Below the pieces are notes generated by a model. That model saw only the letters and a list, made by a program, of their open reading frames with translations. It did not search any database and was not told the origin of the DNA. A DNA stretch of 64,000 nt, taken from the NCBI RefSeq assembly GCF_002119805.1, contig NZ_CP021059.1:1054001-1118000 (forward strand), written 5' to 3'. Origin of the DNA: Macrococcoides canis. GTDB taxonomy: Bacteria; Bacillota; Bacilli; Staphylococcales; Staphylococcaceae. Of this stretch, positions 1-64,000 are shown in pieces; positions within the stretch are counted from its first letter, which is position 1, and each line of letters begins with the position of its first letter. Position numbers and translations under genes: made by a program.

Positions 1-905
1 CACCTTGTGCACTGGCGATTGGCTTTTTTGATGGGATACATACAGGTCATCAGAAGGTGATTGAAACAATGATAAAGATTGCTGATGATAAAGGATTAAA
101 AAAAGCGGTGATGACGTTTGATCCTCATCCTTCAGTTGTGTTAAATCCTGAAAAACAGCGTACAGATTATTTAACACCGATGCAGGAGAAGAAACGTATA
201 TTAGAAGCTATGGGCATTGATTATTTATTTATCGTTCCATTTACTTCATCGCTCGCTCAGATGGAAGAGCGTGACTTTATTTCAAATTATTTTACTAAAA
301 ATCATGTAAAGGAAGTTGTCGCTGGATTTGATTTTACGTATGGTAAGTTCGGTAAAGGTAATATGCTGAAATTAGAAGCGGATAAAGAAGGGTTTAATGT
401 GACAACTGTAGAAAGACATGCATTAGCTGACGAGAAAGTTTCTACGACGTTAATTCGTAAAGATTTAATGGAAGGCAATATTGAATCTGCCAATGCACAG
501 CTTGGCCGCCCATATAAGATTACTGGGTTAGTGGTTCAAGGTGAAAAGCGTGGACGCACGATTGGTTTTCCGACAGCGAATGTCGAGCCGAATGAACATT
601 TCGTATTGCCGAGATTAGGTGTCTATGCTGTTACCCTTAAGATTGAGCAGACAGGTAAAGTTTATAAAGGGGTATGTAATGTAGGCGTAAAACCAACGTT
701 CCATGATCCTGAAAAACAGCAGGTTTCGATTGAAGTGAATATCTTTGATTTCAAAGAATCCATTTATGGAGAACGTGTTGAAGTCGAGTGGTATGAATTC
801 TTACGTGCAGAGAAGAAGTTTGATGGTATCGATAGTCTGATTGCACAAATAAATGCGGATAAACAGCAGGCAATTGAAATATTGGATGATATTCAACTTG
901 ATTAA
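1..905 (+). CDS. ribF: Riboflavin kinase / FAD synthetase RibF (5' end missing)
   Basis: Bifunctional cytosolic enzyme that phosphorylates riboflavin to FMN and adenylates FMN to FAD. The reading frame is open from base 3 with no stop, so the true start lies upstream of the window. The first visible codons encode GFFDGIHTGH, the nucleotidyltransferase (FAD synthetase) HxGH-type motif. The C-terminal half holds GRTIGFPTANV, the flavokinase substrate motif. About 300 codons are visible, so only a few N-terminal residues appear to be lost. RibF precedes rpsO here as in Bacillus and Staphylococcus. The family assignment is firm; the start cannot be seen. Confidence 0.95.
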   Translation, partial: PCALAIGFFDGIHTGHQKVIETMIKIADDKGLKKAVMTFDPHPSVVLNPEKQRTDYLTPMQEKKRILEAMGIDYLFIVPFTSSLAQMEERDFISNYFTKNHVKEVVAGFDFTYGKFGKGNMLKLEADKEGFNVTTVERHALADEKVSTTLIRKDLMEGNIESANAQLGRPYKITGLVVQGEKRGRTIGFPTANVEPNEHFVLPRLGVYAVTLKIEQTGKVYKGVCNVGVKPTFHDPEKQQVSIEVNIFDFKESIYGERVEVEWYEFLRAEKKFDGIDSLIAQINADKQQAIEILDDIQLD

Positions 906-925
906 TTACCGTTTCATGGTATAAT
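898..925 (+). promoter_or_regulatory. Probable rpsO promoter
   Basis: TTGATT (898-903), a 16-base spacer and TATAAT (920-925), with an extended -10 TGG directly before it. The -35 overlaps the ribF stop codon. It would give an untranslated leader of about 80 bases before rpsO. No terminator lies between ribF and rpsO, so some readthrough from ribF is likely. Confidence 0.6.
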
Positions 926-1012
926 AACGAAGTACCTTTCCTTGGCTTATAGATCACTCCGACTTTATGCTCAGGTTATGGTGTCAATTAAATTTATAGG
1001 AGGCTATTAACA

Positions 1013-1282
1013 ATGGCAATTTCACAAGAACGTAAAAATGAAATCATTGCACAATACCGTGTACATGAAACTGACACAGGATCACCAGAAGTACAGATCG
1101 CAGTTTTAACAGCAGAAATCAATGCGTTAAACGAGCATTTACGTACACACAAGAAAGACCACCATTCACGTCGTGGTTTATTAAAAATGGTAGGTCGTCG
1201 TAAAAACTTATTAACTTACTTACGTGAGAACGATGTTCAACGTTACCGTGAATTAATTAAATCATTAGGATTACGTCGTTAA
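1013..1282 (+). CDS. rpsO: 30S ribosomal protein S15
   Basis: Primary 16S rRNA-binding protein of the small subunit platform. At 89 residues it has the normal family length, and the signature region with [10 protein letters not shown] (about residues 21-30) and the basic HHSRRGLL segment is intact. The ATG follows a TAGGAGG Shine-Dalgarno site at 1000-1006. A strong terminator follows, separating it from pnpA. In several bacteria S15 autoregulates through its leader; the 80-base leader here is long enough for such structure, but I could not identify a known fold. Confidence 0.98.
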
Positions 1283-1292
1283 TTCTATTTTT

Positions 1293-1327
1293 ATCGAAAG
1301 AAACATCTGTTTCTTTCGATTTTTTTG
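1293..1327 (+). terminator. Intrinsic terminator after rpsO
   Basis: A 12-bp perfect stem, ATCGAAAGAAAC at 1293-1304 with GTTTCTTTCGAT at 1309-1320, loop ATCT, followed by a run of T. It separates rpsO from pnpA, which therefore needs its own promoter or readthrough. Confidence 0.9.
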
Positions 1328-1396
1328 TGCAATTTATGACATAATATGAATTGTCATGTTATGATTAAGGATATATGTGAGAGAGGAGATACATAC

Positions 1397-3508
1397 ATGT
1401 CTCAAGATAAGAAAGTTTTTAAAACAGAATGGGCAGGTCGTCCATTAATCATTGAAACTGGCCAGCTAGCGAAACAAGCAAATGGTGCAGTTCTCGTACG
1501 CTACGGTGATACGGTTGTATTATCAACAGCGACAGCAAGTAAAGAACCTAGAGACGTGGATTTCTTCCCGTTAATGGTCAATTATGAAGAGAAATTATAT
1601 GCGGCTGGAAAAATACCTGGAGGCTTCAATAAACGTGAAGGTCGTCCTGGTGAGGATGCAACTTTAACTTCACGATTGATTGACCGTCCGATTCGTCCGC
1701 TGTTCCCGAAAGGTTACCGTCACGATGTACAGGTCATTTCAATCGTCATGAGTGTAGACCCAGATAATTCACCTGAAATGGCAGCGATGATCGGTTCATC
1801 TATGGCGCTTTCAGTTTCAGATATTCCATTTGAAGGACCTATTGCAGGGGTGAATGTTGGTCTAGTTGATGGAGAACTTATCATCAATCCTAATGTAGAA
1901 CAGCGTGAAGTGTCTGTTCTGGATTTACAGGTTGCAGGTCACTTTGATGCAGTGAACATGGTTGAAGCGGGTGCTAAAGAAGTACCGGAAGATAAGATGC
2001 TTGAAGCAATCATGTTCGGACATGCTGAAATTAAGAAGCTTGTTGAATTCCAGCAATCAATCATTGATGAAATACAACCTGTAAAGTCTGAATTTGTACC
2101 TGTTGAAGCCGATGCAGAGCTAGAATCAAAAGTAGAGCAACTATCAGAAAGTCTTGGTTTATCTCAAGCGATTCAGACTCAGGAAAAGCTTGCACGTGAA
2201 GAAAATATTACGGCGATCAAATTAAAGGTCATTGAGGCTTTTGAAGGAGAAGATGAAGCTGTTATCACTGCTGTAAATAAGAAGTTCGATGCATTGATCA
2301 AAGAAGAGGTGCGTCGTCTTATTACAGAAGAGAAGGTGCGCCCAGATGGACGTCGTCCGGATGAGATTCGTCCTTTAGCATCAGAAGTTGGTATTTTACC
2401 GCGTGCACATGGTTCTGGCCTTTTTACGCGTGGACAGACACAAGCTTTATCTGTTGCAACGCTCGGGGCATTAGGTGAACATCAGATTATCGATGGACTC
2501 GGTGTAGAAGAAGAGAAACGTTATATGCATCACTATAACTTCCCGAACTTCTCAGTCGGTGAAACTGGACCGATTCGTGCGCCAGGCCGTCGTGAAATCG
2601 GTCATGGTGCGCTAGGAGAACGCGCACTTCTACAAGTGATTCCAGATGAAAAAGAATTCCCATATACGATTCGTGTCGTATCTGAAGTACTAGAATCAAA
2701 TGGGTCTAGTTCACAAGCATCGATCTGTGGTTCAACGCTTGCACTTATGGATGCCGGTGTACCTATTAAAGCACCAGTTGCGGGTATTGCAATGGGTCTT
2801 GTGACAAAAGATGATAATTATACGATTCTGTCTGATATTCAAGGCATGGAAGATGCGCTTGGTGATATGGACTTTAAAGTGGCAGGAACTAAAGAAGGTA
2901 TTACAGCGATTCAGATGGATATTAAGATCGACGGTTTATCAGAAGATATTTTACGTGAAGCATTAGAGCAGGCACGTGTCGGCCGTCTGCATATTATGGA
3001 ACATATGTTATCGACAATAAGTGCACCGAGAGCGGAACTTAGTCAGTATGCACCTAAGATTGAGATTATTCATATTAATCCTGATAAGATTCGAGACGTT
3101 ATCGGACCAGGTGGTAAGAAGATTAATGAAATTATCGATGCAACAGGAGTTAAACTTGATATTGAACAAGATGGAACAGTATTCATCGGTTCAAGTGATG
3201 CATCGATGATAGCAGAAGCGAAGAAGTTAATCGAGAATATCGTGCGTGAAGCAGAAGTCGGGCAAATTTATATGGCAACTGTGAAGCGTATCGAGAAGTT
3301 CGGTGCATTCGTTGAAATCTTCCCTGGCAAAGATGCACTCGTACACATTTCACAAATTGCTTTAGAACGTATCAACAAAGTTGAAGATGTAGTGAAGCTT
3401 GGTGATCAGTTCTTGGTGAAAGTCACTGAGATTGATAAACAAGGCCGTGTAAATGCTTCTCGTAAAGTATTGTTAGAAGAAGAGAAGAATGCATCAGAAG
3501 AAAAATAG
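1397..3508 (+). CDS. pnpA: Polyribonucleotide nucleotidyltransferase (PNPase)
   Basis: Phosphorolytic 3'-5' exoribonuclease and component of the Gram-positive RNA decay machinery. The 703-residue protein shows two RNase PH-like domains, a KH domain with [11 protein letters not shown] near residue 575, and a C-terminal S1 domain beginning near residue 628 ([19 protein letters not shown]). The start at 1397 is chosen because GAGAGGAGAT sits just upstream and the following [14 protein letters not shown] is the usual PNPase N-terminus; an in-frame ATG at 1346 lacks a ribosome site. Its own terminator follows. RNA-decay partners rnjB (5201) and rny (17094) are in the same window. Confidence 0.97.
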
Positions 3509-3514
3509 AGCGTT

Positions 3515-3543
3515 AAGGTGAGGCGATATGTCTCACCTTTTTA
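3515..3543 (+). terminator. Terminator after pnpA
   Basis: AAGGTGAG (3515-3522) pairs with CTCACCTT (3532-3539), followed by TTTATTT. The stem is short (8 bp), so termination may be partial. Confidence 0.7.
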
Positions 3544-3568
3544 TTTAAGTTGTTAGTGAGGAGATTAC

Positions 3569-4759
3569 TTGGAGCATATTAAACTAAATAATGGATTGAC
3601 TTTGGCATATCACGAAACCGCATTAGAAGTTGTTCATATCGGACTTTACATTAAAGCAGGTACGTCGGATGAAGCAGGTTATCCAGCAGGTATTGCGCAT
3701 TTTATAGAACATATGGTATTTAAAGGAACGAAGCAGTTTCCATTTCAAGTATTATCAGATAAAATTGATGCAATCGGCGGTGAAGTCAATGCATATACGA
3801 CTAAGACGTATACATGTTATTCGATTAAGACATTAAAGCGTTTTGAACATGAAGCAATTGAATTGCTGAAAGAAATGGTGTTCTGTGCAACATTTTCAGA
3901 TGATGAACTTGAAAAAGAACGTCAAGTTATTCTGGAAGAGATTAAAATGATTGAAGATGATGACGAAGAACGCGCATTCGAACAATTTGAAAGTGTATTG
4001 TTTGAAGATACAGCATTTCATACCCCGATACTAGGTACGGCTGAAAGTGTGAATGCAATTACACAGACAATGCTCTTTGACTTTTATAATCAATATTATC
4101 AACCGAATAATATGATTCTGTCTTATGTCGGAACGGATTATCATTATATAAAGTCATGCTTTGAACGTGTTGAATCTTCACATGAAGTAATACATCCATT
4201 GAAGCGCTTTAAAATGAACACAATTCAATTGACGCATCATAAAGAAAGCATGGAACAGGCTCATGTCATCCTTGCGCATGAAGGCATTAGTTATCTTGAT
4301 GAAAAAAGTACGCGCTTTGAAATTATTAATAGTTTCTATGGGGGCAGTATGACAAGTTTTCTATTTAGAAAGTTAAGAGAACAATTAGGACTGTGCTATG
4401 CACTCTATTCCTCGGTCGATGCATATAAAGAAGGTGGTGTTCTTTATACATACTTCGCGACTGACGCAAAAAATATAGAGCGCTGTATGGCAGAGATTCA
4501 CCTTATTCATGAACAGCTTGCTTCAGGTATTGATGAAGCATTGCTTTTAAAGACGAAACAGTATCTTGTAACTAATCTATATATGAATCTGGATTATGAC
4601 GGGTCCATTATGGAGCATATGGGAAAGAGTCTGCTCCTATATCATAAAATTTATGAAATACAAGAACTGGAAGAAAAAATAATGGATGTTAAATTAGAGG
4701 ATGTCAATGAAGCGCTGCTGATATTTAAGAAAGCGTATGCAAGTTACCGAATATACTAG
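3569..4759 (+). CDS. mlpA: M16 family zinc metallopeptidase, MlpA-like
   Basis: Predicted zinc-dependent endopeptidase of the pitrilysin/processing-peptidase family. The inverted zinc motif HFIEH is at residues 44-48, and the downstream acidic stretch ERQVILEEIKMIEDD supplies the likely third zinc ligand, so it looks catalytically intact. The 396-residue length suits a single-chain bacterial M16B enzyme. The TTG start at 3569 follows GTGAGGAG and gives MEHIKLNNGLTL, the normal N-terminus for this family. In Bacillus subtilis mlpA also lies downstream of pnpA, whereas S. aureus goes directly from pnpA to rnjB. Two other M16 genes (9909, 11141) are in this window. The substrate is unknown. Confidence 0.85.
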   Translation: MEHIKLNNGLTLAYHETALEVVHIGLYIKAGTSDEAGYPAGIAHFIEHMVFKGTKQFPFQVLSDKIDAIGGEVNAYTTKTYTCYSIKTLKRFEHEAIELLKEMVFCATFSDDELEKERQVILEEIKMIEDDDEERAFEQFESVLFEDTAFHTPILGTAESVNAITQTMLFDFYNQYYQPNNMILSYVGTDYHYIKSCFERVESSHEVIHPLKRFKMNTIQLTHHKESMEQAHVILAHEGISYLDEKSTRFEIINSFYGGSMTSFLFRKLREQLGLCYALYSSVDAYKEGGVLYTYFATDAKNIERCMAEIHLIHEQLASGIDEALLLKTKQYLVTNLYMNLDYDGSIMEHMGKSLLLYHKIYEIQELEEKIMDVKLEDVNEALLIFKKAYASYRIY

Positions 4760-4826
4760 GTTTCTATAGATTAATACTTGTTAAAAATGTATAATATGGA
4801 TGACTATATAACAAGGAGATGTATTT

Positions 4827-5081
4827 ATGGTATTTGACAAAATTCAGGTTAACGGTTCAGAGATTGAAGCAGAAGGACGTTTTAGAATTGAAGATGAAAC
4901 GGTACATGTTTCAACGACAAGCGAAGATGTGGGATTAGCATTCAAACAAGTTGAAACAACGAATGTACCTGTGCAGCTTGTACTGTATAAAGGGGATACA
5001 GATCGTTATGCATCTGAAGGATTAACATTAAAGCATTATACAGTAGCTGGCGGCGAATTTAAGATGGAATTAGAGAAATAA
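4827..5081 (+). CDS. Small protein of unknown function (84 aa)
   Basis: I do not recognise this family. It is an 84-residue acidic, soluble protein without a signal peptide or membrane segment; alternating hydrophobic residues suggest a small all-beta fold. The ATG follows AAGGAGATG, and an upstream TATAAT at 4790-4795 may be its -10 element. A strong terminator follows (5091-5125), so it appears to be a single-gene unit between mlpA and rnjB. Codon use resembles its neighbours. The good ribosome site and dedicated terminator support a real gene. Confidence 0.8.
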   Translation: MVFDKIQVNGSEIEAEGRFRIEDETVHVSTTSEDVGLAFKQVETTNVPVQLVLYKGDTDRYASEGLTLKHYTVAGGEFKMELEK

Positions 5082-5090
5082 TAATAGATG

Positions 5091-5125
5091 TGCGTAAGCC
5101 TTATTAAAAGGCTTACGCATTTTTT
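5091..5125 (+). terminator. Intrinsic terminator after the 84-aa gene
   Basis: A perfect 12-bp stem, TGCGTAAGCCTT (5091-5102) with AAGGCTTACGCA (5108-5119), loop ATTAA, then TTTTTT. It isolates rnjB from the upstream gene. Confidence 0.92.
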
Positions 5126-5200
5126 ATTGTTAAATTGTCTTTATATAGCTTATAATATAAGAAGTATGAATTGAACGGGTAGAATTTAGGAGGAACTATT

Positions 5201-6874
5201 TTGAATCTAGTAAAAAAAGAAAATGAACATATAAAGATGACACCCCTTGGTGGTGTAGGTGAAATCGCAAAGAACATGTACATCGTTGAAGTAGACGATG
5301 AAATGTTTATGCTTGATGCAGGACTTATGTTTCCTGAAGATGAGATGCTTGGAATCGACGTAGTTATACCAGATATCAACTATGTCATTGAGAACAAGGC
5401 AAAATTAAAAGGAATTTTCCTGTCTCATGGACATGTGGATGCAATTGGAGCTTTAAAGTACATTATGAATCAGATCGATGCACCAATCTATGGTTCACGT
5501 CTGACGATTGCACTCGTTAAAGACCGAATGAAAGAAGCGAATATTAATAAGAAGATTAAGTACTATACTGTAAATAATGACTCGATTATGCGTTTTAAAA
5601 ATGTGAACGTGTCATTTTTCAGTACATCACACAGTATTCCAGATAGTCTTGGGATTGTGATTCATACGTCACATGGTGCGATTGTCTATACTGGTGAATT
5701 TAAGTTTGACCAAAGCTTGTCGGGAAGCTATAGACCAGATATTACAAAGATGGGACAAATAGGTGATAACGGTGTACTTATGCTGATCAGTGACTCCACA
5801 GAAGCTGAGAAACCAGGATACAATACACCTGAAAATGTCATCGAAAGCCATATTAATGATGAATTTGCAAAGGCAAATGGACGTATCATTGTTTCATGCT
5901 ACGCATCGAATTTCATTAGAATACAGCAAGTATTAAACAGTGCTGCCAGAAATAACCGTAAAGTATCATTTCTCGGTAAATCATTAGAAAGTTCTTTTAA
6001 TACGGCTCGCAAGCTAGGCTACTTTGATATTAAAGAACAATTGCTGATACCGATCAAAGATGTTGAAAAGTATCCAAAGAATGAAGTTATCATTATTGCG
6101 ACAGGAACTCAAGGTGAACCGATAGAGGCGCTTGCACAGATGGCGCTTAACAAACATAATATATTGAATATTGAAGAAGGAGATTCAGTATTTATTACGA
6201 CGACACCTTCATCTAATATGGAAGTTATATTAGGCTCTACCATTAATCATCTTGTGAAAGCAGGTGCGAAAGTTGTGCCTACAAATAAGAAGATTCATGC
6301 TTCTGGTCATGGATGTATGGAAGAACTTAAACTGATGCTAAACTTGATGAAACCTACGTATTTTGTTCCAGTTCAAGGTGAATTTAAGATGCAGATTGCA
6401 CATGCGAAGCTTGCAGCTGAAGCAGGTGTTCTACCTGAGCATATCTTTTTACTAGAAAAAGGCGACTGTCTGAACTTTGATGGTGAGCATATGCTTGCTA
6501 ATGAAAAGGTAACTGCAGGCAATGTTCTGATTGATGGTATTGGTGTTGGAGATGTCGGCAATATCGTCTTAAGAGATCGACGTCTGCTGAGTGAGGATGG
6601 TATATTTATTGCAGTTGTAACTATAGATCCTAAAAATCGTATTATCGCTGCAGGACCTCAAATTCAGTCTAGAGGATTTGTTTATGTCCGAGAGAGCGAA
6701 GATCTTCTAAAAGAAGCTGAAGAAAAGGTCAGAGCTATCGTAGAGGATGGATTGACTAAAAATAAAATTGAATGGGCTGAGATTAAGCAGGAAATGCGTG
6801 ATAAGCTGAGCAAGCTGCTCTACGAACATACAAAACGTCGTCCGATGATTATTCCTGTAATTTCAGAAATTTAA
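5201..6874 (+). CDS. rnjB: Ribonuclease J2
   Basis: Metallo-beta-lactamase/beta-CASP ribonuclease that partners RNase J1 in mRNA decay and rRNA maturation. At 557 residues it has the family length. The metal motif reads HGHVDA at residues 76-81, where J1 enzymes carry HGHxDH, so the last histidine is alanine. This loss is typical of J2 and fits its weak intrinsic activity and structural role beside J1. The gene starts with TTG at 5201 after TTAGGAGGA. It stands alone between two terminators. In S. aureus it also precedes ftsK. Confidence 0.95.
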
Positions 6875-6880
6875 ATTATA

Positions 6881-6914
6881 AATAAACAAGCTATTAATAG
6901 CTTGTTTATTTATT
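6881..6914 (+). terminator. Terminator between rnjB and ftsK
   Basis: A perfect 30-base dyad with 15-bp arms (6881-6895 and 6896-6910) centred on CTATTAATAG and followed by TATTTAG. It probably folds with a four-base loop. Being symmetrical and AT-rich, it could also terminate on the other strand. Confidence 0.8.
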
Positions 6915-6933
6915 TAGTAAGGTAGGTGTCAGT

Positions 6934-9174
6934 ATGGCTGTTAAGAAGAAAACACGTAAGAAAAAACGTAATACAAAGAAGAAGGATAATATGCCTTACC
7001 GCTATTTGATAGCTCTTTTGATTATCGGCCTTATCTTTGCCGGTATCTTTCAATTTGGAATTATTGGTGTAGGCATTGATAGTTTATTTACATATTTTAC
7101 GGGTAGTGCGAGGTTTTATGCTTATATACTGATTCTATTAATAACGATATATTATACTGTAAATCAAAAGATGATACCGCTTAATCGTCGTGTTAATGGC
7201 TGGTTATTGATGCTTGTAGCATTACCTTCATTGTTACAGGTAATAGAACATATGTTTAATGGTAAGCCCATTCTGCCGTTATTTAACTCGATTTATGAGC
7301 TTCAATCTCGTCCAGGTATTCATTTTTTTGGTGGCGGTATCATCGGATATCTGTATGATATCGTGTTCAGTACATTAATCAGTACTTTTGGCTCACTTAT
7401 CTTATCTTTATTGATGATAACAATCAGTATACTGCTTATTCTTGGCAGATCCATTCGTTTCGCTGCTCAAAAAACTTTCATGTGGATTATGAAGTCACTG
7501 CGTCTATTAATGGCTAAAGTTACAGACTACGCAACAAAGGATAGAGCAACACCTCAAAATGAGGTCATCGATGTTTCTGACCTTCCTGAGCTGACTCAAG
7601 ATACTGAAGATATTCCAATCTATGATAGTGTTCAGCAGTTTGATAAAGATGAAGTTCATGTTCACGCTGATGAGATGATAACGTCAAGTAAAGATGTAAC
7701 AACCGAGATAGATGATACACGTCATGATACAGTTGTGCATACAAGTGCAACTACAGAAGATGAGAACCCTGATTACAAGCTGCCACCGATTACTTTATTA
7801 CATCCTGCTGCTGAAAAGGCTAAGAACAATATGCAGACCGTAAAAAAACGCGGACAATTATTAGAAACGACATTAAAGAATTTTGGGGTCAATGCGAAGG
7901 TCAGTCAAATTAAGATTGGTCCGGCTGTTACACAATATGAAATTCAGCCTGCTATGGGTGTCAAAGTCAGTCGTATCGTCAATTTACATAATGATATCGC
8001 GCTGGCACTTGCTGCTAAGGACATACGTATTGAGGCGCCGATTCCAGGAAAATCTGCTGTCGGAATAGAAGTTCCAAATCAGTCCATATCTATGGTCACT
8101 TTAAGAGAAGTGCTGGAAGCATCTCCTGTAAAAGATAATAAACTTAAAGTTGTACTTGGCAGAGACATCTCAGGTGAAGCGATCACTGCGGAGCTGGACA
8201 AGATGCCGCATTTACTTGTGGCTGGTGCAACCGGAAGCGGTAAGTCAGTGTGTATTAACGGTATCATTACAAGTATACTGATGAATGCAAAACCGCATGA
8301 AGTGAAACTGATGATGATCGATCCTAAGATGGTTGAACTAAACGTCTATAATGGCATCCCACATCTATTGACACCGGTAGTCACTAATCCTCAGAAAGCT
8401 GCTCAGGCACTTCAGAAGATTGTCGGTGAGATGGAACGCCGTTATGATTTATTCAGTCATACCGGTACTCGAAATATAAAAGGATATAACGCATATCTTG
8501 AGAGACAGAATCAAGAAATGCATGAAAAGAATGCGATGCTTCCATATATTGTGGTGATTGTGGACGAGCTCGCTGACTTGATGATGGTGGCAAGTAAAGA
8601 TGTTGAAGCAGCGATTATGCGACTGGCACAGATGGCGCGTGCAGCGGGTATTCACTTGATTATTGCTACGCAGCGCCCATCTGTAGATGTAATCACTGGT
8701 TTAATCAAAGCGAACATTCCGTCACGAATTGCTTTTAGTGTGAGTAGTGCTGTCGATTCAAGAACGATATTGGACAGCCAGGGTGCAGAGAAACTGCTCG
8801 GTAAAGGTGATATGTTATATTTACCTTATGGACAGTCTAAACCGACGCGTATACAAGGCGCTTTCTTATCTGATGCTGAAGTAGAAGCGGTCGTTCATTT
8901 TGTTACTAGCCAGCAATCTGCAAATTATGTTGAAGAGATGGCACCTGGAACCGTTAATGAAAGCGAAAATAATTCAGAAGATGAACTTTATCAGGAAGTA
9001 TATGCATTTGTAATCGAAAAACAGAAAGCTTCAGCCAGTTTGCTGCAGAGGCAGTTTAGAATTGGATATAATAGAGCTGCACGTCTAATCGATGAACTTG
9101 AAGCAAATGGCGTAATTGGTCCCGCTACGGGGAGTAAACCAAGAAATGTTTTAATAGAACAAAATGAAGAATAG
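6934..9174 (+). CDS. ftsK: DNA translocase FtsK/SpoIIIE
   Basis: Septal, membrane-anchored hexameric motor that pumps chromosomal DNA away from the closing septum. Residues 1-25 are strongly basic, about four membrane segments follow within residues 25-190, then an acidic linker of about 100 residues. The motor domain carries Walker A GATGSGKS near residue 431 and Walker [10 protein letters not shown] near 540. The C-terminal winged-helix gamma domain (from about residue 685, [16 protein letters not shown]) would read the polar orientation sequences. Length (746) is normal. The ATG at 6934 follows AAGGTAGGTG. It heads a long co-directional run with the next gene 11 bases away. Confidence 0.96.
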
Positions 9175-9185
9175 GAGCGGTAATA

Positions 9186-9899
9186 GTGTCTGTAAATCAT
9201 GAAGTTGTCTATACGAAGGACTGGATTCTATCAAAGATATATTCTGGAGATTTTAATAGTCATAAACCGATACCCTCTCAATATGAGATATCAAGACAGC
9301 TAGATATATCACGCGATGCGATTGAGCTCGCGTTTCATGAACTTATAACTGAACAAATTATAACTGAACACTTCCAGGAAGGTTATTTTGTTAAAGAGAA
9401 ACCTCCGTTTAACTATCCGGTTGATGAACTAAAGAGTATTACTTCTATGATTGAAGAAGCAGGTTATGCAGCAGGTACACTCATTATCAGCCAGGATATT
9501 GAACAGCCTTCACTAGATGATAAAAATGTACTGAATATAGAGGATGACCGAAAAATCACAGTGATTGAACGAATTCGAACAGCCAACGAAATCCCGGTTG
9601 TTTATTGTCTGGATAAGGTCAATATGCCGTACTTTGAAATGGACAGCAGCATCAATTCACGCTCATTATTTGACGCGCTTATGGATGCAGGTTTAGCCAT
9701 CAGTTATGCAACGACTGAGATAGAATCGATTGGCTATGAGCCATATATTTCTAATGCACTTGAGTGTGCTCCTGAAGATAGTTTACTCCTATTTAAACAG
9801 ATTCATTATAATGAAAACGACGAACCGGTACTCTATTCGATGAATTATTTTAAATCGAGCCAGGTGAAGTTCAAAATAAGACGTACAAAGAAAGATTAG
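9186..9899 (+). CDS. GntR family transcriptional regulator with UTRA domain (YmfC-like)
   Basis: DNA-binding regulator of the HutC subgroup of GntR. Residues 1-70 form the winged helix-turn-helix with the typical PIPSQYEISRQLDISRDAIE segment. Residues about 80-235 form a UTRA ligand-binding domain. A GTG start at 9186 is preceded by ATAGGAGCGG, which overlaps the ftsK stop. It sits between ftsK and the YmfF/YmfH pair in the same position as B. subtilis ymfC and its S. aureus counterpart. The effector and targets are unknown; control of the adjacent ymf genes is only a guess from position. Confidence 0.88.
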   Translation: MSVNHEVVYTKDWILSKIYSGDFNSHKPIPSQYEISRQLDISRDAIELAFHELITEQIITEHFQEGYFVKEKPPFNYPVDELKSITSMIEEAGYAAGTLIISQDIEQPSLDDKNVLNIEDDRKITVIERIRTANEIPVVYCLDKVNMPYFEMDSSINSRSLFDALMDAGLAISYATTEIESIGYEPYISNALECAPEDSLLLFKQIHYNENDEPVLYSMNYFKSSQVKFKIRRTKKD

Positions 9900-9908
9900 G
9901 TGAATGAT

Positions 9909-11138
9909 ATGTCACACAACATTAAATATTTAAATACTTCTCAGTTTAAGACGATTTCGCTCGTACTTAAATTTAAGGCACCTCTTGATGAATCTACTAT
10001 GACATTGAGAAGTGTGTTATCGAAGATGATTCAAAAAACATCTCAGAAGTATCCTACTGAAATTGAAATGATGAACCATTTATCAGAGCTTTATGGAGCA
10101 AATTTATACAGCTCTGTATTAAAACAGAATAATGCGCACGTCGTCACTTTAGGTATAGATATTATTAACGACAAATACTTAACAGATACGAACTTACTTG
10201 AAGAAGCTTTTAAATTATTGCACGAAGTACTGTACTTTCCTAATGTGCAGAATGAGGCGTTTAATACACGCCTTGTAAATCAGGAAAAACGCTTATTAAA
10301 GAATAAATTTTTAGCAATCAAAGAAAATATTGGACAATACGGATTCTATCAATTATTAAAAACGATGATTCAAGATGATCCGAACCGATTGCCAAGCTTT
10401 GGTGATGAATATCAACTTGATCAAATAGATGGTAGCGTCTTGTATCAAGCCTTCCAGAAGATGAAACTAGAAGATGAAATTTATTTCTATGCTGTAGGTG
10501 AAGTGGAGTCACAAGAGATAGAAAGCCTTTATAACAAGTATATTCTGCTTGAGTCTACACCTGTTATATTAAGCGACAGTAGTCTTGAGCGAAATGAAGA
10601 GATGAACTACGTTGAGGAAGCAATCGATACAACACAAGCACGTCTAAATATAGGAATGAAGTTTGACGTGCAGCATCCAGAGAGATCGTACTTTAGCTTT
10701 ATTGTATTGAATCATCTCTTTGGTGGAGACGCGTCGAGTATGTTATTCATGAATGTAAGAGAGAAATTAAGCTTAGCCTATCAGATACATAGTCAGATCG
10801 ATGCACGTAATGGTTTATTGTATGTGCTTGCTGGCGTTAATCAGCAAAATAAAGCACAAGCGATTGAGACGATTCAGCATCAGTTCGAAATGATCAAAAG
10901 TGGCGAGATTGATGACAAGATGGTAGATTTGTCAAAAAGATTGATTATTAACAGCCGACTAGAGTCACTGGATCGTCCGAAAGGTTTTGTGGAAACAAGT
11001 TTTTCTAATACTTTTGGGACTGAAATTTCACAGGAGCAGTGGATTGAAGGCATTCAAGCAGTCAATAAGGATGACATCATAAATTTAGCGAAAACTGGAT
11101 ATTTTCATACAATATACTGTCTAGTAAGTGAGGTGTAA
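9909..11138 (+). CDS. ymfF: M16-like protein without the zinc motif (YmfF-like)
   Basis: Member of the M16 family that lacks the HxxEH zinc motif in its N-terminal 80 residues, where an active enzyme has it. It is therefore probably the non-catalytic partner of the next gene, as in other paired bacterial M16B proteins. I chose ATG 9909 because AGGTGA (9898-9903) lies five bases upstream; an in-frame GTG at 9900 overlaps that site. The product has 409 residues. The stop is two bases before the start of ymfH, so the two are surely co-translated. The function of the pair in Firmicutes is not settled. Confidence 0.87.
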   Translation: MSHNIKYLNTSQFKTISLVLKFKAPLDESTMTLRSVLSKMIQKTSQKYPTEIEMMNHLSELYGANLYSSVLKQNNAHVVTLGIDIINDKYLTDTNLLEEAFKLLHEVLYFPNVQNEAFNTRLVNQEKRLLKNKFLAIKENIGQYGFYQLLKTMIQDDPNRLPSFGDEYQLDQIDGSVLYQAFQKMKLEDEIYFYAVGEVESQEIESLYNKYILLESTPVILSDSSLERNEEMNYVEEAIDTTQARLNIGMKFDVQHPERSYFSFIVLNHLFGGDASSMLFMNVREKLSLAYQIHSQIDARNGLLYVLAGVNQQNKAQAIETIQHQFEMIKSGEIDDKMVDLSKRLIINSRLESLDRPKGFVETSFSNTFGTEISQEQWIEGIQAVNKDDIINLAKTGYFHTIYCLVSEV

Positions 11139-11140
11139 TA

Positions 11141-12409
11141 ATGAAGAAAACATACTATCGTTCTATAGATGAATCGCTCTATGAATACCAGCTTGATAAT
11201 GGTCTTAATTTATTTATCATTCCGAAAAAGGGATTTCAGAAGTCCTATGTTACATTAACAGCTAAATATGGTTCTATACATAATGATTTTTATCTTGATG
11301 GTCAGTTAATACATATGCCAAAAGGAATCGCACATTTTCTTGAACATAAGATGTTCGAAAAAGAGGACGGAGATATGTTCAATGAATTTTCTAGGAATGG
11401 CAGTTCTGCTAATGCTTTTACATCGTATGACCGAACAAGCTATTTATTTACGACTGTAGAAAGCCTTAAAGAAAATATTAAACTATTGATGGATATGCTT
11501 GATACACCTTACTTTACGCCAGAGAGTGTGCGCAAAGAAGTAGGCATCATTGCTGAAGAAATTAAGATGTATCAAGACCAGCCAAACTATAAGCTCTATT
11601 ATCAGACGTTAAATGCGATGTACCATCAGCATCCTGTAAAATATGATATCGCTGGTACGATTGAAAGCATATCAGAAATTACTGATACCACGTTATATCA
11701 ATGTTATGAAACGTTTTACCATCCTGAGAACATGGTCATGTTTATCGTAGGAGATGTAGAGCCTGAAGAAATGTATCAATATATTAATCAATTAGCTGCA
11801 AAAAAAGAACAGTATATTCCGGCAGAACTAATGAAGATTGACGAACCGACAGAAGTCTATGCACCGATGATTCAGTCAAACGAAAGTGTACAAAAAGATA
11901 AATTCATGCTCGGTATTAAGACGAATGTACATCATCGACAAGAATCTCATATGAAAATTGAAATGGAAATGCTTTTTGCATTAGATCTTTTATTTGGAGA
12001 GCAGACTGATTTTTATCAAGCGCTGTTAGATGAGCATCTCATCGATGACACATTTGGATATAATTTTATTATTGAACCTACTTTTTCTCATATTTTGATC
12101 GCAGGTGCAACTGATAATATCGAAGAACTGAAGAGACGTATTTTATTGCAGCTGAATAATTTTGAAACGCTGAATGATGAGGCGTCCTTTAAGCGACTGA
12201 TAAAACAGACGATCGGTGAGTATGTGTCGAGTATGAATAGTCCAGAATATATTGCTAATCAGTTTACGCGCTATTTCTTCAATGGAGATATTCTCTTTGA
12301 TTTATTACCGATACTCAATCAGTTACAGCTCGAGGACTGCATATCAATGTACAAATCAGCGATAGAATCCGCATCAATTACAGATAGCAGGATGCTGCCA
12401 AATGGGTAA
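11141..12409 (+). CDS. ymfH: M16 family zinc peptidase (YmfH-like)
   Basis: Catalytic M16B peptidase. The zinc motif HFLEH lies near residues 66-70 (AHFLEHKMFE), and the third-ligand segment VGIIAEEIKMYQD lies about 75 residues later. The 422-residue length is usual. It follows ymfF by two bases and overlaps ymfI by eight, in an order kept in Bacillus and Staphylococcus. A heterodimer with the zinc-less YmfF, resembling mitochondrial processing peptidase, is the likely form. Substrate is unknown. Its catalytic motif matches that of the separate MlpA-like enzyme at 3569. Confidence 0.9.
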   Translation: MKKTYYRSIDESLYEYQLDNGLNLFIIPKKGFQKSYVTLTAKYGSIHNDFYLDGQLIHMPKGIAHFLEHKMFEKEDGDMFNEFSRNGSSANAFTSYDRTSYLFTTVESLKENIKLLMDMLDTPYFTPESVRKEVGIIAEEIKMYQDQPNYKLYYQTLNAMYHQHPVKYDIAGTIESISEITDTTLYQCYETFYHPENMVMFIVGDVEPEEMYQYINQLAAKKEQYIPAELMKIDEPTEVYAPMIQSNESVQKDKFMLGIKTNVHHRQESHMKIEMEMLFALDLLFGEQTDFYQALLDEHLIDDTFGYNFIIEPTFSHILIAGATDNIEELKRRILLQLNNFETLNDEASFKRLIKQTIGEYVSSMNSPEYIANQFTRYFFNGDILFDLLPILNQLQLEDCISMYKSAIESASITDSRMLPNG

Positions 12410-13109
12410 GTATTTAGTTATTGGTGCGAGCGGGGATATTGGCAGTCAGATTACACGTGATCTGTTAATGGATGGACATGAAGTTATCGCGCAATACTTT
12501 AGTGCAGATATAAAACAGCTGAAAGAACAGTTTAATGGGCAGGCCATCTCATTTTTACAGCTTGACTTGTCGGTTCCTTTACAAAAGAATCCATTTGATA
12601 CATGGATGACAGCACATCTTGATGGCTTAATCTATGTTGCAGGTAAATCATACTTTTCAGAACTTCGTGATGTTACAGATGATAAAATTCATGAACAGTA
12701 TGCGATTCATTTCTTTAATCTAGTGAAGTGTGTTCAGTTTACTTCTAGTGGCTTATTACAAGTGAATAATGGTAGAATTATTGTGATCAGTTCTATATGG
12801 GGTGAAACAGGAAGCAGCATGGAAAGTATCTATAGTGGTTTTAAAGCGGCACAAATCGGTTTTATTAAGTCCATTGCGAAAGAATATGCACAAACAAATA
12901 TTACCGCAAATATTATTGCACCTGGCCTCGTCTCTGGAACGATGACGGATGCCCTTGCAGATGATGTGCATGACATTATTGAACAGATTCCTCAAAAGAA
13001 ATGTGTTCAGCCGACAGATATCAGCCATTTTGTACGCTCCTTGTTACATCCACATGCACATACGACGACAGGCACTGTGATACGTATCAATGGTGGCTGG
13101 TATATTTAG
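12402..13109 (+). CDS. ymfI: Short-chain dehydrogenase/reductase (YmfI-like)
   Basis: Rossmann-fold NAD(P)-dependent oxidoreductase of the classical SDR family. The cofactor motif GASGDIGSQI is at residues 7-16, the structural motif appears as YVAGKSY, the catalytic serine lies in VISSIWGETG, and YSGFKAA supplies the YxxxK pair near residue 146. The C-terminal INGGWYI ending is typical of SDRs. Length is 235. It overlaps ymfH by eight bases with a GGATG ribosome site inside ymfH. The substrate is unknown; FabG-like activity is possible from similarity but not demonstrated here. Confidence 0.87.
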   Translation: MGKYLVIGASGDIGSQITRDLLMDGHEVIAQYFSADIKQLKEQFNGQAISFLQLDLSVPLQKNPFDTWMTAHLDGLIYVAGKSYFSELRDVTDDKIHEQYAIHFFNLVKCVQFTSSGLLQVNNGRIIVISSIWGETGSSMESIYSGFKAAQIGFIKSIAKEYAQTNITANIIAPGLVSGTMTDALADDVHDIIEQIPQKKCVQPTDISHFVRSLLHPHAHTTTGTVIRINGGWYI

Positions 13110-13119
13110 GAGGAAACGA

Positions 13120-13911
13120 ATGGAACAAACGTTAAAAAAAGAATGGTACCTCGAATATGAAATAGTGATTAACCGTGCGGGACTTTTAGGTGATGTATCA
13201 AGTCTGTTAGGCGCACTTGGAATCAGCATTATAACAATCAACGGTGTTGATCAAGGAAAACGTGGACTGCTTATCAAGACAGATGATGTTGATAAGGTGA
13301 AACGATTTGAACATATTATCAGTCAGCTTGATGATATCGAAATAGTTAAGCTTCGTAACCCGAGATTGACAGACCGACTTGCGGTTCGCCATGGACAATA
13401 TATACAAAAGGATACTCATGAAAAAAATACTTTTCGCTTTGTGCGTAAAGAACTGGGGATACTTGTCGATTTAATGGCAGAACTCTTTAAGGAAGATGGA
13501 CACAGATTGATTGGAATTAGAGGGATGCCACGTGTAGGGAAGACGGAATCAATTGTCGCAGCAAGTGTATGTGCGCATAAGAAATGGTTGTTTATTTCTT
13601 CAACGATGATTAAGCAGACAGTGCGTAATTCTCTATTTAAAGGAGAATATGATGACAGTCATATCTACATTATAGATGGTGCGCTATCGATAAAACAAAA
13701 GCCAGAGCATCTCGATCTTATACGTGAAGTGATGGCACTTCCGGCAACGAAAGTGATAGAACATCCTGATCTATTTGTACAGAAAACCGATTATACATTA
13801 GAAGATTTTGATTATATTATCGAAATTCGTGAAACTGAAGATCAGGAAATTACTTATGAACAATTATCTAAAAATAATTTGTTTGATAACGATGAGTTTG
13901 GATTTTTTTAA
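13120..13911 (+). CDS. ymfK: YmfK-like protein (DUF3388 type) with ACT-like N-terminus
   Basis: Conserved Firmicute protein of unknown function, kept between ymfI and rodZ. Residues about 8-85 have an ACT-like regulatory pattern (AGLLGDVSSLLGALGISI). Near residues 137-147 is GMPRVGKTES, which resembles a nucleotide-binding P-loop. The ATG at 13120 is chosen because AGGAGG lies at 13108-13113; an upstream in-frame start at 13090 would sit inside ymfI and has no ribosome site. The product has 263 residues. The B. subtilis gene ymfJ that precedes ymfK is absent here. Confidence 0.8.
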   Translation: MEQTLKKEWYLEYEIVINRAGLLGDVSSLLGALGISIITINGVDQGKRGLLIKTDDVDKVKRFEHIISQLDDIEIVKLRNPRLTDRLAVRHGQYIQKDTHEKNTFRFVRKELGILVDLMAELFKEDGHRLIGIRGMPRVGKTESIVAASVCAHKKWLFISSTMIKQTVRNSLFKGEYDDSHIYIIDGALSIKQKPEHLDLIREVMALPATKVIEHPDLFVQKTDYTLEDFDYIIEIRETEDQEITYEQLSKNNLFDNDEFGFF

Positions 13912-13926
13912 TAAAGGAGTACTTCA

Positions 13927-14748
13927 ATGAGGCAAATCGGACAAATTTTAAGATCTAAACGTGAATCGCTTGGGATGACACTAATCGACCTTGAAAAGAA
14001 AATAAAAATCCAAAAAAAATATATTGAAATGATTGAGAAGAATAATTTTGAACGTCTGCCGAATCCGGATTATACACGTGGTTTCATTGAAAAATATGCG
14101 AATTGTGTAAATCTAAATGGTAAAGAGTTGATTAAACAGCATGAATCAGAACTTCCAGCTAGAAAAATATCGGCTAGAGAAGCAATTGATACTTTAAAGG
14201 CGACGCATACGACAGAGAATGATCATTCGACGCGTAAATTACTCTATATCATTATAGCGAGTTTAAGTCTCCTTTTTATCATATGGGCATTAAGTCAGCT
14301 GTTATTTACAGACAAAGATGAGTCGTTTAAACCTGCTTCTCTCAATCCTTCACGCAATATCACTGTTGAGAAGAAACAGGAACCTGAAACTAAGTCAAAG
14401 AAACCATCTGCAAAAATCCAGGTAAAACCTGAAACAAGTCTGACATATAAAAACTTTGATGGCAGTAACCTGACGTATGAAGTCAAATCACAGCAGCCGC
14501 TTACTGTAAAGATTGTTTCAAAGATTCCGACTTGGGTACAGGTGTTTGATAATAAGAAAAAGAACTATGTTTACAAGGAGATTAAAGAACAGAGTTTCAA
14601 GATTGATAAAGATGCGAAAGAATTAACAATTATCTCAGGTAATTCTACTTCAGCAGATATTTATATTAATAATCAGAAAGTTTCGGTTCCAAAGGAAGCA
14701 GAGAATCTTATTACACGAACGTATTTCTTTAAAGTCTCAAAAAAATAG
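13927..14748 (+). CDS. rodZ: RodZ-like cell-shape protein (YmfM)
   Basis: Membrane protein linking the cytoskeleton or elongation machinery to the envelope. It has an N-terminal helix-turn-helix (residues 1-70, including [20 protein letters not shown]), one membrane segment near residues 101-121, a charged linker and an extracellular beta-domain that ends in KVSKK. This is the RodZ arrangement, and 273 residues is normal for Gram-positive members. The HTH in this family mediates protein contacts rather than operator binding. It lies 15 bases after ymfK with AAAGGAG as ribosome site and seven bases before the first ATG of pgsA. Cocci keep it although they lack MreB; its role there is less clear. 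Confidence 0.88.
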
Positions 14749-14764
14749 AGTTAGGATGAACAAA

Positions 14765-15346
14765 ATGAATATACCAAATCAAATTACAGTAGCTAGAGTA
14801 CTTTTAATACCGATATTCCTGGTGTTTTTACTTGCAGATTTCAATATGGGTGATATTTCTGTGCTCGGCTCGAAAGTGATGCGCAACGAACAGTTTATTG
14901 CTGCGTTAATTTTTATTTTTGCTTCGCTTACAGACTGGATAGATGGTTATCTAGCACGTAAATGGCAGCTTGTAACAAATATGGGGAAATTTCTTGATCC
15001 TTTAGCAGATAAATTACTTGTATCAAGTGGTCTTATAGCATTAGTAGAGCTTGATGCGATACCTTCATGGATGGCAATCGTTATTATTGCACGTGAATTT
15101 GCAGTTACTGGTCTTCGACTCTTACAAATTGAACAAGGATTTGTTTCTGCTGCCGGACAGTTAGGAAAGATTAAAACGGCAGTAACTATGCTGGCGATGA
15201 CTTTACTTCTACTTAATGAACCATTTTCAGAGTGGACTGGTTTTGACAGTGGCTATCTTCTTATGTATGTTGCAGTATTCTTTACTGTATTATCTGGAAT
15301 TGAATATTTTTATCACGGACGTGATGTATTTAAAAATTCAAAATAG
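14765..15346 (+). CDS. pgsA: CDP-diacylglycerol-glycerol-3-phosphate 3-phosphatidyltransferase
   Basis: Integral membrane enzyme that makes phosphatidylglycerophosphate, the committed step to phosphatidylglycerol. The CDP-alcohol phosphotransferase motif is complete near residues 58-82: DGYLAR, then G after eight residues, then D-x3-D within KFLDPLADK. Four to six hydrophobic segments are visible. ATG 14765 (MNIPNQIT) fits the usual N-terminus and places TTAGGATG at a proper distance; an in-frame ATG at 14756 overlaps that site. The product is 193 residues. In Bacillus and Staphylococcus cinA follows; here a non-coding repeat does. Confidence 0.95.
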
Positions 15347-15515
15347 CATGAGAGGGTGAGACATAAGTCTCAGCCCTCTTCTGTTTAACAGCTTAAACGG
15401 TGGAACAGAAGTTGCCCCTACGACAAAAACCGAACAAAAACTATAAATCAAAGAACGATTTATTAGTTTTGTTCGGTTTTTGCTTGTGGCAGAACACTTC
15501 TGTCACAGCCTCATG
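15347..15515. repeat. Dispersed nested-hairpin repeat, expanded copy
   Basis: A 169-base element running from CATGAG to CTCATG immediately after the pgsA stop. It is built of nested inverted repeats: outer ends, a GAGGGTGAGAC / GTCTCAGCCCTC hairpin, a CTGTTTAA / TTAAACGG hairpin, and ACAGAAGT / ACTTCTGT enclosing a long inner hairpin. Outside the inner block it matches almost base for base the 82-base element at 49516-49597. The extra block of about 87 bases lies between GGAAC and ACTTCTGT of the shorter copy. It probably acts as pgsA terminator. Confidence 0.8.
15425..15481. terminator. Long hairpin inside the repeat, probable bidirectional terminator
   Basis: Arms of about 25 bases (15425-15449 and 15457-15481) pair with one bulged A, loop AAAGAAC. 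The arms begin with AAAAA and end with TTTTT, so the structure has a U-tract on either strand. Confidence 0.8.
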
Positions 15516-15616
15516 TAAAAATTAAATTTTAAACATGTAATTTTTCAATTTTATCAAATATTATCGAAATAAAAACGCTTACACGTTCTTATTTTTTAAA
15601 TATTACATAAAAAATA

Positions 15617-15630
15617 CAAACAGACGTTCG
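15617..15630. promoter_or_regulatory. LexA (SOS) box of recA
   Basis: CAAACAGACGTTCG fits the Gram-positive SOS operator CGAAC-N4-GTTCG with a single change in the left half-site. It lies nine bases upstream of the -35 element of recA, where bound LexA would obstruct RNA polymerase. Confidence 0.8.
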
Positions 15631-15638
15631 CATTTTAC

Positions 15639-15667
15639 TTGCTATTTTTAGCGTTAGTGCGTATAGT
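15639..15667 (+). promoter_or_regulatory. recA promoter
   Basis: TTGCTA (15639-15644), a 17-base spacer and TATAGT (15662-15667). This predicts a leader of about 70 bases before the recA ribosome site CAGGAGG. Confidence 0.75.
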
Positions 15668-15746
15668 ATTAAATGTAGTCAATAACAAATAATAAAGATT
15701 TAATAGTTAAATATACAATCATTAATTGATCTTCAGGAGGATATAT

Positions 15747-16808
15747 ATGAGCGAAAGACAAAAAGCATTAGACACAGTTATTAAGAATATGGAGAAATCA
15801 TTTGGGAAAGGTGCTGTTATGAAGCTTGGAGATCGTACAGATCGCAATGTTTCAACAGTGTCAAGTGGTTCTATTACATTAGATAGTGCACTTGGCGTTG
15901 GCGGTTACCCAAAGGGTCGTATCATAGAAATTTATGGTCCGGAAAGTTCAGGTAAGACAACTGTTGCGCTTCATGCCATTGCAGAAGTACAGCGCCAAGG
16001 TGGAGTTGCTGCGTTCATTGATGCTGAGCATGCACTTGATCCAGTATACGCGAAGAATCTAGGAGTAGATATCGAAAACCTATACTTATCTCAACCAGAT
16101 CACGGTGAACAAGGACTGGAAATAGCAGAAGCGTTCGTTAGAAGTGGTGCAGTGGATATAATTGTTGTCGATTCAGTTGCTGCGTTAACACCTAAAGCAG
16201 AGATTGAAGGTGAGATGGGAGACTCGCATATGGGGCTTCAGGCACGCCTTATGTCTCAAGCGTTACGTAAGTTATCAGGTTCTGTATCTAAGTCTAATAC
16301 GATTGCGATCTTTATCAACCAAGTACGTGAGAAGATCGGTGTAATGTTCGGTAATCCAGAGACAACTCCAGGTGGACGTGCACTTAAATTCTATTCTTCA
16401 GTGCGTCTGGAAGTACGTCGTGCAGAACAGTTGAAGCAAGGTCAGGATATTGTAGGGAACAGAACAAAGATTAAGGTCGTTAAAAATAAAGTAGCACCTC
16501 CATTTAAGGTAGCTGAAGTAGATATTATGTACGGTAAAGGTATTTCTCGTGAAGGTGAAATCGTTGATCTAGGTGCAGAATATGAAGTGCTGCAAAAGTC
16601 AGGGGCATGGTACTCTTATGATGGAGAACGTATCGGTCAAGGTCGAGAAAATATTAAGACTTATCTGAAAGAGAATCCAGAAGTACGTGATGAAATCGAC
16701 CAGAAGATTCGTAAGGCGATGGGCGTTGGTGCTTCATTAGAGGAACCGTCAGTACAAAAGGAAGAAGTGCCAGTAGAAGATAATTTATTCGACGACGAGT
16801 TAGAATAG
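15747..16808 (+). CDS. recA: Recombinase RecA
   Basis: ATP-dependent strand-exchange protein and co-protease for LexA. Walker [10 protein letters not shown] lies near residue 65, the Walker B segment [14 protein letters not shown] near 140, and the L2 loop contains [21 protein letters not shown] (about residues 190-210). The acidic C-terminus (DNLFDDELE) is normal. ATG 15747 follows CAGGAGG; an in-frame TTG at 15726 is upstream of that site and rejected. The product is 353 residues. The LexA box upstream predicts SOS induction. It is a single-gene unit with its own terminator. Confidence 0.98.
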
Positions 16809-16853
16809 TTAACCATTTGGTGAGAGGGCGAAATAGCTCTCCCAATTATATAG

Positions 16854-16891
16854 CGGACGATGCGATTTACTTTCAGCATCGTTCGTTTTTT
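16854..16891 (+). terminator. Terminator after recA
   Basis: CGGACGATGC (16854-16863) pairs with GCATCGTTCG (16876-16885) with one G-T pair, followed by TTTTTT. A weaker GAGAG...CTCTC hairpin lies just before it (about 16822-16841). Confidence 0.8.
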
Positions 16892-16997
16892 ATCGGCAAA
16901 TTTTTATCATGATAAAATTAATTTGTAAAAAATTAAAATTTCATACAACAATTTGAGTAAAATGATGTAAATTTATATATTTAATGATGATGACAGC

Positions 16998-17050
16998 TTG
17001 ACGAGTATACTTCATAAACGTACAATTAATTTATATGGATATACTTCATA
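16998..17050 (+). promoter_or_regulatory. rny promoter with a repeated 11-mer
   Basis: TTGACG (16998-17003), a 17-base spacer and TACAAT (17021-17026) form a good sigma-A promoter. The 11-mer TATACTTCATA occurs inside the spacer (17006-17016) and again at 17040-17050, 34 bases apart. It may be a protein-binding site or chance in AT-rich DNA. Confidence 0.6.
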
Positions 17051-17093
17051 TAATGTTTTATTGATATATAAAAGCAAATAAGGAGGTGTTTAT

Positions 17094-18653
17094 GTGAGCT
17101 TAACTATCCTCTTATTCATTTTGCTTAGTATCATAATAGGTGTTGCGATCGGTTATTTTGTTGCGAAGAACATATTAACAAATCAGCAGATTCAGGCAAG
17201 AACGACTGCAGATTTTATTGTTGCTGAAGCAAACAAAGAAGCCGAAAGTCTTAAGAAAGAGAAACTTCTTGAAGCGAAGGAAGAATACCAAAGACGAAAT
17301 GACCGTCTGGAAGAAGACTATAAGGAAAGACGTTCAGACTTAGCTAGACAAGAAGCGAGACTCCTTCAAAAAGAAGAAAACTTAGATCGTAAAAGTGACC
17401 TTTTAGATAAAAAGGATGATCTTTTAGAACAAAAAGAATCTAAAATTGAAGAAAAGCAACAGCAAGTAGATGCGTTAGAGCAAAGTGTTCAAGGAATCAT
17501 AGCAAAACATGAACAAGAATTAACACGCATCTCCGGACTGACACAAGAAGAAGCGAAACAAGAAATTATTGATCAGGTTGAAGAAGAATTGACGCATGAT
17601 ATTGCAGTCATGGTAAAAGAGAAAGAGCAAGAAGCAAAGCAGAATGTTGATAAAAAAGCAAAAATGCTTCTCGCTACAACTGTACAGCGATTAGCAGCTG
17701 AACATACTTCTGAATCTACAGTTTCTGTAATTAACCTTCCAAATGATGAGATGAAAGGTAGAATAATTGGCCGAGAAGGTCGTAATATTCGTACACTGGA
17801 AACATTAACTGGTGTCGATCTTATCATCGATGATACGCCAGAAGCAGTCATCTTATCCGGATTTGATCCAATTAGAAGAGAAATTGCGAAGACAGCGCTT
17901 GAATCTTTAGTGTCTGATGGAAGAATTCATCCGGGCCGTATCGAAGAAATGGTTGAAAAGGCAAGAAAATCTGTGGATGAAATTATAAGAGAAGCAGGAG
18001 AAGCTGCAACGTTTGAACTTGGTATACATAATCTGCATCCTGATATCGTGAAGATACTTGGACGAATGAAATATCGTACGAGTTATGGACAGAATGTACT
18101 CAAACATTCTGTAGAAGTTGCACACCTTTCAGGTATGTTAGCTGCAGAACTTGGACAAGATGTTGCGCTCGCTAAGCGTGCCGGACTTTTACATGATATT
18201 GGAAAAGCGATAGATCATGAAGTTGAGGGATCGCACGTTGAAATCGGAGTGGATCTTGCGAAGAAATATCGTGAACATCCAACTGTCATTAACGCAATTC
18301 ATTCACATCATGGTGATGTGGAACCCGACAATATTATTTCTATTCTTGTGGCAGCAGCAGATGCATTAAGTGCAGCGCGCCCAGGGGCCAGACGTGAGAC
18401 ACTTGAGAATTATGTGCGTCGCTTAGAACGTCTGGAAGAAATTTCTGAAAGCTATGATGGTGTTGAGAAATCATTTGCGATTCAGGCAGGTAGAGAAATT
18501 AGAATTATTGTAACGCCTGAAGAAGTAGATGATTTAAAGGCACATCGTATTGCTAGAGATATTAAAAACCAGATTGAAGAAGAACTTCAATATCCTGGAC
18601 ATATAAAAGTTACTGTAGTTCGAGAGATGCGCGCAGTTGAATATGCCAAATAG
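17094..18653 (+). CDS. rny: Ribonuclease Y
   Basis: Membrane-anchored endoribonuclease that starts decay of many Gram-positive mRNAs (called CvfA in S. aureus). An N-terminal membrane segment occupies about residues 1-25, a long charged coiled coil runs to about residue 200, a KH domain with [15 protein letters not shown] follows near 220, and the HD domain shows LLHDIGKA near residue 365. Length 519 is standard. The GTG start at 17094 follows AAGGAGGTG and overlaps an ATG-TGA at 17092. It has its own promoter and terminator. Confidence 0.97.
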
Positions 18654-18676
18654 GGCGTGACACGAGTTAAATCACT

Positions 18677-18721
18677 AAAAGATAGCGAGAAACGGTCTTA
18701 GTTTCAAGCTATCTTTTTAAT
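18677..18721 (+). terminator. Terminator after rny
   Basis: AAAAGATAGC (18677-18686) pairs with GCTATCTTTT (18708-18717); an inner GAAAC/GTTTC pairing shortens the loop. A T-rich tail follows. Confidence 0.85.
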
Positions 18722-18794
18722 TTTATCGAAGTGTCTGGTAATTCATATATTATTTTCTATATAATAAAGACAAATAGAGTAGAGGTAGTGAAAT

Positions 18795-19589
18795 ATGAGA
18801 ATATTATTTATCGGTGATGTAGTGGGTGCTGTTGGTCGTAATATGTTAGATGAGTACTTACCACAGCTTAAAAAGAAGTACGGACCGAATATTACGATTG
18901 TTAATGGTGAGAATGCTGCGCATGGACGAGGGATTACTGAAAAGATATTTAAAGAAATGATGACGCTTGGAGTCGATTGTGTCACGATGGGTAACCATAC
19001 ATATGGTGTACGTGATAGCTATGATTTATTAAATAGTCATCATAAGATTATTCGTCCAGCAAACTTTCCTGATGAAGCACCGGGTAAAGGGATGGAGATT
19101 ATTAAATTTAACGATAAGAAGGTTGCCGTGATTAATCTGCAAGGTCGAGCATTTATGATGCAGAGTGACTGTCCTTTTAAGACGTTCGATGCGCTATATG
19201 AAATGGCTAAGCAGGAGACGGATTATATCTTTGTAGATTTTCATGCAGAAACAACAAGTGAAAAAGGGGCATTTGCCTATTATGCAGATGGACGAGCGAG
19301 CGTCGTAGTGGGGACACATACACATATTCAGACGAGTGATAACCGTATATTATCTGGTGGTACTGCTTTTATTACTGATGTCGGTATGACGGGTTATTAT
19401 GATGGTATACTCGGTATTAATAAGGATGAAGTTATACACCGTTTCTTAACAGGTATGCCGGTTAAGCATGTTGTGCCGGATACAGGGCGTGGTGTGTTAA
19501 GCGGCGTATTTGTAGAGCTGAAGTCTGACGGTCAGGCGAAGAAGATTGAAAGAATACTTATCAACGAAGATCAGCCGCTCAATCGATAA
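18795..19589 (+). CDS. ymdB: YmdB family metallophosphoesterase
   Basis: Dimetal phosphodiesterase; the B. subtilis homologue acts on cyclic nucleotides and affects biofilm and motility decisions and RNase Y output. The metal-site residues are intact: GDVVGAVGRN (residues 6-15), NGENAAHG near 39, GNHTYG near 67, FHAETTSEK near 150 and GTHTHIQT near 175. The 264-residue length is usual. It follows rny, an association kept in Bacillus and Staphylococcus, but a terminator lies between them here, so it is probably transcribed separately. Confidence 0.93.
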   Translation: MRILFIGDVVGAVGRNMLDEYLPQLKKKYGPNITIVNGENAAHGRGITEKIFKEMMTLGVDCVTMGNHTYGVRDSYDLLNSHHKIIRPANFPDEAPGKGMEIIKFNDKKVAVINLQGRAFMMQSDCPFKTFDALYEMAKQETDYIFVDFHAETTSEKGAFAYYADGRASVVVGTHTHIQTSDNRILSGGTAFITDVGMTGYYDGILGINKDEVIHRFLTGMPVKHVVPDTGRGVLSGVFVELKSDGQAKKIERILINEDQPLNR

Positions 19590-19623
19590 CGTATCGGCCA
19601 TTCGACTGATTTTTATGCAATTT

Positions 19624-19655
19624 ACCTATGTCTGTTATATAGACATAGGTTTTTC
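19624..19655 (+). terminator. Terminator after ymdB
   Basis: ACCTATGTCT (19624-19633) pairs perfectly with AGACATAGGT (19641-19650), loop GTTATAT, then TTTTC. Confidence 0.88.
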
Positions 19656-19693
19656 TGTTATATTAGAGATAGTTAATTTAGGGAGGAATTGTT

Positions 19694-21427
19694 TTGAAGA
19701 CACAAATTTCTTGGAAAGTCGGCGGTCAGCAAGGTGAAGGAATTGAAAGTACTGGAGAGATATTCTCAACTGCACTGAATCGTCTCGGCTATTATTTATA
19801 TGGTTATCGTCATTTCTCATCACGAATTAAAGGTGGACATACGAACAATAAAATTCGTGTATCGACAACACCTGTCTATGCAATTAGTGATGATCTGGAT
19901 ATACTTGTTGCATTTGATCAGGAGACGATTGATTTAAATTATCATGAGCTGACATCTGAAGGTATTATCCTTGCAGATAGTAAATTCGACCCTGTTGCAC
20001 CAGAGGATTATAAAGGCGCATTTATTAGTATGGGCTTCACTGAAATTGCCAAAGACCTTGGTACGGCATTGATGAAGAACATGGTGGCAGTGGGTGCGAC
20101 GGCTAATCTTATAGGCGCTGACTTAAAGCATTTCGAAGTATTAGTGGATGATTTATTCGCTAAAAAGGGTGAGAAAATCTGTACATTAAATAAAGAAGCG
20201 CTGCATAAAGGATATGCAGAGATCGAAAGTCATTCAGAATTAACATCGGATTATAAACTGGAACCTTCAACAGAAGAAGGTCACTTATTTATGATTGGTA
20301 ACGAAGCAATTTCACTCGGTGCATTAGCAGGTGGGGCCCGTTTTATGGCTGCATACCCAATTACACCAGCGAGTGAAATTATGGAGTATATGATTGATAA
20401 ATTACCACGCTTTGGTGGTACTGTAATTCAGACTGAAGATGAAATCGCTGCAGCAGTTATGGCAATAGGTGTGAACTATGCCGGTGTTCGTGCGTTTACC
20501 GCTTCAAGTGGTCCAGGGCTATCGCTAATGATGGAAGCGATTGGTCTGAGTGGTATGACTGAACAGCCGTTAGTCATCGTTAATACGATGCGTGGTGGTC
20601 CATCTACAGGATTACCAACGAAACAGGAGCAGTCAGATTTAATGCAGATGATCTATGGAACACATGGTGAGATTCCAAAGATCGTACTTGCACCAACAAC
20701 TGCTGAAGATGCATTTTATTTAACAAACGAGGCATTTAATCTAGCGGAAGTATATCAGTGTCCAGTTATTATTTTAAGTGACCTACAGCTTTCTTTAGGT
20801 AAACAGACTGTTCCCGTACTTGATTATAATAAGATTAATATTGATCGCGGGTCACTCGTTACGGAAGTTGAAGCGACGGAAGATAAAGCGTACTTCAAAC
20901 GCTATGCATTAACAGATAATGGTATTTCACCACGTACCATTCCTGGTGTGAAAAACGGTATACATCACGTCACAGGTGTTGAGCATAATGAAGAAGGGAA
21001 ACCGAGTGAATCACCTGTAAATCGTGCAAAACAGATGGAAAAACGTATGCGTAAATTAGAACAGCTGAAGATTACGGAACCTGTTGTATACAATGCGCAT
21101 CATGAAGATGCAGATGTACTCGTGATCGGTTATATTTCAACATATGGTGCAATCGATGAAGCGATACAACGTGCAGAAGGGAAAGTAAATCATCTGCAGA
21201 TGAAACAACTCCATCCGTTCCCGGCAGAAGAAGTTCAGCAAGCGATTGATAAAGCGAAGAAAGTGATTGTTGTTGAACATAACTTTAACGGACAACTTGG
21301 ACAGATCATCAAGATGAATACGAATCATCAAGGTAAGATGATTCAGATGAGTAAGTATGACGGTACTCCATACTTACCACACGAAATTGAAGAGAAAATC
21401 AATGCAACATTAAAGGAGTTAATATAG
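19694..21427 (+). CDS. korA: 2-oxoacid:acceptor oxidoreductase, fused gamma-alpha subunit
   Basis: Large subunit of a thiamin-diphosphate and iron-sulfur 2-oxoacid:ferredoxin oxidoreductase, probably acting on 2-oxoglutarate or a related oxoacid. Residues about 1-190 form the gamma (POR-like) domain starting with GGQQGEGIESTGEIF. Residues from about 205 form the alpha domain with AAYPITPASEIMEY and SSGPGLSLMMEA, followed by the domain II-like C-terminus. The TTG start at 19694 follows GGGAGGAATT. The stop abuts the beta-subunit ATG directly. No ferredoxin gene is adjacent. Substrate choice is inferred only from family. Confidence 0.9.
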   Translation: MKTQISWKVGGQQGEGIESTGEIFSTALNRLGYYLYGYRHFSSRIKGGHTNNKIRVSTTPVYAISDDLDILVAFDQETIDLNYHELTSEGIILADSKFDPVAPEDYKGAFISMGFTEIAKDLGTALMKNMVAVGATANLIGADLKHFEVLVDDLFAKKGEKICTLNKEALHKGYAEIESHSELTSDYKLEPSTEEGHLFMIGNEAISLGALAGGARFMAAYPITPASEIMEYMIDKLPRFGGTVIQTEDEIAAAVMAIGVNYAGVRAFTASSGPGLSLMMEAIGLSGMTEQPLVIVNTMRGGPSTGLPTKQEQSDLMQMIYGTHGEIPKIVLAPTTAEDAFYLTNEAFNLAEVYQCPVIILSDLQLSLGKQTVPVLDYNKINIDRGSLVTEVEATEDKAYFKRYALTDNGISPRTIPGVKNGIHHVTGVEHNEEGKPSESPVNRAKQMEKRMRKLEQLKITEPVVYNAHHEDADVLVIGYISTYGAIDEAIQRAEGKVNHLQMKQLHPFPAEEVQQAIDKAKKVIVVEHNFNGQLGQIIKMNTNHQGKMIQMSKYDGTPYLPHEIEEKINATLKELI

Positions 21428-22291
21428 ATGGCAACATTTAAAGATTTCAGAAATAATGTGAAACCGAACTGGTGTCCTGGCTGTGGTGACTTCTCAGTAC
21501 AAGCGGCGATACAAAAAGCATGTGCGAACATCGGATTAGAACCTGAACAACTTGCACTAATTACTGGTATCGGTTGTTCTGGACGTCTGTCTGGTTATGT
21601 AAATTCATATGGTGTACATTCGATTCATGGTCGAGCATTACCAATGGCACAAGGTGTGAAGATGGCAAACCAGGAGCTTACAGTCATTGCTTCAGGTGGG
21701 GATGGCGATGGATTTGCGATTGGTATGGGACATACGATTCATGCGTTACGTAGAAATATTGATATTACGTATATCGTCATGGATAATCAGATCTATGGTT
21801 TAACGAAAGGTCAGACATCTCCAAGCTCTGCGCATGGATTTGTCACAAAGACAACACCAAAAGGATCTATTGAGAAGCATGTTTCTCCACTTGAACTTGC
21901 ACTTGCAAGCGGCGCCACGTTTGTCGCACAAAGCTTCTCGAGCGATATTAAAGAATTAACATCGATTATTGAAGCGGCTGTTAACCATAAAGGATTTTCA
22001 TTCGTCAATGTATTTTCTCCATGTGTCACATACAATAAAGTAAATACGTATGACTGGTTTAAAGAACATTTGACGAAGCTTGCTGATATTGAAGGTTATG
22101 ATCATACGAATAAACAGATGGCAATGAATACAGTCCACGAACAAGATGGACTTGTTACAGGTATCGTGTATCAAGATACAGAATCGCCGACATATGAGTC
22201 ACAGATTGAAGGCTACAGTGAGAACTTAACAAAGGCAGATCTTAATATTAAACAAGAGGAATTTGAGACATTAATGGCTCAGTTCAAATAA
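21428..22291 (+). CDS. korB: 2-oxoacid:acceptor oxidoreductase, beta subunit
   Basis: TPP-binding partner of the preceding gene. WCPGCGDF near residue 16 holds two cysteines likely to bind the iron-sulfur cluster, with further cysteines at GIGCSGR and near residue 199 (FSPCVTYN). GDGDGFAIGMGH near residue 95 is the TPP/Mg motif. Length 287 is normal for two-subunit enzymes. It starts on the base after the korA stop, so translation is coupled, with AAGGAG inside the korA end. This two-gene unit follows ymdB in S. aureus as well. Confidence 0.93.
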   Translation: MATFKDFRNNVKPNWCPGCGDFSVQAAIQKACANIGLEPEQLALITGIGCSGRLSGYVNSYGVHSIHGRALPMAQGVKMANQELTVIASGGDGDGFAIGMGHTIHALRRNIDITYIVMDNQIYGLTKGQTSPSSAHGFVTKTTPKGSIEKHVSPLELALASGATFVAQSFSSDIKELTSIIEAAVNHKGFSFVNVFSPCVTYNKVNTYDWFKEHLTKLADIEGYDHTNKQMAMNTVHEQDGLVTGIVYQDTESPTYESQIEGYSENLTKADLNIKQEEFETLMAQFK

Positions 22292-22362
22292 AATTAAGAA
22301 TCTGTACCTAATTTATTATAAAACTGTTATACTAAAAACGTACAAAAAAATATAAATCTAAA

Positions 22363-22442
22363 CACTAGGGGAGTTATTCTGAGATTGGATTCGTCCTAAA
22401 CCCTTATATACCTGATCTGGATTATGCCAGCGTAGGGAAGTG
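22363..22442 (+). ncRNA. TPP riboswitch (thi box)
   Basis: The leader contains the conserved TPP-aptamer elements in order: GGGGAG, CTGAGA (22379-22384), ACCCTT, ACCTGATCTGGATTATGCC and GCGTAGGGAAG. The P1 stem can close between CACT (22363-22366) and AGTG (22439-22442). An intrinsic terminator starts eight bases later. This is transcriptional attenuation of the downstream importer when thiamin pyrophosphate is abundant. Confidence 0.97.
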
Positions 22443-22450
22443 CCTATTGA

Positions 22451-22479
22451 CACAACCTGCAGTCAGGTTGTGTTTTTTT
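22451..22479 (+). terminator. Riboswitch-controlled terminator
   Basis: CACAACCTG (22451-22459) pairs with CAGGTTGTG (22464-22472), loop CAGT, then seven T. It lies between the TPP aptamer and the thiY ribosome site, the expected expression platform. Confidence 0.93.
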
Positions 22480-22489
22480 GGAGGCTAAT

Positions 22490-23491
22490 ATGAATAAAAA
22501 GTTATTGTTAAGTGCGGGCTGTGTTATTTTATTATCAGGATGTGGTGATCAATCAGCTGATAAGAGTAAAGAAGATAAAAAAGAAAAAGTGACGATTATG
22601 CTCGACTGGACGCCGAACACAAATCATACAGGTATATATGTTGCCGAAGAGAAAGGTTATTTTGAGAAGCAAGGGCTTGATGTTGAAATTAAGACACCTG
22701 GTGAAGTGAATGCTGACCAGCTTATTGCAGCAAATAAAAAAGATGTTCAGTTTGGAATCAGTGCACAGGAAACAGTGACGCAATCTCGTTCTGAAGGTAT
22801 TCCGGTAAAATCGATTGGCGCGATTATACAGCACAATACGAGCGGCTTTATGAGTTTGAAAGATAAGAATATTAAATCACCGAAAGATTATGCAGGAAAA
22901 ACATATGGTGGTTGGGGTGCCCCGATTGAACAGCCGATGATTGATGCAGTTATGAAAAAAGACGGCGCATCAGTGAAAGACACTAAAATCATCAATATGG
23001 GTAATACTGATTTCTTTACTGCATCTAAGAAAAATATCGATTTCGCGTGGGTATATTACGGATGGACTGGAATCGAGGCAGAAACACGTAATATCGACGT
23101 AAATATGCAGTATTTAATTGATTATGATAAAAATCTGGATTATTATACACCTGTCGTTATTGCAAATGAAAAATATTTAAAATCAAATGGTGAGACGGCT
23201 AAGAAATTTATGACCGCACTAAAAGAAGGTTATGAATATTCAATTAAACATGATAAAGAGAGTGCAGATATTTTGATGAAATCTGTTCCAGAACTTAAAA
23301 AGCAAGAAAAACTCGTCTATGCATCACAAAAATATTTGTCACCTAAATATCAGGATGATGCAAAGTACTGGGGTTATCAAGAAGAACGAATCTGGAAGAA
23401 TTTTGGACAGTTTATGAAAGATAACAAAGTGATTACAGGAGATTTCACTGCGAAAGATGCATTTACAAATGAATATGTGGAGGGTAAATAA
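22490..23491 (+). CDS. thiY: Thiamin-precursor ABC transporter, substrate-binding lipoprotein
   Basis: Extracytoplasmic binding protein of the NMT1/THI5 family that captures a pyrimidine precursor of thiamin (HMP or formylaminopyrimidine). The signal peptide ends in the lipobox LSGC with lipidated Cys18, then a charged linker, then VTIMLDWTPNTNHTGIYVA, the characteristic THI5-like start. ATG 22490 follows GGAGG; the frame's earlier TTG (22478) lies in the terminator tail. The TPP riboswitch upstream confirms the pathway. The product has 333 residues and overlaps the next gene by one base. The exact ligand cannot be read from sequence. Confidence 0.9.
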   Translation: MNKKLLLSAGCVILLSGCGDQSADKSKEDKKEKVTIMLDWTPNTNHTGIYVAEEKGYFEKQGLDVEIKTPGEVNADQLIAANKKDVQFGISAQETVTQSRSEGIPVKSIGAIIQHNTSGFMSLKDKNIKSPKDYAGKTYGGWGAPIEQPMIDAVMKKDGASVKDTKIINMGNTDFFTASKKNIDFAWVYYGWTGIEAETRNIDVNMQYLIDYDKNLDYYTPVVIANEKYLKSNGETAKKFMTALKEGYEYSIKHDKESADILMKSVPELKKQEKLVYASQKYLSPKYQDDAKYWGYQEERIWKNFGQFMKDNKVITGDFTAKDAFTNEYVEGK

Positions 23492-23778
23492 TGGCAGATA
23501 CAATAATGAGCATACAAATTATTCCGAAGACGCCAAATGGTGAAGATGTAATTCCATATGTTGATCGTGCAATTGAAGTGATTGAAGCTTCAAACTTAAA
23601 GTACATCCTAAATCCGTTAGAAACCTCTATAGAGGGAAACATGAATGAGTTACTTAAATTAATAGAATTGATGAATAAAGAGATGCGTGAAATGGGCTGT
23701 CCATCTATTATTTCACAAGTGAAGTTTTATCATGCTGAAGAAGTATCGATGGACGCGTTGGTACATAAGTATAGATAA
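23491..23778 (+). CDS. Thiamine-binding family protein (DUF77 / MTH1187-like)
   Basis: A 95-residue cytosolic protein of the family that includes MTH1187 and the domains of B. subtilis YkoF. The pattern fits a ferredoxin-like fold: MSIQIIPKTPNGEDVIPYVD, then YILNPLETSIEGNMNELLKL, then a final strand. Such proteins bind thiamin or HMP. It is inserted between the binding protein and permease with one-base overlaps on both sides, so it is made with the transporter under the TPP riboswitch. A role as intracellular ligand carrier or sensor is inference. Confidence 0.85.
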   Translation: MADTIMSIQIIPKTPNGEDVIPYVDRAIEVIEASNLKYILNPLETSIEGNMNELLKLIELMNKEMREMGCPSIISQVKFYHAEEVSMDALVHKYR

Positions 23779-24512
23779 TGAAATACGTTAAGTTTTTTCT
23801 ATTTTTTATTGTGTTACTCTGTATTTGGGAATTTCTTGTTCGGGTACTACAAGTTGATGCATATACATTACCAGCACCGAGCGTGATATTCATCAGTTTC
23901 TTTAAGGATTTCAGTACCTATCATGTGCATTTATATCCAACGCTATTACTCGTTGTATTAGGTATTGTTTGCTCGATCGTCTGCGGCGTTAGTGTAGCCA
24001 TACTATTACGTCTAATTCCTGTGCTGCATGACTATATCTATCCATTACTCATAATGAGCCAGAATGTACCTGTTATCGTTATTGCGCCGTTACTTGTCAT
24101 ATGGTTTGGATTTGGTATATTGCCGAAACTTATCGTCATTACACTCGTGTGCTTCTTTCCGATAACAGTGAGTTTACTTGAAGGATTTAATGAAACAGAT
24201 AAAGAATTGGAAAAATATATGAAGATGATGGGTGCAACGCGGCTTGAACGTTTTACGAAACTAGAATGGCCGAACAGTATGCCTTATTTCTTTAATGGAT
24301 TAAAGATTGCAGGCACGTATTCGGTAATGGGTGCAATCATTTCTGAATGGCTTGGCAGTGATAAAGGTTTAGGTAAATTTATGCTTATTGCTCAGCGTGC
24401 GTTTCAAGTTGATCAAGTCTTTGTAGCGATTGTCTGGATCATAATATTTGCTATGGTCATTTATTCTGTTATTTATATTATTCAGCGTATGATATTGAGG
24501 TGGCAACGATGA
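23778..24512 (+). CDS. thiX: Thiamin-precursor ABC transporter permease
   Basis: Integral membrane subunit of the importer, with about six membrane helices in 244 residues. The cytoplasmic EAA loop that contacts the ATPase is recognisable near residues 150-175 (MKMMGATRLERFTKLEWPNS). It resembles permeases of the nitrate/sulfonate/taurine type that pair with THI5-like binding proteins. It starts at the stop of the DUF77 gene (one-base overlap) and shares ATGA with the ATPase gene. All four genes form one riboswitch-controlled operon. Confidence 0.9.
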   Translation: MKYVKFFLFFIVLLCIWEFLVRVLQVDAYTLPAPSVIFISFFKDFSTYHVHLYPTLLLVVLGIVCSIVCGVSVAILLRLIPVLHDYIYPLLIMSQNVPVIVIAPLLVIWFGFGILPKLIVITLVCFFPITVSLLEGFNETDKELEKYMKMMGATRLERFTKLEWPNSMPYFFNGLKIAGTYSVMGAIISEWLGSDKGLGKFMLIAQRAFQVDQVFVAIVWIIIFAMVIYSVIYIIQRMILRWQR

Positions 24513-25219
24513 CTCCTATCATTCAGCTTAACGATATAATGCATCGATATGATAAAGATATTGTAATCAATAATATTAACCTAGAACTGAATAAAGGTGA
24601 GATAGTTGCATTAATTGGTCCAAGTGGCAGTGGTAAGAGTACGATACTGAATATTATCGGTGGATTGCTCATCCCTACAAATGGAGAGTGCCTATTACAA
24701 GGAGAGCGCATCAATGGTAAAACAGGTCATGTGTCCTTTATGCCACAGTCACATTCATTAATGCCATGGCGCACGGTGATTCAAAATATTAGTCTCGCAA
24801 CAGAAATAGATGCGAATGATAGTGAGAATAAATCAGAACATTTACTGGAAAGAGCTGGATTCACATCAATCAAAGATAAATATCCGAGTGAACTTTCTGG
24901 GGGGATGAAGCAGCGTGTGTCTTTTCTACGTGCATTAAATACAGAACATCAATTACTATTACTGGATGAACCATTTTCAGCATTGGATGAAATAACACGT
25001 AATGATATGCAGATCTGGTTGAAGTCTTTGCTGACTGAGAGTAATAAAACGGTGCTGATGATCACCCATAGTATTGATGAGGCGATTAAGATGAGTAACC
25101 GTATACTCGTTTTAAATCAAAAGCCTGCTACGATAATTAGATCAATAGATGTTAACCATGATCTATCTGTTTCGCAAATTGCAGAATTAAAAGCACAAAT
25201 TATTCAATTACTAAAATAA
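24509..25219 (+). CDS. thiZ: Thiamin-precursor ABC transporter ATPase
   Basis: Energising subunit of the importer. Walker A GPSGSGKST lies near residue 37, the Q-loop in FMPQSHSLMPWR, the signature LSGGMKQR near 128, Walker B LLLLDEPF near 150 and the switch histidine in MITHSIDEA. I place the start at ATG 24509, which overlaps the permease stop (ATGA) and follows GAGGTGG; an in-frame GTG at 24500 lies inside that site. The product has 236 residues. The operon ends with a perfect hairpin shared with the convergent dedA. Confidence 0.92.
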   Translation: MTPIIQLNDIMHRYDKDIVINNINLELNKGEIVALIGPSGSGKSTILNIIGGLLIPTNGECLLQGERINGKTGHVSFMPQSHSLMPWRTVIQNISLATEIDANDSENKSEHLLERAGFTSIKDKYPSELSGGMKQRVSFLRALNTEHQLLLLDEPFSALDEITRNDMQIWLKSLLTESNKTVLMITHSIDEAIKMSNRILVLNQKPATIIRSIDVNHDLSVSQIAELKAQIIQLLK

Positions 25220-25251
25220 CCGAATGTGAGAATGACTCACATTCGGTTATT
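25218..25251. terminator. Bidirectional terminator between thiZ and dedA
   Basis: A perfect 13-bp stem, AACCGAATGTGAG (25218-25230) with CTCACATTCGGTT (25236-25248), loop AATGA. It lies between convergent genes; U-tracts are modest on both sides. Confidence 0.8.
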
Positions 25252-25269
25252 AATGTTAATGGTGACGTA

Positions 25270-25947
25270 TTAATCATTTTTTCTATCTTCATTTCTTTTC
25301 ATTTTTCTTCTGACGAAATAAGATTGTAAGAAGCTAAAGACAGCTGGTAGTACAGATACTAATATTATTAAAATTAAGACGATCTCAAAGTTATCTTTAA
25401 CGATTTTTATATTTCCGAAGAAGTAACCTGCAAGAAGACATATACCAACCCATAATATTGCACCGATAATATTATATGTAATAAAGTAACCATACTTCAT
25501 CCTACTGGCACCCGCTACAAATGGAATAAATGTTCTGATAAAAGGCATAAAGCGTGCAATGGCAATTGTTTTACCGCCATGTGTATTAAAGAAATCCTCT
25601 GCTTTATCAAGGTGTTCCTTCTTTATAAATTTACCAAGTTTCGGATGATTATAGACACCAAGGCCGAGAAATTTACCGATATGGTAGTTAACCGTATCAC
25701 CGATTACAGCTGCAGCAAATAATACGATGAACAAAATCCATATATTTAATGCACCTTGAGGCGCAAGTGCACCCGCTGCAAAAAGCATTGAGTCTCCAGG
25801 TAGAAATGGCATGATTACGAGTCCTGTTTCTACGAAGACGATTGAAAATAATATTGCATAAGTCAATGTCCCATATTCCTTAACAATATTCACTAGATGT
25901 TCGTCAATATGTAAAATAAAATCTATAAGTTGACTAATAAATGACAT
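25270..25947 (-). CDS. DedA family membrane protein
   Basis: Member of the DedA/VTT membrane family, several of which flip lipid carriers such as undecaprenyl phosphate or phosphatidylethanolamine. The 225-residue product has four to six hydrophobic segments. The family region with glycine and charged residues is visible: VETGLVIMPFLPGDSMLFAAG (from residue 42) and the arginine-rich ARFMPFIRTFIPFVAGASRM (about residues 131-150). The C-terminus is basic. The start is preceded by ACGAGGTT on the minus strand. It is a single gene, convergent with thiZ and divergent from the ABC exporter. Its specific substrate is unknown. Confidence 0.9.
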   Translation of the reverse strand: MSFISQLIDFILHIDEHLVNIVKEYGTLTYAILFSIVFVETGLVIMPFLPGDSMLFAAGALAPQGALNIWILFIVLFAAAVIGDTVNYHIGKFLGLGVYNHPKLGKFIKKEHLDKAEDFFNTHGGKTIAIARFMPFIRTFIPFVAGASRMKYGYFITYNIIGAILWVGICLLAGYFFGNIKIVKDNFEIVLILIILVSVLPAVFSFLQSYFVRRKMKRNEDRKND

Positions 25948-26086
25948 GGTTAAACCTCGTTTCTACAAATAATTATTAATTATACTTTATTTTAAAAAAA
26001 GTTGCGATGGATAGAGCATAAATTATACATTTCGGAATCCGATATGGCACAATAGTATAAAATAAACAAAAATGGGAGGGGCTCTA

Positions 26087-27805
26087 TTGAAAGAGATATT
26101 AAAGTTTACAATACCATATCGGCTATGGATTATTATAGCACTCATACTAATGCTGCTAGAACTGGCAGTCGAACTCAGTTTACCGATCATATTATCGCTC
26201 ATTATTAATGACGGACTGATTAAGCAGAATATGGACGTTACGCTCTATTATCTGTTTATACTGCTAATCATAAGTATTGGGGCATTTATTTGCGGTGTCA
26301 TCAATTCATTTATCTCGAGTCATGTCTGTCATGGTTTCTCCTTTGACTTGAGGAACGCCTTATTTAAGAAGGTACAGCAGTTTTCACTTAAACATATCGA
26401 GAGCTTTAAAACATCAAGTATCATCACAAGACTGACGAATGATGTGATTGCATGTGAAATGGTGCTCTTTATGAGCTTACGTATTATGTTACGTGCACCA
26501 CTTCTAGTATTAGGTAGTATCATCATGAGTTTTATCGTTGCACCACATTTAGCGCTCTATCTTTTAATCGGTGCACCGATAATATTCGTATTTCTGTATT
26601 ATACTTCTAAGGCAGGTATGAATTTGTTTACACGTGTTCAGAAAAAGCTTGATGGACTCAATCGTAATATTCAACAGAATTTATCTTCTGTGCTTATGAT
26701 ACGTGCAAATATGAGTGCGGACTATGAATCTGAAAAATTTGAACATACTGCATTAGCGTTAAAAGATGATACAACACGTGCATTAAAGTTGATGGAACGC
26801 ATACTTCCATTTCTTTTGATCGTAATGAATATCGCATTATTATTCGTTATATATATTGGAGCGATTGATGTGACTAATAACGCACTGAATGTTGGAGCAC
26901 TCGTCGCAGTCATTAACTATGCACTCAGAATGCAAGGTGGGTTTTCGATGTTTGCATTTATTATCATTGCCTATTCAAGAGCAAAAGCAAGTGCAGAACG
27001 TATGTCAGAAATATTAACTACTGATGTAGATACATATCATGGAAGTACAGATATTGAAGTGCGCGGTGGTGCATCAATTGAGTTTAAGGATGTATCCTTC
27101 AAATATCCACTAAGCCGTCAAATGGTGCTTAAAGATATTTCTTTCAATATTGAAGCGGGAGAGAAATTTGTCATAATGGGTGCGACGGGATCTGGTAAAA
27201 GTGCATTACTCAGTCTGCTTCCTAGAATGTATGAAGTGACACAAGGTAAGATTCTGATCAATGGCATTGATATTAAAGAAATGGAGATCACAGATCTTAG
27301 AGATATGATTGGATATGTACCCCAAAGAAACATACTGTTTACGGGTAGCATATTTGATAATATCATATTTGGAAATGCTCATGCTGAAACTGAAGATGTG
27401 ACAGAAGCAACAAAGATTGCACAAGTGCATACGAATATTCTCGATTTCGATGCACAGTACGATACTAAAGTCGGCCAGGAAGGTGTGAATTTATCGGGTG
27501 GACAGAAGCAACGACTTGCAATCGCGAGAGCTGTCATAAAGTCACCGAACATCCTGATTTTAGATGACAGTACGTCTGCGCTTGATATACATACAGAGAA
27601 TAACTTATTTAAAGAATTATCTAAGCTTAGCATGACGCGTATTATCGTGACTCAGAAAATCCAGACAGCAATGACTGCTGACCATATCCTATTATTAGAT
27701 AAAGGCGAGATTGTTGGTTTTGGGAATCATCAGTCATTGCTGGAAACTTCAGAGCTGTATCAGGCAATCTATCACTCCCAGGAAAGAGGTGATTTTCATG
27801 ATTAG
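26087..27805 (+). CDS. Heterodimeric ABC exporter, subunit with degenerate ATP site
   Basis: Membrane-ATPase fusion of the multidrug/lipid exporter type, with six membrane helices (residues 1-310) and a C-terminal nucleotide-binding domain. Walker [10 protein letters not shown] and signature LSGGQKQRLAIARA are canonical, but Walker B reads LILDDST (aspartate for the catalytic glutamate) and the switch region reads IVTQK (no histidine). This is the pattern of the non-catalytic site in asymmetric exporters such as BmrCD or TM287/288. TTG 26087 is chosen because GGGAGGGG precedes it; an ATG at 26072 overlaps that site. It overlaps its partner by eight bases. The substrate is unknown. Confidence 0.88.
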   Translation: MKEILKFTIPYRLWIIIALILMLLELAVELSLPIILSLIINDGLIKQNMDVTLYYLFILLIISIGAFICGVINSFISSHVCHGFSFDLRNALFKKVQQFSLKHIESFKTSSIITRLTNDVIACEMVLFMSLRIMLRAPLLVLGSIIMSFIVAPHLALYLLIGAPIIFVFLYYTSKAGMNLFTRVQKKLDGLNRNIQQNLSSVLMIRANMSADYESEKFEHTALALKDDTTRALKLMERILPFLLIVMNIALLFVIYIGAIDVTNNALNVGALVAVINYALRMQGGFSMFAFIIIAYSRAKASAERMSEILTTDVDTYHGSTDIEVRGGASIEFKDVSFKYPLSRQMVLKDISFNIEAGEKFVIMGATGSGKSALLSLLPRMYEVTQGKILINGIDIKEMEITDLRDMIGYVPQRNILFTGSIFDNIIFGNAHAETEDVTEATKIAQVHTNILDFDAQYDTKVGQEGVNLSGGQKQRLAIARAVIKSPNILILDDSTSALDIHTENNLFKELSKLSMTRIIVTQKIQTAMTADHILLLDKGEIVGFGNHQSLLETSELYQAIYHSQERGDFHD

Positions 27806-29648
27806 ATCGATATTGGGTCATCCAGTGATCTTAACGCGTAAAGATATAAAAGCAAGCAAAAGTATTAAAACAGATCAAAGAGGTAATCCAATCCCGAAAT
27901 CTCGCAATTGGAAATACTCTATCGGTCGCATCTGGTCATTGATGGAAGGCAATAGATTAAAGCTTACGATCGTAATTTTGTCGGTCATTATTTCATCATT
28001 ATTAGGACTTGTCGGGCCTTTTATGATTGGTCAATTGATTGATAATAAAATATTAAAGAAAAACTTTGACGGCATTGAAAATGACCTTGTAATGCTATTC
28101 TTTATATTTATAGGGTTATCTTTGTTTTCATATATTGCAGCAATAATTATGGTAACAATCGCTCAGGAAACGGTGTATAAATTAAGAATGCTGCTATTTA
28201 GTCGACTTCAGAAGTTACCAATACCATTTTTTGATAATCGCCAGCATGGTGAACTGATGAGTCGTATGACAAATGATATCGATACAATATCTCAAGTGCT
28301 GAATTCATCATTTATACAGTTTACCTCAAGTGTTATAACGATTGTCGGTACGATTATTGTGATGTTGATGCTCAGCCCGCTGTTAACGCTATTAACGATG
28401 ATGATTATCCCTTTAATGTTAGTTGCGATGCGCTGGATAACAAATCGAACGAGTATTCTGTATAAAAAGAGACAAAGAGCGATCGGTGAAATGAATGGTT
28501 ATATTGAAGAGATTATTTCAGGGCAGGAAGTTGTAAAGTTATTTTCGAGAGAAGCCCGTGTGACGGACGGTTTTACTGAGAAGAATGCGAACGTGCGTGA
28601 TATCAGCTACTGGTCTGTGTCTTATTCCGGTCTAATTCCGAAAGTGATGAACTTCTTTAATAACTTATCATTTGCAATTGTAGCTGGTATTGGAGGGGTA
28701 TTAGCATTAAATGGAAATGAGATTACAGTCGGTACGATTGTTATCTTTGCAGAATATGCACGACAATTTACTCGACCTTTAAATGACCTGGCCAATCAGT
28801 TCAATACTGTACTTTCTGCGTTAAGTGGTGCAGAGCGTGTCTTTGAAATCATCGACACTGAACCTGAAATAGACATTGATAACAGAAATAGAAATTTAAC
28901 GATACGTGGAGATATTTCTTTTGATCAAGTCGTTTTCAAATATAATGAAGAACAATTAAAACCAACCATCAATAATGTGACGATACAATTAAATCAAGGA
29001 GAATCTCTTGCATTAGTCGGTGCGACAGGCGCAGGGAAAACGACGCTTGTGCAGCTATTGGCAAGATTTTATGAAATAAATGCAGGCAAAATATTGATTG
29101 ATAATATCGATATAAAAGACATTCCAAAACAAACATTGCGTAATCAGATGGCTTATGTACTGCAGGATCCGTTTATCTTTGATGGCACAATTCGAGAAAA
29201 TATAAAGTATAGAAATCAGCACGTCTCAGATGACGTCATGATACAGGCAGCTAAAGATGCAAATGCTTATGACTTTATCATGAGGTTAGAAAATGGTTTT
29301 GACACAGAAATTAGTTTTGAGTCGACACACCTTTCCCAAGGTGAAAAGCAGTTAATCAATATCGCACGTGCGCTGATCTTAGATCCTAAGATTCTACTGC
29401 TGGATGAAGCGACGAGTAATATAGACACTGTTACAGAAATGAAACTGCAGCAGGCGATTGAGCGTCTTATGAAAAACAGAACAAGTATTATCATCGCACA
29501 TCGCTTAAATACGGTTAAAAAGGCTGATAAAATTGTTGTGCTTGAAAAAGGAGAAATATTAGAGCAAGGCTATCAAAAAGATTTGATCGCACAACAAGGC
29601 ATCTATGCAAAAATGTTAAAAAGTGGAGATGAAGCACTATTAGAATAA
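27798..29648 (+). CDS. Heterodimeric ABC exporter, catalytic-site subunit
   Basis: Partner of the preceding gene. A 60-residue basic N-terminal extension precedes six membrane helices and the nucleotide-binding domain. Walker A GATGAGKTT, Walker B LLLDEAT and the switch histidine IIAHRLNT are intact, while the signature is altered to LSQGEKQ. In the dimer this places one good ATP site (this Walker box with the partner's LSGGQ) and one degenerate site. ATG 27798 follows AGAGGTGA and overlaps the upstream stop; a longer open frame from 27711 is rejected. The product has 616 residues. An 18-bp terminator follows. Confidence 0.88.
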   Translation: MIRSILGHPVILTRKDIKASKSIKTDQRGNPIPKSRNWKYSIGRIWSLMEGNRLKLTIVILSVIISSLLGLVGPFMIGQLIDNKILKKNFDGIENDLVMLFFIFIGLSLFSYIAAIIMVTIAQETVYKLRMLLFSRLQKLPIPFFDNRQHGELMSRMTNDIDTISQVLNSSFIQFTSSVITIVGTIIVMLMLSPLLTLLTMMIIPLMLVAMRWITNRTSILYKKRQRAIGEMNGYIEEIISGQEVVKLFSREARVTDGFTEKNANVRDISYWSVSYSGLIPKVMNFFNNLSFAIVAGIGGVLALNGNEITVGTIVIFAEYARQFTRPLNDLANQFNTVLSALSGAERVFEIIDTEPEIDIDNRNRNLTIRGDISFDQVVFKYNEEQLKPTINNVTIQLNQGESLALVGATGAGKTTLVQLLARFYEINAGKILIDNIDIKDIPKQTLRNQMAYVLQDPFIFDGTIRENIKYRNQHVSDDVMIQAAKDANAYDFIMRLENGFDTEISFESTHLSQGEKQLINIARALILDPKILLLDEATSNIDTVTEMKLQQAIERLMKNRTSIIIAHRLNTVKKADKIVVLEKGEILEQGYQKDLIAQQGIYAKMLKSGDEALLE

Positions 29649-29690
29649 ATTTAATCCGTCATTTATTTAAAAATGACGGATTAAATTTAT
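29647..29690. terminator. Terminator after the ABC exporter operon
   Basis: A perfect 18-bp stem (29647-29664 with 29671-29688) containing TAATCCGTCATTT, loop ATTTAA. The first bases overlap the exporter stop codon. Confidence 0.85.
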
Positions 29691-29725
29691 GTTTTTATGT
29701 GAAATGTATCGACAATAAAAATACT

Positions 29726-29754
29726 TTGAAAATATTTGATATAAAAGCTATACT
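29726..29754 (+). promoter_or_regulatory. Promoter of miaB-ricA
   Basis: TTGAAA (29726-29731), a 17-base spacer and TATACT (29749-29754). It lies just downstream of the exporter terminator and 37 bases before the miaB start. Confidence 0.75.
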
Positions 29755-29791
29755 ATAGTAATGATATTATGAATAAAATGGGGTTATTTAG

Positions 29792-31321
29792 ATGAACGAA
29801 GAAGGTAGATTACAATCTTCAGGTGCCAAAGGCAAAGCTGTACCTGAGAAAGATTATAGCAAATATTTTGAACATGTTTACCAAGGACCGAATCTTAAAG
29901 AAGCGAAGCGTCGTGGTAAAGAAGATGTGAAATATCATAATGATTTTAAAATTGATGAACAGTATCGTGGTCTAGGTCGCGGACGTAAATTTTATATCAG
30001 AACTTATGGTTGTCAGATGAATGAACATGATACAGAAGTGATGGCCGGTATCTTTGAAGCTTTAGAATATGAAGCAACGAGTGATGTTAATGATGCGGAT
30101 GTTATTTTACTCAATACATGTGCCATTCGTGAAAACGCTGAGAACAAAGTTTTCGGTGAAATCGGGAACTTAAAACATATTAAACAAGCGAAACCTGATG
30201 TACTGATCGGCGTATGTGGTTGTATGTCACAAGAAGAATCTGTTGTGAATAAAATATTAAAGTCATATCAAAATGTTGATATGATCTTCGGTACACATAA
30301 TATCCATCGTCTGCCTGCGATATTAGATGAAGCATATATGTCTAAAGCGATGGTTGTAGAAGTATGGTCTAAAGAAGGCGATGTTATTGAAAACTTACCA
30401 AAATCAAGACTAGGAGATACGAAAGCATGGGTTAACATTATGTACGGCTGTGATAAATTCTGTACATACTGTATCGTGCCGTTTACTCGTGGTAAAGAAC
30501 GTAGTCGTATGCCAGAGGAGATCATCTCAGAAGTACGAGATCTTGCGCGTCGTGGGTACAAAGAAATCTGTTTACTCGGACAAAATGTAAATGCATATGG
30601 TAAAGATATTGATGGGCTGAACTATGGTCTAGGTGATTTACTTGCAGATATTCAGAAGATTGATATCCCACGTATTCGTTTTACGACAAGTCATCCTTGG
30701 GATTTTGATGATCGTCTGATAGAAGTGATTGCTGCAGGTGGGAACATCGTACCGCATATCCATCTTCCTGTGCAAAGTGGTAATAATGAAGTACTGAAGA
30801 TTATGGGACGTAAATATTCACGTGAAAGCTATTTGGAGCTGATTAGTAAAATTAAAACTGCAATGCCTGATGTTGCTCTGACGACAGATATTATCGTTGG
30901 TTACCCGAATGAAACAGAAGAGCAGTTCCAGGAAACATTATCACTTTATGAAGCAGTTGCATTTGACCATGCTTATACGTATCTATATTCTCCGCGTGAA
31001 GGCACCCCAGCTGCTAAGATGAAAGACAATGTTCCGATGCGTGACAAAAAGGATCGTCTGCAACGATTAAATAAGCTTGTTGGTGACTACACTGAACGCG
31101 CATTGTCCCGTTATCTTGATCAGGAAGTCATTGTACTATGCGAGGGACCTTCTAAGAAAAATGATGAAATTCTTGCAGGATACACTGAAAAGAATAAATT
31201 AGTGAACTTTAAAGGACCGAAAGAAGCTATTGGACAGCTTGTTAAAGTAAAGATTACAGAAACAAAACAATATTCAATGAACGGCGAATTACTAGAAATT
31301 ATTAAACCAGTAGAGGTGTAG
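29792..31321 (+). CDS. miaB: tRNA-2-methylthio-N6-dimethylallyladenosine synthase MiaB
   Basis: Radical-SAM methylthiotransferase that converts i6A37 to ms2i6A37 in tRNAs reading UNN codons. A basic N-terminal extension of about 65 residues precedes the MTTase domain, which starts [13 protein letters not shown] and has the cluster cysteines in GCQMN, NTCAIRE and GVCGCM. The radical-SAM motif is [12 protein letters not shown] near residue 221, and a TRAM domain ends the protein. Length 509 matches Gram-positive MiaB. It is two bases from ricA; miaA, which makes its i6A substrate, is at 41996. Confidence 0.97.
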
Positions 31322-31323
31322 AT

Positions 31324-31749
31324 ATGTATACAAACGATGAAATTTTAGCAAAAGCAAAAGAACTAGGTAAGATGATGGCAGAAACTGAAGCGGTTGAATT
31401 CTTTAAACGCGCAGAGGCACAGATTCATGAAACACAAGTTGTCAGAGAAAAAATGGCGTCTTTGAAATCTTTACAAAAACAAGCTGTCAACTTCGAACAG
31501 TATGGCAAAGAAAAAGCATTGCAAATGGTCGAAGAAAAAATTGCAAAGGTTGAAGCTGAACTTGATGAAATGCCAATCGTTGATCAGTTTAAAGAAGCAC
31601 AATTTGAAGTAAACAGCTTATTACAGATGGTTTCTCATGCAATCAGCCAGACTGTAACGGATGAAATTATCGTTTCAACAGGCGGTGACCTATTAACAGG
31701 TGAAACAGGTGCTGAAAAGAAAAATGCAGCACCAGGATGTGGAAATTAA
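31324..31749 (+). CDS. ricA: RicA/YmcA family protein
   Basis: Small all-helical protein of the RicA (YmcA) family. In B. subtilis RicA forms a complex with RicF and RicT that binds iron-sulfur clusters and steers RNase Y in mRNA maturation. The 141-residue product has long charged helices and ends in APGCGN, keeping the C-terminal cysteine expected for cluster binding. The start is two bases after the miaB stop, as in Bacillus. Its proposed target RNase Y is encoded at 17094. A terminator follows. Confidence 0.9.
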   Translation: MYTNDEILAKAKELGKMMAETEAVEFFKRAEAQIHETQVVREKMASLKSLQKQAVNFEQYGKEKALQMVEEKIAKVEAELDEMPIVDQFKEAQFEVNSLLQMVSHAISQTVTDEIIVSTGGDLLTGETGAEKKNAAPGCGN

Positions 31750-31759
31750 TAACAATTAT

Positions 31760-31795
31760 AGAGGTTGAGACGATTTTTGTCTGAACCTCTTTTTT
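31760..31795 (+). terminator. Terminator after ricA
   Basis: AGAGGTTGAGAC (31760-31771) pairs with GTCTGAACCTCT (31779-31790) with one mismatch, followed by TTTTT. Its GGTT(G)AGAC...GTCT plan resembles the first hairpin of the dispersed repeat. Confidence 0.88.
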
Positions 31796-31838
31796 ACACA
31801 GATTCCTATATGAAAACTATGAATAAAGGATTGAGAGT

Positions 31839-34379
31839 ATGTCGAAACCTACACCGATGATGACACAATATTTACAGATGAAGGAACAGTATAAAGATTG
31901 TATCTTGTTCTTCAGGCTTGGTGATTTCTATGAAATGTTCTATGAAGATGCTGAATTAACAGCGAAAGAACTGGAGATTACACTGACGCGCCGTGATAAG
32001 AAAAATAATATTCCGATGTGTGGCGTGCCCCATCATTCAGCAAAGGTTTATATCGAACGTTTAATTGAAAAAGGTTATAAAGTTGCAATAGCTGAACAGA
32101 TGGAAGATCCAAAACAAGTTAAAGGCATGGTAAAACGGGAAGTTGTTAAAATCATTACCCCTGGCACAATTATGGATGATATGATCAGTGAAAATGAAAG
32201 TAACTATATAGCAAGTATTCATTATGAAGAAGTATTTACAATTGCATACAGTGATGTATCTACCGGAGAACTAAAAGTGACACAACTTACTGAGGATGAA
32301 ATGTTAAATGAATTGTCATCCGTAAATCCGAAAGAAATCATTACGAATATCCACCTGAACGAAGTGTTAAAAAATAAAATAAAGATGATTACAGATGTCA
32401 TTTCAAGGTTTGAAGTAAACGATACATTTAAACAAGCTGACGGTATTGATCCATCAATGCAACCAGCAGTTAATTTATTATTATCCTATATACAGTATAC
32501 ACAGATGAGTGCGCTTGCTCATATCGACGAGGCTGTGTACTATGAACCAGTGCATTATATGCGACTTGATATGTACGCAAAACGTAATTTAGAACTTACT
32601 GAGAGCATTCGTCATAAGAATAAGAAAGGGACGTTACTGTCAATTTTCAATCAATGTAAAACACCGATGGGCAATCGCTTAGTTAAAGAATGGATTGAAC
32701 GACCATTACTGAACCAGCAGGAGATTGAAGAGAGACATAACGGAGTCGAACTGTTTAATGAGCATTTTATTTTAAGACATCAACTGCGAGAAGCATTAAC
32801 ACATGTGTATGATATTGAACGTCTGGCAGGACGTGTTCAGTTTGGTAATGTCTCAGCTAAAGATCTTGTACAGTTAAAATACTCATTAGAGCAACTGCCG
32901 ATCATTCAATCGCTATTAGATGAACACGATGAAGTGATTCATACACTAGATAATATCGATGCATTACAACCATTATACGAAACGTTAGAAGCGAGTTTAT
33001 TGGATGAAGCACCAACTTCTATCAAAGAAGGGGGTATCTTCAAAGATGGTTTTAATGAAGATGTCGACGAGCTCAGATATGCATCTAAAAATGGCAAGCA
33101 GTGGTTAAATGAACTTCAGGCAAAAGAACGAGAACGCACAGGTGTGAAATCATTAAAGATTGGCTATAACAAAGTGTTCGGTTATTATATTGAAATATCT
33201 AAGGCGAATCTTGTTAATTTAGATGTTGAAGCGTTCGGCTATACGAGGAAGCAGACGTTAAGCAATGCAGAACGCTTTATTACAGAAGAACTTAAAGAAA
33301 AGGAATCTTTGATTCTCGGTGCAGAAGAGAAGCTGATGAATCTTGAATATGAATTGTTCATTCAATTGCGTGAGTACGTGAAAACGTTTATCTTAAATTT
33401 AAAGCAGCAGGCAAAGAATATCGCTGTGCTTGACTGCCTTCAAAATTTCAGTGAAGTTGCCACAAAACATCAATATATTAAGCCGATAATTTCTGGCACG
33501 AAGACATTGAACTTAAAAGATGCACGACATCCAGTTGTCGAAACAGTTATGGAACGAGATCAATATGTTGCAAATGACTGCAAGTTAGATACTCATTCAT
33601 TTATTTATCTGATAACAGGACCAAATATGAGCGGGAAGAGTACATATATGCGACAAGTCGCATTGATTAGTATAATGGCCCAGATGGGTGCATTCGTACC
33701 GGCTGCATTTGCAGAAGTGCCGATATTTGATCAGATTTTTACGAGAATTGGTGCAGCAGATGATCTAGTATCTGGACAAAGTACCTTCATGGTAGAAATG
33801 TTAGAAGCAAAAAATGCATTACAGAATGCGACAGAAAATAGTCTGATTATATTCGATGAAATCGGAAGAGGGACAAGTACATATGATGGTCTATCATTAG
33901 CACAGTCGATGATTGAATATGTTCATAATAAAATTGGTGCAAAAACTTTGTTTTCAACACATTATCATGAACTTGTGGACCTTGAACAGTCACTTGATGG
34001 TTTGAACAATATTCATGTTGCAGCAAAAGAATATAATGGTGAACTAATATTTCTGCATAAAGTGATGCCGGGTGCTGTGGCACATAGTTATGGAATTCAT
34101 GTTGCTAAACTTGCACAGTTACCGCCTGAGATCATTGCACGTTCGAGTGAATTATTAGATGAATTTGAACAGCATGATAAAGCTAAGAAATCAGATTCAA
34201 GAAAACTAATACAACCCTCATTTAATTTGTTTGAAACTGAAAGTGAGGCTATTAATAAAAATAATTCGAATCATGAGCATGATTTAATTATTCAGCAAAT
34301 TAAAGAGCTATCGATTGACGAATTAACGCCGATTGATGCATTACTTAAATTACAGGAAATAAAATCCCGCATAAAGTAG
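31839..34379 (+). CDS. mutS: DNA mismatch repair protein MutS
   Basis: Mismatch-sensing ATPase. The N-terminal mismatch-binding motif is present in [11 protein letters not shown] (near residue 24; the Phe-x-Glu pair contacts the mispair). The ATPase has Walker [10 protein letters not shown] near residue 597 and [16 protein letters not shown] near 670, followed by the helix-turn-helix and a C-terminal tail. Length 846 is normal for MutS1. It is immediately followed by mutL, the standard Firmicute pair. The start follows ATTGAGAG. Confidence 0.97.
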
Positions 34380-34388
34380 GTGAAACAC

Positions 34389-36293
34389 TTGGGAATCATT
34401 AAAGCTTTAGATAGTACGATAAGCAATAAAATAGCAGCAGGTGAAGTGATAGAACGCCCGCAATCTGTCGTTAAAGAACTCGTTGAAAATGCAATTGACG
34501 CAAAGAGTACGAGTATCACGATTGAAGTCGAAGAAGCGGGTTTATCAAAAATCAAAGTAACGGATAACGGTTCCGGAATTTTAGAGGAAGATCTTGAGTT
34601 AATGTTCAGACGACATGCAACGAGCAAAATCGAAAATGAGCACGATCTATTCCATATACGTTCATTAGGATTTAGAGGAGAAGCATTAGCATCTATAGCT
34701 TCTGTCAGTAAAGTGCGTGTCACTACATGTCCGGACGGGAAGATAGGCCGTCAAATCGATGTAATTGACGGAGAAATTGTAAACAAAACATTGGCACAGG
34801 CACGTCAAGGAACAGAAATAACTGTTGAAGGTCTTTTCTATAATACACCTGCTAGATTAAAATATGTAAAAAGTCTGCATACAGAACTAGGAAAAATTAC
34901 AGATATCATCAATCGATTTGTTATTAGTTTCTCCCATATCAAATTTACTTTAGTAGCAGACGGCAAAGTACTTATAGCTTCAAATGGCAATGGAAAGATG
35001 CAGGAAGCGATGGCTGTTGTCTATGGGATGAAAATCGCACAGTATCTAGTTGAGATCAACGGGCAAACAGGTGATTATGAAGTGCATGGCTTTATTGCGA
35101 AGCCGGAACATACGAGAAGTAACAGACATTATATGTCTCTATTTATCAACGGACGTTATATCAAGAACTTTATGCTGACGAAAGCAATTCTTTCAGGTTA
35201 TCATACGTTGCTGCCGGTTGGAAGATATCCCATTCTCGCGATTAATATTATTATGGATCCTGCATTAGTCGATGTGAATGTTCACCCGACGAAGCAAGAA
35301 GTAAGATTATCGAAAGAATCTCAGCTGATGGAGCTTATCGAGCGACTCATAAAGGAAAAAATCTGGAAGCAGAATTTAATTCCAAAAGTAGAGAAGAAAA
35401 AGGTACTTGAAACATTTGAGCAGCAAAAGTTTGAATATGACTTATTAAGAGAACGTCAGAGCAATATAAAGCACGCAGATGTAACTGAACGGTCAGCAGT
35501 AAATCAAATCGTTGAAGAGGATAAAGAACAAGTTAATGAAGCGTCATTTGATAAACAAGTAATGCCAGAGGTTGAGTCTGTTAAAGAAACATCAGTATTT
35601 AATAATGATAAGCAACCAGAAATAAATACTACAGAAGTCATTCGAGAAATAAATGAATCATCTGATGTAACTGCAAACACAAACACAAATATAAATACCT
35701 CCCACGATAAAAGAATGATTCCATATATGGAAATTGTCGGTCAAGTGCATGGGACCTACATCATTGCTCAAAATGAGGATGGTATGTTTATGATCGATCA
35801 GCATGCAGCACAAGAAAGAATTAAATATGAGTATTTTAAAAAGAGAATCGGAAATGTTGGATTAGAAATGCAGTCTTTATTGATGCCGATTACAGTCACT
35901 TTAAGTAAAGATGAAGCAATATACCTGAACAAAATCAATATGCTGCTTAAAGATATTGGAATCCATCTTGAACATTTCGGTGGTAATGATTATATCGTCA
36001 ATGATGTACCTGTATGGTTTCCTGACAACTATGAAGAAACTGTACAGGAATTAATCGATTATGCCTTGGAACATAAGCAGATAGATTTGAATAAATTTCG
36101 AGAAGAGACTGCGATTATGATGAGCTGTAAAAAATCGATAAAAGCGAATCATTATTTAAGGATTGAAGATATGAACTATTTAGTGGAAGAACTCGCACAA
36201 ACTACAGAACCATATACGTGCCCTCATGGCAGACCTATCATCATTCAATTTACAACTTATGAACTTGAGAAACTATTTAAGAGGGTGATGTAA
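34389..36293 (+). CDS. mutL: DNA mismatch repair protein MutL
   Basis: GHKL ATPase that couples MutS to strand incision. The N-terminal motifs are NAIDA, DNGSGI and GFRGEAL. The C-terminal endonuclease motif DQHAAQERIKYE near residue 470 and CPHGRP near the end are present, as expected in organisms without MutH. TTG 34389 is preferred over the in-frame GTG at 34380, because AGGTGA (34378-34383) is well spaced for it and MGIIKALDSTISNKIAAGE is the usual N-terminus. The product has 634 residues. The stop overlaps the glpP start by one base. Confidence 0.95.
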   Translation: MGIIKALDSTISNKIAAGEVIERPQSVVKELVENAIDAKSTSITIEVEEAGLSKIKVTDNGSGILEEDLELMFRRHATSKIENEHDLFHIRSLGFRGEALASIASVSKVRVTTCPDGKIGRQIDVIDGEIVNKTLAQARQGTEITVEGLFYNTPARLKYVKSLHTELGKITDIINRFVISFSHIKFTLVADGKVLIASNGNGKMQEAMAVVYGMKIAQYLVEINGQTGDYEVHGFIAKPEHTRSNRHYMSLFINGRYIKNFMLTKAILSGYHTLLPVGRYPILAINIIMDPALVDVNVHPTKQEVRLSKESQLMELIERLIKEKIWKQNLIPKVEKKKVLETFEQQKFEYDLLRERQSNIKHADVTERSAVNQIVEEDKEQVNEASFDKQVMPEVESVKETSVFNNDKQPEINTTEVIREINESSDVTANTNTNINTSHDKRMIPYMEIVGQVHGTYIIAQNEDGMFMIDQHAAQERIKYEYFKKRIGNVGLEMQSLLMPITVTLSKDEAIYLNKINMLLKDIGIHLEHFGGNDYIVNDVPVWFPDNYEETVQELIDYALEHKQIDLNKFREETAIMMSCKKSIKANHYLRIEDMNYLVEELAQTTEPYTCPHGRPIIIQFTTYELEKLFKRVM

Positions 36294-36835
36294 TGATATT
36301 ACCGGCAATCCGTTCAATGAAAGATCTTGAGAAATTTGTAGCGACAAAATATTCGACTTGTGTCATATTGGATATGCATGTTGGTCATGTCAGTAACTAT
36401 ATTCAGTTTCTTAATCAGCATCAAAAGTCAGCGTATATACATATTGACTTAATAAAAGGTATGTCAACTGATGAATATGCGACTGAGTATATTATCCAGA
36501 AATATAAAGTTGATGGTATTGTATCCACAAAACCAAAAATTATAAAAAGAGCGAAACAGCTTGGAGTAAAAACAATTCTCAGGACATTTATTATCGACTC
36601 TAGTGCACTGAATAAAAGTTATGAGCTCATTCATAATGCAGATCCTGATTTTGTAGAGGTTCTGCCTGGACTGCTTTATAAGGCAATAGAAAATATTCAC
36701 AAAGCAACCGGCAAAAAAATTATTGCCGGGGGTCTTATCGAACATCCGGATGAAGTAGAGAAAGCTTTATCTGCTGGCGCTACTTATGTGACGACCAGCA
36801 ATAAAGCATTATGGAAATATTGTGAAATAAAATAA
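36293..36835 (+). CDS. glpP: Glycerol uptake operon antiterminator GlpP
   Basis: RNA-binding antiterminator that, with glycerol-3-phosphate, lets transcription pass the leader terminator of glp genes. The 180-residue product has the GlpP TIM-barrel-like pattern, with VDGIVSTKPKIIKRAKQLG and ADPDFVEVLPG, and ends with IIAGGLIEHPDEVEKALSAGA. It overlaps mutL by one base, so its transcription probably depends on the mutSL unit. Its likely target, a leader with a terminator hairpin, lies immediately downstream in front of glpF (36897-36929). Confidence 0.93.
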   Translation: MILPAIRSMKDLEKFVATKYSTCVILDMHVGHVSNYIQFLNQHQKSAYIHIDLIKGMSTDEYATEYIIQKYKVDGIVSTKPKIIKRAKQLGVKTILRTFIIDSSALNKSYELIHNADPDFVEVLPGLLYKAIENIHKATGKKIIAGGLIEHPDEVEKALSAGATYVTTSNKALWKYCEIK

Positions 36836-36864
36836 TTGACACCGTTTACATAATTAGATATCAT
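36836..36864 (+). promoter_or_regulatory. glpF promoter overlapped by a cre-like site
   Basis: TTGACA (36836-36841), a 17-base spacer and TATCAT (36859-36864). TTGACACCGTTTACAT (36836-36851) fits the catabolite-responsive element WTGNAARCGNWWWCAW with two mismatches and covers the -35. This predicts CcpA repression of glycerol genes. Confidence 0.75.
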
Positions 36865-36896
36865 TATGTTAAGTTAATATTTGGGACGAGTAGAAG

Positions 36897-36930
36897 AGAC
36901 CTCTAATATAAAGTATTAGGGGTCTTTTTG
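36897..36930 (+). terminator. Leader terminator, probable GlpP target
   Basis: AGACCTCTAATA (36897-36908) pairs with TATTAGGGGTCT (36914-36925) with one G-T pair, then TTTT. It is about 26 bases into the predicted transcript and 38 bases before the glpF start, the position where GlpP-dependent antitermination acts in B. subtilis. Confidence 0.85.
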
Positions 36931-36967
36931 TCTTTTTTTAACTTACTAAACAATAAGGAGTGGGTCT

Positions 36968-37786
36968 ATGAATGCTTTTATGGGAGAATTAATCGGTACT
37001 GCAATCTTGATATTATTTGGTTGTGGTGTAAATGCGAACGTTAATTTAAAGGGGACATACGCAAAAGGGAGTGACTGGATCGTTATAGCAGTTGGCTGGG
37101 GTCTTGCTGTTGTAATGGGGGTCTATGCAGTTGGATCTATTACTGGTGCTCATTTAAATCCAGCGGTAACAATTGGTATGGCAGTAGATGGCAGCCTTCC
37201 ATGGAATCAAGTCGTTCCATATTTTGCTGGCCAGATGGTTGGAGGCGTTCTTGGAGCAGCGTTAGTATGGTTTCAGTTTATGCCGCATTTTAAAGAAGAA
37301 GAAGATGCAGGTACAAAGCTTGGCGTATTTGCAACAGGACCAGCGTACCCAAACTATGTTTCTAACTTTGTATCAGAGATTATCGGTACTGCAATCTTAG
37401 TGATGGCTTTACTATTTATCGGTGGAAATAAATTTTCAGAAGGTCTGAATCCACTTGTTGTTGGCGCACTTATCATTGCAATTGGTCTGAGCTTAGGTGG
37501 AACTACGGGTTATGCAATCAATCCTGCACGTGACTGGGGCCCGCGTATTGCGCATACGATTCTGCCGATACCAGGAAAAGGGTCTTCTAACTGGAAATAT
37601 GCAGTCGTTCCTATGGTTGGTCCGATGATCGGTGGTGTCTTTGGCGCTACTTTATTCCATGTTTTATTTAAAGAAGATCAATATATGTTATTTGGTATAT
37701 CAATCGCATTAATTGTCGCTACATTGGTGCTTGGTGTATTCTTGAATAAAGCAATATTAAAGAATGAAAAAACAGACTTATTATAA
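36968..37786 (+). CDS. glpF: Glycerol uptake facilitator
   Basis: Aquaglyceroporin channel for glycerol entry. Six membrane helices and both NPA boxes are visible: HLNPAVT near residue 63 and YAINPARDWGPR near residue 183; the aspartate after the second NPAR is the glycerol-channel signature. Length 272 is normal. The ATG follows AAGGAGTGGG. It is the first gene after the promoter, cre-like site and leader terminator, and is 18 bases from glpK. Confidence 0.96.
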   Translation: MNAFMGELIGTAILILFGCGVNANVNLKGTYAKGSDWIVIAVGWGLAVVMGVYAVGSITGAHLNPAVTIGMAVDGSLPWNQVVPYFAGQMVGGVLGAALVWFQFMPHFKEEEDAGTKLGVFATGPAYPNYVSNFVSEIIGTAILVMALLFIGGNKFSEGLNPLVVGALIIAIGLSLGGTTGYAINPARDWGPRIAHTILPIPGKGSSNWKYAVVPMVGPMIGGVFGATLFHVLFKEDQYMLFGISIALIVATLVLGVFLNKAILKNEKTDLL

Positions 37787-39298
<1,512 letters not shown>

Positions 39299-39318
39299 GA
39301 TTTTATGGAGGAATTATA

Positions 39319-40992
39319 ATGCAACTTTCAAGTCTGAATAGAAATCAAACATTGAACAAAATGAAAGAAGAATATTACGATATCGTAGTGATTGGTGGTG
39401 GTATCACCGGTGCTGGTATCGCATTTGATGCAGCACAGCGCGGTATGAAAGTCGCACTTGTTGAAATGCAGGACTTTGCAAGCGGTACTTCTTCACGTTC
39501 AACTAAACTTGTTCATGGGGGATTACGTTACTTAAAACAGCTGCAAATTGGCGTTGTAAGTGAGACTGGGAAGGAAAGAGCGATTGTTTATGAAAATGGG
39601 CCTCATGTAACGACACCAGAATGGATGCTCTTACCGATGCATAAAGGCGGTACGTTTGGACCGACAACAACGTCTCTTGCATTAAAAGTTTATGACTATT
39701 TAGCAGGTGTAAAGAAATCGGAAAGAAGAACAATGCTTTCTGCAGAAGAAACACGAGCAAAAGAGCCGCTCGTAAAAGAAAAAGGACTTAAAGGTGGCGG
39801 CTACTACGTTGAATATAAAACAGATGATGCTCGTATGACGATTGAAGTGATGAAACGTGCTGCTGAATTTGGCGCAGATATATTAAATTATACGAAAGCG
39901 ACAGGTTTCACTTATGATAAGAAAAAGAAAGTAAGTGGTATCGAAGCCATTGATACGATTTCGAATACGAAGTTTAAAATTCAAGGGCGTAAAGTCGTCA
40001 ATGCATCTGGACCATGGGTTGATGAAGTGCGTGGTAAAGATTATTCAAAAAATAATAAGCAGCTTCGTCTGACTAAAGGAATTCACCTTGTCTTTGATGA
40101 AAGTGTGTTTCCGCTGAAACAGGCTGTATACTTTGATACTGAAAGTGATAAACGCATGATCTTTGCGATTCCTCGTGACGGTAAGACTTATGTTGGAACT
40201 ACAGATACATTCTATAATAATGATAAAACGAGTCCGAAAGTTACACAGGAAGATCGAGATTATATCATTGATGCAATCAATTATATGTTCCCGACTGTCA
40301 ATGTTAAGGACAAAGATATTGAATCAACTTGGGCCGGTATTCGTCCGTTAATTCTTGAAAAAGGTAAAGACCCTTCTGAAATTTCACGTAAAGATGAAAT
40401 CTGGGAAGGTAAATCCGGACTACTGACAATTGCTGGCGGTAAACTTACAGGCTACCGACATATGGCTCAGGATATCGTTGACTTAGTTGCAAAACGTTTA
40501 AAAGAAGAATATAAGCTAAGCTTTAAAGAAAGCAATACGAAGCATACACCGATTTCTGGTGGAGATGTAGGAGGCAGTGCTAATTTCCAAAACTTTATTG
40601 AAAAGTCATTGAAGCCTGACCTCTATAGTTATCTACCAGAAGATGACCAAAGATTCCTGATTAAAAAGTATGGTTCAAATGTTGAGAAATTATTTAACAT
40701 TGCTCATACGAAACATACAGCTGAAGTGAACGGTCTGCCTTTAGCATATTATGCTCAGCTTGTGTATTCCATTCAGGAAGAAATGGTGATTAAACCGACT
40801 GACTTCCTGACACGCAGAACAGGTGATCTGTATTTTAATATTCAAAAAGTCGAGCAGAATAAAGAAGCAGTTATAGATACGATGGCTCAACTGCTTAATT
40901 ATGATAATGCGCAACGTGCAGAATATACGCGTGAGCTTGAACAGAAGATACATGAAGCGAAATCGCCGTCTGTTCAAATATCAGTTGAATAA
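39319..40992 (+). CDS. glpD: Aerobic glycerol-3-phosphate dehydrogenase
   Basis: FAD-dependent membrane-associated dehydrogenase that oxidises glycerol 3-phosphate to dihydroxyacetone phosphate and feeds electrons to quinone. The FAD motif [20 protein letters not shown] begins near residue 21, followed by [15 protein letters not shown], and the second FAD/substrate motif [14 protein letters not shown] lies near residue 373. The 557-residue length matches the S. aureus enzyme. It begins 20 bases after glpK with GGAGG as ribosome site; no leader terminator intervenes, so glpF-glpK-glpD appear to be one unit. A strong terminator ends it. Confidence 0.97.
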
Positions 40993-41010
40993 TTTCAATA
41001 TATTTTTAGA

Positions 41011-41048
41011 AGTATACTAAGTCCACCTTCGACTTAGTATACTTTTTT
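41011..41048. terminator. Terminator after glpD
   Basis: A perfect 13-bp stem, AGTATACTAAGTC (41011-41023) with GACTTAGTATACT (41031-41043), loop CACCTTC, then TTTTT. Confidence 0.92.
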
Positions 41049-41109
41049 AAAAACCTTCTTTCTATGACGAAAATGATTAGATTCTATATAATATAATTGA
41101 GGTGATAAC

Positions 41110-42003
41110 ATGGAGATAACTGAAAAATTTATAACGTTAAAGGATAATACGCGCATTGCATTTAAATTATATGAAAGTGATGGCGACAAAGGAGTTGTAC
41201 AAATGCTTCATGGTATGGCAGAGCATATGAATCGCTATGATGGAGTTTGCCGTTATTTTTGTTCACTCGGCTATAATGTGTTGATTCACGATCATAGAGG
41301 GCATGGGCATCATGTTGATGATGAAAGGCGAGGTCATTTTACTTCAATAGATACATTAGTGGAAGATGCTTATGAAATATTAGAAACATTTGATTTTAAA
41401 GGTGAATATATTTTATTCGGGCATTCTATGGGAAGTATCGTCGCTAGAAAATATGTTATCAGTTATCCGGGATTATTCGATAGACTTATACTGTCAGGTA
41501 CGAGTTTCTACAATAAGAAGTTTGAAGCAGCTTCCATATTGCTTAAACCACTATTAAAGATATATCCACCACATAAAAAGCTTGAATTTGTCAATAAGTT
41601 GACTCTGAATGATTTTAACCGTAAGTTCAGACCTTTGCGTACAGAGAGTGACTGGCTTAGTCTGAATGAAGAGAATGTCGATGCTTTTGTCGCAGATCCT
41701 GATACAGGATTTAATATGTCTATTGGTGCTTTAAATTCAATTAATGAATCATTGAAGTTTATTAGCAGTAAGAAGAATGTTAAGCGCATGAATAAATCTT
41801 TAAAGATTCTGCTTATTGCTGGTCAGGATGATCCGTTTTCAAACTTTGGAAAAAGGATTGAAAAGACAGGTCAATTATTTAAAAGATGCGGAATTAAACA
41901 TGTCTTTATCCAGCTCTATAAAAATTCAAGACATGAGGTTTTATTTGAAAAGAATCAAAATGAAGTATTACAAAATATTAGAAAGTGGTTGAAGAATGAA
42001 TAA
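41110..42003 (+). CDS. Alpha/beta hydrolase, lysophospholipase/monoglyceride-lipase type
   Basis: Serine hydrolase of the PldB/monoacylglycerol-lipase group. MLHGMAEHMNRYD (near residue 32) supplies the oxyanion hole region, GHSMGS near residue 102 the nucleophile, AGQDDPFS the likely aspartate and NSRHEVLFE the histidine; all are in the expected order. Length 297 is normal and there is no signal peptide, so it is probably cytosolic. S. aureus has a homologue in the same place between glpD and miaA. It overlaps miaA by eight bases. The physiological substrate is not known. Confidence 0.88.
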   Translation: MEITEKFITLKDNTRIAFKLYESDGDKGVVQMLHGMAEHMNRYDGVCRYFCSLGYNVLIHDHRGHGHHVDDERRGHFTSIDTLVEDAYEILETFDFKGEYILFGHSMGSIVARKYVISYPGLFDRLILSGTSFYNKKFEAASILLKPLLKIYPPHKKLEFVNKLTLNDFNRKFRPLRTESDWLSLNEENVDAFVADPDTGFNMSIGALNSINESLKFISSKKNVKRMNKSLKILLIAGQDDPFSNFGKRIEKTGQLFKRCGIKHVFIQLYKNSRHEVLFEKNQNEVLQNIRKWLKNE

Positions 42004-42934
42004 AATTCAGTTAATCGTCATAGTAGGACCGACAGCTGTCGGTAAAACTGCATTAAGTATCGAAGTAGCAAAAGCTGTTAATGGTGAAATTATTAGTGGT
42101 GATGCCATTCAAGTGTATCGAGGGATGGATATCGGTAGTGCAAAAATCACACAGGAAGAAATGGAAGGGATACCACATCATCTGATTGATATTTTAAATC
42201 CAGATGAACCATATTCAGCAGCACAGTTTAAAGCCCATGCTGAAAAGTTAATTGAGGATATATATAATAGAGGAAAGACTCCGATGATTGTCGGAGGAAC
42301 TGGGCTATACATCCAGAGCGTATTATATGAATATGAATTTGTAGAAGAAGACAATGCTCTAAAAAAGGATATCCTATGCAAACTAGAACAATATAATAAA
42401 GAAACATTATATGCAATGCTTAAAGACAGAGATCCAAAGGCAGCAGCTCAAATTCATATGAATAATAGACAGCGTGTGTTACGTGCGCTGACATATTATG
42501 AAATGCATCATAAATCTATCACTGACCAGAAAAAAAGTCAGACATTAAGTTCAAAATATGATACATTTATTATAGGACTTAATATGCCGCGTCCTATATT
42601 ATATGATAGAATCAACCATCGTGTATTACTCATGATTGAACAAGGACTTGTTCAGGAAGTGAGTACATTGTTAAGTAAAGGCTATAGAGAGAAACAAAGC
42701 ATGACTGCAATAGGATATAAAGAGATAATTCCTTATATAGATGGAGAAGTTTCATTGAATCAAGCGGTAGAAAGTTTGCAGCAAAATTCTAGGAATTTCG
42801 CAAAACGTCAATTGACCTGGTTTAATAATCAGATGAAAATTGATTGGTTTGACACAGATGATCTGTCAGTAGAAACAATAACAGATCAAATAATGACAAA
42901 TATAAAGGGGAATTATAATGACAAGTTCGGGTAA
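41996..42934 (+). CDS. miaA: tRNA dimethylallyltransferase MiaA
   Basis: Transfers dimethylallyl to A37 of tRNAs reading UNN codons, making the substrate of MiaB. The P-loop GPTAVGKTALS is at residues 10-20, DAIQVYRGMDIGSAK near 36, and IVGGTGLYIQS near 97. Length 312 is standard. Its start overlaps the hydrolase gene by eight bases and its end overlaps hfq by 17, so the three genes are tightly coupled. The miaA-hfq pair is a widespread bacterial arrangement. Confidence 0.97.
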   Translation: MNKIQLIVIVGPTAVGKTALSIEVAKAVNGEIISGDAIQVYRGMDIGSAKITQEEMEGIPHHLIDILNPDEPYSAAQFKAHAEKLIEDIYNRGKTPMIVGGTGLYIQSVLYEYEFVEEDNALKKDILCKLEQYNKETLYAMLKDRDPKAAAQIHMNNRQRVLRALTYYEMHHKSITDQKKSQTLSSKYDTFIIGLNMPRPILYDRINHRVLLMIEQGLVQEVSTLLSKGYREKQSMTAIGYKEIIPYIDGEVSLNQAVESLQQNSRNFAKRQLTWFNNQMKIDWFDTDDLSVETITDQIMTNIKGNYNDKFG

Positions 42935-43115
42935 CCTGCAGGATGCATTTTTAGACAACTATAAACAAAAGCAACAGGAATTAACAGTCTTTTTAACGAA
43001 TGGATTTCAAATGAAAGGCATTGTGCTCGATTATGATAAGTATGTGATCCTGCTTAAAGTAGGAGATAAACAGAATCTTATTTACAAACATGCCATCAGT
43101 ACATTTGTAGAATAA
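42918..43115 (+). CDS. hfq: RNA chaperone Hfq
   Basis: Small Sm-like hexameric RNA-binding protein. The Sm1 region (QELTVFLTNGFQMKGIVLDYDKY) and Sm2 region (LIYKHAISTF) are both recognisable; the YKH triplet contributes to the proximal RNA-binding face. At 65 residues it is the short Gram-positive form without the acidic tail of enteric Hfq. The ATG lies 17 bases inside the 3' end of miaA, after GGGGAAT. In staphylococci Hfq has little known sRNA phenotype. A terminator follows. Confidence 0.93.
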   Translation: MTSSGNLQDAFLDNYKQKQQELTVFLTNGFQMKGIVLDYDKYVILLKVGDKQNLIYKHAISTFVE

Positions 43116-43139
43116 ATATAAACATGTTGCAAACGATAA

Positions 43140-43176
43140 AGAACAACTCCTGTGAAAGGAATTGTTCTATTTTTTT
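43140..43176. terminator. Terminator between hfq and gpx
   Basis: AGAACAACTCCT (43140-43151) pairs with AGGAATTGTTCT (43157-43168) with one mismatch, followed by ATTTTTTT. It lies between convergent genes and its T-run touches the gpx stop. Confidence 0.85.
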
Positions 43177-43648
43177 ATAAATATTTTTCGATATGCTTTT
43201 TTAACTGCTCGGGTGTCGTTGTTGGTGCAAAGCGTTCAACGACATTGCCTTGTCTGTCAACTAGAAACTTTGTAAAGTTCCATTTGATCTTACTGCCCAT
43301 AAGACCTTTCGTTTCTTCTTTTAAATATTTGAACAGCGGGTGCGCGTTATCTCCATTCACATCTATCTTCTCGTGAATCGGGAAGGTCACACCATAGTTC
43401 AAACGGCAGTTCTGTTCTGCCTCAGCACCGGTTCCGGGCTCTTGTCCTCCAAATTGATTACAAGGAAATCCTAATACAGTAAACTCTTGTTCTTTATATT
43501 CCTGATAGAGCTTTTCAAGACCATCAAACTGTTTAGTAAATCCACATTCGCTTGCAGTATTAACAACTAGCACAACTTGATCTTTATATTCTGATAGTGA
43601 ATATGATTCGTGATTAGCTTTATTAACCGTATATTCGTATATTGACAT
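43175..43648 (-). CDS. bsaA: Glutathione peroxidase-family thiol peroxidase
   Basis: Peroxidase of the GPx family, cysteine type. The peroxidatic cysteine is Cys35 in NTASECGFT, followed by [14 protein letters not shown] (near residue 60) and the [10 protein letters not shown] segment near residue 123 with the conserved Trp and Asn of the catalytic site. Such bacterial enzymes usually use thioredoxin or bacillithiol-type reductants rather than glutathione. Length 157 is usual. It is on the minus strand, convergent with hfq and divergent from hflX, with GGAAGCG as ribosome site. S. aureus has a homologue here. Confidence 0.9.
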
Positions 43649-43706
43649 ATAAACGCTTCCTTTCTAAATATGTTAAAATGAAGTATCAAATAATTGAGGT
43701 GAAACT

Positions 43707-44984
43707 TTGAAAGATACACAAAAAGCGACTGAACGTGCTCTTATTATAGCAGTTCATCTAAAAAAGGACGATGATTTTAACTTTAGCGAATCGTTAGAAG
43801 AAATAAAATCATTATGTCATACTGCTGGCATTGAAGTTACTGAAGTCGTCGTTCAAAATAAGGATAGAGTTGACAATAGTTATTATATCGGTAAAGGAAA
43901 GTTAGAAGAAATCGTAGAGTTAAAGGAACGTGAAGATATAGAATTTGATATGGTTGTAGTGAATAATGAACTGACAACAAGTCAATCGAAACATTTAAAT
44001 GAAGTACTAGAATGTAAAATAATAGACCGTACTCAGCTTATTCTAGATATATTTGCGCAACGTGCAAAAAGTCGAGAAGGAAAGTTGCAAGTGGAACTTG
44101 CACAACTTGAATACTTGTTACCGAGATTATCGGGTCACGGTTTAAGCCTGTCAAGACTTGGTGGTGGTATTGGGACGCGTGGGCCTGGTGAAACGAAGCT
44201 TGAAATGAACAGACGGCATATTAGAAGCAGAATTCATGATATCAAGTTACAACTTGAAACGATTAAGCATCACAGACAGCGTTATAGAGACAACCGTAAA
44301 AAAAGAAATGTATTTCAGGTGGCTCTTGTAGGTTATACGAATGCCGGCAAATCAACATGGTTCAATGCATTGTCTGATAGTGAGACATATATGGAAGATT
44401 TATTGTTTGCTACACTTGATCCAAAAAGTAAGATGATGAAGCTGCATGAAGGTTATCCAGTGCTATTAAGCGATACGGTTGGGTTTATACAGCAATTGCC
44501 GACGCATTTGATAGAAGCATTCAGTTCTACGTTAGAGGAAGCAAAGTATGCAGATATTCTTATACATGTCGTTGATAGAAGTCATCCAAACTATATGAAT
44601 CATATTGATACAGTCGTTTCGCTACTTAAGGAGCTGGATATGGATACAATACCAGTGCTTACATTATTAAATAAAAAAGATAAGATTGAATCCTTTGTCT
44701 CAGCCGCCGGGAAAGATGAGTTACTTGTTTCCGTCTTTGATAAACAAGATAAAATACTGATACAAAGTAAGCTCATTGATATGATGCAGCGCAATATGTC
44801 TGAGTATGAAATTGAAATTGAGCAGGATGCTGGTCAGCTTATTGCTTTCTTGAAGGAACATACGCTTGTTTCAGAAGTAAATTTCAATGAAGAAACACAT
44901 AAATACGAAATCTCTGGCTATGAGCATCGTCATGAAGGTATATTAAATAAATTATTAAGTAATGAACAGATAAAGAGGTTATAA
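43707..44984 (+). CDS. hflX: Ribosome-associated GTPase HflX
   Basis: GTPase that binds the 50S subunit and can split stalled or hibernating ribosomes. The N-terminal domain contains NSYYIGKGKLEEI and GTRGPGETKLEMNRRHI; the G domain has G1 GYTNAGKST near residue 210, the G3 DTVGFIQQLP near 256 and G4 NKKD near 320, with a C-terminal domain. Length 425 is normal. The start is TTG 43707 after TTGAGGTGA. It is six bases from ynbB. Confidence 0.95.
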   Translation: MKDTQKATERALIIAVHLKKDDDFNFSESLEEIKSLCHTAGIEVTEVVVQNKDRVDNSYYIGKGKLEEIVELKEREDIEFDMVVVNNELTTSQSKHLNEVLECKIIDRTQLILDIFAQRAKSREGKLQVELAQLEYLLPRLSGHGLSLSRLGGGIGTRGPGETKLEMNRRHIRSRIHDIKLQLETIKHHRQRYRDNRKKRNVFQVALVGYTNAGKSTWFNALSDSETYMEDLLFATLDPKSKMMKLHEGYPVLLSDTVGFIQQLPTHLIEAFSSTLEEAKYADILIHVVDRSHPNYMNHIDTVVSLLKELDMDTIPVLTLLNKKDKIESFVSAAGKDELLVSVFDKQDKILIQSKLIDMMQRNMSEYEIEIEQDAGQLIAFLKEHTLVSEVNFNEETHKYEISGYEHRHEGILNKLLSNEQIKRL

Positions 44985-44990
44985 AATATT

Positions 44991-46250
44991 ATGAATATTA
45001 CAAAGTACGAACAGCTTCAAAGATTGATCGATGAAAATGAAAGTAAGGTCACACCAATATATAAAAGGATTGAATCTATCGCCCTCTATAATCAGAAAAA
45101 AGTAATGGATGCGTTTAATGATATAAAGATAACAGATGCAGACCTTGGTGGTACGAATGGCTACGGTTATGATGATAGCGGGAGAGATAATTTAGAAGCG
45201 GTATATGCACATGTGTTTAATACAGAGGATGCTATCGTTCGTCCGCAAGTCATTAGCGGGACACATGCGATAACACTTGCGTTAAGTGCGAACTTACAAT
45301 TCGGAGATGAATTACTGTACATTACTGGTAAGCCTTATGACACGCTTCTTGAAGTCATCGGTATTACGGGTAATGGTATCGGATCATTGATTGAGAATGG
45401 TATTACATATAAGGATATCGAATTAATCGATAACGAAATTAATATCAAATGTGTATTAGATAGTATAACTTCAAAAACGAAAGTCATTGGAATTCAGCGC
45501 TCTAAAGGCTACAGCTCCCGTAAATCTTTGACGATTAGACAAATAGGTGATGCAATAGCAGTAATCAAGGCGAAACATCCTTATATTATTGTATTTGTTG
45601 ATAACTGCTATGGTGAATTTACAGAAATGCAGGAACCATCAGATGTTGGTGCTGACCTTATTGCAGGCTCGCTTATCAAGAATCCAGGAGGCGGACTTTG
45701 TAAAATCGGTGGTTATATTGCAGGACGTAAAGACTTGATTGAACGTGTTGGATATCGTCTTACTGCACCAGGTATCGGTAAAGAAGCAGGAGCCTCGCTG
45801 TATAGTTTACATGAAATGTATCAGGGCTTTTTCTTAAGTCCGCACGTTGTGAGCCAGGCACTAAAAGGAGCTGTATTTACGAGCGCCATGCTTGGATCTC
45901 TGAATATGAATACAACACCCCTTTGGAATGATGAGCGAACAGATTTAATTCAATCTGTCATCTTTAATGATAAAGAAAAGATGATTGCATTTACACAGGC
46001 CATTCAGATGGCGTCTCCAATAAATTCGCAATATTTACCGATGCCCGCATATATGCCTGGATATACAGACGATGTCATAATGGCAGCCGGCACATTTATA
46101 CAAGGAGCCTCACTCGAACTCACAGCAGATGGACCGATACGTGCACCGTATGAAGTTTACGTACAAGGTGGATTAACTTATGAACATGTCAAACTCGCAA
46201 TAATAAAAGCAATAGAAATTATGATTGAAAAAGAGATCATAACGTTATAA
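44991..46250 (+). CDS. ynbB: PLP-dependent 'aluminium resistance' family protein (YnbB-like)
   Basis: Fold-type I PLP enzyme annotated elsewhere as methionine gamma-lyase-like or aluminium resistance protein. The cofactor lysine is probably in GSLIKNPGGGLCKIGGYIAG (near residues 223-242), preceded by VFVDNCYGEF, which contributes the PLP aspartate. Length 419 is normal. It is six bases from hflX and its terminator contains the glnR operator. This hflX-ynbB-glnR-glnA order is kept in Bacillus and Staphylococcus. No reaction has been clearly assigned. Confidence 0.87.
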   Translation: MNITKYEQLQRLIDENESKVTPIYKRIESIALYNQKKVMDAFNDIKITDADLGGTNGYGYDDSGRDNLEAVYAHVFNTEDAIVRPQVISGTHAITLALSANLQFGDELLYITGKPYDTLLEVIGITGNGIGSLIENGITYKDIELIDNEINIKCVLDSITSKTKVIGIQRSKGYSSRKSLTIRQIGDAIAVIKAKHPYIIVFVDNCYGEFTEMQEPSDVGADLIAGSLIKNPGGGLCKIGGYIAGRKDLIERVGYRLTAPGIGKEAGASLYSLHEMYQGFFLSPHVVSQALKGAVFTSAMLGSLNMNTTPLWNDERTDLIQSVIFNDKEKMIAFTQAIQMASPINSQYLPMPAYMPGYTDDVIMAAGTFIQGASLELTADGPIRAPYEVYVQGGLTYEHVKLAIIKAIEIMIEKEIITL

Positions 46251-46253
46251 TAT

Positions 46254-46289
46254 ATCCATGTAAGGTTTCCTTACATGGATTTGTTTTTT
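46254..46289 (+). terminator. Terminator after ynbB, overlapping the GlnR box
   Basis: A perfect 12-bp stem, ATCCATGTAAGG (46254-46265) with CCTTACATGGAT (46269-46280), loop TTT, then TTGTTTTTT. It starts four bases after the ynbB stop. Confidence 0.9.
46259..46275. promoter_or_regulatory. GlnR/TnrA-type operator
   Basis: TGTAAGGTTTCCTTACA matches the consensus TGTNA-N7-TNACA at every fixed position. It lies directly upstream of a likely glnRA promoter (weak -35 TGGATT at 46276-46281, -10 TATGAT at 46299-46304, 17-base spacer) and inside the ynbB terminator stem. It predicts GlnR autorepression of glnRA under nitrogen excess. Confidence 0.85.
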
Positions 46290-46336
46290 ATAAAAAAATA
46301 TGATAAATTACAACTATGTTCGAAAGGGTGTTGACG

Positions 46337-46690
46337 ATGCGCGATTCAATAAGAAGAAATATGCCTGTGTTTCCAATGAGTGTCGTTATGAAATTGACAG
46401 AGCTCACAGCAAGGCAGATTAGATATTATGAATCGCAGGAATTGATTCAGCCTGAACGAACAAGTGGGAATCAAAGATTATTTTCAATGAATGATCTAGA
46501 TTTATTACTTGATATTAAACTGCTTTTAGAAAAAGGGTTTAAAATGAAGCGTATTAAAGCGATTATCAATGAAGAGAAATCACAACAACCCACATTTGAG
46601 ATTAAAGAATCTCTTGATTATGAAGTTTCAAGGCTCGACCGTAGTAAAGTCCCGATTAACCGCGGGGATCTATCAAGATTTTTTAAATAA
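46337..46690 (+). CDS. glnR: Nitrogen repressor GlnR
   Basis: MerR-type regulator repressing glnRA when glutamine is plentiful, through feedback-inhibited glutamine synthetase. The winged HTH includes [19 protein letters not shown] near residue 15, and the C-terminal tail, which senses glutamine synthetase in Bacillus, ends [13 protein letters not shown] 46337 follows AAAGGGTG and gives [12 protein letters not shown]; an in-frame ATG at 46316 has no ribosome site. The product is 117 residues. It precedes glnA by 16 bases with a perfect GlnR box upstream. Confidence 0.95.
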
Positions 46691-46706
46691 AAAACTGGAG
46701 GCTATT

Positions 46707-48044
46707 ATGGCTAAATTTACAAGAGAAGACATTATCAAGTTAGCAGAAGAATCAAACGTCCGTTATTTAAGATTACAATTTTCTGATATTCTAGGTACGA
46801 TTAAAAACGTTGAAGTACCAATCAGTCAGCTAGAAAAAGTATTAGATAATGAAATGATGTTTGATGGTTCGTCAATCGAAGGATTCGTACGAATTGAAGA
46901 ATCAGATATGAAATTATATCCTGATTTAGATACTTGGGTTATTTTCCCATGGACTTCTGATAAAGGGAAAGTTGCACGTTTAATCTGTGATATTTATAAA
47001 CCAGATGGAACACCATTCTTAGGCGATCCACGTAGTAACTTAAAACGTGTCTTAAAAGAAATGGAAGCATTAGGATTCACTGAATTCAACTTAGGACCAG
47101 AACCAGAATTCTTCTTATTCAAATTAGATGAAAAAGGTGAACCAACATTAGAGCTTAATGATAATGGCGGATACTTTGATTTAGCACCTACTGATCTAGG
47201 TGAAAACTGTCGTCGAGATATCGTCTTAGAACTTGAAGACATGGGCTTTGACATTGAAGCGAGTCACCATGAAGTAGCTCCTGGACAACATGAAATCGAT
47301 TTTAAATATGCAGATGCAGTTACAGCATGTGATAATATTCAGACATTTAAATTAGTTGTTAAAACTATTGCACGTAAACATAATCTTCATGCAACATTTA
47401 TGCCGAAACCATTATACGGTGTAAGTGGTTCAGGAATGCACTTTAACGTGTCATTATTTAAAGGGCCGAAAGAAAATGCATTCTATGATCCAAACGGAGA
47501 AATGGAATTATCTGAAGATGCACGTCACTTTATCGCTGGGGTTCTTAAGCATGCAAGAGGATTCACAGCTGTATGTAACCCATTAGTGAACTCATATAAA
47601 CGTTTAGTACCTGGATACGAAGCACCAGTATATATTGCCTGGAGTGGCCAAAACCGCTCACCATTGATCCGTATTCCATCTTCACGTGGGTTATCAACTC
47701 GTGTAGAAGTACGTTCAGTAGATCCGGCAGCGAACCCTTATCTAGCGTTAGCAACAATCTTACAGGCTGGATTAGATGGTATTAAGAATAAACTTGCGTG
47801 CCCAGCACCAGTTGATCAAAATATCTATGAAATGAATCGTGAAGAACGTGAAGCTGTAGGTGTAGAAGACTTACCATCAACACTTTACACAGCGATCAAA
47901 GCGATGAAAGAAGATGACATGTTAAAAGAAGCACTTGGCGACCATATCTACCGTGCATTTATCCACTCAAAATCTATTGAATGGGATATGTATAGAATGC
48001 AGGTAAGTGAGTGGGAGCGCGAGCAGTACATGAAGCAGTATTAA
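46707..48044 (+). CDS. glnA: Glutamine synthetase, type I-alpha
   Basis: ATP-dependent synthesis of glutamine from glutamate and ammonium. The N-terminal beta-grasp region has [17 protein letters not shown] (near residue 51), the arginine being the feedback-inhibition residue of I-alpha enzymes. The ATP-binding segment [14 protein letters not shown] is near residue 235. NRSPLIRIP occurs without the adenylylated tyrosine motif of I-beta enzymes. ATG 46707 follows CTGGAGG and yields 445 residues; a longer open frame inside glnR is rejected. Control is by the GlnR box before glnR. Confidence 0.97.
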
Positions 48045-48052
48045 GATATTTC

Positions 48053-48082
48053 GCCATCCAGTTTTACTGGATGGCTTTTTTT
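48053..48082 (+). terminator. Terminator after glnA
   Basis: GCCATCCAG (48053-48061) pairs perfectly with CTGGATGGC (48067-48075), loop TTTTA, then TTTTTTT. Confidence 0.95.
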
Positions 48083-48215
48083 GTGTTATTTTACAAATCT
48101 ATGATATTTATTAACAAAAATATTTTTTTTAGCATTGTTAATATGTTTTAACATTCTTATTAATGGATATATGGTACTATATAAATTGAAGTATATAGTA
48201 AAGTGGTGGAATTTG

Positions 48216-48374
48216 ATGGACATAACCGAACTTATAGAAAAATATAAAAAAGAACAGCAATTGATTGAATCTATGATTAATCATACGAATATACATCAAA
48301 ATTCCCTGTTAATATCGAAACTTGATGTTTATGAAGAAATCATTAAAGATCTCGAAAAGATAAAAAGACAATAG
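48216..48374 (+). CDS. Small hypothetical protein (52 aa)
   Basis: I do not recognise it. The 52-residue product (MDITELIEKYKKEQQ...) is highly charged and predicted to be helical, with a heptad-like spacing of hydrophobic residues that suggests a short coiled coil. ATG 48216 follows AAGTGGTGGA at a good distance; the same frame stays open upstream to 48135 without a better start. A TACTAT at 48175-48180 may be a -10. It lies between the glnA terminator and the DUF2332 gene. Moderate support from the ribosome site and composition only. Confidence 0.6.
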   Translation: MDITELIEKYKKEQQLIESMINHTNIHQNSLLISKLDVYEEIIKDLEKIKRQ

Positions 48375-48453
48375 AAGTTGGATATATTTGTTTTGATATT
48401 CATATTATGAAAGAGATATAATTAATAGAATAAAACAAATTGGAGGCAGAGCG

Positions 48454-49488
48454 ATGCCTGAAAAATTAAAAAAACAGTTTCAAGCTTATAAAGAGATTGT
48501 TAAATCTGATAGTCCGCTATATCACTATATTGCGGATAAAATAAGTGAAGATGAAAAGTATTTAACCCAGCTAAAACCTTATGCTGTAGATGCTAGTTTT
48601 ATCCCACTTTTCTTTACAGCAGTTTTAAAGAGCTTATATATATATGAGGATGACTTGCGTGACTACTACTTAAATTTTACTGATAAACCAAAAGCACCTG
48701 ATGATAAACTGGTGCGTCACTTTAAATCTTTTACAGATCGTTACATGACGAATATATCACAGGATATCAGAAGATATGATCTGAAGAAGAATATTGTTGA
48801 ACGTTCTTCTGTGCTCATCCCAATTTTTACTCAGATTATTAAAGAGAGTGGTCATGAACATTTTAATATGATCGAGCTTGGTACACGTGCTGGATTATTA
48901 TTAAATTATGACTGGTATGGCTATACTTTTAATAAATCAGTCGTACTTGGAGATACTGAGCAAATGAATATCAAGGTGAGAATTAATCAGTATGATAGCT
49001 TAGATAAGATAGAACCTTTAGTTCATCCTAATCAGAAGATAGGAATCACCCGTAATAAGATGGATATTGCGACTGAAGAGGATCATTTATGGCTCCTCAG
49101 CCTATATTATCCTGAAGAAAACAAAAGACGTAAATATTATTCTAAAGCAAGGAAGCTTTTTTTAGAGCATCCTGTTGATATATATGAAGGGGAAGAGATT
49201 CAGCTGCTTGATGAACAGCTGAGTACACTGCCTGAAGATGAACCGATTATTATCTTTCATATCCACGTAACGAAACACTGGTCAGATGAGAGAAAACAGC
49301 AACTTTTAGCTGTAATTCAAAAACACGCACAGTCTAAAGAAATCTATCACGTGCATCATCAGATTTTTAATAGTGATATTTATCTGGATTCCTTTTTTGA
49401 AGGGAATGTTAAGCGTGAGAAACTGGCACATTTTGATTTGAATAAACTGCAGATAGAATGGTTATATAATCAGCCGATTAAGTTATAA
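48454..49488 (+). CDS. DUF2332 family protein
   Basis: Protein of the DUF2332 family, which has no assigned function. The most characteristic segment is IELGTRAGLLLNYDWYGY near residue 142, which recalls the glycine-rich cofactor loop of class I methyltransferases, followed by RINQYDSL and later VFHIHVTKHWS-like strands (IIIFHIHVTKHW near 260). The 344-residue protein has no signal or membrane segment. The start follows TTGGAGGCAG. It is a single gene between the 52-aa ORF and the second copy of the dispersed repeat. A methyltransferase role is only a weak inference. Confidence 0.78.
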   Translation: MPEKLKKQFQAYKEIVKSDSPLYHYIADKISEDEKYLTQLKPYAVDASFIPLFFTAVLKSLYIYEDDLRDYYLNFTDKPKAPDDKLVRHFKSFTDRYMTNISQDIRRYDLKKNIVERSSVLIPIFTQIIKESGHEHFNMIELGTRAGLLLNYDWYGYTFNKSVVLGDTEQMNIKVRINQYDSLDKIEPLVHPNQKIGITRNKMDIATEEDHLWLLSLYYPEENKRRKYYSKARKLFLEHPVDIYEGEEIQLLDEQLSTLPEDEPIIIFHIHVTKHWSDERKQQLLAVIQKHAQSKEIYHVHHQIFNSDIYLDSFFEGNVKREKLAHFDLNKLQIEWLYNQPIKL

Positions 49489-49515
49489 TGCGATGAATCT
49501 ATTTTTAATGTAATG

Positions 49516-49597
49516 CTCATGAGGGTGAGACATAAGTCTCACCCCTCTTCTGTTTAACAGCTTAAACGGCGGAACACTTCTGTCCCAGCCTCATGAG
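49516..49597. repeat. Dispersed nested-hairpin repeat, short copy
   Basis: An 82-base element bounded by CTCATGAG and CTCATGAG, with an inner GGGTGAGAC / GTCTCACCC hairpin (49522-49543) and a CTGTTTAA / TTAAACGG hairpin. It matches the outer parts of the 15347-15515 element nearly base for base but lacks its inner block of about 87 bases. It lies between the convergent DUF2332 gene and lysC and probably terminates both. Confidence 0.8.
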
Positions 49598-49605
49598 TTT
49601 TTCTA

Positions 49606-50949
49606 TTATGCAAAATATGCTTCATATGCTGCAAGTACTGCTCTATCTGCATCTTTCTCCTCGATGCCGAACATCATACTGATTTCTGAAGAACCTTGGT
49701 TGATCATTTTCAAGTTGATGTTATTCGTTTTAAATGCTTCAGTGGCTTTATTTGCAGTACCGACGAGTGTCTTCATACCTAGACCTACAACCATCAGTAT
49801 TGCGATATTCTTTTCTATTGAAAGGGCGTCTACTTTTAATTCGTTTTCTATTTTTTCTAGTAACTTTGATTCCTTGCCTTCAAGTTGGTGGGCTCGTAAT
49901 ATTACACTGATATCATCGATTCCAGAAGGCATATGTTCATATGAAATGTTCATATCTTCTAGGATAGATAAGAGACGACGTGTAAATCCAATTTCTCTGT
50001 TCATCAAATATTTCTTCATATTGATACTGACAAACCCTGAATCACAACTTACACCCACGACACCTGAAGATTGTCTTGAATTCGTAATAAGTGTCCCGGG
50101 GTGATCTGGATCGTTCGTATTTTTAATGTTTACAGGTATTCCAGAACGATAGACAGGTAACAAAGCCTCGTCATGAAAGACATTAAAGCCAGCATAAGAA
50201 AGTTCACGCATTTCCTCATATGTCAACTGTATAATTGAAGCAGGCTGATTAACGATATTCGGGTTGGCAGAGAAAATACCGGATACATCTGTAAAATTTT
50301 CATAGACATCACTGTTTACACTGCTGGCGATAATTGCACCTGTGATATCACTTCCTCCTCGAGAGAAAGTATTGATATCACCATTTTCGTTAATGCCAAA
50401 AAATCCGGGAATAATTACTTTACCTTCAACATCTACGAGTTTGTTCATAATAGTTTCATAGCTCTTTTCTAATACAACCGCATTAGAAGGTTCATCACTG
50501 ACAATAAGGCCGATATCTCCTGGAGAAAAGTATGTTGTCTTGATTCCTTGTTCATTGTTATAGTTTGCGATGAGCTGCGCATTAAAATCTTCTCCGCAAC
50601 TCTTTAGTGCATCTGTCAGACGTTCAGGCTGATGTTGATAGCGCTTGATATAATCATTCAGCTGAGTACGAAATGTCTCTATCAATGAGTGATCTATATT
50701 TAACTCTTTCTCTATTTGCAGGAATCGATCCAGAATTTGTGTGATGAGATCCTGATGATCCTTCTTAAGTAATACAGCCTCTATTAACGCTATCAGCATA
50801 TCCGTAACTTTAATATCTTCTTTATAACGTTTTCCTGGTGCTGAAACAACAATGTATTTCCTTTTATTATCTTCATTGATTATCTTCAGTATTTTTTTTA
50901 TTTGCTGTGCATCGGCAACGCTTGAACCGCCAAATTTACAAACTTTCAT
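49606..50949 (-). CDS. lysC: Aspartate kinase
   Basis: First enzyme of the aspartate family pathway (lysine, threonine, methionine). The kinase signature KFGGSSVADA is at residues 4-13, the substrate region SRGGSDITGAI near residue 195, and two ACT domains occupy about residues 300-447, so it should be feedback regulated. I favour ATG at 50949 (MKVCKFGGSS), with GAGTGA four bases upstream, over an in-frame ATG at 50961 that lacks a ribosome site. The product is 447 residues. It is divergent from hom-thrC-thrB, as in S. aureus. No lysine riboswitch or T-box is visible upstream. Confidence 0.93.
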   Translation of the reverse strand: MKVCKFGGSSVADAQQIKKILKIINEDNKRKYIVVSAPGKRYKEDIKVTDMLIALIEAVLLKKDHQDLITQILDRFLQIEKELNIDHSLIETFRTQLNDYIKRYQHQPERLTDALKSCGEDFNAQLIANYNNEQGIKTTYFSPGDIGLIVSDEPSNAVVLEKSYETIMNKLVDVEGKVIIPGFFGINENGDINTFSRGGSDITGAIIASSVNSDVYENFTDVSGIFSANPNIVNQPASIIQLTYEEMRELSYAGFNVFHDEALLPVYRSGIPVNIKNTNDPDHPGTLITNSRQSSGVVGVSCDSGFVSINMKKYLMNREIGFTRRLLSILEDMNISYEHMPSGIDDISVILRAHQLEGKESKLLEKIENELKVDALSIEKNIAILMVVGLGMKTLVGTANKATEAFKTNNINLKMINQGSSEISMMFGIEEKDADRAVLAAYEAYFA

Positions 50950-51046
50950 AAAATCACTCATTTCGCTTAATATAATTATTATTTTATCTATAAAATGTAA
51001 TAAAATATAGAGTAGAGAATAAATTAAATAAATTATTGATATAACC

Positions 51047-51074
51047 TTTACATTGCTGATGTTTTAGTTATACT
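51047..51074 (+). promoter_or_regulatory. Probable promoter of hom-thrC-thrB
   Basis: TTTACA (51047-51052), a 16-base spacer and TATACT (51069-51074), predicting a leader of about 60 bases before hom that contains the alternative hairpins listed next. Confidence 0.65.
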
Positions 51075-51093
51075 ATATTTATAAATCTTTTTC

Positions 51094-51126
51094 AAGAATA
51101 CATTTGTATTCTTAGTAAATACAAAT
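51094..51126 (+). promoter_or_regulatory. Alternative hairpins in the hom leader
   Basis: AAGAATAC (51094-51101) pairs with GTATTCTT (51106-51113). The overlapping ATTTGTAT (51102-51109) pairs equally well with ATACAAAT (51119-51126), which ends two bases before the AGGAG ribosome site. The two stems exclude one another. The first is also a near-perfect DNA dyad that could be an operator. No T-run follows, so control, if any, would be of translation or by a bound protein. Confidence 0.5.
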
Positions 51127-51140
51127 CAGGAGTGAAGATA

Positions 51141-52355
51141 ATGAAGCGAATTAATATTGCATTATTAGGTCTAGGTACAGTAGGTACGGGTGTCGTTCAG
51201 ATTCTAAAGGAAAACCATGAACAGATAAAGGAGAAGTTAAATACGGATATTCGTATTAGCTGGATTCTTGTTTCTGATGTGACAAAGCCAAGAAATATCG
51301 AGACCTCACATTATCAACTCACTGATAATATAGAAGATATTAAAAAAGATGATACTATAGATATGTACGTTGAAGTAATGGGTGGAATAGAAAATACGAA
51401 AGAGATATTACTGCATGCCTTAAATCAGAAGAAGCATGTTATCACTGCAAATAAAGATCTGCTTGCTGAACATCTTGAAGAGATGGAACAGGCAGCACAT
51501 AACAATGGCGTCTCATTAAAATATGAAGCTAGTATTGCTGGAGGTATTCCAATCGTTAATGCTTTGAATTATGGACTGAACGCGAACGGTATCGGTAAGT
51601 TTATGGGAATATTCAACGGGACTTCTAACTTCATATTGAGCAAGATGACACATGAAAGACAATCTTATGAAGAAGCATTGCAGATTGCTACAGAATTAGG
51701 GTATGCTGAAGCAGATCCTACAGCAGATGTTGATGGTATAGATGCAGCCAGAAAAGTAACGATTATGAGCTATCTTGCATTCAATCAATTCAGAAAATTG
51801 GAAGATTGCCGATATACAGGTATACGAGAAGTTAAGCTATCGCATATCGATATTGCCAAGGCTTTTGGATATCGTATTAAATTGATTGGTAGCGGTGAGA
51901 TGCATGGAGAGGACGTGTCTTTATCTGTAGAACCGATGTGTATTCCATCTGATCATCAGTTATCACATGTTGAATATGAATATAATGCCATCTATATCGA
52001 TGGTAATGCTGTCGGGGATACGATGTATTATGGTAAAGGGGCAGGAAGTCTTGCGACAGGTAGTGCAGTTGTTAGTGATATACTGAATGTCATTGAACTG
52101 ATGGGGACTGATCTTCATAACTTACCTTTACATCTTGAAATTAAGCAGGAGACGCATGAACAGCGTTCGCGTTCATTATTAATGATCGATCTATATGCCG
52201 ATAGTAATATAGAGGAGATATTAGATGAATTTTCGGTTGACAGATATATTGTAAGAGATGGAATACTTGCAATTGAAACAGCTGAAGATGTGCATTATGA
52301 ATATCTTGAAGCACAGCAACTGAACTATAAAACTTATAGAATTGAAGGTGTCTAA
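51141..52355 (+). CDS. hom: Homoserine dehydrogenase
   Basis: NAD(P)-dependent reduction of aspartate semialdehyde to homoserine, the branch point to threonine and methionine. The nucleotide motif [10 protein letters not shown] is at residues 10-19, and the catalytic region [29 protein letters not shown] follows near residue 136 (shown in part). [15 protein letters not shown] near 195 contains the substrate-binding lysine. A short ACT-like domain ends the protein. ATG 51141 follows AGGAGTG; the in-frame GTG at 51132 lies in that site. The product is 404 residues. It heads the hom-thrC-thrB operon. Confidence 0.96.
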
Positions 52356-52356
52356 G

Positions 52357-53418
52357 ATGAAAAGATGGTTAGGTTTAATCGAAGAATATAAGAAGTTTTT
52401 ACCGGTAAGTGAAGCAACACCGAAACTGACTTTAAATGAAGGGGGAACACCATTATTACATTGTGCGCATCTTTCAGAAATTCTTGAAAATGAAGTATAT
52501 GTTAAATATGAAGGGGCAAATCCTACGGGGTCATTTAAAGATCGCGGTATGGTGATGGCTGTAGCAAAAGCGAAAGAAGAAGGTAAGGAGATTGTAATTT
52601 GTGCTTCTACTGGTAACACTTCGGCTTCAGCTGCTGCTTATGCTGCAAGAGCAGGAATGAAGACGATTGTTGTTATTCCTGAAGGCAAGATAGCAATGGG
52701 GAAATTAGCGCAGGCTATCGTATATGGCGCTGACATCGTTTCTATTGAAGGTAACTTTGATGAAGCGCTTAAGATTGTAAGACATGTTGCAGAAAAACGT
52801 GATGATATTGCATTAGTGAATTCTGTGAATCCATATCGATTAGAAGGACAGAAAACAGCTGCATTTGAAGTAATCGAACAGCTCGGGCAAGTTCCTGATA
52901 TTCTTGCGATACCTGTCGGAAATGCTGGTAATATATCAGCTTACTGGAAAGGCTTTAAAGAATATGATGCGAGTCATGTCGTTGGGCTACCAAAAATGTA
53001 TGGATTTCAGGCTGAAGGTGCTGCACCGATTGTCAAAGGCCATGTCATCGAACAGCCCGAAACGATAGCGACTGCGATACGCATCGGAAATCCTGCAAGC
53101 TGGAAGCTCGCAGAAGCGGCACGTGATGAGTCTGAAGGTTTGATTGATGCTGTGACTGATGAAGAAATATTGGAAGCATATCATCTGATCACAAAGAAAG
53201 AAGGAATCTTTGCTGAACCAGGCAGTAATGCTAGTATCGCGGGACTATTAAAGTTAAAGGGTGAAGGTCGTCTACCAAAGGGACAGAAGATTGTAGCTGT
53301 ACTAACAGGTAATGGTCTTAAAGATCCACAGACAGCAATAGATTCTATCGAAATTAAGCCGGATGTGCTTAAAAATGATGAATCAGAGATTATTCGATAC
53401 ATTGAGGAGCGCGTATAA
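52357..53418 (+). CDS. thrC: Threonine synthase
   Basis: PLP enzyme converting O-phosphohomoserine to threonine. The cofactor lysine is in [11 protein letters not shown] near residue 59, the phosphate loop in [11 protein letters not shown] near residue 188 and [19 protein letters not shown] near 85. ATG 52357 begins two bases after the hom stop with GAAGGTG upstream; an upstream in-frame TTG at 52342 overlaps hom. The product is 353 residues, the short Gram-positive form. Its stop overlaps the thrB start by one base. Confidence 0.97.
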
Positions 53419-54320
53419 TGCTATATATCAAAGTCCCTGCATCAACATCAAATTTAGGCCCTGGATTTGATTCAATCGGTATGGCTGTTAACATTTATCT
53501 GGAACTTGAAGTAGAAGAAAGTGAGCAATGGGAAATTCAGCATCTCGGTGACGTACTGTCAGAACTCACCGATGATGAAGACCATTATATCAGAAAGATG
53601 TGTGTACAGTTTATGCATCAGTTTAATCTTGAAGAAAAAGCATTTAAGATTATTATGTATTCAGATATCCCACTAGCGCGTGGCCTAGGAAGTAGTGGTT
53701 CAGCGCTCATTGCCAGTCTTGAAATTATTAATCATTTCTATCAGCTAGAATTAACAAAAGAAGAACGTATCAGTATACTTTCGCAAATTGAAGGGCATCC
53801 TGATAATGTAGCGCCAAGTATTAATGGAGGTATTGTTGCAGGGTATTATAATAATGAAACAAAGGAAACGGTAACATTAGATGTTCCAGTAATTAAATGG
53901 CCGATAATGGTAGTGATTCCGAATTATGAACTGAAGACTGAGGCGTCCAGGAATGTTCTTCCAGATCATATGTCATTTGAAAGTGCAGTTCGTGCAGGCG
54001 CAATCGGGAATATGCTTATTGCATCACTTTATTCTGAAGATTACAGAACGATGGGTAAAATGATGACAAGCGATCTTTACCATGAACAGTATCGTGCACA
54101 TCTTGTGCCGCATTATCAGATGGTGAAAGACGTGATCACTGAAGACTGCTTTGCATTTTTAAGTGGCGCAGGTCCGTCTATCTTTATTGTCTGCCATCCA
54201 AAGAAATATGATGAGAACCGCTTTAATTTACTTAAATTACCGGACTGTGAAGTTAAAAGTATTGAACCTGATCAAGAAGGTGTTATTACCTTTGAAAAAG
54301 AAGGACGTATGGTAAACTAA
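53418..54320 (+). CDS. thrB: Homoserine kinase
   Basis: GHMP-family kinase phosphorylating homoserine for threonine synthesis. The N-terminal VPASTSNLGPGFDSIGMA and the ATP-binding PLARGLGSSGSAL (near residue 87) are the family motifs; the C-terminal LSGAGPSIF (near residue 251) is also conserved. The 300-residue length is normal. It shares one base with the thrC stop and completes the threonine operon. The HAD phosphatase gene starts 25 bases after it and is probably co-transcribed. Confidence 0.97.
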   Translation: MLYIKVPASTSNLGPGFDSIGMAVNIYLELEVEESEQWEIQHLGDVLSELTDDEDHYIRKMCVQFMHQFNLEEKAFKIIMYSDIPLARGLGSSGSALIASLEIINHFYQLELTKEERISILSQIEGHPDNVAPSINGGIVAGYYNNETKETVTLDVPVIKWPIMVVIPNYELKTEASRNVLPDHMSFESAVRAGAIGNMLIASLYSEDYRTMGKMMTSDLYHEQYRAHLVPHYQMVKDVITEDCFAFLSGAGPSIFIVCHPKKYDENRFNLLKLPDCEVKSIEPDQEGVITFEKEGRMVN

Positions 54321-54345
54321 TACTATCAATTTTAGGAGTGAAACT

Positions 54346-55155
54346 ATGAACTACAAACTGATTGTATTAGATATGGATGATACATTATTATCATCGAAGA
54401 ACGAAATATTACCTTCAACGATTAAAGCTTTGATAGAGTCTCAGAATAACGGTGCTATGGTTGTACTTGCATCAGGCAGACCGACAGGGGGTATGAAAGA
54501 TGCGGCTCTGAAGTTACAGCTTGATAAACACCAATCCTATATTATCAGCTACAATGGTGCTGTTGTAACAAGGATGAATGATCATACCGTTATAGATGCA
54601 ACTTATGTTGAACATTCGGAGTTCAATGAAATATTGCAGTTCTTAAGAAAAGAAGGGGTAATGGCACTGACATATAAGGAAAATAAAATTTATTATGAAG
54701 GCCAGTCAGCCTATGAGCAAGTAGAAGGCGAACTTACAGGTTTAGAAATGATTAAGGTAGACAACTTACAAGATGTTATAACTGAAGATGTCCCTAAAGT
54801 AATGTGTGTCGGTAACATAGAACTTATTCAGGCATTAAATAAGCAGCTTGCTGGGAGTTTCGGTGACGATATCCATGCAACAACTTCAAAGCCGTTTTTC
54901 CTTGAGTTTATGCATCGTAATGTGTCAAAAGGTAAAGTGTTACGAAGAATGGCAGAGCAGCTTGGAATTCATCAGTCAGAAATTATTGCATTTGGTGACA
55001 GCAATAATGACAAAGATATGCTTGAATTTGCAGGACTTGGCGTGGCGATGGGAAATGCGAATGCAACGATTAAAGAAGTTGCAGATGTCATCACACTTAG
55101 TCATGATGATGATGGTATCGCACAAATAATAGAAGAATATATATTAAAAAAGTAA
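54346..55155 (+). CDS. Cof-type HAD superfamily phosphatase
   Basis: Hydrolase of the Cof/YkrA (HAD IIB) subfamily, acting on small sugar phosphates or nucleotides. Motif I DMDDTLLSS is near residue 9, motif II LASGRPTGG near 41, the lysine motif in VSKGKVLRRMAEQLG near 195, and motif IV FGDSNNDKDMLEFAG near 216. The 269-residue length fits. The substrate cannot be told. It follows thrB in S. aureus as well, and ends in a terminator shared with the convergent panE. Confidence 0.93.
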   Translation: MNYKLIVLDMDDTLLSSKNEILPSTIKALIESQNNGAMVVLASGRPTGGMKDAALKLQLDKHQSYIISYNGAVVTRMNDHTVIDATYVEHSEFNEILQFLRKEGVMALTYKENKIYYEGQSAYEQVEGELTGLEMIKVDNLQDVITEDVPKVMCVGNIELIQALNKQLAGSFGDDIHATTSKPFFLEFMHRNVSKGKVLRRMAEQLGIHQSEIIAFGDSNNDKDMLEFAGLGVAMGNANATIKEVADVITLSHDDDGIAQIIEEYILKK

Positions 55156-55173
55156 CCGATTAGGTTACTTTTT
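55146..55173. terminator. Bidirectional terminator overlapping both stop codons
   Basis: AAAAGTAACC (55148-55157) pairs with GGTTACTTTT (55163-55172), with A-runs before and T-runs after. The stop codon of the HAD gene (55153-55155) lies in the left arm and that of panE (55165-55167) in the right arm. Confidence 0.88.
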
Positions 55174-56025
55174 ATATTGGTATCCTTTAAGAAGTAATGT
55201 GATGATGTTTAAAAGTGGTGTGTGCAGTTGATACTTTGTTGACAGCTCATTTAAATAGCCCTGGATATATTCGTATTCTGTTGTCTGACCGTTAATAACA
55301 TCGTAATACATTGACGTTCCCATTGATGCATCATATGCGCTATAGATGGACATAATTGAAGCTATGATATCCTCTGGCAGATCTATACCATGATGTGATG
55401 CTATCGTTACACCTTCTCCTAATAATTGTTCGGTCAGTGTATAGATTTCTTGTACCTCCAGTACTTGTGCTGTATTTTTAGTTAAAGCTGTGATCGAATT
55501 AATACCAAGATTAACAAGCAGCTTAATCCATTGTTTTTTTGCATGATTTGGATCCAGTACGATATTTAACTGTGATTGATCTGTTATCAATTTGAGTGGC
55601 TGAAGACGTGATTCATCTGGAAGAATCAGCGTATTATCTTGAAAATAGATGACGCGATCACCGTTCATCTGACCGCTAATATAGACAACAGCATGATATG
55701 TATGTGGATGCTGTATCAATTCAGATTGAGAAATTCCATTCTGGCAGAGGATGATGATTGTATCGGCATGGCACATACATTTAATCGATAATAAGAGATT
55801 TGATAGTGCGGTTGCTTTTACACATATATAGATACAGTCATATTTTTCTGTAGATGGGAACACTTTTGTCACTTTTGACTGTTCTATTAATTGTCCTTTA
55901 TACTCGATGGTGATCGTTCTTTCTTCTTTAGCAAAAACATCTATTTCTAATTCTTGATTGGAACTTAATAAATGATACAATATGCTACCTACTGCACCTG
56001 CACCAATAATTGCATGTCTTTTCAT
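55165..56025 (-). CDS. panE: 2-dehydropantoate 2-reductase
   Basis: NADPH-dependent reduction of ketopantoate to pantoate in pantothenate and CoA synthesis. The N-terminal nucleotide motif GAGAVGSILYHLL begins at residue 7, and KKQWIKLLVNLGINSITALT near residue 163 holds the catalytic lysine and the NxxxN-type region. Length 286 is usual. It is divergent from panBCD across an 89-base gap that contains the panB promoter and a dyad. The order resembles S. aureus, where panE is also divergent from panB. Confidence 0.9.
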   Translation of the reverse strand: MKRHAIIGAGAVGSILYHLLSSNQELEIDVFAKEERTITIEYKGQLIEQSKVTKVFPSTEKYDCIYICVKATALSNLLLSIKCMCHADTIIILCQNGISQSELIQHPHTYHAVVYISGQMNGDRVIYFQDNTLILPDESRLQPLKLITDQSQLNIVLDPNHAKKQWIKLLVNLGINSITALTKNTAQVLEVQEIYTLTEQLLGEGVTIASHHGIDLPEDIIASIMSIYSAYDASMGTSMYYDVINGQTTEYEYIQGYLNELSTKYQLHTPLLNIITLLLKGYQYKK

Positions 56026-56045
56026 AATGAACTCCTTAAAACTAA

Positions 56046-56084
56046 ATGATTAATATATACAATTATATCGATTAATCATATAAT
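56046..56084 (+). promoter_or_regulatory. panB promoter with a flanking dyad
   Basis: TATACA (56056-56061), a 17-base spacer and TATAAT (56079-56084). The arms ATGATTAAT (56046-56054) and ATTAATCAT (56071-56079) form a perfect 9-bp dyad spaced by 16 bases across the -35 and the spacer, in the panE/panB divergent gap. It could be an operator; the regulator is unknown. Confidence 0.6.
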
Positions 56085-56114
56085 AGCACTAGAAATTTTA
56101 TTGAGGTGAAGAAG

Positions 56115-58159
<2,045 letters not shown>

Positions 58160-58173
58160 GATTTATTAAGTCA

Positions 58174-58203
58174 GAGGTCAGGAATTTTCCTGACCTCATT
58201 TTT
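58174..58203. terminator. Terminator after panD
   Basis: GAGGTCAGGA (58174-58183) pairs perfectly with TCCTGACCTC (58188-58197), loop ATTT, then ATTTTT. The next gene is convergent. Confidence 0.92.
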
Positions 58204-58218
58204 GATGAACAGTATCAG

Positions 58219-58536
58219 TTATTTTGCTGTATGCGTCCATTCGGAAGCATTGCGATGTCTTTTTGTATGCGCAAAGATATTATCAGCAGCATAATCTTCA
58301 TTCGTATAGATAGTAATATCATAGAATACCATGTCTTCTTCAAATGGCTCATTGAGATATGTATCCTTTAGATGGTCGAATAATCGCATCATAGCAGTAC
58401 GATCTAATCCAGGATATTCACGTAATATTTTCTTGATAATCTGGTTATGCTTTTCATAGACACCTTGAACGACGATTACAAATTTTTCATCGGTTTTTAA
58501 TACGTCATCAAACAGATTAATTTGTCCATTACTCAT
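58219..58536 (-). CDS. Hypothetical protein (105 aa)
   Basis: I do not recognise the family. The 105-residue soluble protein (MSNGQINLFDDVLKTDEKF...) is mixed alpha/beta, acidic in its middle and richer in histidine and basic residues at its C-terminus. The ATG at 58536 follows AAAGGAGTGG on the minus strand; two GTG codons just upstream overlap that site. It lies between panD (convergent) and the amino-acid permease on the same strand, from which a hairpin separates it. The strong ribosome site supports a real gene. Confidence 0.75.
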   Translation of the reverse strand: MSNGQINLFDDVLKTDEKFVIVVQGVYEKHNQIIKKILREYPGLDRTAMMRLFDHLKDTYLNEPFEEDMVFYDITIYTNEDYAADNIFAHTKRHRNASEWTHTAK

Positions 58537-58568
58537 TATCACCACTCCTTTATTTTATTATACAAAGA

Positions 58569-58591
58569 AACCCTATACAATGTATAGGGTT
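58569..58591 (-). terminator. Terminator after the amino-acid permease
   Basis: AACCCTATACA (58569-58579) and TGTATAGGGTT (58581-58591) form a dyad that folds with a small loop; reading on the minus strand it is followed by TCTTTGT. It sits seven bases beyond the permease stop. Confidence 0.7.
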
Positions 58592-58597
58592 GTTGTC

Positions 58598-60037
58598 TTA
58601 TAGCGTATGCTTTTCAAGATTAATATCTTCAAGTTTAATGATTTTTGTGCGTTTAACTAATTTATAGCCAAAATAAGAAATGATTGCTATAACAATCGGG
58701 ATATAAGATTCTATCATTTTAATTATGTTCATCGCTTTAATATCACCGAACGATTGCCCGACTAACAGGAAGATGATAGTACAAATTACGATGACTGGTC
58801 CTAATGGGAAGAGTGGTGCTTTATATGCGAGTAATTTATTAATATCTTTGTTTTGTTTCTTGATGGCATATCTTAAACGCATATGACTGATAATACTGAT
58901 GAGCCAGACGATTAAGATGAGAGAACCAACCATATTTAACAGTTTGAAATATCCGCCAGTATTAATATTTGCATAGATGAGTGTCAAGATAACGAAAGCT
59001 GTTGTTACAATTAATGCATTAAAAGGCATATTATTTTTATTCAGTTTTCCTAGAAACTTAGGTGCTTTATTATCTTGACTTAAAGATAATAATAATCTGC
59101 TTGTTGCATATAATCCAGAGTTACCTGCACTAAGCACTGCAGTTAAAATAACTGCATTCATTACAGATGCAGCAAACAAGATACCGACTTTATCGAATAC
59201 GATAGTAAATGGACTCATCGAAACATCACTGTTCTCATTAATAAGCTGAGGATCTGTATAAGGAATGATACAAGCAATGATAAATATTGAACCGATATAG
59301 AACAATAAAATTCTCCAGAAGACTTGCTTAATTGCTTTTGGCATTGATTCACTTGGATTCTTAGATTCACCAGCTGTAACAGCCACGACTTCAGTTCCGC
59401 CAAATGAGAATCCAGCGACAATTAAAACGCCAAGTAATCCGAATATACCATTATGGAAAGGAGCATCGCCGATTGTAAAGTTTTTGAAACCGATAGGCTC
59501 TCCACCGATAATTCCGAAAATAAGCAATAATCCCATAATCAAAAATAAGAAGATGGTTGCTACTTTGATAATACTGAACCAGTATTCAGCTTCTCCGAAA
59601 GATTTAACTGAGAATGCATTCAGCATAAATATTAGTGCTAAAAATATAAGACTCCATATAAAAGGATGAATGCCTCCGAACATCTCCCAATAACTCAGTA
59701 CTTTAGCAGCAGATAATATATCAACACTCGTAACTAAACTCCAGATAATCCAGTAGAACCATCCGACAGTAAACCCTGCGGCAGGATCTATAAAACGGCT
59801 GGCATATGCATTAAATGCACCAGAAACCGGATAAAATGTTGCGAGTTCCCCAAGTGCTGTCATTAAAAAGTAAATCATGATTCCGATAATAGCATATGCG
59901 AGTAATGCTCCACCTGGTCCAGCTTGTGCAACAACTGCGCCACTTGCCATAAATAAACCTGTACCAATTGAACCTCCAATCGCGATCATCGAAATATGGC
60001 GGGTCTTTAAATCTCTGTCCATCTTCTTATGTTCCAT
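58598..60037 (-). CDS. Amino acid permease, APC superfamily (LysP/GabP group)
   Basis: Proton-coupled amino-acid importer with about 12 membrane helices in 479 residues. The first helix carries the substrate-binding IAIGGSIGTGLFMASG (near residue 17), and the helix 6 region GFSFGGTEVVAVTAGES near residue 210 is typical of the amino-acid transporter subgroup that includes LysP and GabP. The ATG at 60037 follows AGGTGA on the minus strand; a much longer open frame upstream is not supported. S. aureus carries a permease in this neighbourhood. Which amino acid it carries cannot be told. Confidence 0.88.
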   Translation of the reverse strand: MEHKKMDRDLKTRHISMIAIGGSIGTGLFMASGAVVAQAGPGGALLAYAIIGIMIYFLMTALGELATFYPVSGAFNAYASRFIDPAAGFTVGWFYWIIWSLVTSVDILSAAKVLSYWEMFGGIHPFIWSLIFLALIFMLNAFSVKSFGEAEYWFSIIKVATIFLFLIMGLLLIFGIIGGEPIGFKNFTIGDAPFHNGIFGLLGVLIVAGFSFGGTEVVAVTAGESKNPSESMPKAIKQVFWRILLFYIGSIFIIACIIPYTDPQLINENSDVSMSPFTIVFDKVGILFAASVMNAVILTAVLSAGNSGLYATSRLLLSLSQDNKAPKFLGKLNKNNMPFNALIVTTAFVILTLIYANINTGGYFKLLNMVGSLILIVWLISIISHMRLRYAIKKQNKDINKLLAYKAPLFPLGPVIVICTIIFLLVGQSFGDIKAMNIIKMIESYIPIVIAIISYFGYKLVKRTKIIKLEDINLEKHTL

Positions 60038-60156
60038 ATAATCACCTTTCTTTCTAAAAATATAAATCCTATTGTAAGACAATTTAGATAATTTAGCAAG
60101 AAAAAGTTTTAATGCGTCTATGCTTTTAAACATTAAAGTGTAAAAGTAAAAGAAAT

Positions 60157-60188
60157 CTGGACGATGATATAAGTATTTCATCGTCCAG
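60157..60188 (-). terminator. Terminator after rpmG
   Basis: CTGGACGATGA (60157-60167) pairs perfectly with TCATCGTCCAG (60178-60188), loop of ten bases; on the minus strand it is followed by a T-rich tract. Confidence 0.85.
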
Positions 60189-60204
60189 TTCCATATATCA
60201 GAAT

Positions 60205-60354
60205 TTATTTAGTTTCTCGGTGTAAAGTATATTTCTTTAATCTTGGGCAGTACTTCATTAATTCAATACGCTCAGGATTATTTCTTTTATTTTTCTTCGT
60301 GATATAGTTTCTATCTCCACATTCTGTACAAGCTAAAGTAATATTTACTCTCAT
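60205..60354 (-). CDS. rpmG: 50S ribosomal protein L33
   Basis: A 49-residue ribosomal protein, [20 protein letters not shown] and onward, almost identical in pattern to known staphylococcal and Bacillus L33. It keeps Cys9 and Cys12 (CTEC) but has only one cysteine in the second half (Cys36 in KYCPRL), so the four-cysteine zinc site of fully zinc-binding L33 is incomplete. GGAGTG precedes the ATG at 60354. It starts 32 bases after the stop of the Zur-controlled GTPase gene on the same strand with no terminator between, so it is probably in that operon. Confidence 0.93.
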
Positions 60355-60386
60355 TTTGTTCACTCCTATATGTCTATTAGTTTTTA

Positions 60387-61580
60387 TTAATTTAATATAA
60401 TATCAGGGTCAGTTTCAGCTATCGTAAACTGAGGCAGGGGATCGTTGAATGCTGACCAATCCAACTTCATTTCATCCTCTGTTAGTAGACATGCATCAAG
60501 ATCCTGTGTTATCTGATCCTGATTCATTTCAATACCGATAAATACAATTTCAGTCATGCGATCACCAAATTCATCCCATCTTTCTTTAAGGGAAGGGTCT
60601 TCCTGCATTTCAAGAGCAATCTCTTCTTCACTTAATGTTGCAATCCATTCACCGGCCCCTTGAATTTGCATCGAATTGCCTGCCTGGCTGATTAAGCCGC
60701 ACATATTATTACGTGTTGCTAACCAGAAGAAGCCTTTGGAACGTATGACATCTAATGAGAAGTTCTCTAAGAAATGCATGAATCGTACTGGATGGAAAGG
60801 ACGTTTTCTTCTATAGACGAAAGAACCTATGCCATATTCTTCAGTTTCTGGTGTGTGTTCGTTATTTAATTCTTTCAGCCATCCGGCACTTTGTGATGCT
60901 TTTTCAAAATCAAATAATTTTGTATATAATATCTTATCCATATCAATCTTAGAATGCTCTGTTTCATAAATTAATGCCTCTGGATTTAACTGATGGATTA
61001 ATGCACGAAGTTCTTTTACATCTTCTGCATGCACTAAATCTGTTTTGTTCAGCAGTATGACATTTGCAAATTCAATTTGATCGATCAGTAGATCGATGAC
61101 TTCACGAGTATCATTTTCATCGTTCGCCATTTGACGTTCAAGCAGTGATTCACCTGATGCATAATCCTCCCAGAAGCGGTTTGCATCAACAACTGTTACC
61201 ATCGTGTCTAGCACCGTATGGTCACTTAAATTAATACCGAGCACTTCGTCATTTATTGTTAATGTCTGTGCAACGGGTAGTGGCTCCGAAATACCTGTAG
61301 ACTCAATAACAATATAATCTAATTCTGAAGATTTAATGAGCTTATCAATTTCAATCAGCAAATCTTCTCGAAGAGTGCAACATATGCAACCATTTTGTAA
61401 CTGAACCATCTTCTCATCAGTACGTGACATATTTACTAGGTCAGCGTCAACATTAATTTCGCTCATATCATTAACGATAACACCAACCCGTTTATTTTCA
61501 TTATTCATCAGTATATGATTGAGCAATGTTGTTTTACCGCTTCCTAGAAAGCCGCTTAATACGGTAATAGGGACTTTCAA
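60387..61580 (-). CDS. COG0523 GTPase, zinc metallochaperone type (ZagA/YciC-like)
   Basis: GTPase thought to deliver zinc to client enzymes under zinc starvation. The P-loop [12 protein letters not shown] is near residues 9-20, the metal motif CICC in [11 protein letters not shown] near 65, and G4 LNKTD near residue 174; the C-terminal CobW-like domain follows. The start is TTG 61580, eight bases after GGAGG on the minus strand; a TTG at 61595 overlaps that site. The 397-residue length equals B. subtilis YciC. A Zur-like box overlaps the predicted transcription start, and rpmG follows in the same unit. Confidence 0.92.
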
Positions 61581-61593
61581 CTGTATAACCTCC

Positions 61594-61614
61594 AATTCGT
61601 AATCATTACGTTTT
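61594..61614. promoter_or_regulatory. Zur-like box of the GTPase-rpmG operon
   Basis: Palindromic core CGTAATCATTACG inside a 21-base site close to the B. subtilis Zur consensus (core TCGTAATNATTACGA). It covers the predicted transcription start of the minus-strand promoter (-35 TTTACA at 61641-61646, -10 TACTAT at 61618-61623, 17-base spacer). Confidence 0.88.
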
Positions 61615-61617
61615 ATA

Positions 61618-61646
61618 ATAGTATCTCTTTTGTATTCATTTGTAAA
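61618..61646 (-). promoter_or_regulatory. Promoter of the GTPase-rpmG operon
   Basis: On the minus strand TTTACA, a 17-base spacer and TACTAT. The Zur-like box starts three bases after the -10. Confidence 0.75.
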
Positions 61647-61691
61647 GTATAATTTTGAAAATTAATTCTTCTAATAATCTTGCATTAACTA

Positions 61692-61720
61692 TTGCATTTA
61701 TAAAAAAAGAGGTATAGAAT
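61692..61720 (+). promoter_or_regulatory. Promoter of the zinc lipoprotein gene
   Basis: TTGCAT (61692-61697), a 17-base spacer and TAGAAT (61715-61720). The second Zur-like box starts three bases after the -10, mirroring the divergent promoter. Confidence 0.7.
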
Positions 61721-61723
61721 ATT

Positions 61724-61744
61724 AAAACGTAACGATTACGAAAT
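61724..61744. promoter_or_regulatory. Zur-like box of the zinc lipoprotein-rpsN operon
   Basis: Core CGTAACGATTACG, one step from a perfect palindrome and close to the Zur consensus. It spans the predicted transcription start and ends just before the GGAGATG ribosome site. Confidence 0.85.
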
Positions 61745-61757
61745 AGGAGATGACGGA

Positions 61758-62705
61758 ATGAAGAAATATTTTTCACTGTTAATGGTAATGGTATTAATGC
61801 TGCTATCGGCTTGTGGTTCAGCCGACACAAATAAGGAGGAAGGCAAACTAAAGGTATATACGACGGTATTTCCTTATAAGAGTATGATTGAGCAAATTGG
61901 CGGGGAACATGTTGATGTCCAGTCAATTTATCCGAAAGGTATCGATATCCACACATTTGAACCTACGCAGAAAGATTCTTTACGTGTAGCGAAATCTGAC
62001 ATTTTTATCTATTCAGGTAAAGACCTGGATCAAGTCGGAGCGAAGATTGCTGATATTGCAAAAGATAAAACTAAAGTCGTGTCATTAGAAGATGCCATCA
62101 AAGAATCTGATTTGCTTGCTGGTGAAGAACATGATCATGAAGCTGAACATGATCATGAAGCAGAACATGAAGGACATAATCACGGCGCGCATGATCCTCA
62201 TATATGGCTTGACCCAGTGCTTAACAAATCATTTGCTAAGATGATAAAGGATGAACTTGTTGCTCAAGATGAAAAGCATAAGAAGACTTATGAAGAGAAC
62301 TATAACAAACTGATTAAAGATATTGATGACATCGATAACAAGTTGAAAGATGTTACAAAGAACAAAAAGCATGATACGGTTTATATCTCTCATGATTCAT
62401 TAGGATATCTTGCACATCGCTATGGATTTAAACAAGAAGGGGTATCTGGTATGAACAATGAAGAACCATCACAAAGTGATATTATCAATATGATTAATAA
62501 TATTGATAAGACTAATGCATCGGTGATTTTATATGAGCAGAATATACCATCTAAGACGACAGATATTATTAAGAATAAAACGAATGCAAAGACAGCGAAG
62601 TTTCATAATATGGCAGTATTAACAAAAGAGGATAAAGAAAATGTAACGTATCAGCAAATAATGGAAAATAATATTAAAGCAATTGACGAAGCGTTAAACA
62701 AATAA
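61758..62705 (+). CDS. Zinc ABC transporter substrate-binding lipoprotein (ZnuA/AdcA type)
   Basis: Surface lipoprotein capturing zinc for import. The signal peptide ends in LSAC with lipidated Cys19. The metal-site histidines are recognisable in [11 protein letters not shown] (near residue 55) and DPHIWLDP (near 151), and a histidine-rich loop with the repeat [17 protein letters not shown] lies at about residues 125-145. This loop is typical of zinc-specific cluster A-I proteins. No membrane permease or ATPase gene is adjacent, so those must lie elsewhere. A Zur-like box precedes it and rpsN follows by 13 bases. Confidence 0.92.
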
Positions 62706-62718
62706 AAGGAGCGATATT

Positions 62719-62988
62719 TTGGCTAAAAAATCAAAAATAGCAAAGGAACTAAAAAGACAGCAGCTCGTAGAACAATACAGAGAACAAAGAGCGGCATTGA
62801 AGGCTGCTGGTGACTATGCAGGACTAAGTAAACTACCACGAGATTCATCACCCTCTCGACTTACGAACAGATGTCAGCTTACAGGAAGACCACGTGGTGT
62901 TTATCGTAAGTTCGGACTTTCTCGTATCGCATTAAGAGAACTTGCGCATAAAGGACAACTGCCTGGTGTGAAAAAATCAAGCTGGTAG
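62719..62988 (+). CDS. rpsN: 30S ribosomal protein S14, zinc-independent form
   Basis: An 89-residue S14 of the long type without the two CxxC pairs that bind zinc; only one cysteine remains ([20 protein letters not shown] near residue 51). Such forms replace the zinc-binding S14 when zinc is scarce and are usually Zur controlled. The start is TTG 62719 after AAAAGGAGCG. It lies directly after the zinc lipoprotein behind a Zur-like box, in agreement with that role. A terminator follows. Confidence 0.95.
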
Positions 62989-63003
62989 AATAACTTTTTT
63001 ATA

Positions 63004-63037
63004 AAGGTTAAGACATAAAAGTCTTAACCTTATTTTT
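63004..63037 (+). terminator. Terminator after rpsN
   Basis: AAGGTTAAGAC (63004-63014) pairs perfectly with GTCTTAACCTT (63021-63031), loop ATAAAA, then ATTTTT. Confidence 0.93.
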
Positions 63038-63104
63038 ATGTTATTATTTTTATTATGTGATTTGTTTGTTATAATAGAATGAAATTATGAGCTAGGAGTA
63101 TATT

Positions 63105-63518
63105 ATGAAAGAAAAAATAACCGCATCACTTTTAATTACGACTGAAGATAAGATACTGATTCAGGACAATGGAAACAAACAAATGAAGTTACCTGGTGTC
63201 GTAAAAAAAGGCCAGCATACAATCAAACAGACTGCCGAACAGTTTGCACGCAAGCTCGATAAAGATATTAAAGTCGGGGGTATATTGTTTGTTGTTGAAG
63301 AGAAGAAACCATATAAAGGGTTATTCTTTGAAACATTGGTCAATGATACTGCATTTGTTTTCAATACGCGCAGTCAGTCTGAATTTAAAGTAAAGCACCC
63401 TTATGCATGGCTTGATTTTGATTACCTTGATCAGCTTGATATCGCTGAAGAATTAAAGCAGTTGATTGTATCGAATCAAGTGATTAAATCAAGTGTACCT
63501 TTAATTAATTTACATTAG
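63105..63518 (+). CDS. Nudix-like protein with a degenerate Nudix box
   Basis: A 137-residue protein whose first 80 residues follow the Nudix fold pattern: ITASLLITTEDKILIQDNG, KLPGVVKKGQHTIKQTAEQF, then VGGILFVVEEKKPYKG. In place of the catalytic REUxEExGU helix it has EQFARKLDKDI, lacking the glutamate pair, so hydrolase activity is doubtful. The ATG follows CTAGGAG. The VOC gene starts eight bases after its stop. Assignment to Nudix is by pattern only and it may be an unrelated alpha/beta protein. Confidence 0.55.
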   Translation: MKEKITASLLITTEDKILIQDNGNKQMKLPGVVKKGQHTIKQTAEQFARKLDKDIKVGGILFVVEEKKPYKGLFFETLVNDTAFVFNTRSQSEFKVKHPYAWLDFDYLDQLDIAEELKQLIVSNQVIKSSVPLINLH

Positions 63519-63526
63519 GAGAGATT

Positions 63527-63907
63527 ATGAATAGCTACTGGTTAAATATAGGTGTTACAGATGTTGAACGTGCTTTAAACTTTTATCGTAATATCGGATT
63601 TGAAATCATTGATGAACGAAGTAATCATGAAACATTAGGTGCTATTAAGATTGGTGATAATACGATATGCATTTTTAAACAGGATATACTTGAGCAGTTT
63701 ATGCAGACACCGCTGAAGACACACACTGATAAACCTGAGATTATCATTTCGTTTGATCTACCTACTAATCAAGCGGTAGATGAACTATATGAACGCATTG
63801 TTCAGGCAGGTGGTAATGTGATCAATAAACCTTCTGTAAAAAATGGTTACTATGGTTTCATGTTCAATGATGTGGATGGTCATTATTTCAATGTAATTGT
63901 AATGTGA
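63527..63907 (+). CDS. VOC superfamily (glyoxalase/dioxygenase-like) protein
   Basis: A 126-residue protein with the two-module VOC pattern. Module one has WLNIGVTDVERALNFYRNIG and module two ends FMFNDVDGHYFNVIVM, the common C-terminal VOC strand containing the D-x-D-G-H/N motif. It is close to glyoxalase-family proteins with DNGxF replaced, so its metal dependence and substrate are unknown. AGGAGAG precedes the ATG. It forms a likely unit with the Nudix-like gene before it and the partial gene after it. Confidence 0.85.
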   Translation: MNSYWLNIGVTDVERALNFYRNIGFEIIDERSNHETLGAIKIGDNTICIFKQDILEQFMQTPLKTHTDKPEIIISFDLPTNQAVDELYERIVQAGGNVINKPSVKNGYYGFMFNDVDGHYFNVIVM

Positions 63908-63914
63908 GGTAATT

Positions 63915-64000
63915 TATGTATAAGAAAATCGTAATATTAATTTTTATCGCTAGTATTTTGCTGTTATATTTTCTTCCTTCAATACATGGTAGAGGACAGA
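63915..64000 (+). CDS. Start of a membrane or secreted protein (3' end missing)
   Basis: Only 28 codons are visible. The sequence starts MYKKIVILIFIASILLLYFL, a basic head followed by a hydrophobic core, and goes on PSIHGRGQ, as in a signal peptide or signal anchor. TGAGGT ahead of the ATG at 63915 overlaps the VOC stop. The function cannot be told from this fragment. Confidence 0.7.

Follow-up and report, generated by a model that had tools for sequence, protein, structure and literature searches.

A putative non-autonomous element with IS1182-type ends that appears to take the place of gene-end hairpins in Macrococcoides canis

The window analysed here, a stretch of 64,000 nucleotides from the Macrococcoides canis genome, holds two elements built of nested hairpins, a long one (copy 1) and a short one (copy 2), and both are present at the positions reported in a preliminary description of this DNA. 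Copy 1 starts 5 bases past the stop codon of a pgsA-type gene (14756..15346, plus strand; PF01066) and is followed by recA (15747..16808, plus strand; PF00154). Copy 2 lies between a DUF2332 gene upstream (48454..49488, plus strand; PF10094) and a convergent aspartate-kinase-like gene with AA_kinase and ACT domains (49606..50961, minus strand). Both copies thus sit at gene 3′ ends, as first described, and both fold far better than shuffled sequence, with z = -9.96 for the 169-mer of copy 1 and z = -6.15 for the 82-mer of copy 2, none of 200 shuffles being equally stable in either case.

Alignment of the copies places the boundaries of the family unit at GAGGGTGAGACATAAGT...ACTTCTGTCCCAGCCTC, giving 161 bp for the long form and 72 bp for the short form. 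The shared ends had been given as CATGAG...CTCATG, and of these the GAGG...CCTC part holds when the copies are aligned, but the outermost CAT/ATG is no feature of the family. The core of copy 1 (15352..15512, plus strand, from alignment with other copies) opens with a left terminal inverted repeat of IS1182 type, GAGGGTGAGACATAAGT (15352..15368, plus strand), and closes with a right one that reads GAGGCTGTGACAGAAGT on the minus strand (15496..15512). The left end forms a hairpin of its own (15352..15378, plus strand), recognised from the fold and from other copies, which stands alone at two other loci of the genome (L016 and L030). Further inward an 8-bp direct repeat, GGTGGAAC (15399..15406, plus strand), precedes an inner module of 89 bp (15407..15495, plus strand) that is missing from the short form, as delimited by the difference in core length and by the repeats, and that ends with a second direct repeat, GGCAGAAC (15488..15495, plus strand). 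The module contains an inner hairpin (15424..15482, plus strand), placed by the fold and by IS insertions, whose loop is the target of an IS3-family element in another genome, G001. The core of copy 2 (49521..49592, plus strand, from its sequence and comparison with other copies) has a left terminal inverted repeat of the same type (49521..49537, plus strand), a right one reading GAGGCTGGGACAGAAGT on the minus strand (49576..49592), a terminator-like left hairpin (49523..49544, plus strand) and a single GGCGGAAC (49568..49575, plus strand), where the long form has two flanking the module.

The two copies belong to a much larger set. BLAST searches of the window's genome (G000, a single contig of 2.36 Mb) at E up to 10 yielded 38 matches for the short form and 50 for the long one, totals that include second pieces of one copy and opposite-strand matches to palindromes. 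The better matches, sorted by hand, resolve into 21 family loci, a count that leaves out weaker BLAST rows such as those near 599439, 888607 and 1781939. These loci comprise 11 long copies (L031-L041), a long copy with a different left arm (L042), a remnant made of the inner module and right part (L043), 4 clear short copies (L001, L002, L003 and L014), 2 divergent short-like copies (L013 and L017) and the 2 copies that consist of the left hairpin only. Five sequences related to the inner module, but built on another inner stem, also stand alone in this genome (L044, L046, L048, L050 and L053), and 4 of the 5 adjoin another repeat like GGTCGTGACACGAGCGTTTAGACACGA. Gene orientation around the 21 loci, from crude ORF calling, is convergent at 14, tandem at 6, divergent at none and unresolved at one (L038), and all 20 resolved loci lie at most 40 bases from the stop codon of a neighbouring ORF.

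Beyond this genome, all 9 genomes of the genus that were searched gave matches at E 1e-5, and a search of Staphylococcaceae at E 1e-6 gave matches in 10 of 108 genomes, nine in the genus and one in another genus; the remaining 98 returned none at that cut-off, the scoring having covered no more than 7 candidates in each genome. Exact matches to the inner motif among named genomes amount to 12 loci, all titled Macrococcus or Macrococcoides. Short copies number four in G002 (92-97% identical), and there are short-form-like copies in G001 (three, 77-79% identical) and G003 (one, 79% identical). No match was obtained for the long form in plasmid records, for the short form in phage records or for the inner motif in viral contigs. 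The proposal that the two elements represent a lineage-restricted intergenic family, with long and short states and sited at gene ends, is therefore borne out by the 21 loci and the 10 of 108 genomes, and the two copies of the window are far from being the only ones.

Judged by sequence likeness, the ends of the element are IS1182-type terminal inverted repeats, a point that the preliminary description missed. We built an end profile of 17 columns from 14 ends of 7 IS1182-family elements, with the repeats found by script and the rows aligned by hand. Nine IS1182-family loci had been taken from plasmid records and one from G008, a relative of the window's genome; of these 10 inspected elements, 7 were used, leaving out L167 (the same IS as L095), L162 (ISSau3) and L163 (IS1182). 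The namesake IS1182 has different ends, and a terminal inverted repeat was sought in ISSau3 and none found. When all 127,968 17-mers of the window are ranked by the profile, the four ends of the two copies outrank every other place, the right end of copy 2 coming first, the right end of copy 1 second and the two left ends tying for third. The four score 20.3 to 23.2, the next place in the window scores 15.5, and 10 shuffles reached at most 16.7. Among the IS1182-family repeats are those of Lactiplantibacillus plantarum (GAGGCTGTGACATAAGT), Aerococcus (GAGGCTGGGACAAAAGC) and the Macrococcus plasmid type (GAGTCCGGGACATAAGT). Furthermore, several IS1182-family ISs carry a small hairpin at their very end, like the left end of the element.

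At 161 and 72 bp the element has no room for a transposase gene, and searches of the single contig of its genome for an IS1182-type transposase gave 0 matches with PF13751 and 0 with the L095 protein, a scope that could miss a plasmid. Because no such transposase was found there, the enzyme that moves the element is one that we infer. Eight PF13751 loci of the genus were checked for inverted repeats, and one has matching ends; it lies on a contig of the relative (G008:C2), its transposase frame is split, and its counterpart on a Macrococcoides caseolyticum plasmid encodes a protein 99.7% identical. No parent IS with the interior of the element was found. Element halves lying about 1.5 kb apart in G001 were considered as a candidate for an autonomous parent IS and rejected, the insert being of IS3 type (rve, HTH_21). 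This IS3-type insertion sequence of 1504 bp (L087-L092) has all 6 of its full-length copies inserted into the loop that caps the inner hairpin of the element, at slightly varying positions and with 3-bp duplications in 5 of the 6; a seventh, partial match to it lies at L205 of the same genome.

What stands at the orthologous sites of relatives bears most directly on how the element arrives. G008 is 90% identical to the window's genome at recA, and the counterparts of the loci were fetched from it and their flanks aligned. The detailed comparison covers 11 of the 21 loci, leaving out those where one genome has another form of the element (L042, L043, L016 and L030), one with 3.4 kb between the flanks in G008 (L041), those aligned on one side only (L001, L002 and L013) and those not located in G008 (L033 and L017). 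A hairpin was found at all 11 G008 sites, with a stem score of at least 12 in 10 of them as against 24 of 600 random G008 stretches. Hairpins are usual at gene ends, and one in the relative is to be expected; the evidence is its loss in the genome that has the element. There, 272 of the 459 bases of the G008 hairpins are absent in total (18 to 36 per hairpin), and the flanks, once joined, give weaker hairpins at 11 of 11 sites (5.3 to 10.0 versus 9.0 to 22.3 in G008). The loop is fully absent at 8 of the 11 sites; 6 of 7 loop bases are absent at L036 and 5 of 10 at L014, and at L040 none of 3 is absent, the G008 loop being aligned as matched with a doubtful gap placement. The element at L032 is enclosed by the base of the stem that G008 has there (CGACAA...TTGTCG). 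Complementarity between the flanks, compared with random places for 10 of the 21 loci, is clear in 4, marginal in 1 and absent in 5. The G008 hairpins at L038 and L039 resemble the element's own end palindromes, and one family member may there have replaced another.

Other genomes extend the comparison. G007 has the element where G006 has a hairpin of 16 pairs, with both flanks 98% identical, and at two sites (L071/L086 and L078/L261) the element is present in both of the compared species. At the pgsA-recA site none of 9 other genomes has the element and all 9 have another hairpin, of about six kinds, some of them common to near relatives, the site in G003 and G004 having been read by eye. At the lysC site a hairpin lies between seemingly the same two genes in 7 of 9 other genomes, the neighbouring gene differing in G008 and G004. 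No target-site duplication was noticed by eye at the sites compared. The element appears to have taken the place of pre-existing hairpins, which the preliminary description had not recognised.

The same description was right that the long copy carries an extra inner block, whose size it put at about 87 bases; the two cores differ by 89 bp. It had offered two origins for the two states, a core that gained a module or a full element that lost one. An 8-bp direct repeat like GGCRGAAC stands on either side of the inner module in 27 of 28 aligned long copies (a chosen set of long-copy loci, counted with up to 2 and 1 mismatches allowed), at a spacing of 89 in 23 of the 27, 90 in 3 and 96 in 1, and short copies retain one such repeat. 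Because direct repeats bracket the module, loss from a full element is favoured over gain, and loss of the 89-bp module between the GGCRGAAC repeats would be the simplest account that fits the short form, gain being the less likely course. At the L042 locus the module is present in the window's genome and G008 has a short form without it.

Long copies of the window's genome are up to 96-97% identical to those of G002, G006 and G007, genomes whose recA is 79% identical to its own. As copies up to 97% identical contrast with recA at 79%, the element has likely been transferred between species. In G008, despite its closer recA, there are three matches, all of them partial, and none spans the full long form. 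A tree of the long copies has no strongly supported branch, and no history is drawn from it.

Whether the element also acts in RNA was approached in several ways. A terminator consensus scan found one site in copy 2, its left hairpin, with 0.1 expected, and none in copy 1. An annotated RNA family was rejected as an identity for the element, there being no Rfam match at the gathering score in either copy; under permissive settings, the Rfam matches to copy 1 all fell far short of the family cut-offs, and the only match at threshold in the window is a TPP riboswitch elsewhere (22357-22455; RF00059, 64.2 bits). The stems show weak covariation (6 of 37 pairs, term 0.06), and structural conservation was rejected as a sign of RNA function. 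The placement at gene ends, together with the apparent replacement of hairpins, suggests that the element may end transcription.

We propose a model for the spread of this family that most reasonably fits these observations, and we hold it to be very probable, namely that the element is a MITE, non-autonomous and bounded by ends of IS1182 type, which spreads by swapping in for the hairpins at gene ends. An IS1182-type transposase acting in trans would join the element into a target hairpin, usually a gene-end terminator. The upper part of the target hairpin would be lost and no target duplication made, and the nested hairpins of the element would from then on occupy the site and probably terminate transcription there instead. 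Insertions at gene ends would be tolerated, in this proposal, because the element would take over termination. The 161-bp form would be the full element, and the 72-bp form would arise from it by deletion of the inner module between the 8-bp direct repeats. Several observations count against the model: the lack of a transposase match in the window's genome, the split frame of the one PF13751 locus of the genus with matching ends, the failure to find a parent IS, the exceptions presented by IS1182 and ISSau3 and the hand alignment of the profile on the side of the ends; the loop matches at L040, L036 and L014, the resemblance at L038 and L039 and the 5 of 10 copies with no retained stem on the side of replacement; and, on the side of termination, the weak covariation and the missing terminator-scan site in copy 1.

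It could instead be supposed that the element inserted beside a native terminator, which later decayed as redundant. The element plausibly terminates transcription itself, and parts of the G008 hairpins at L040 and L014 still align with the flanks of the element, both of which suit such a course; however, the hairpin is gone between G006 and G007 despite 98% identity of the flanks, the breakpoints at L032 fall within the stem and leave its foot on both sides of the element, and the flanks, once joined, are left with only weaker hairpins at every one of the 11 sites, so that we consider decay after insertion unlikely. That the family is immobile, a structured RNA or terminator repeat under selection and homogenised by gene conversion, is harder still to credit. 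A relative has another hairpin at most of the compared sites, copies are more alike across species than recA is, the ends match those of the IS1182 family and covariation is weak, and these points make a static repeat very unlikely in our judgement, even though its gene-end placement, its stable folds, the matches to it in every one of the 9 genomes searched in the genus and the two sites common to two species all speak for it. There is, finally, hardly any probability to be given to a REP/REPIN-like sequence moved by a RAYT (Y1) transposase or an unrelated enzyme, with ends that resemble those of IS1182 elements by convergence. Such a sequence would likewise be palindromic and extragenic, and the targeting of the element's hairpin loop by an IS3-family element recalls that of REPs by several IS in the available text of PMC1525189, but the four ends lead the IS1182-family profile ranking and loss of the target hairpin is behaviour reported for IS1272 in the portions of its literature available. 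The MITE model with IS1182-type ends is the one that we retain.

Two abutting IS1182-type ends also occur as solo palindromes (GAGNCTGNGACA...TGTCNCAGNCTC), which 45 of 108 Staphylococcaceae genomes contain, with up to 55 per genome; a reversed control pattern of the palindrome gave 0 matches. Within the window's genus the exact palindrome is present in 1 of 9 genomes (one copy, in G008). One gene end read by eye in eight genomes of another genus has such or similar palindromes in 2, other hairpins in 5 and no clear hairpin in 1, variation that fits continual replacement, although a single locus proves nothing. As a separate observation, an IS1182-family element of Aerococcus (L168) lies between the stem halves AGAAAAGGGCG...CGCCCTTTTCT, which looks as though it, too, had displaced the upper part of a hairpin. 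We regard it as possible, if rather doubtful, that IS1182-type replacement of hairpin for hairpin drives the turnover of terminators throughout Staphylococcaceae, with the solo palindrome as its minimal form. If that were true, many ordinary-looking terminators would be mobile DNA units that trade places, and nested elements such as the present one would have grown as hairpins inserted again and again into hairpins.

The element itself has reached about 21 sites in a single genome, most of them by far gene ends, where relatives have other hairpins, and its apparent mode of spread offers a mechanism for fast turnover of terminator sequences among related bacteria. The sites further make up a natural collection of replaced terminators, and its two 17-bp ends would make a simple substrate for studying a poorly understood transposition mechanism. 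Among the matches listed in literature searches, whose scope left out most subscription journals, no paper was noticed that already describes a MITE of IS1182 type or one that targets terminators, and the end sequences, searched as text in papers, gave nothing useful among the matches listed.

STAR and other staphylococcal repeats are dispersed and intergenic, and the element resembles STAR as a dispersed intergenic repeat in the same bacterial family. The likeness to staphylococcal repeats raised in the preliminary description is not otherwise supported: the STAR core, GGGGCCC, is absent from both copies (its two matches in the window lie in neither element) and neither copy has an Rfam family at threshold. 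BOX elements of Streptococcus pneumoniae consist of end modules and an optional inner hairpin module, and the element is like them in this architecture. IS1397 is an insertion sequence that targets REP palindromes. REP sequences are targets for several IS, according to the available text of PMC1525189, and the element is similarly an extragenic palindrome hit by a site-preferring IS, the IS3-type one of G001, but unlike REP sequences its ends are of IS1182 type. Like the bacterial MITEs described in the accessible part of the review PMC10969869, it is short and non-coding, has IS-like terminal inverted repeats and is present in many intergenic copies with stable stem-loops; unlike the MITEs described there, which have target duplications, it has none that were seen, and the text of the review contains neither IS1182 nor any word starting with 'replac'. 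The closest parallel in behaviour is with IS1272 and TnSha1, which, as far as the available text of PMC5678879 and PMC4923244 goes, insert into hairpins, often terminators, with partial deletion of the target stem and without duplication. The element likewise appears to target hairpins, part of the stem is deleted and no duplication was noticed, the likeness to IS1272 being one of behaviour. IS1272 (1,945 bp) and TnSha1 (3,022 bp) both carry a transposase gene, whereas the element would be moved in trans because it is 72-161 bp long and non-coding. Stem-loop replacement in the papers found, as far as their available text shows, concerns such transposase-bearing elements, IS1272 and TnSha1, and what appears to be new here is a non-autonomous element that apparently uses the same kind of replacement.
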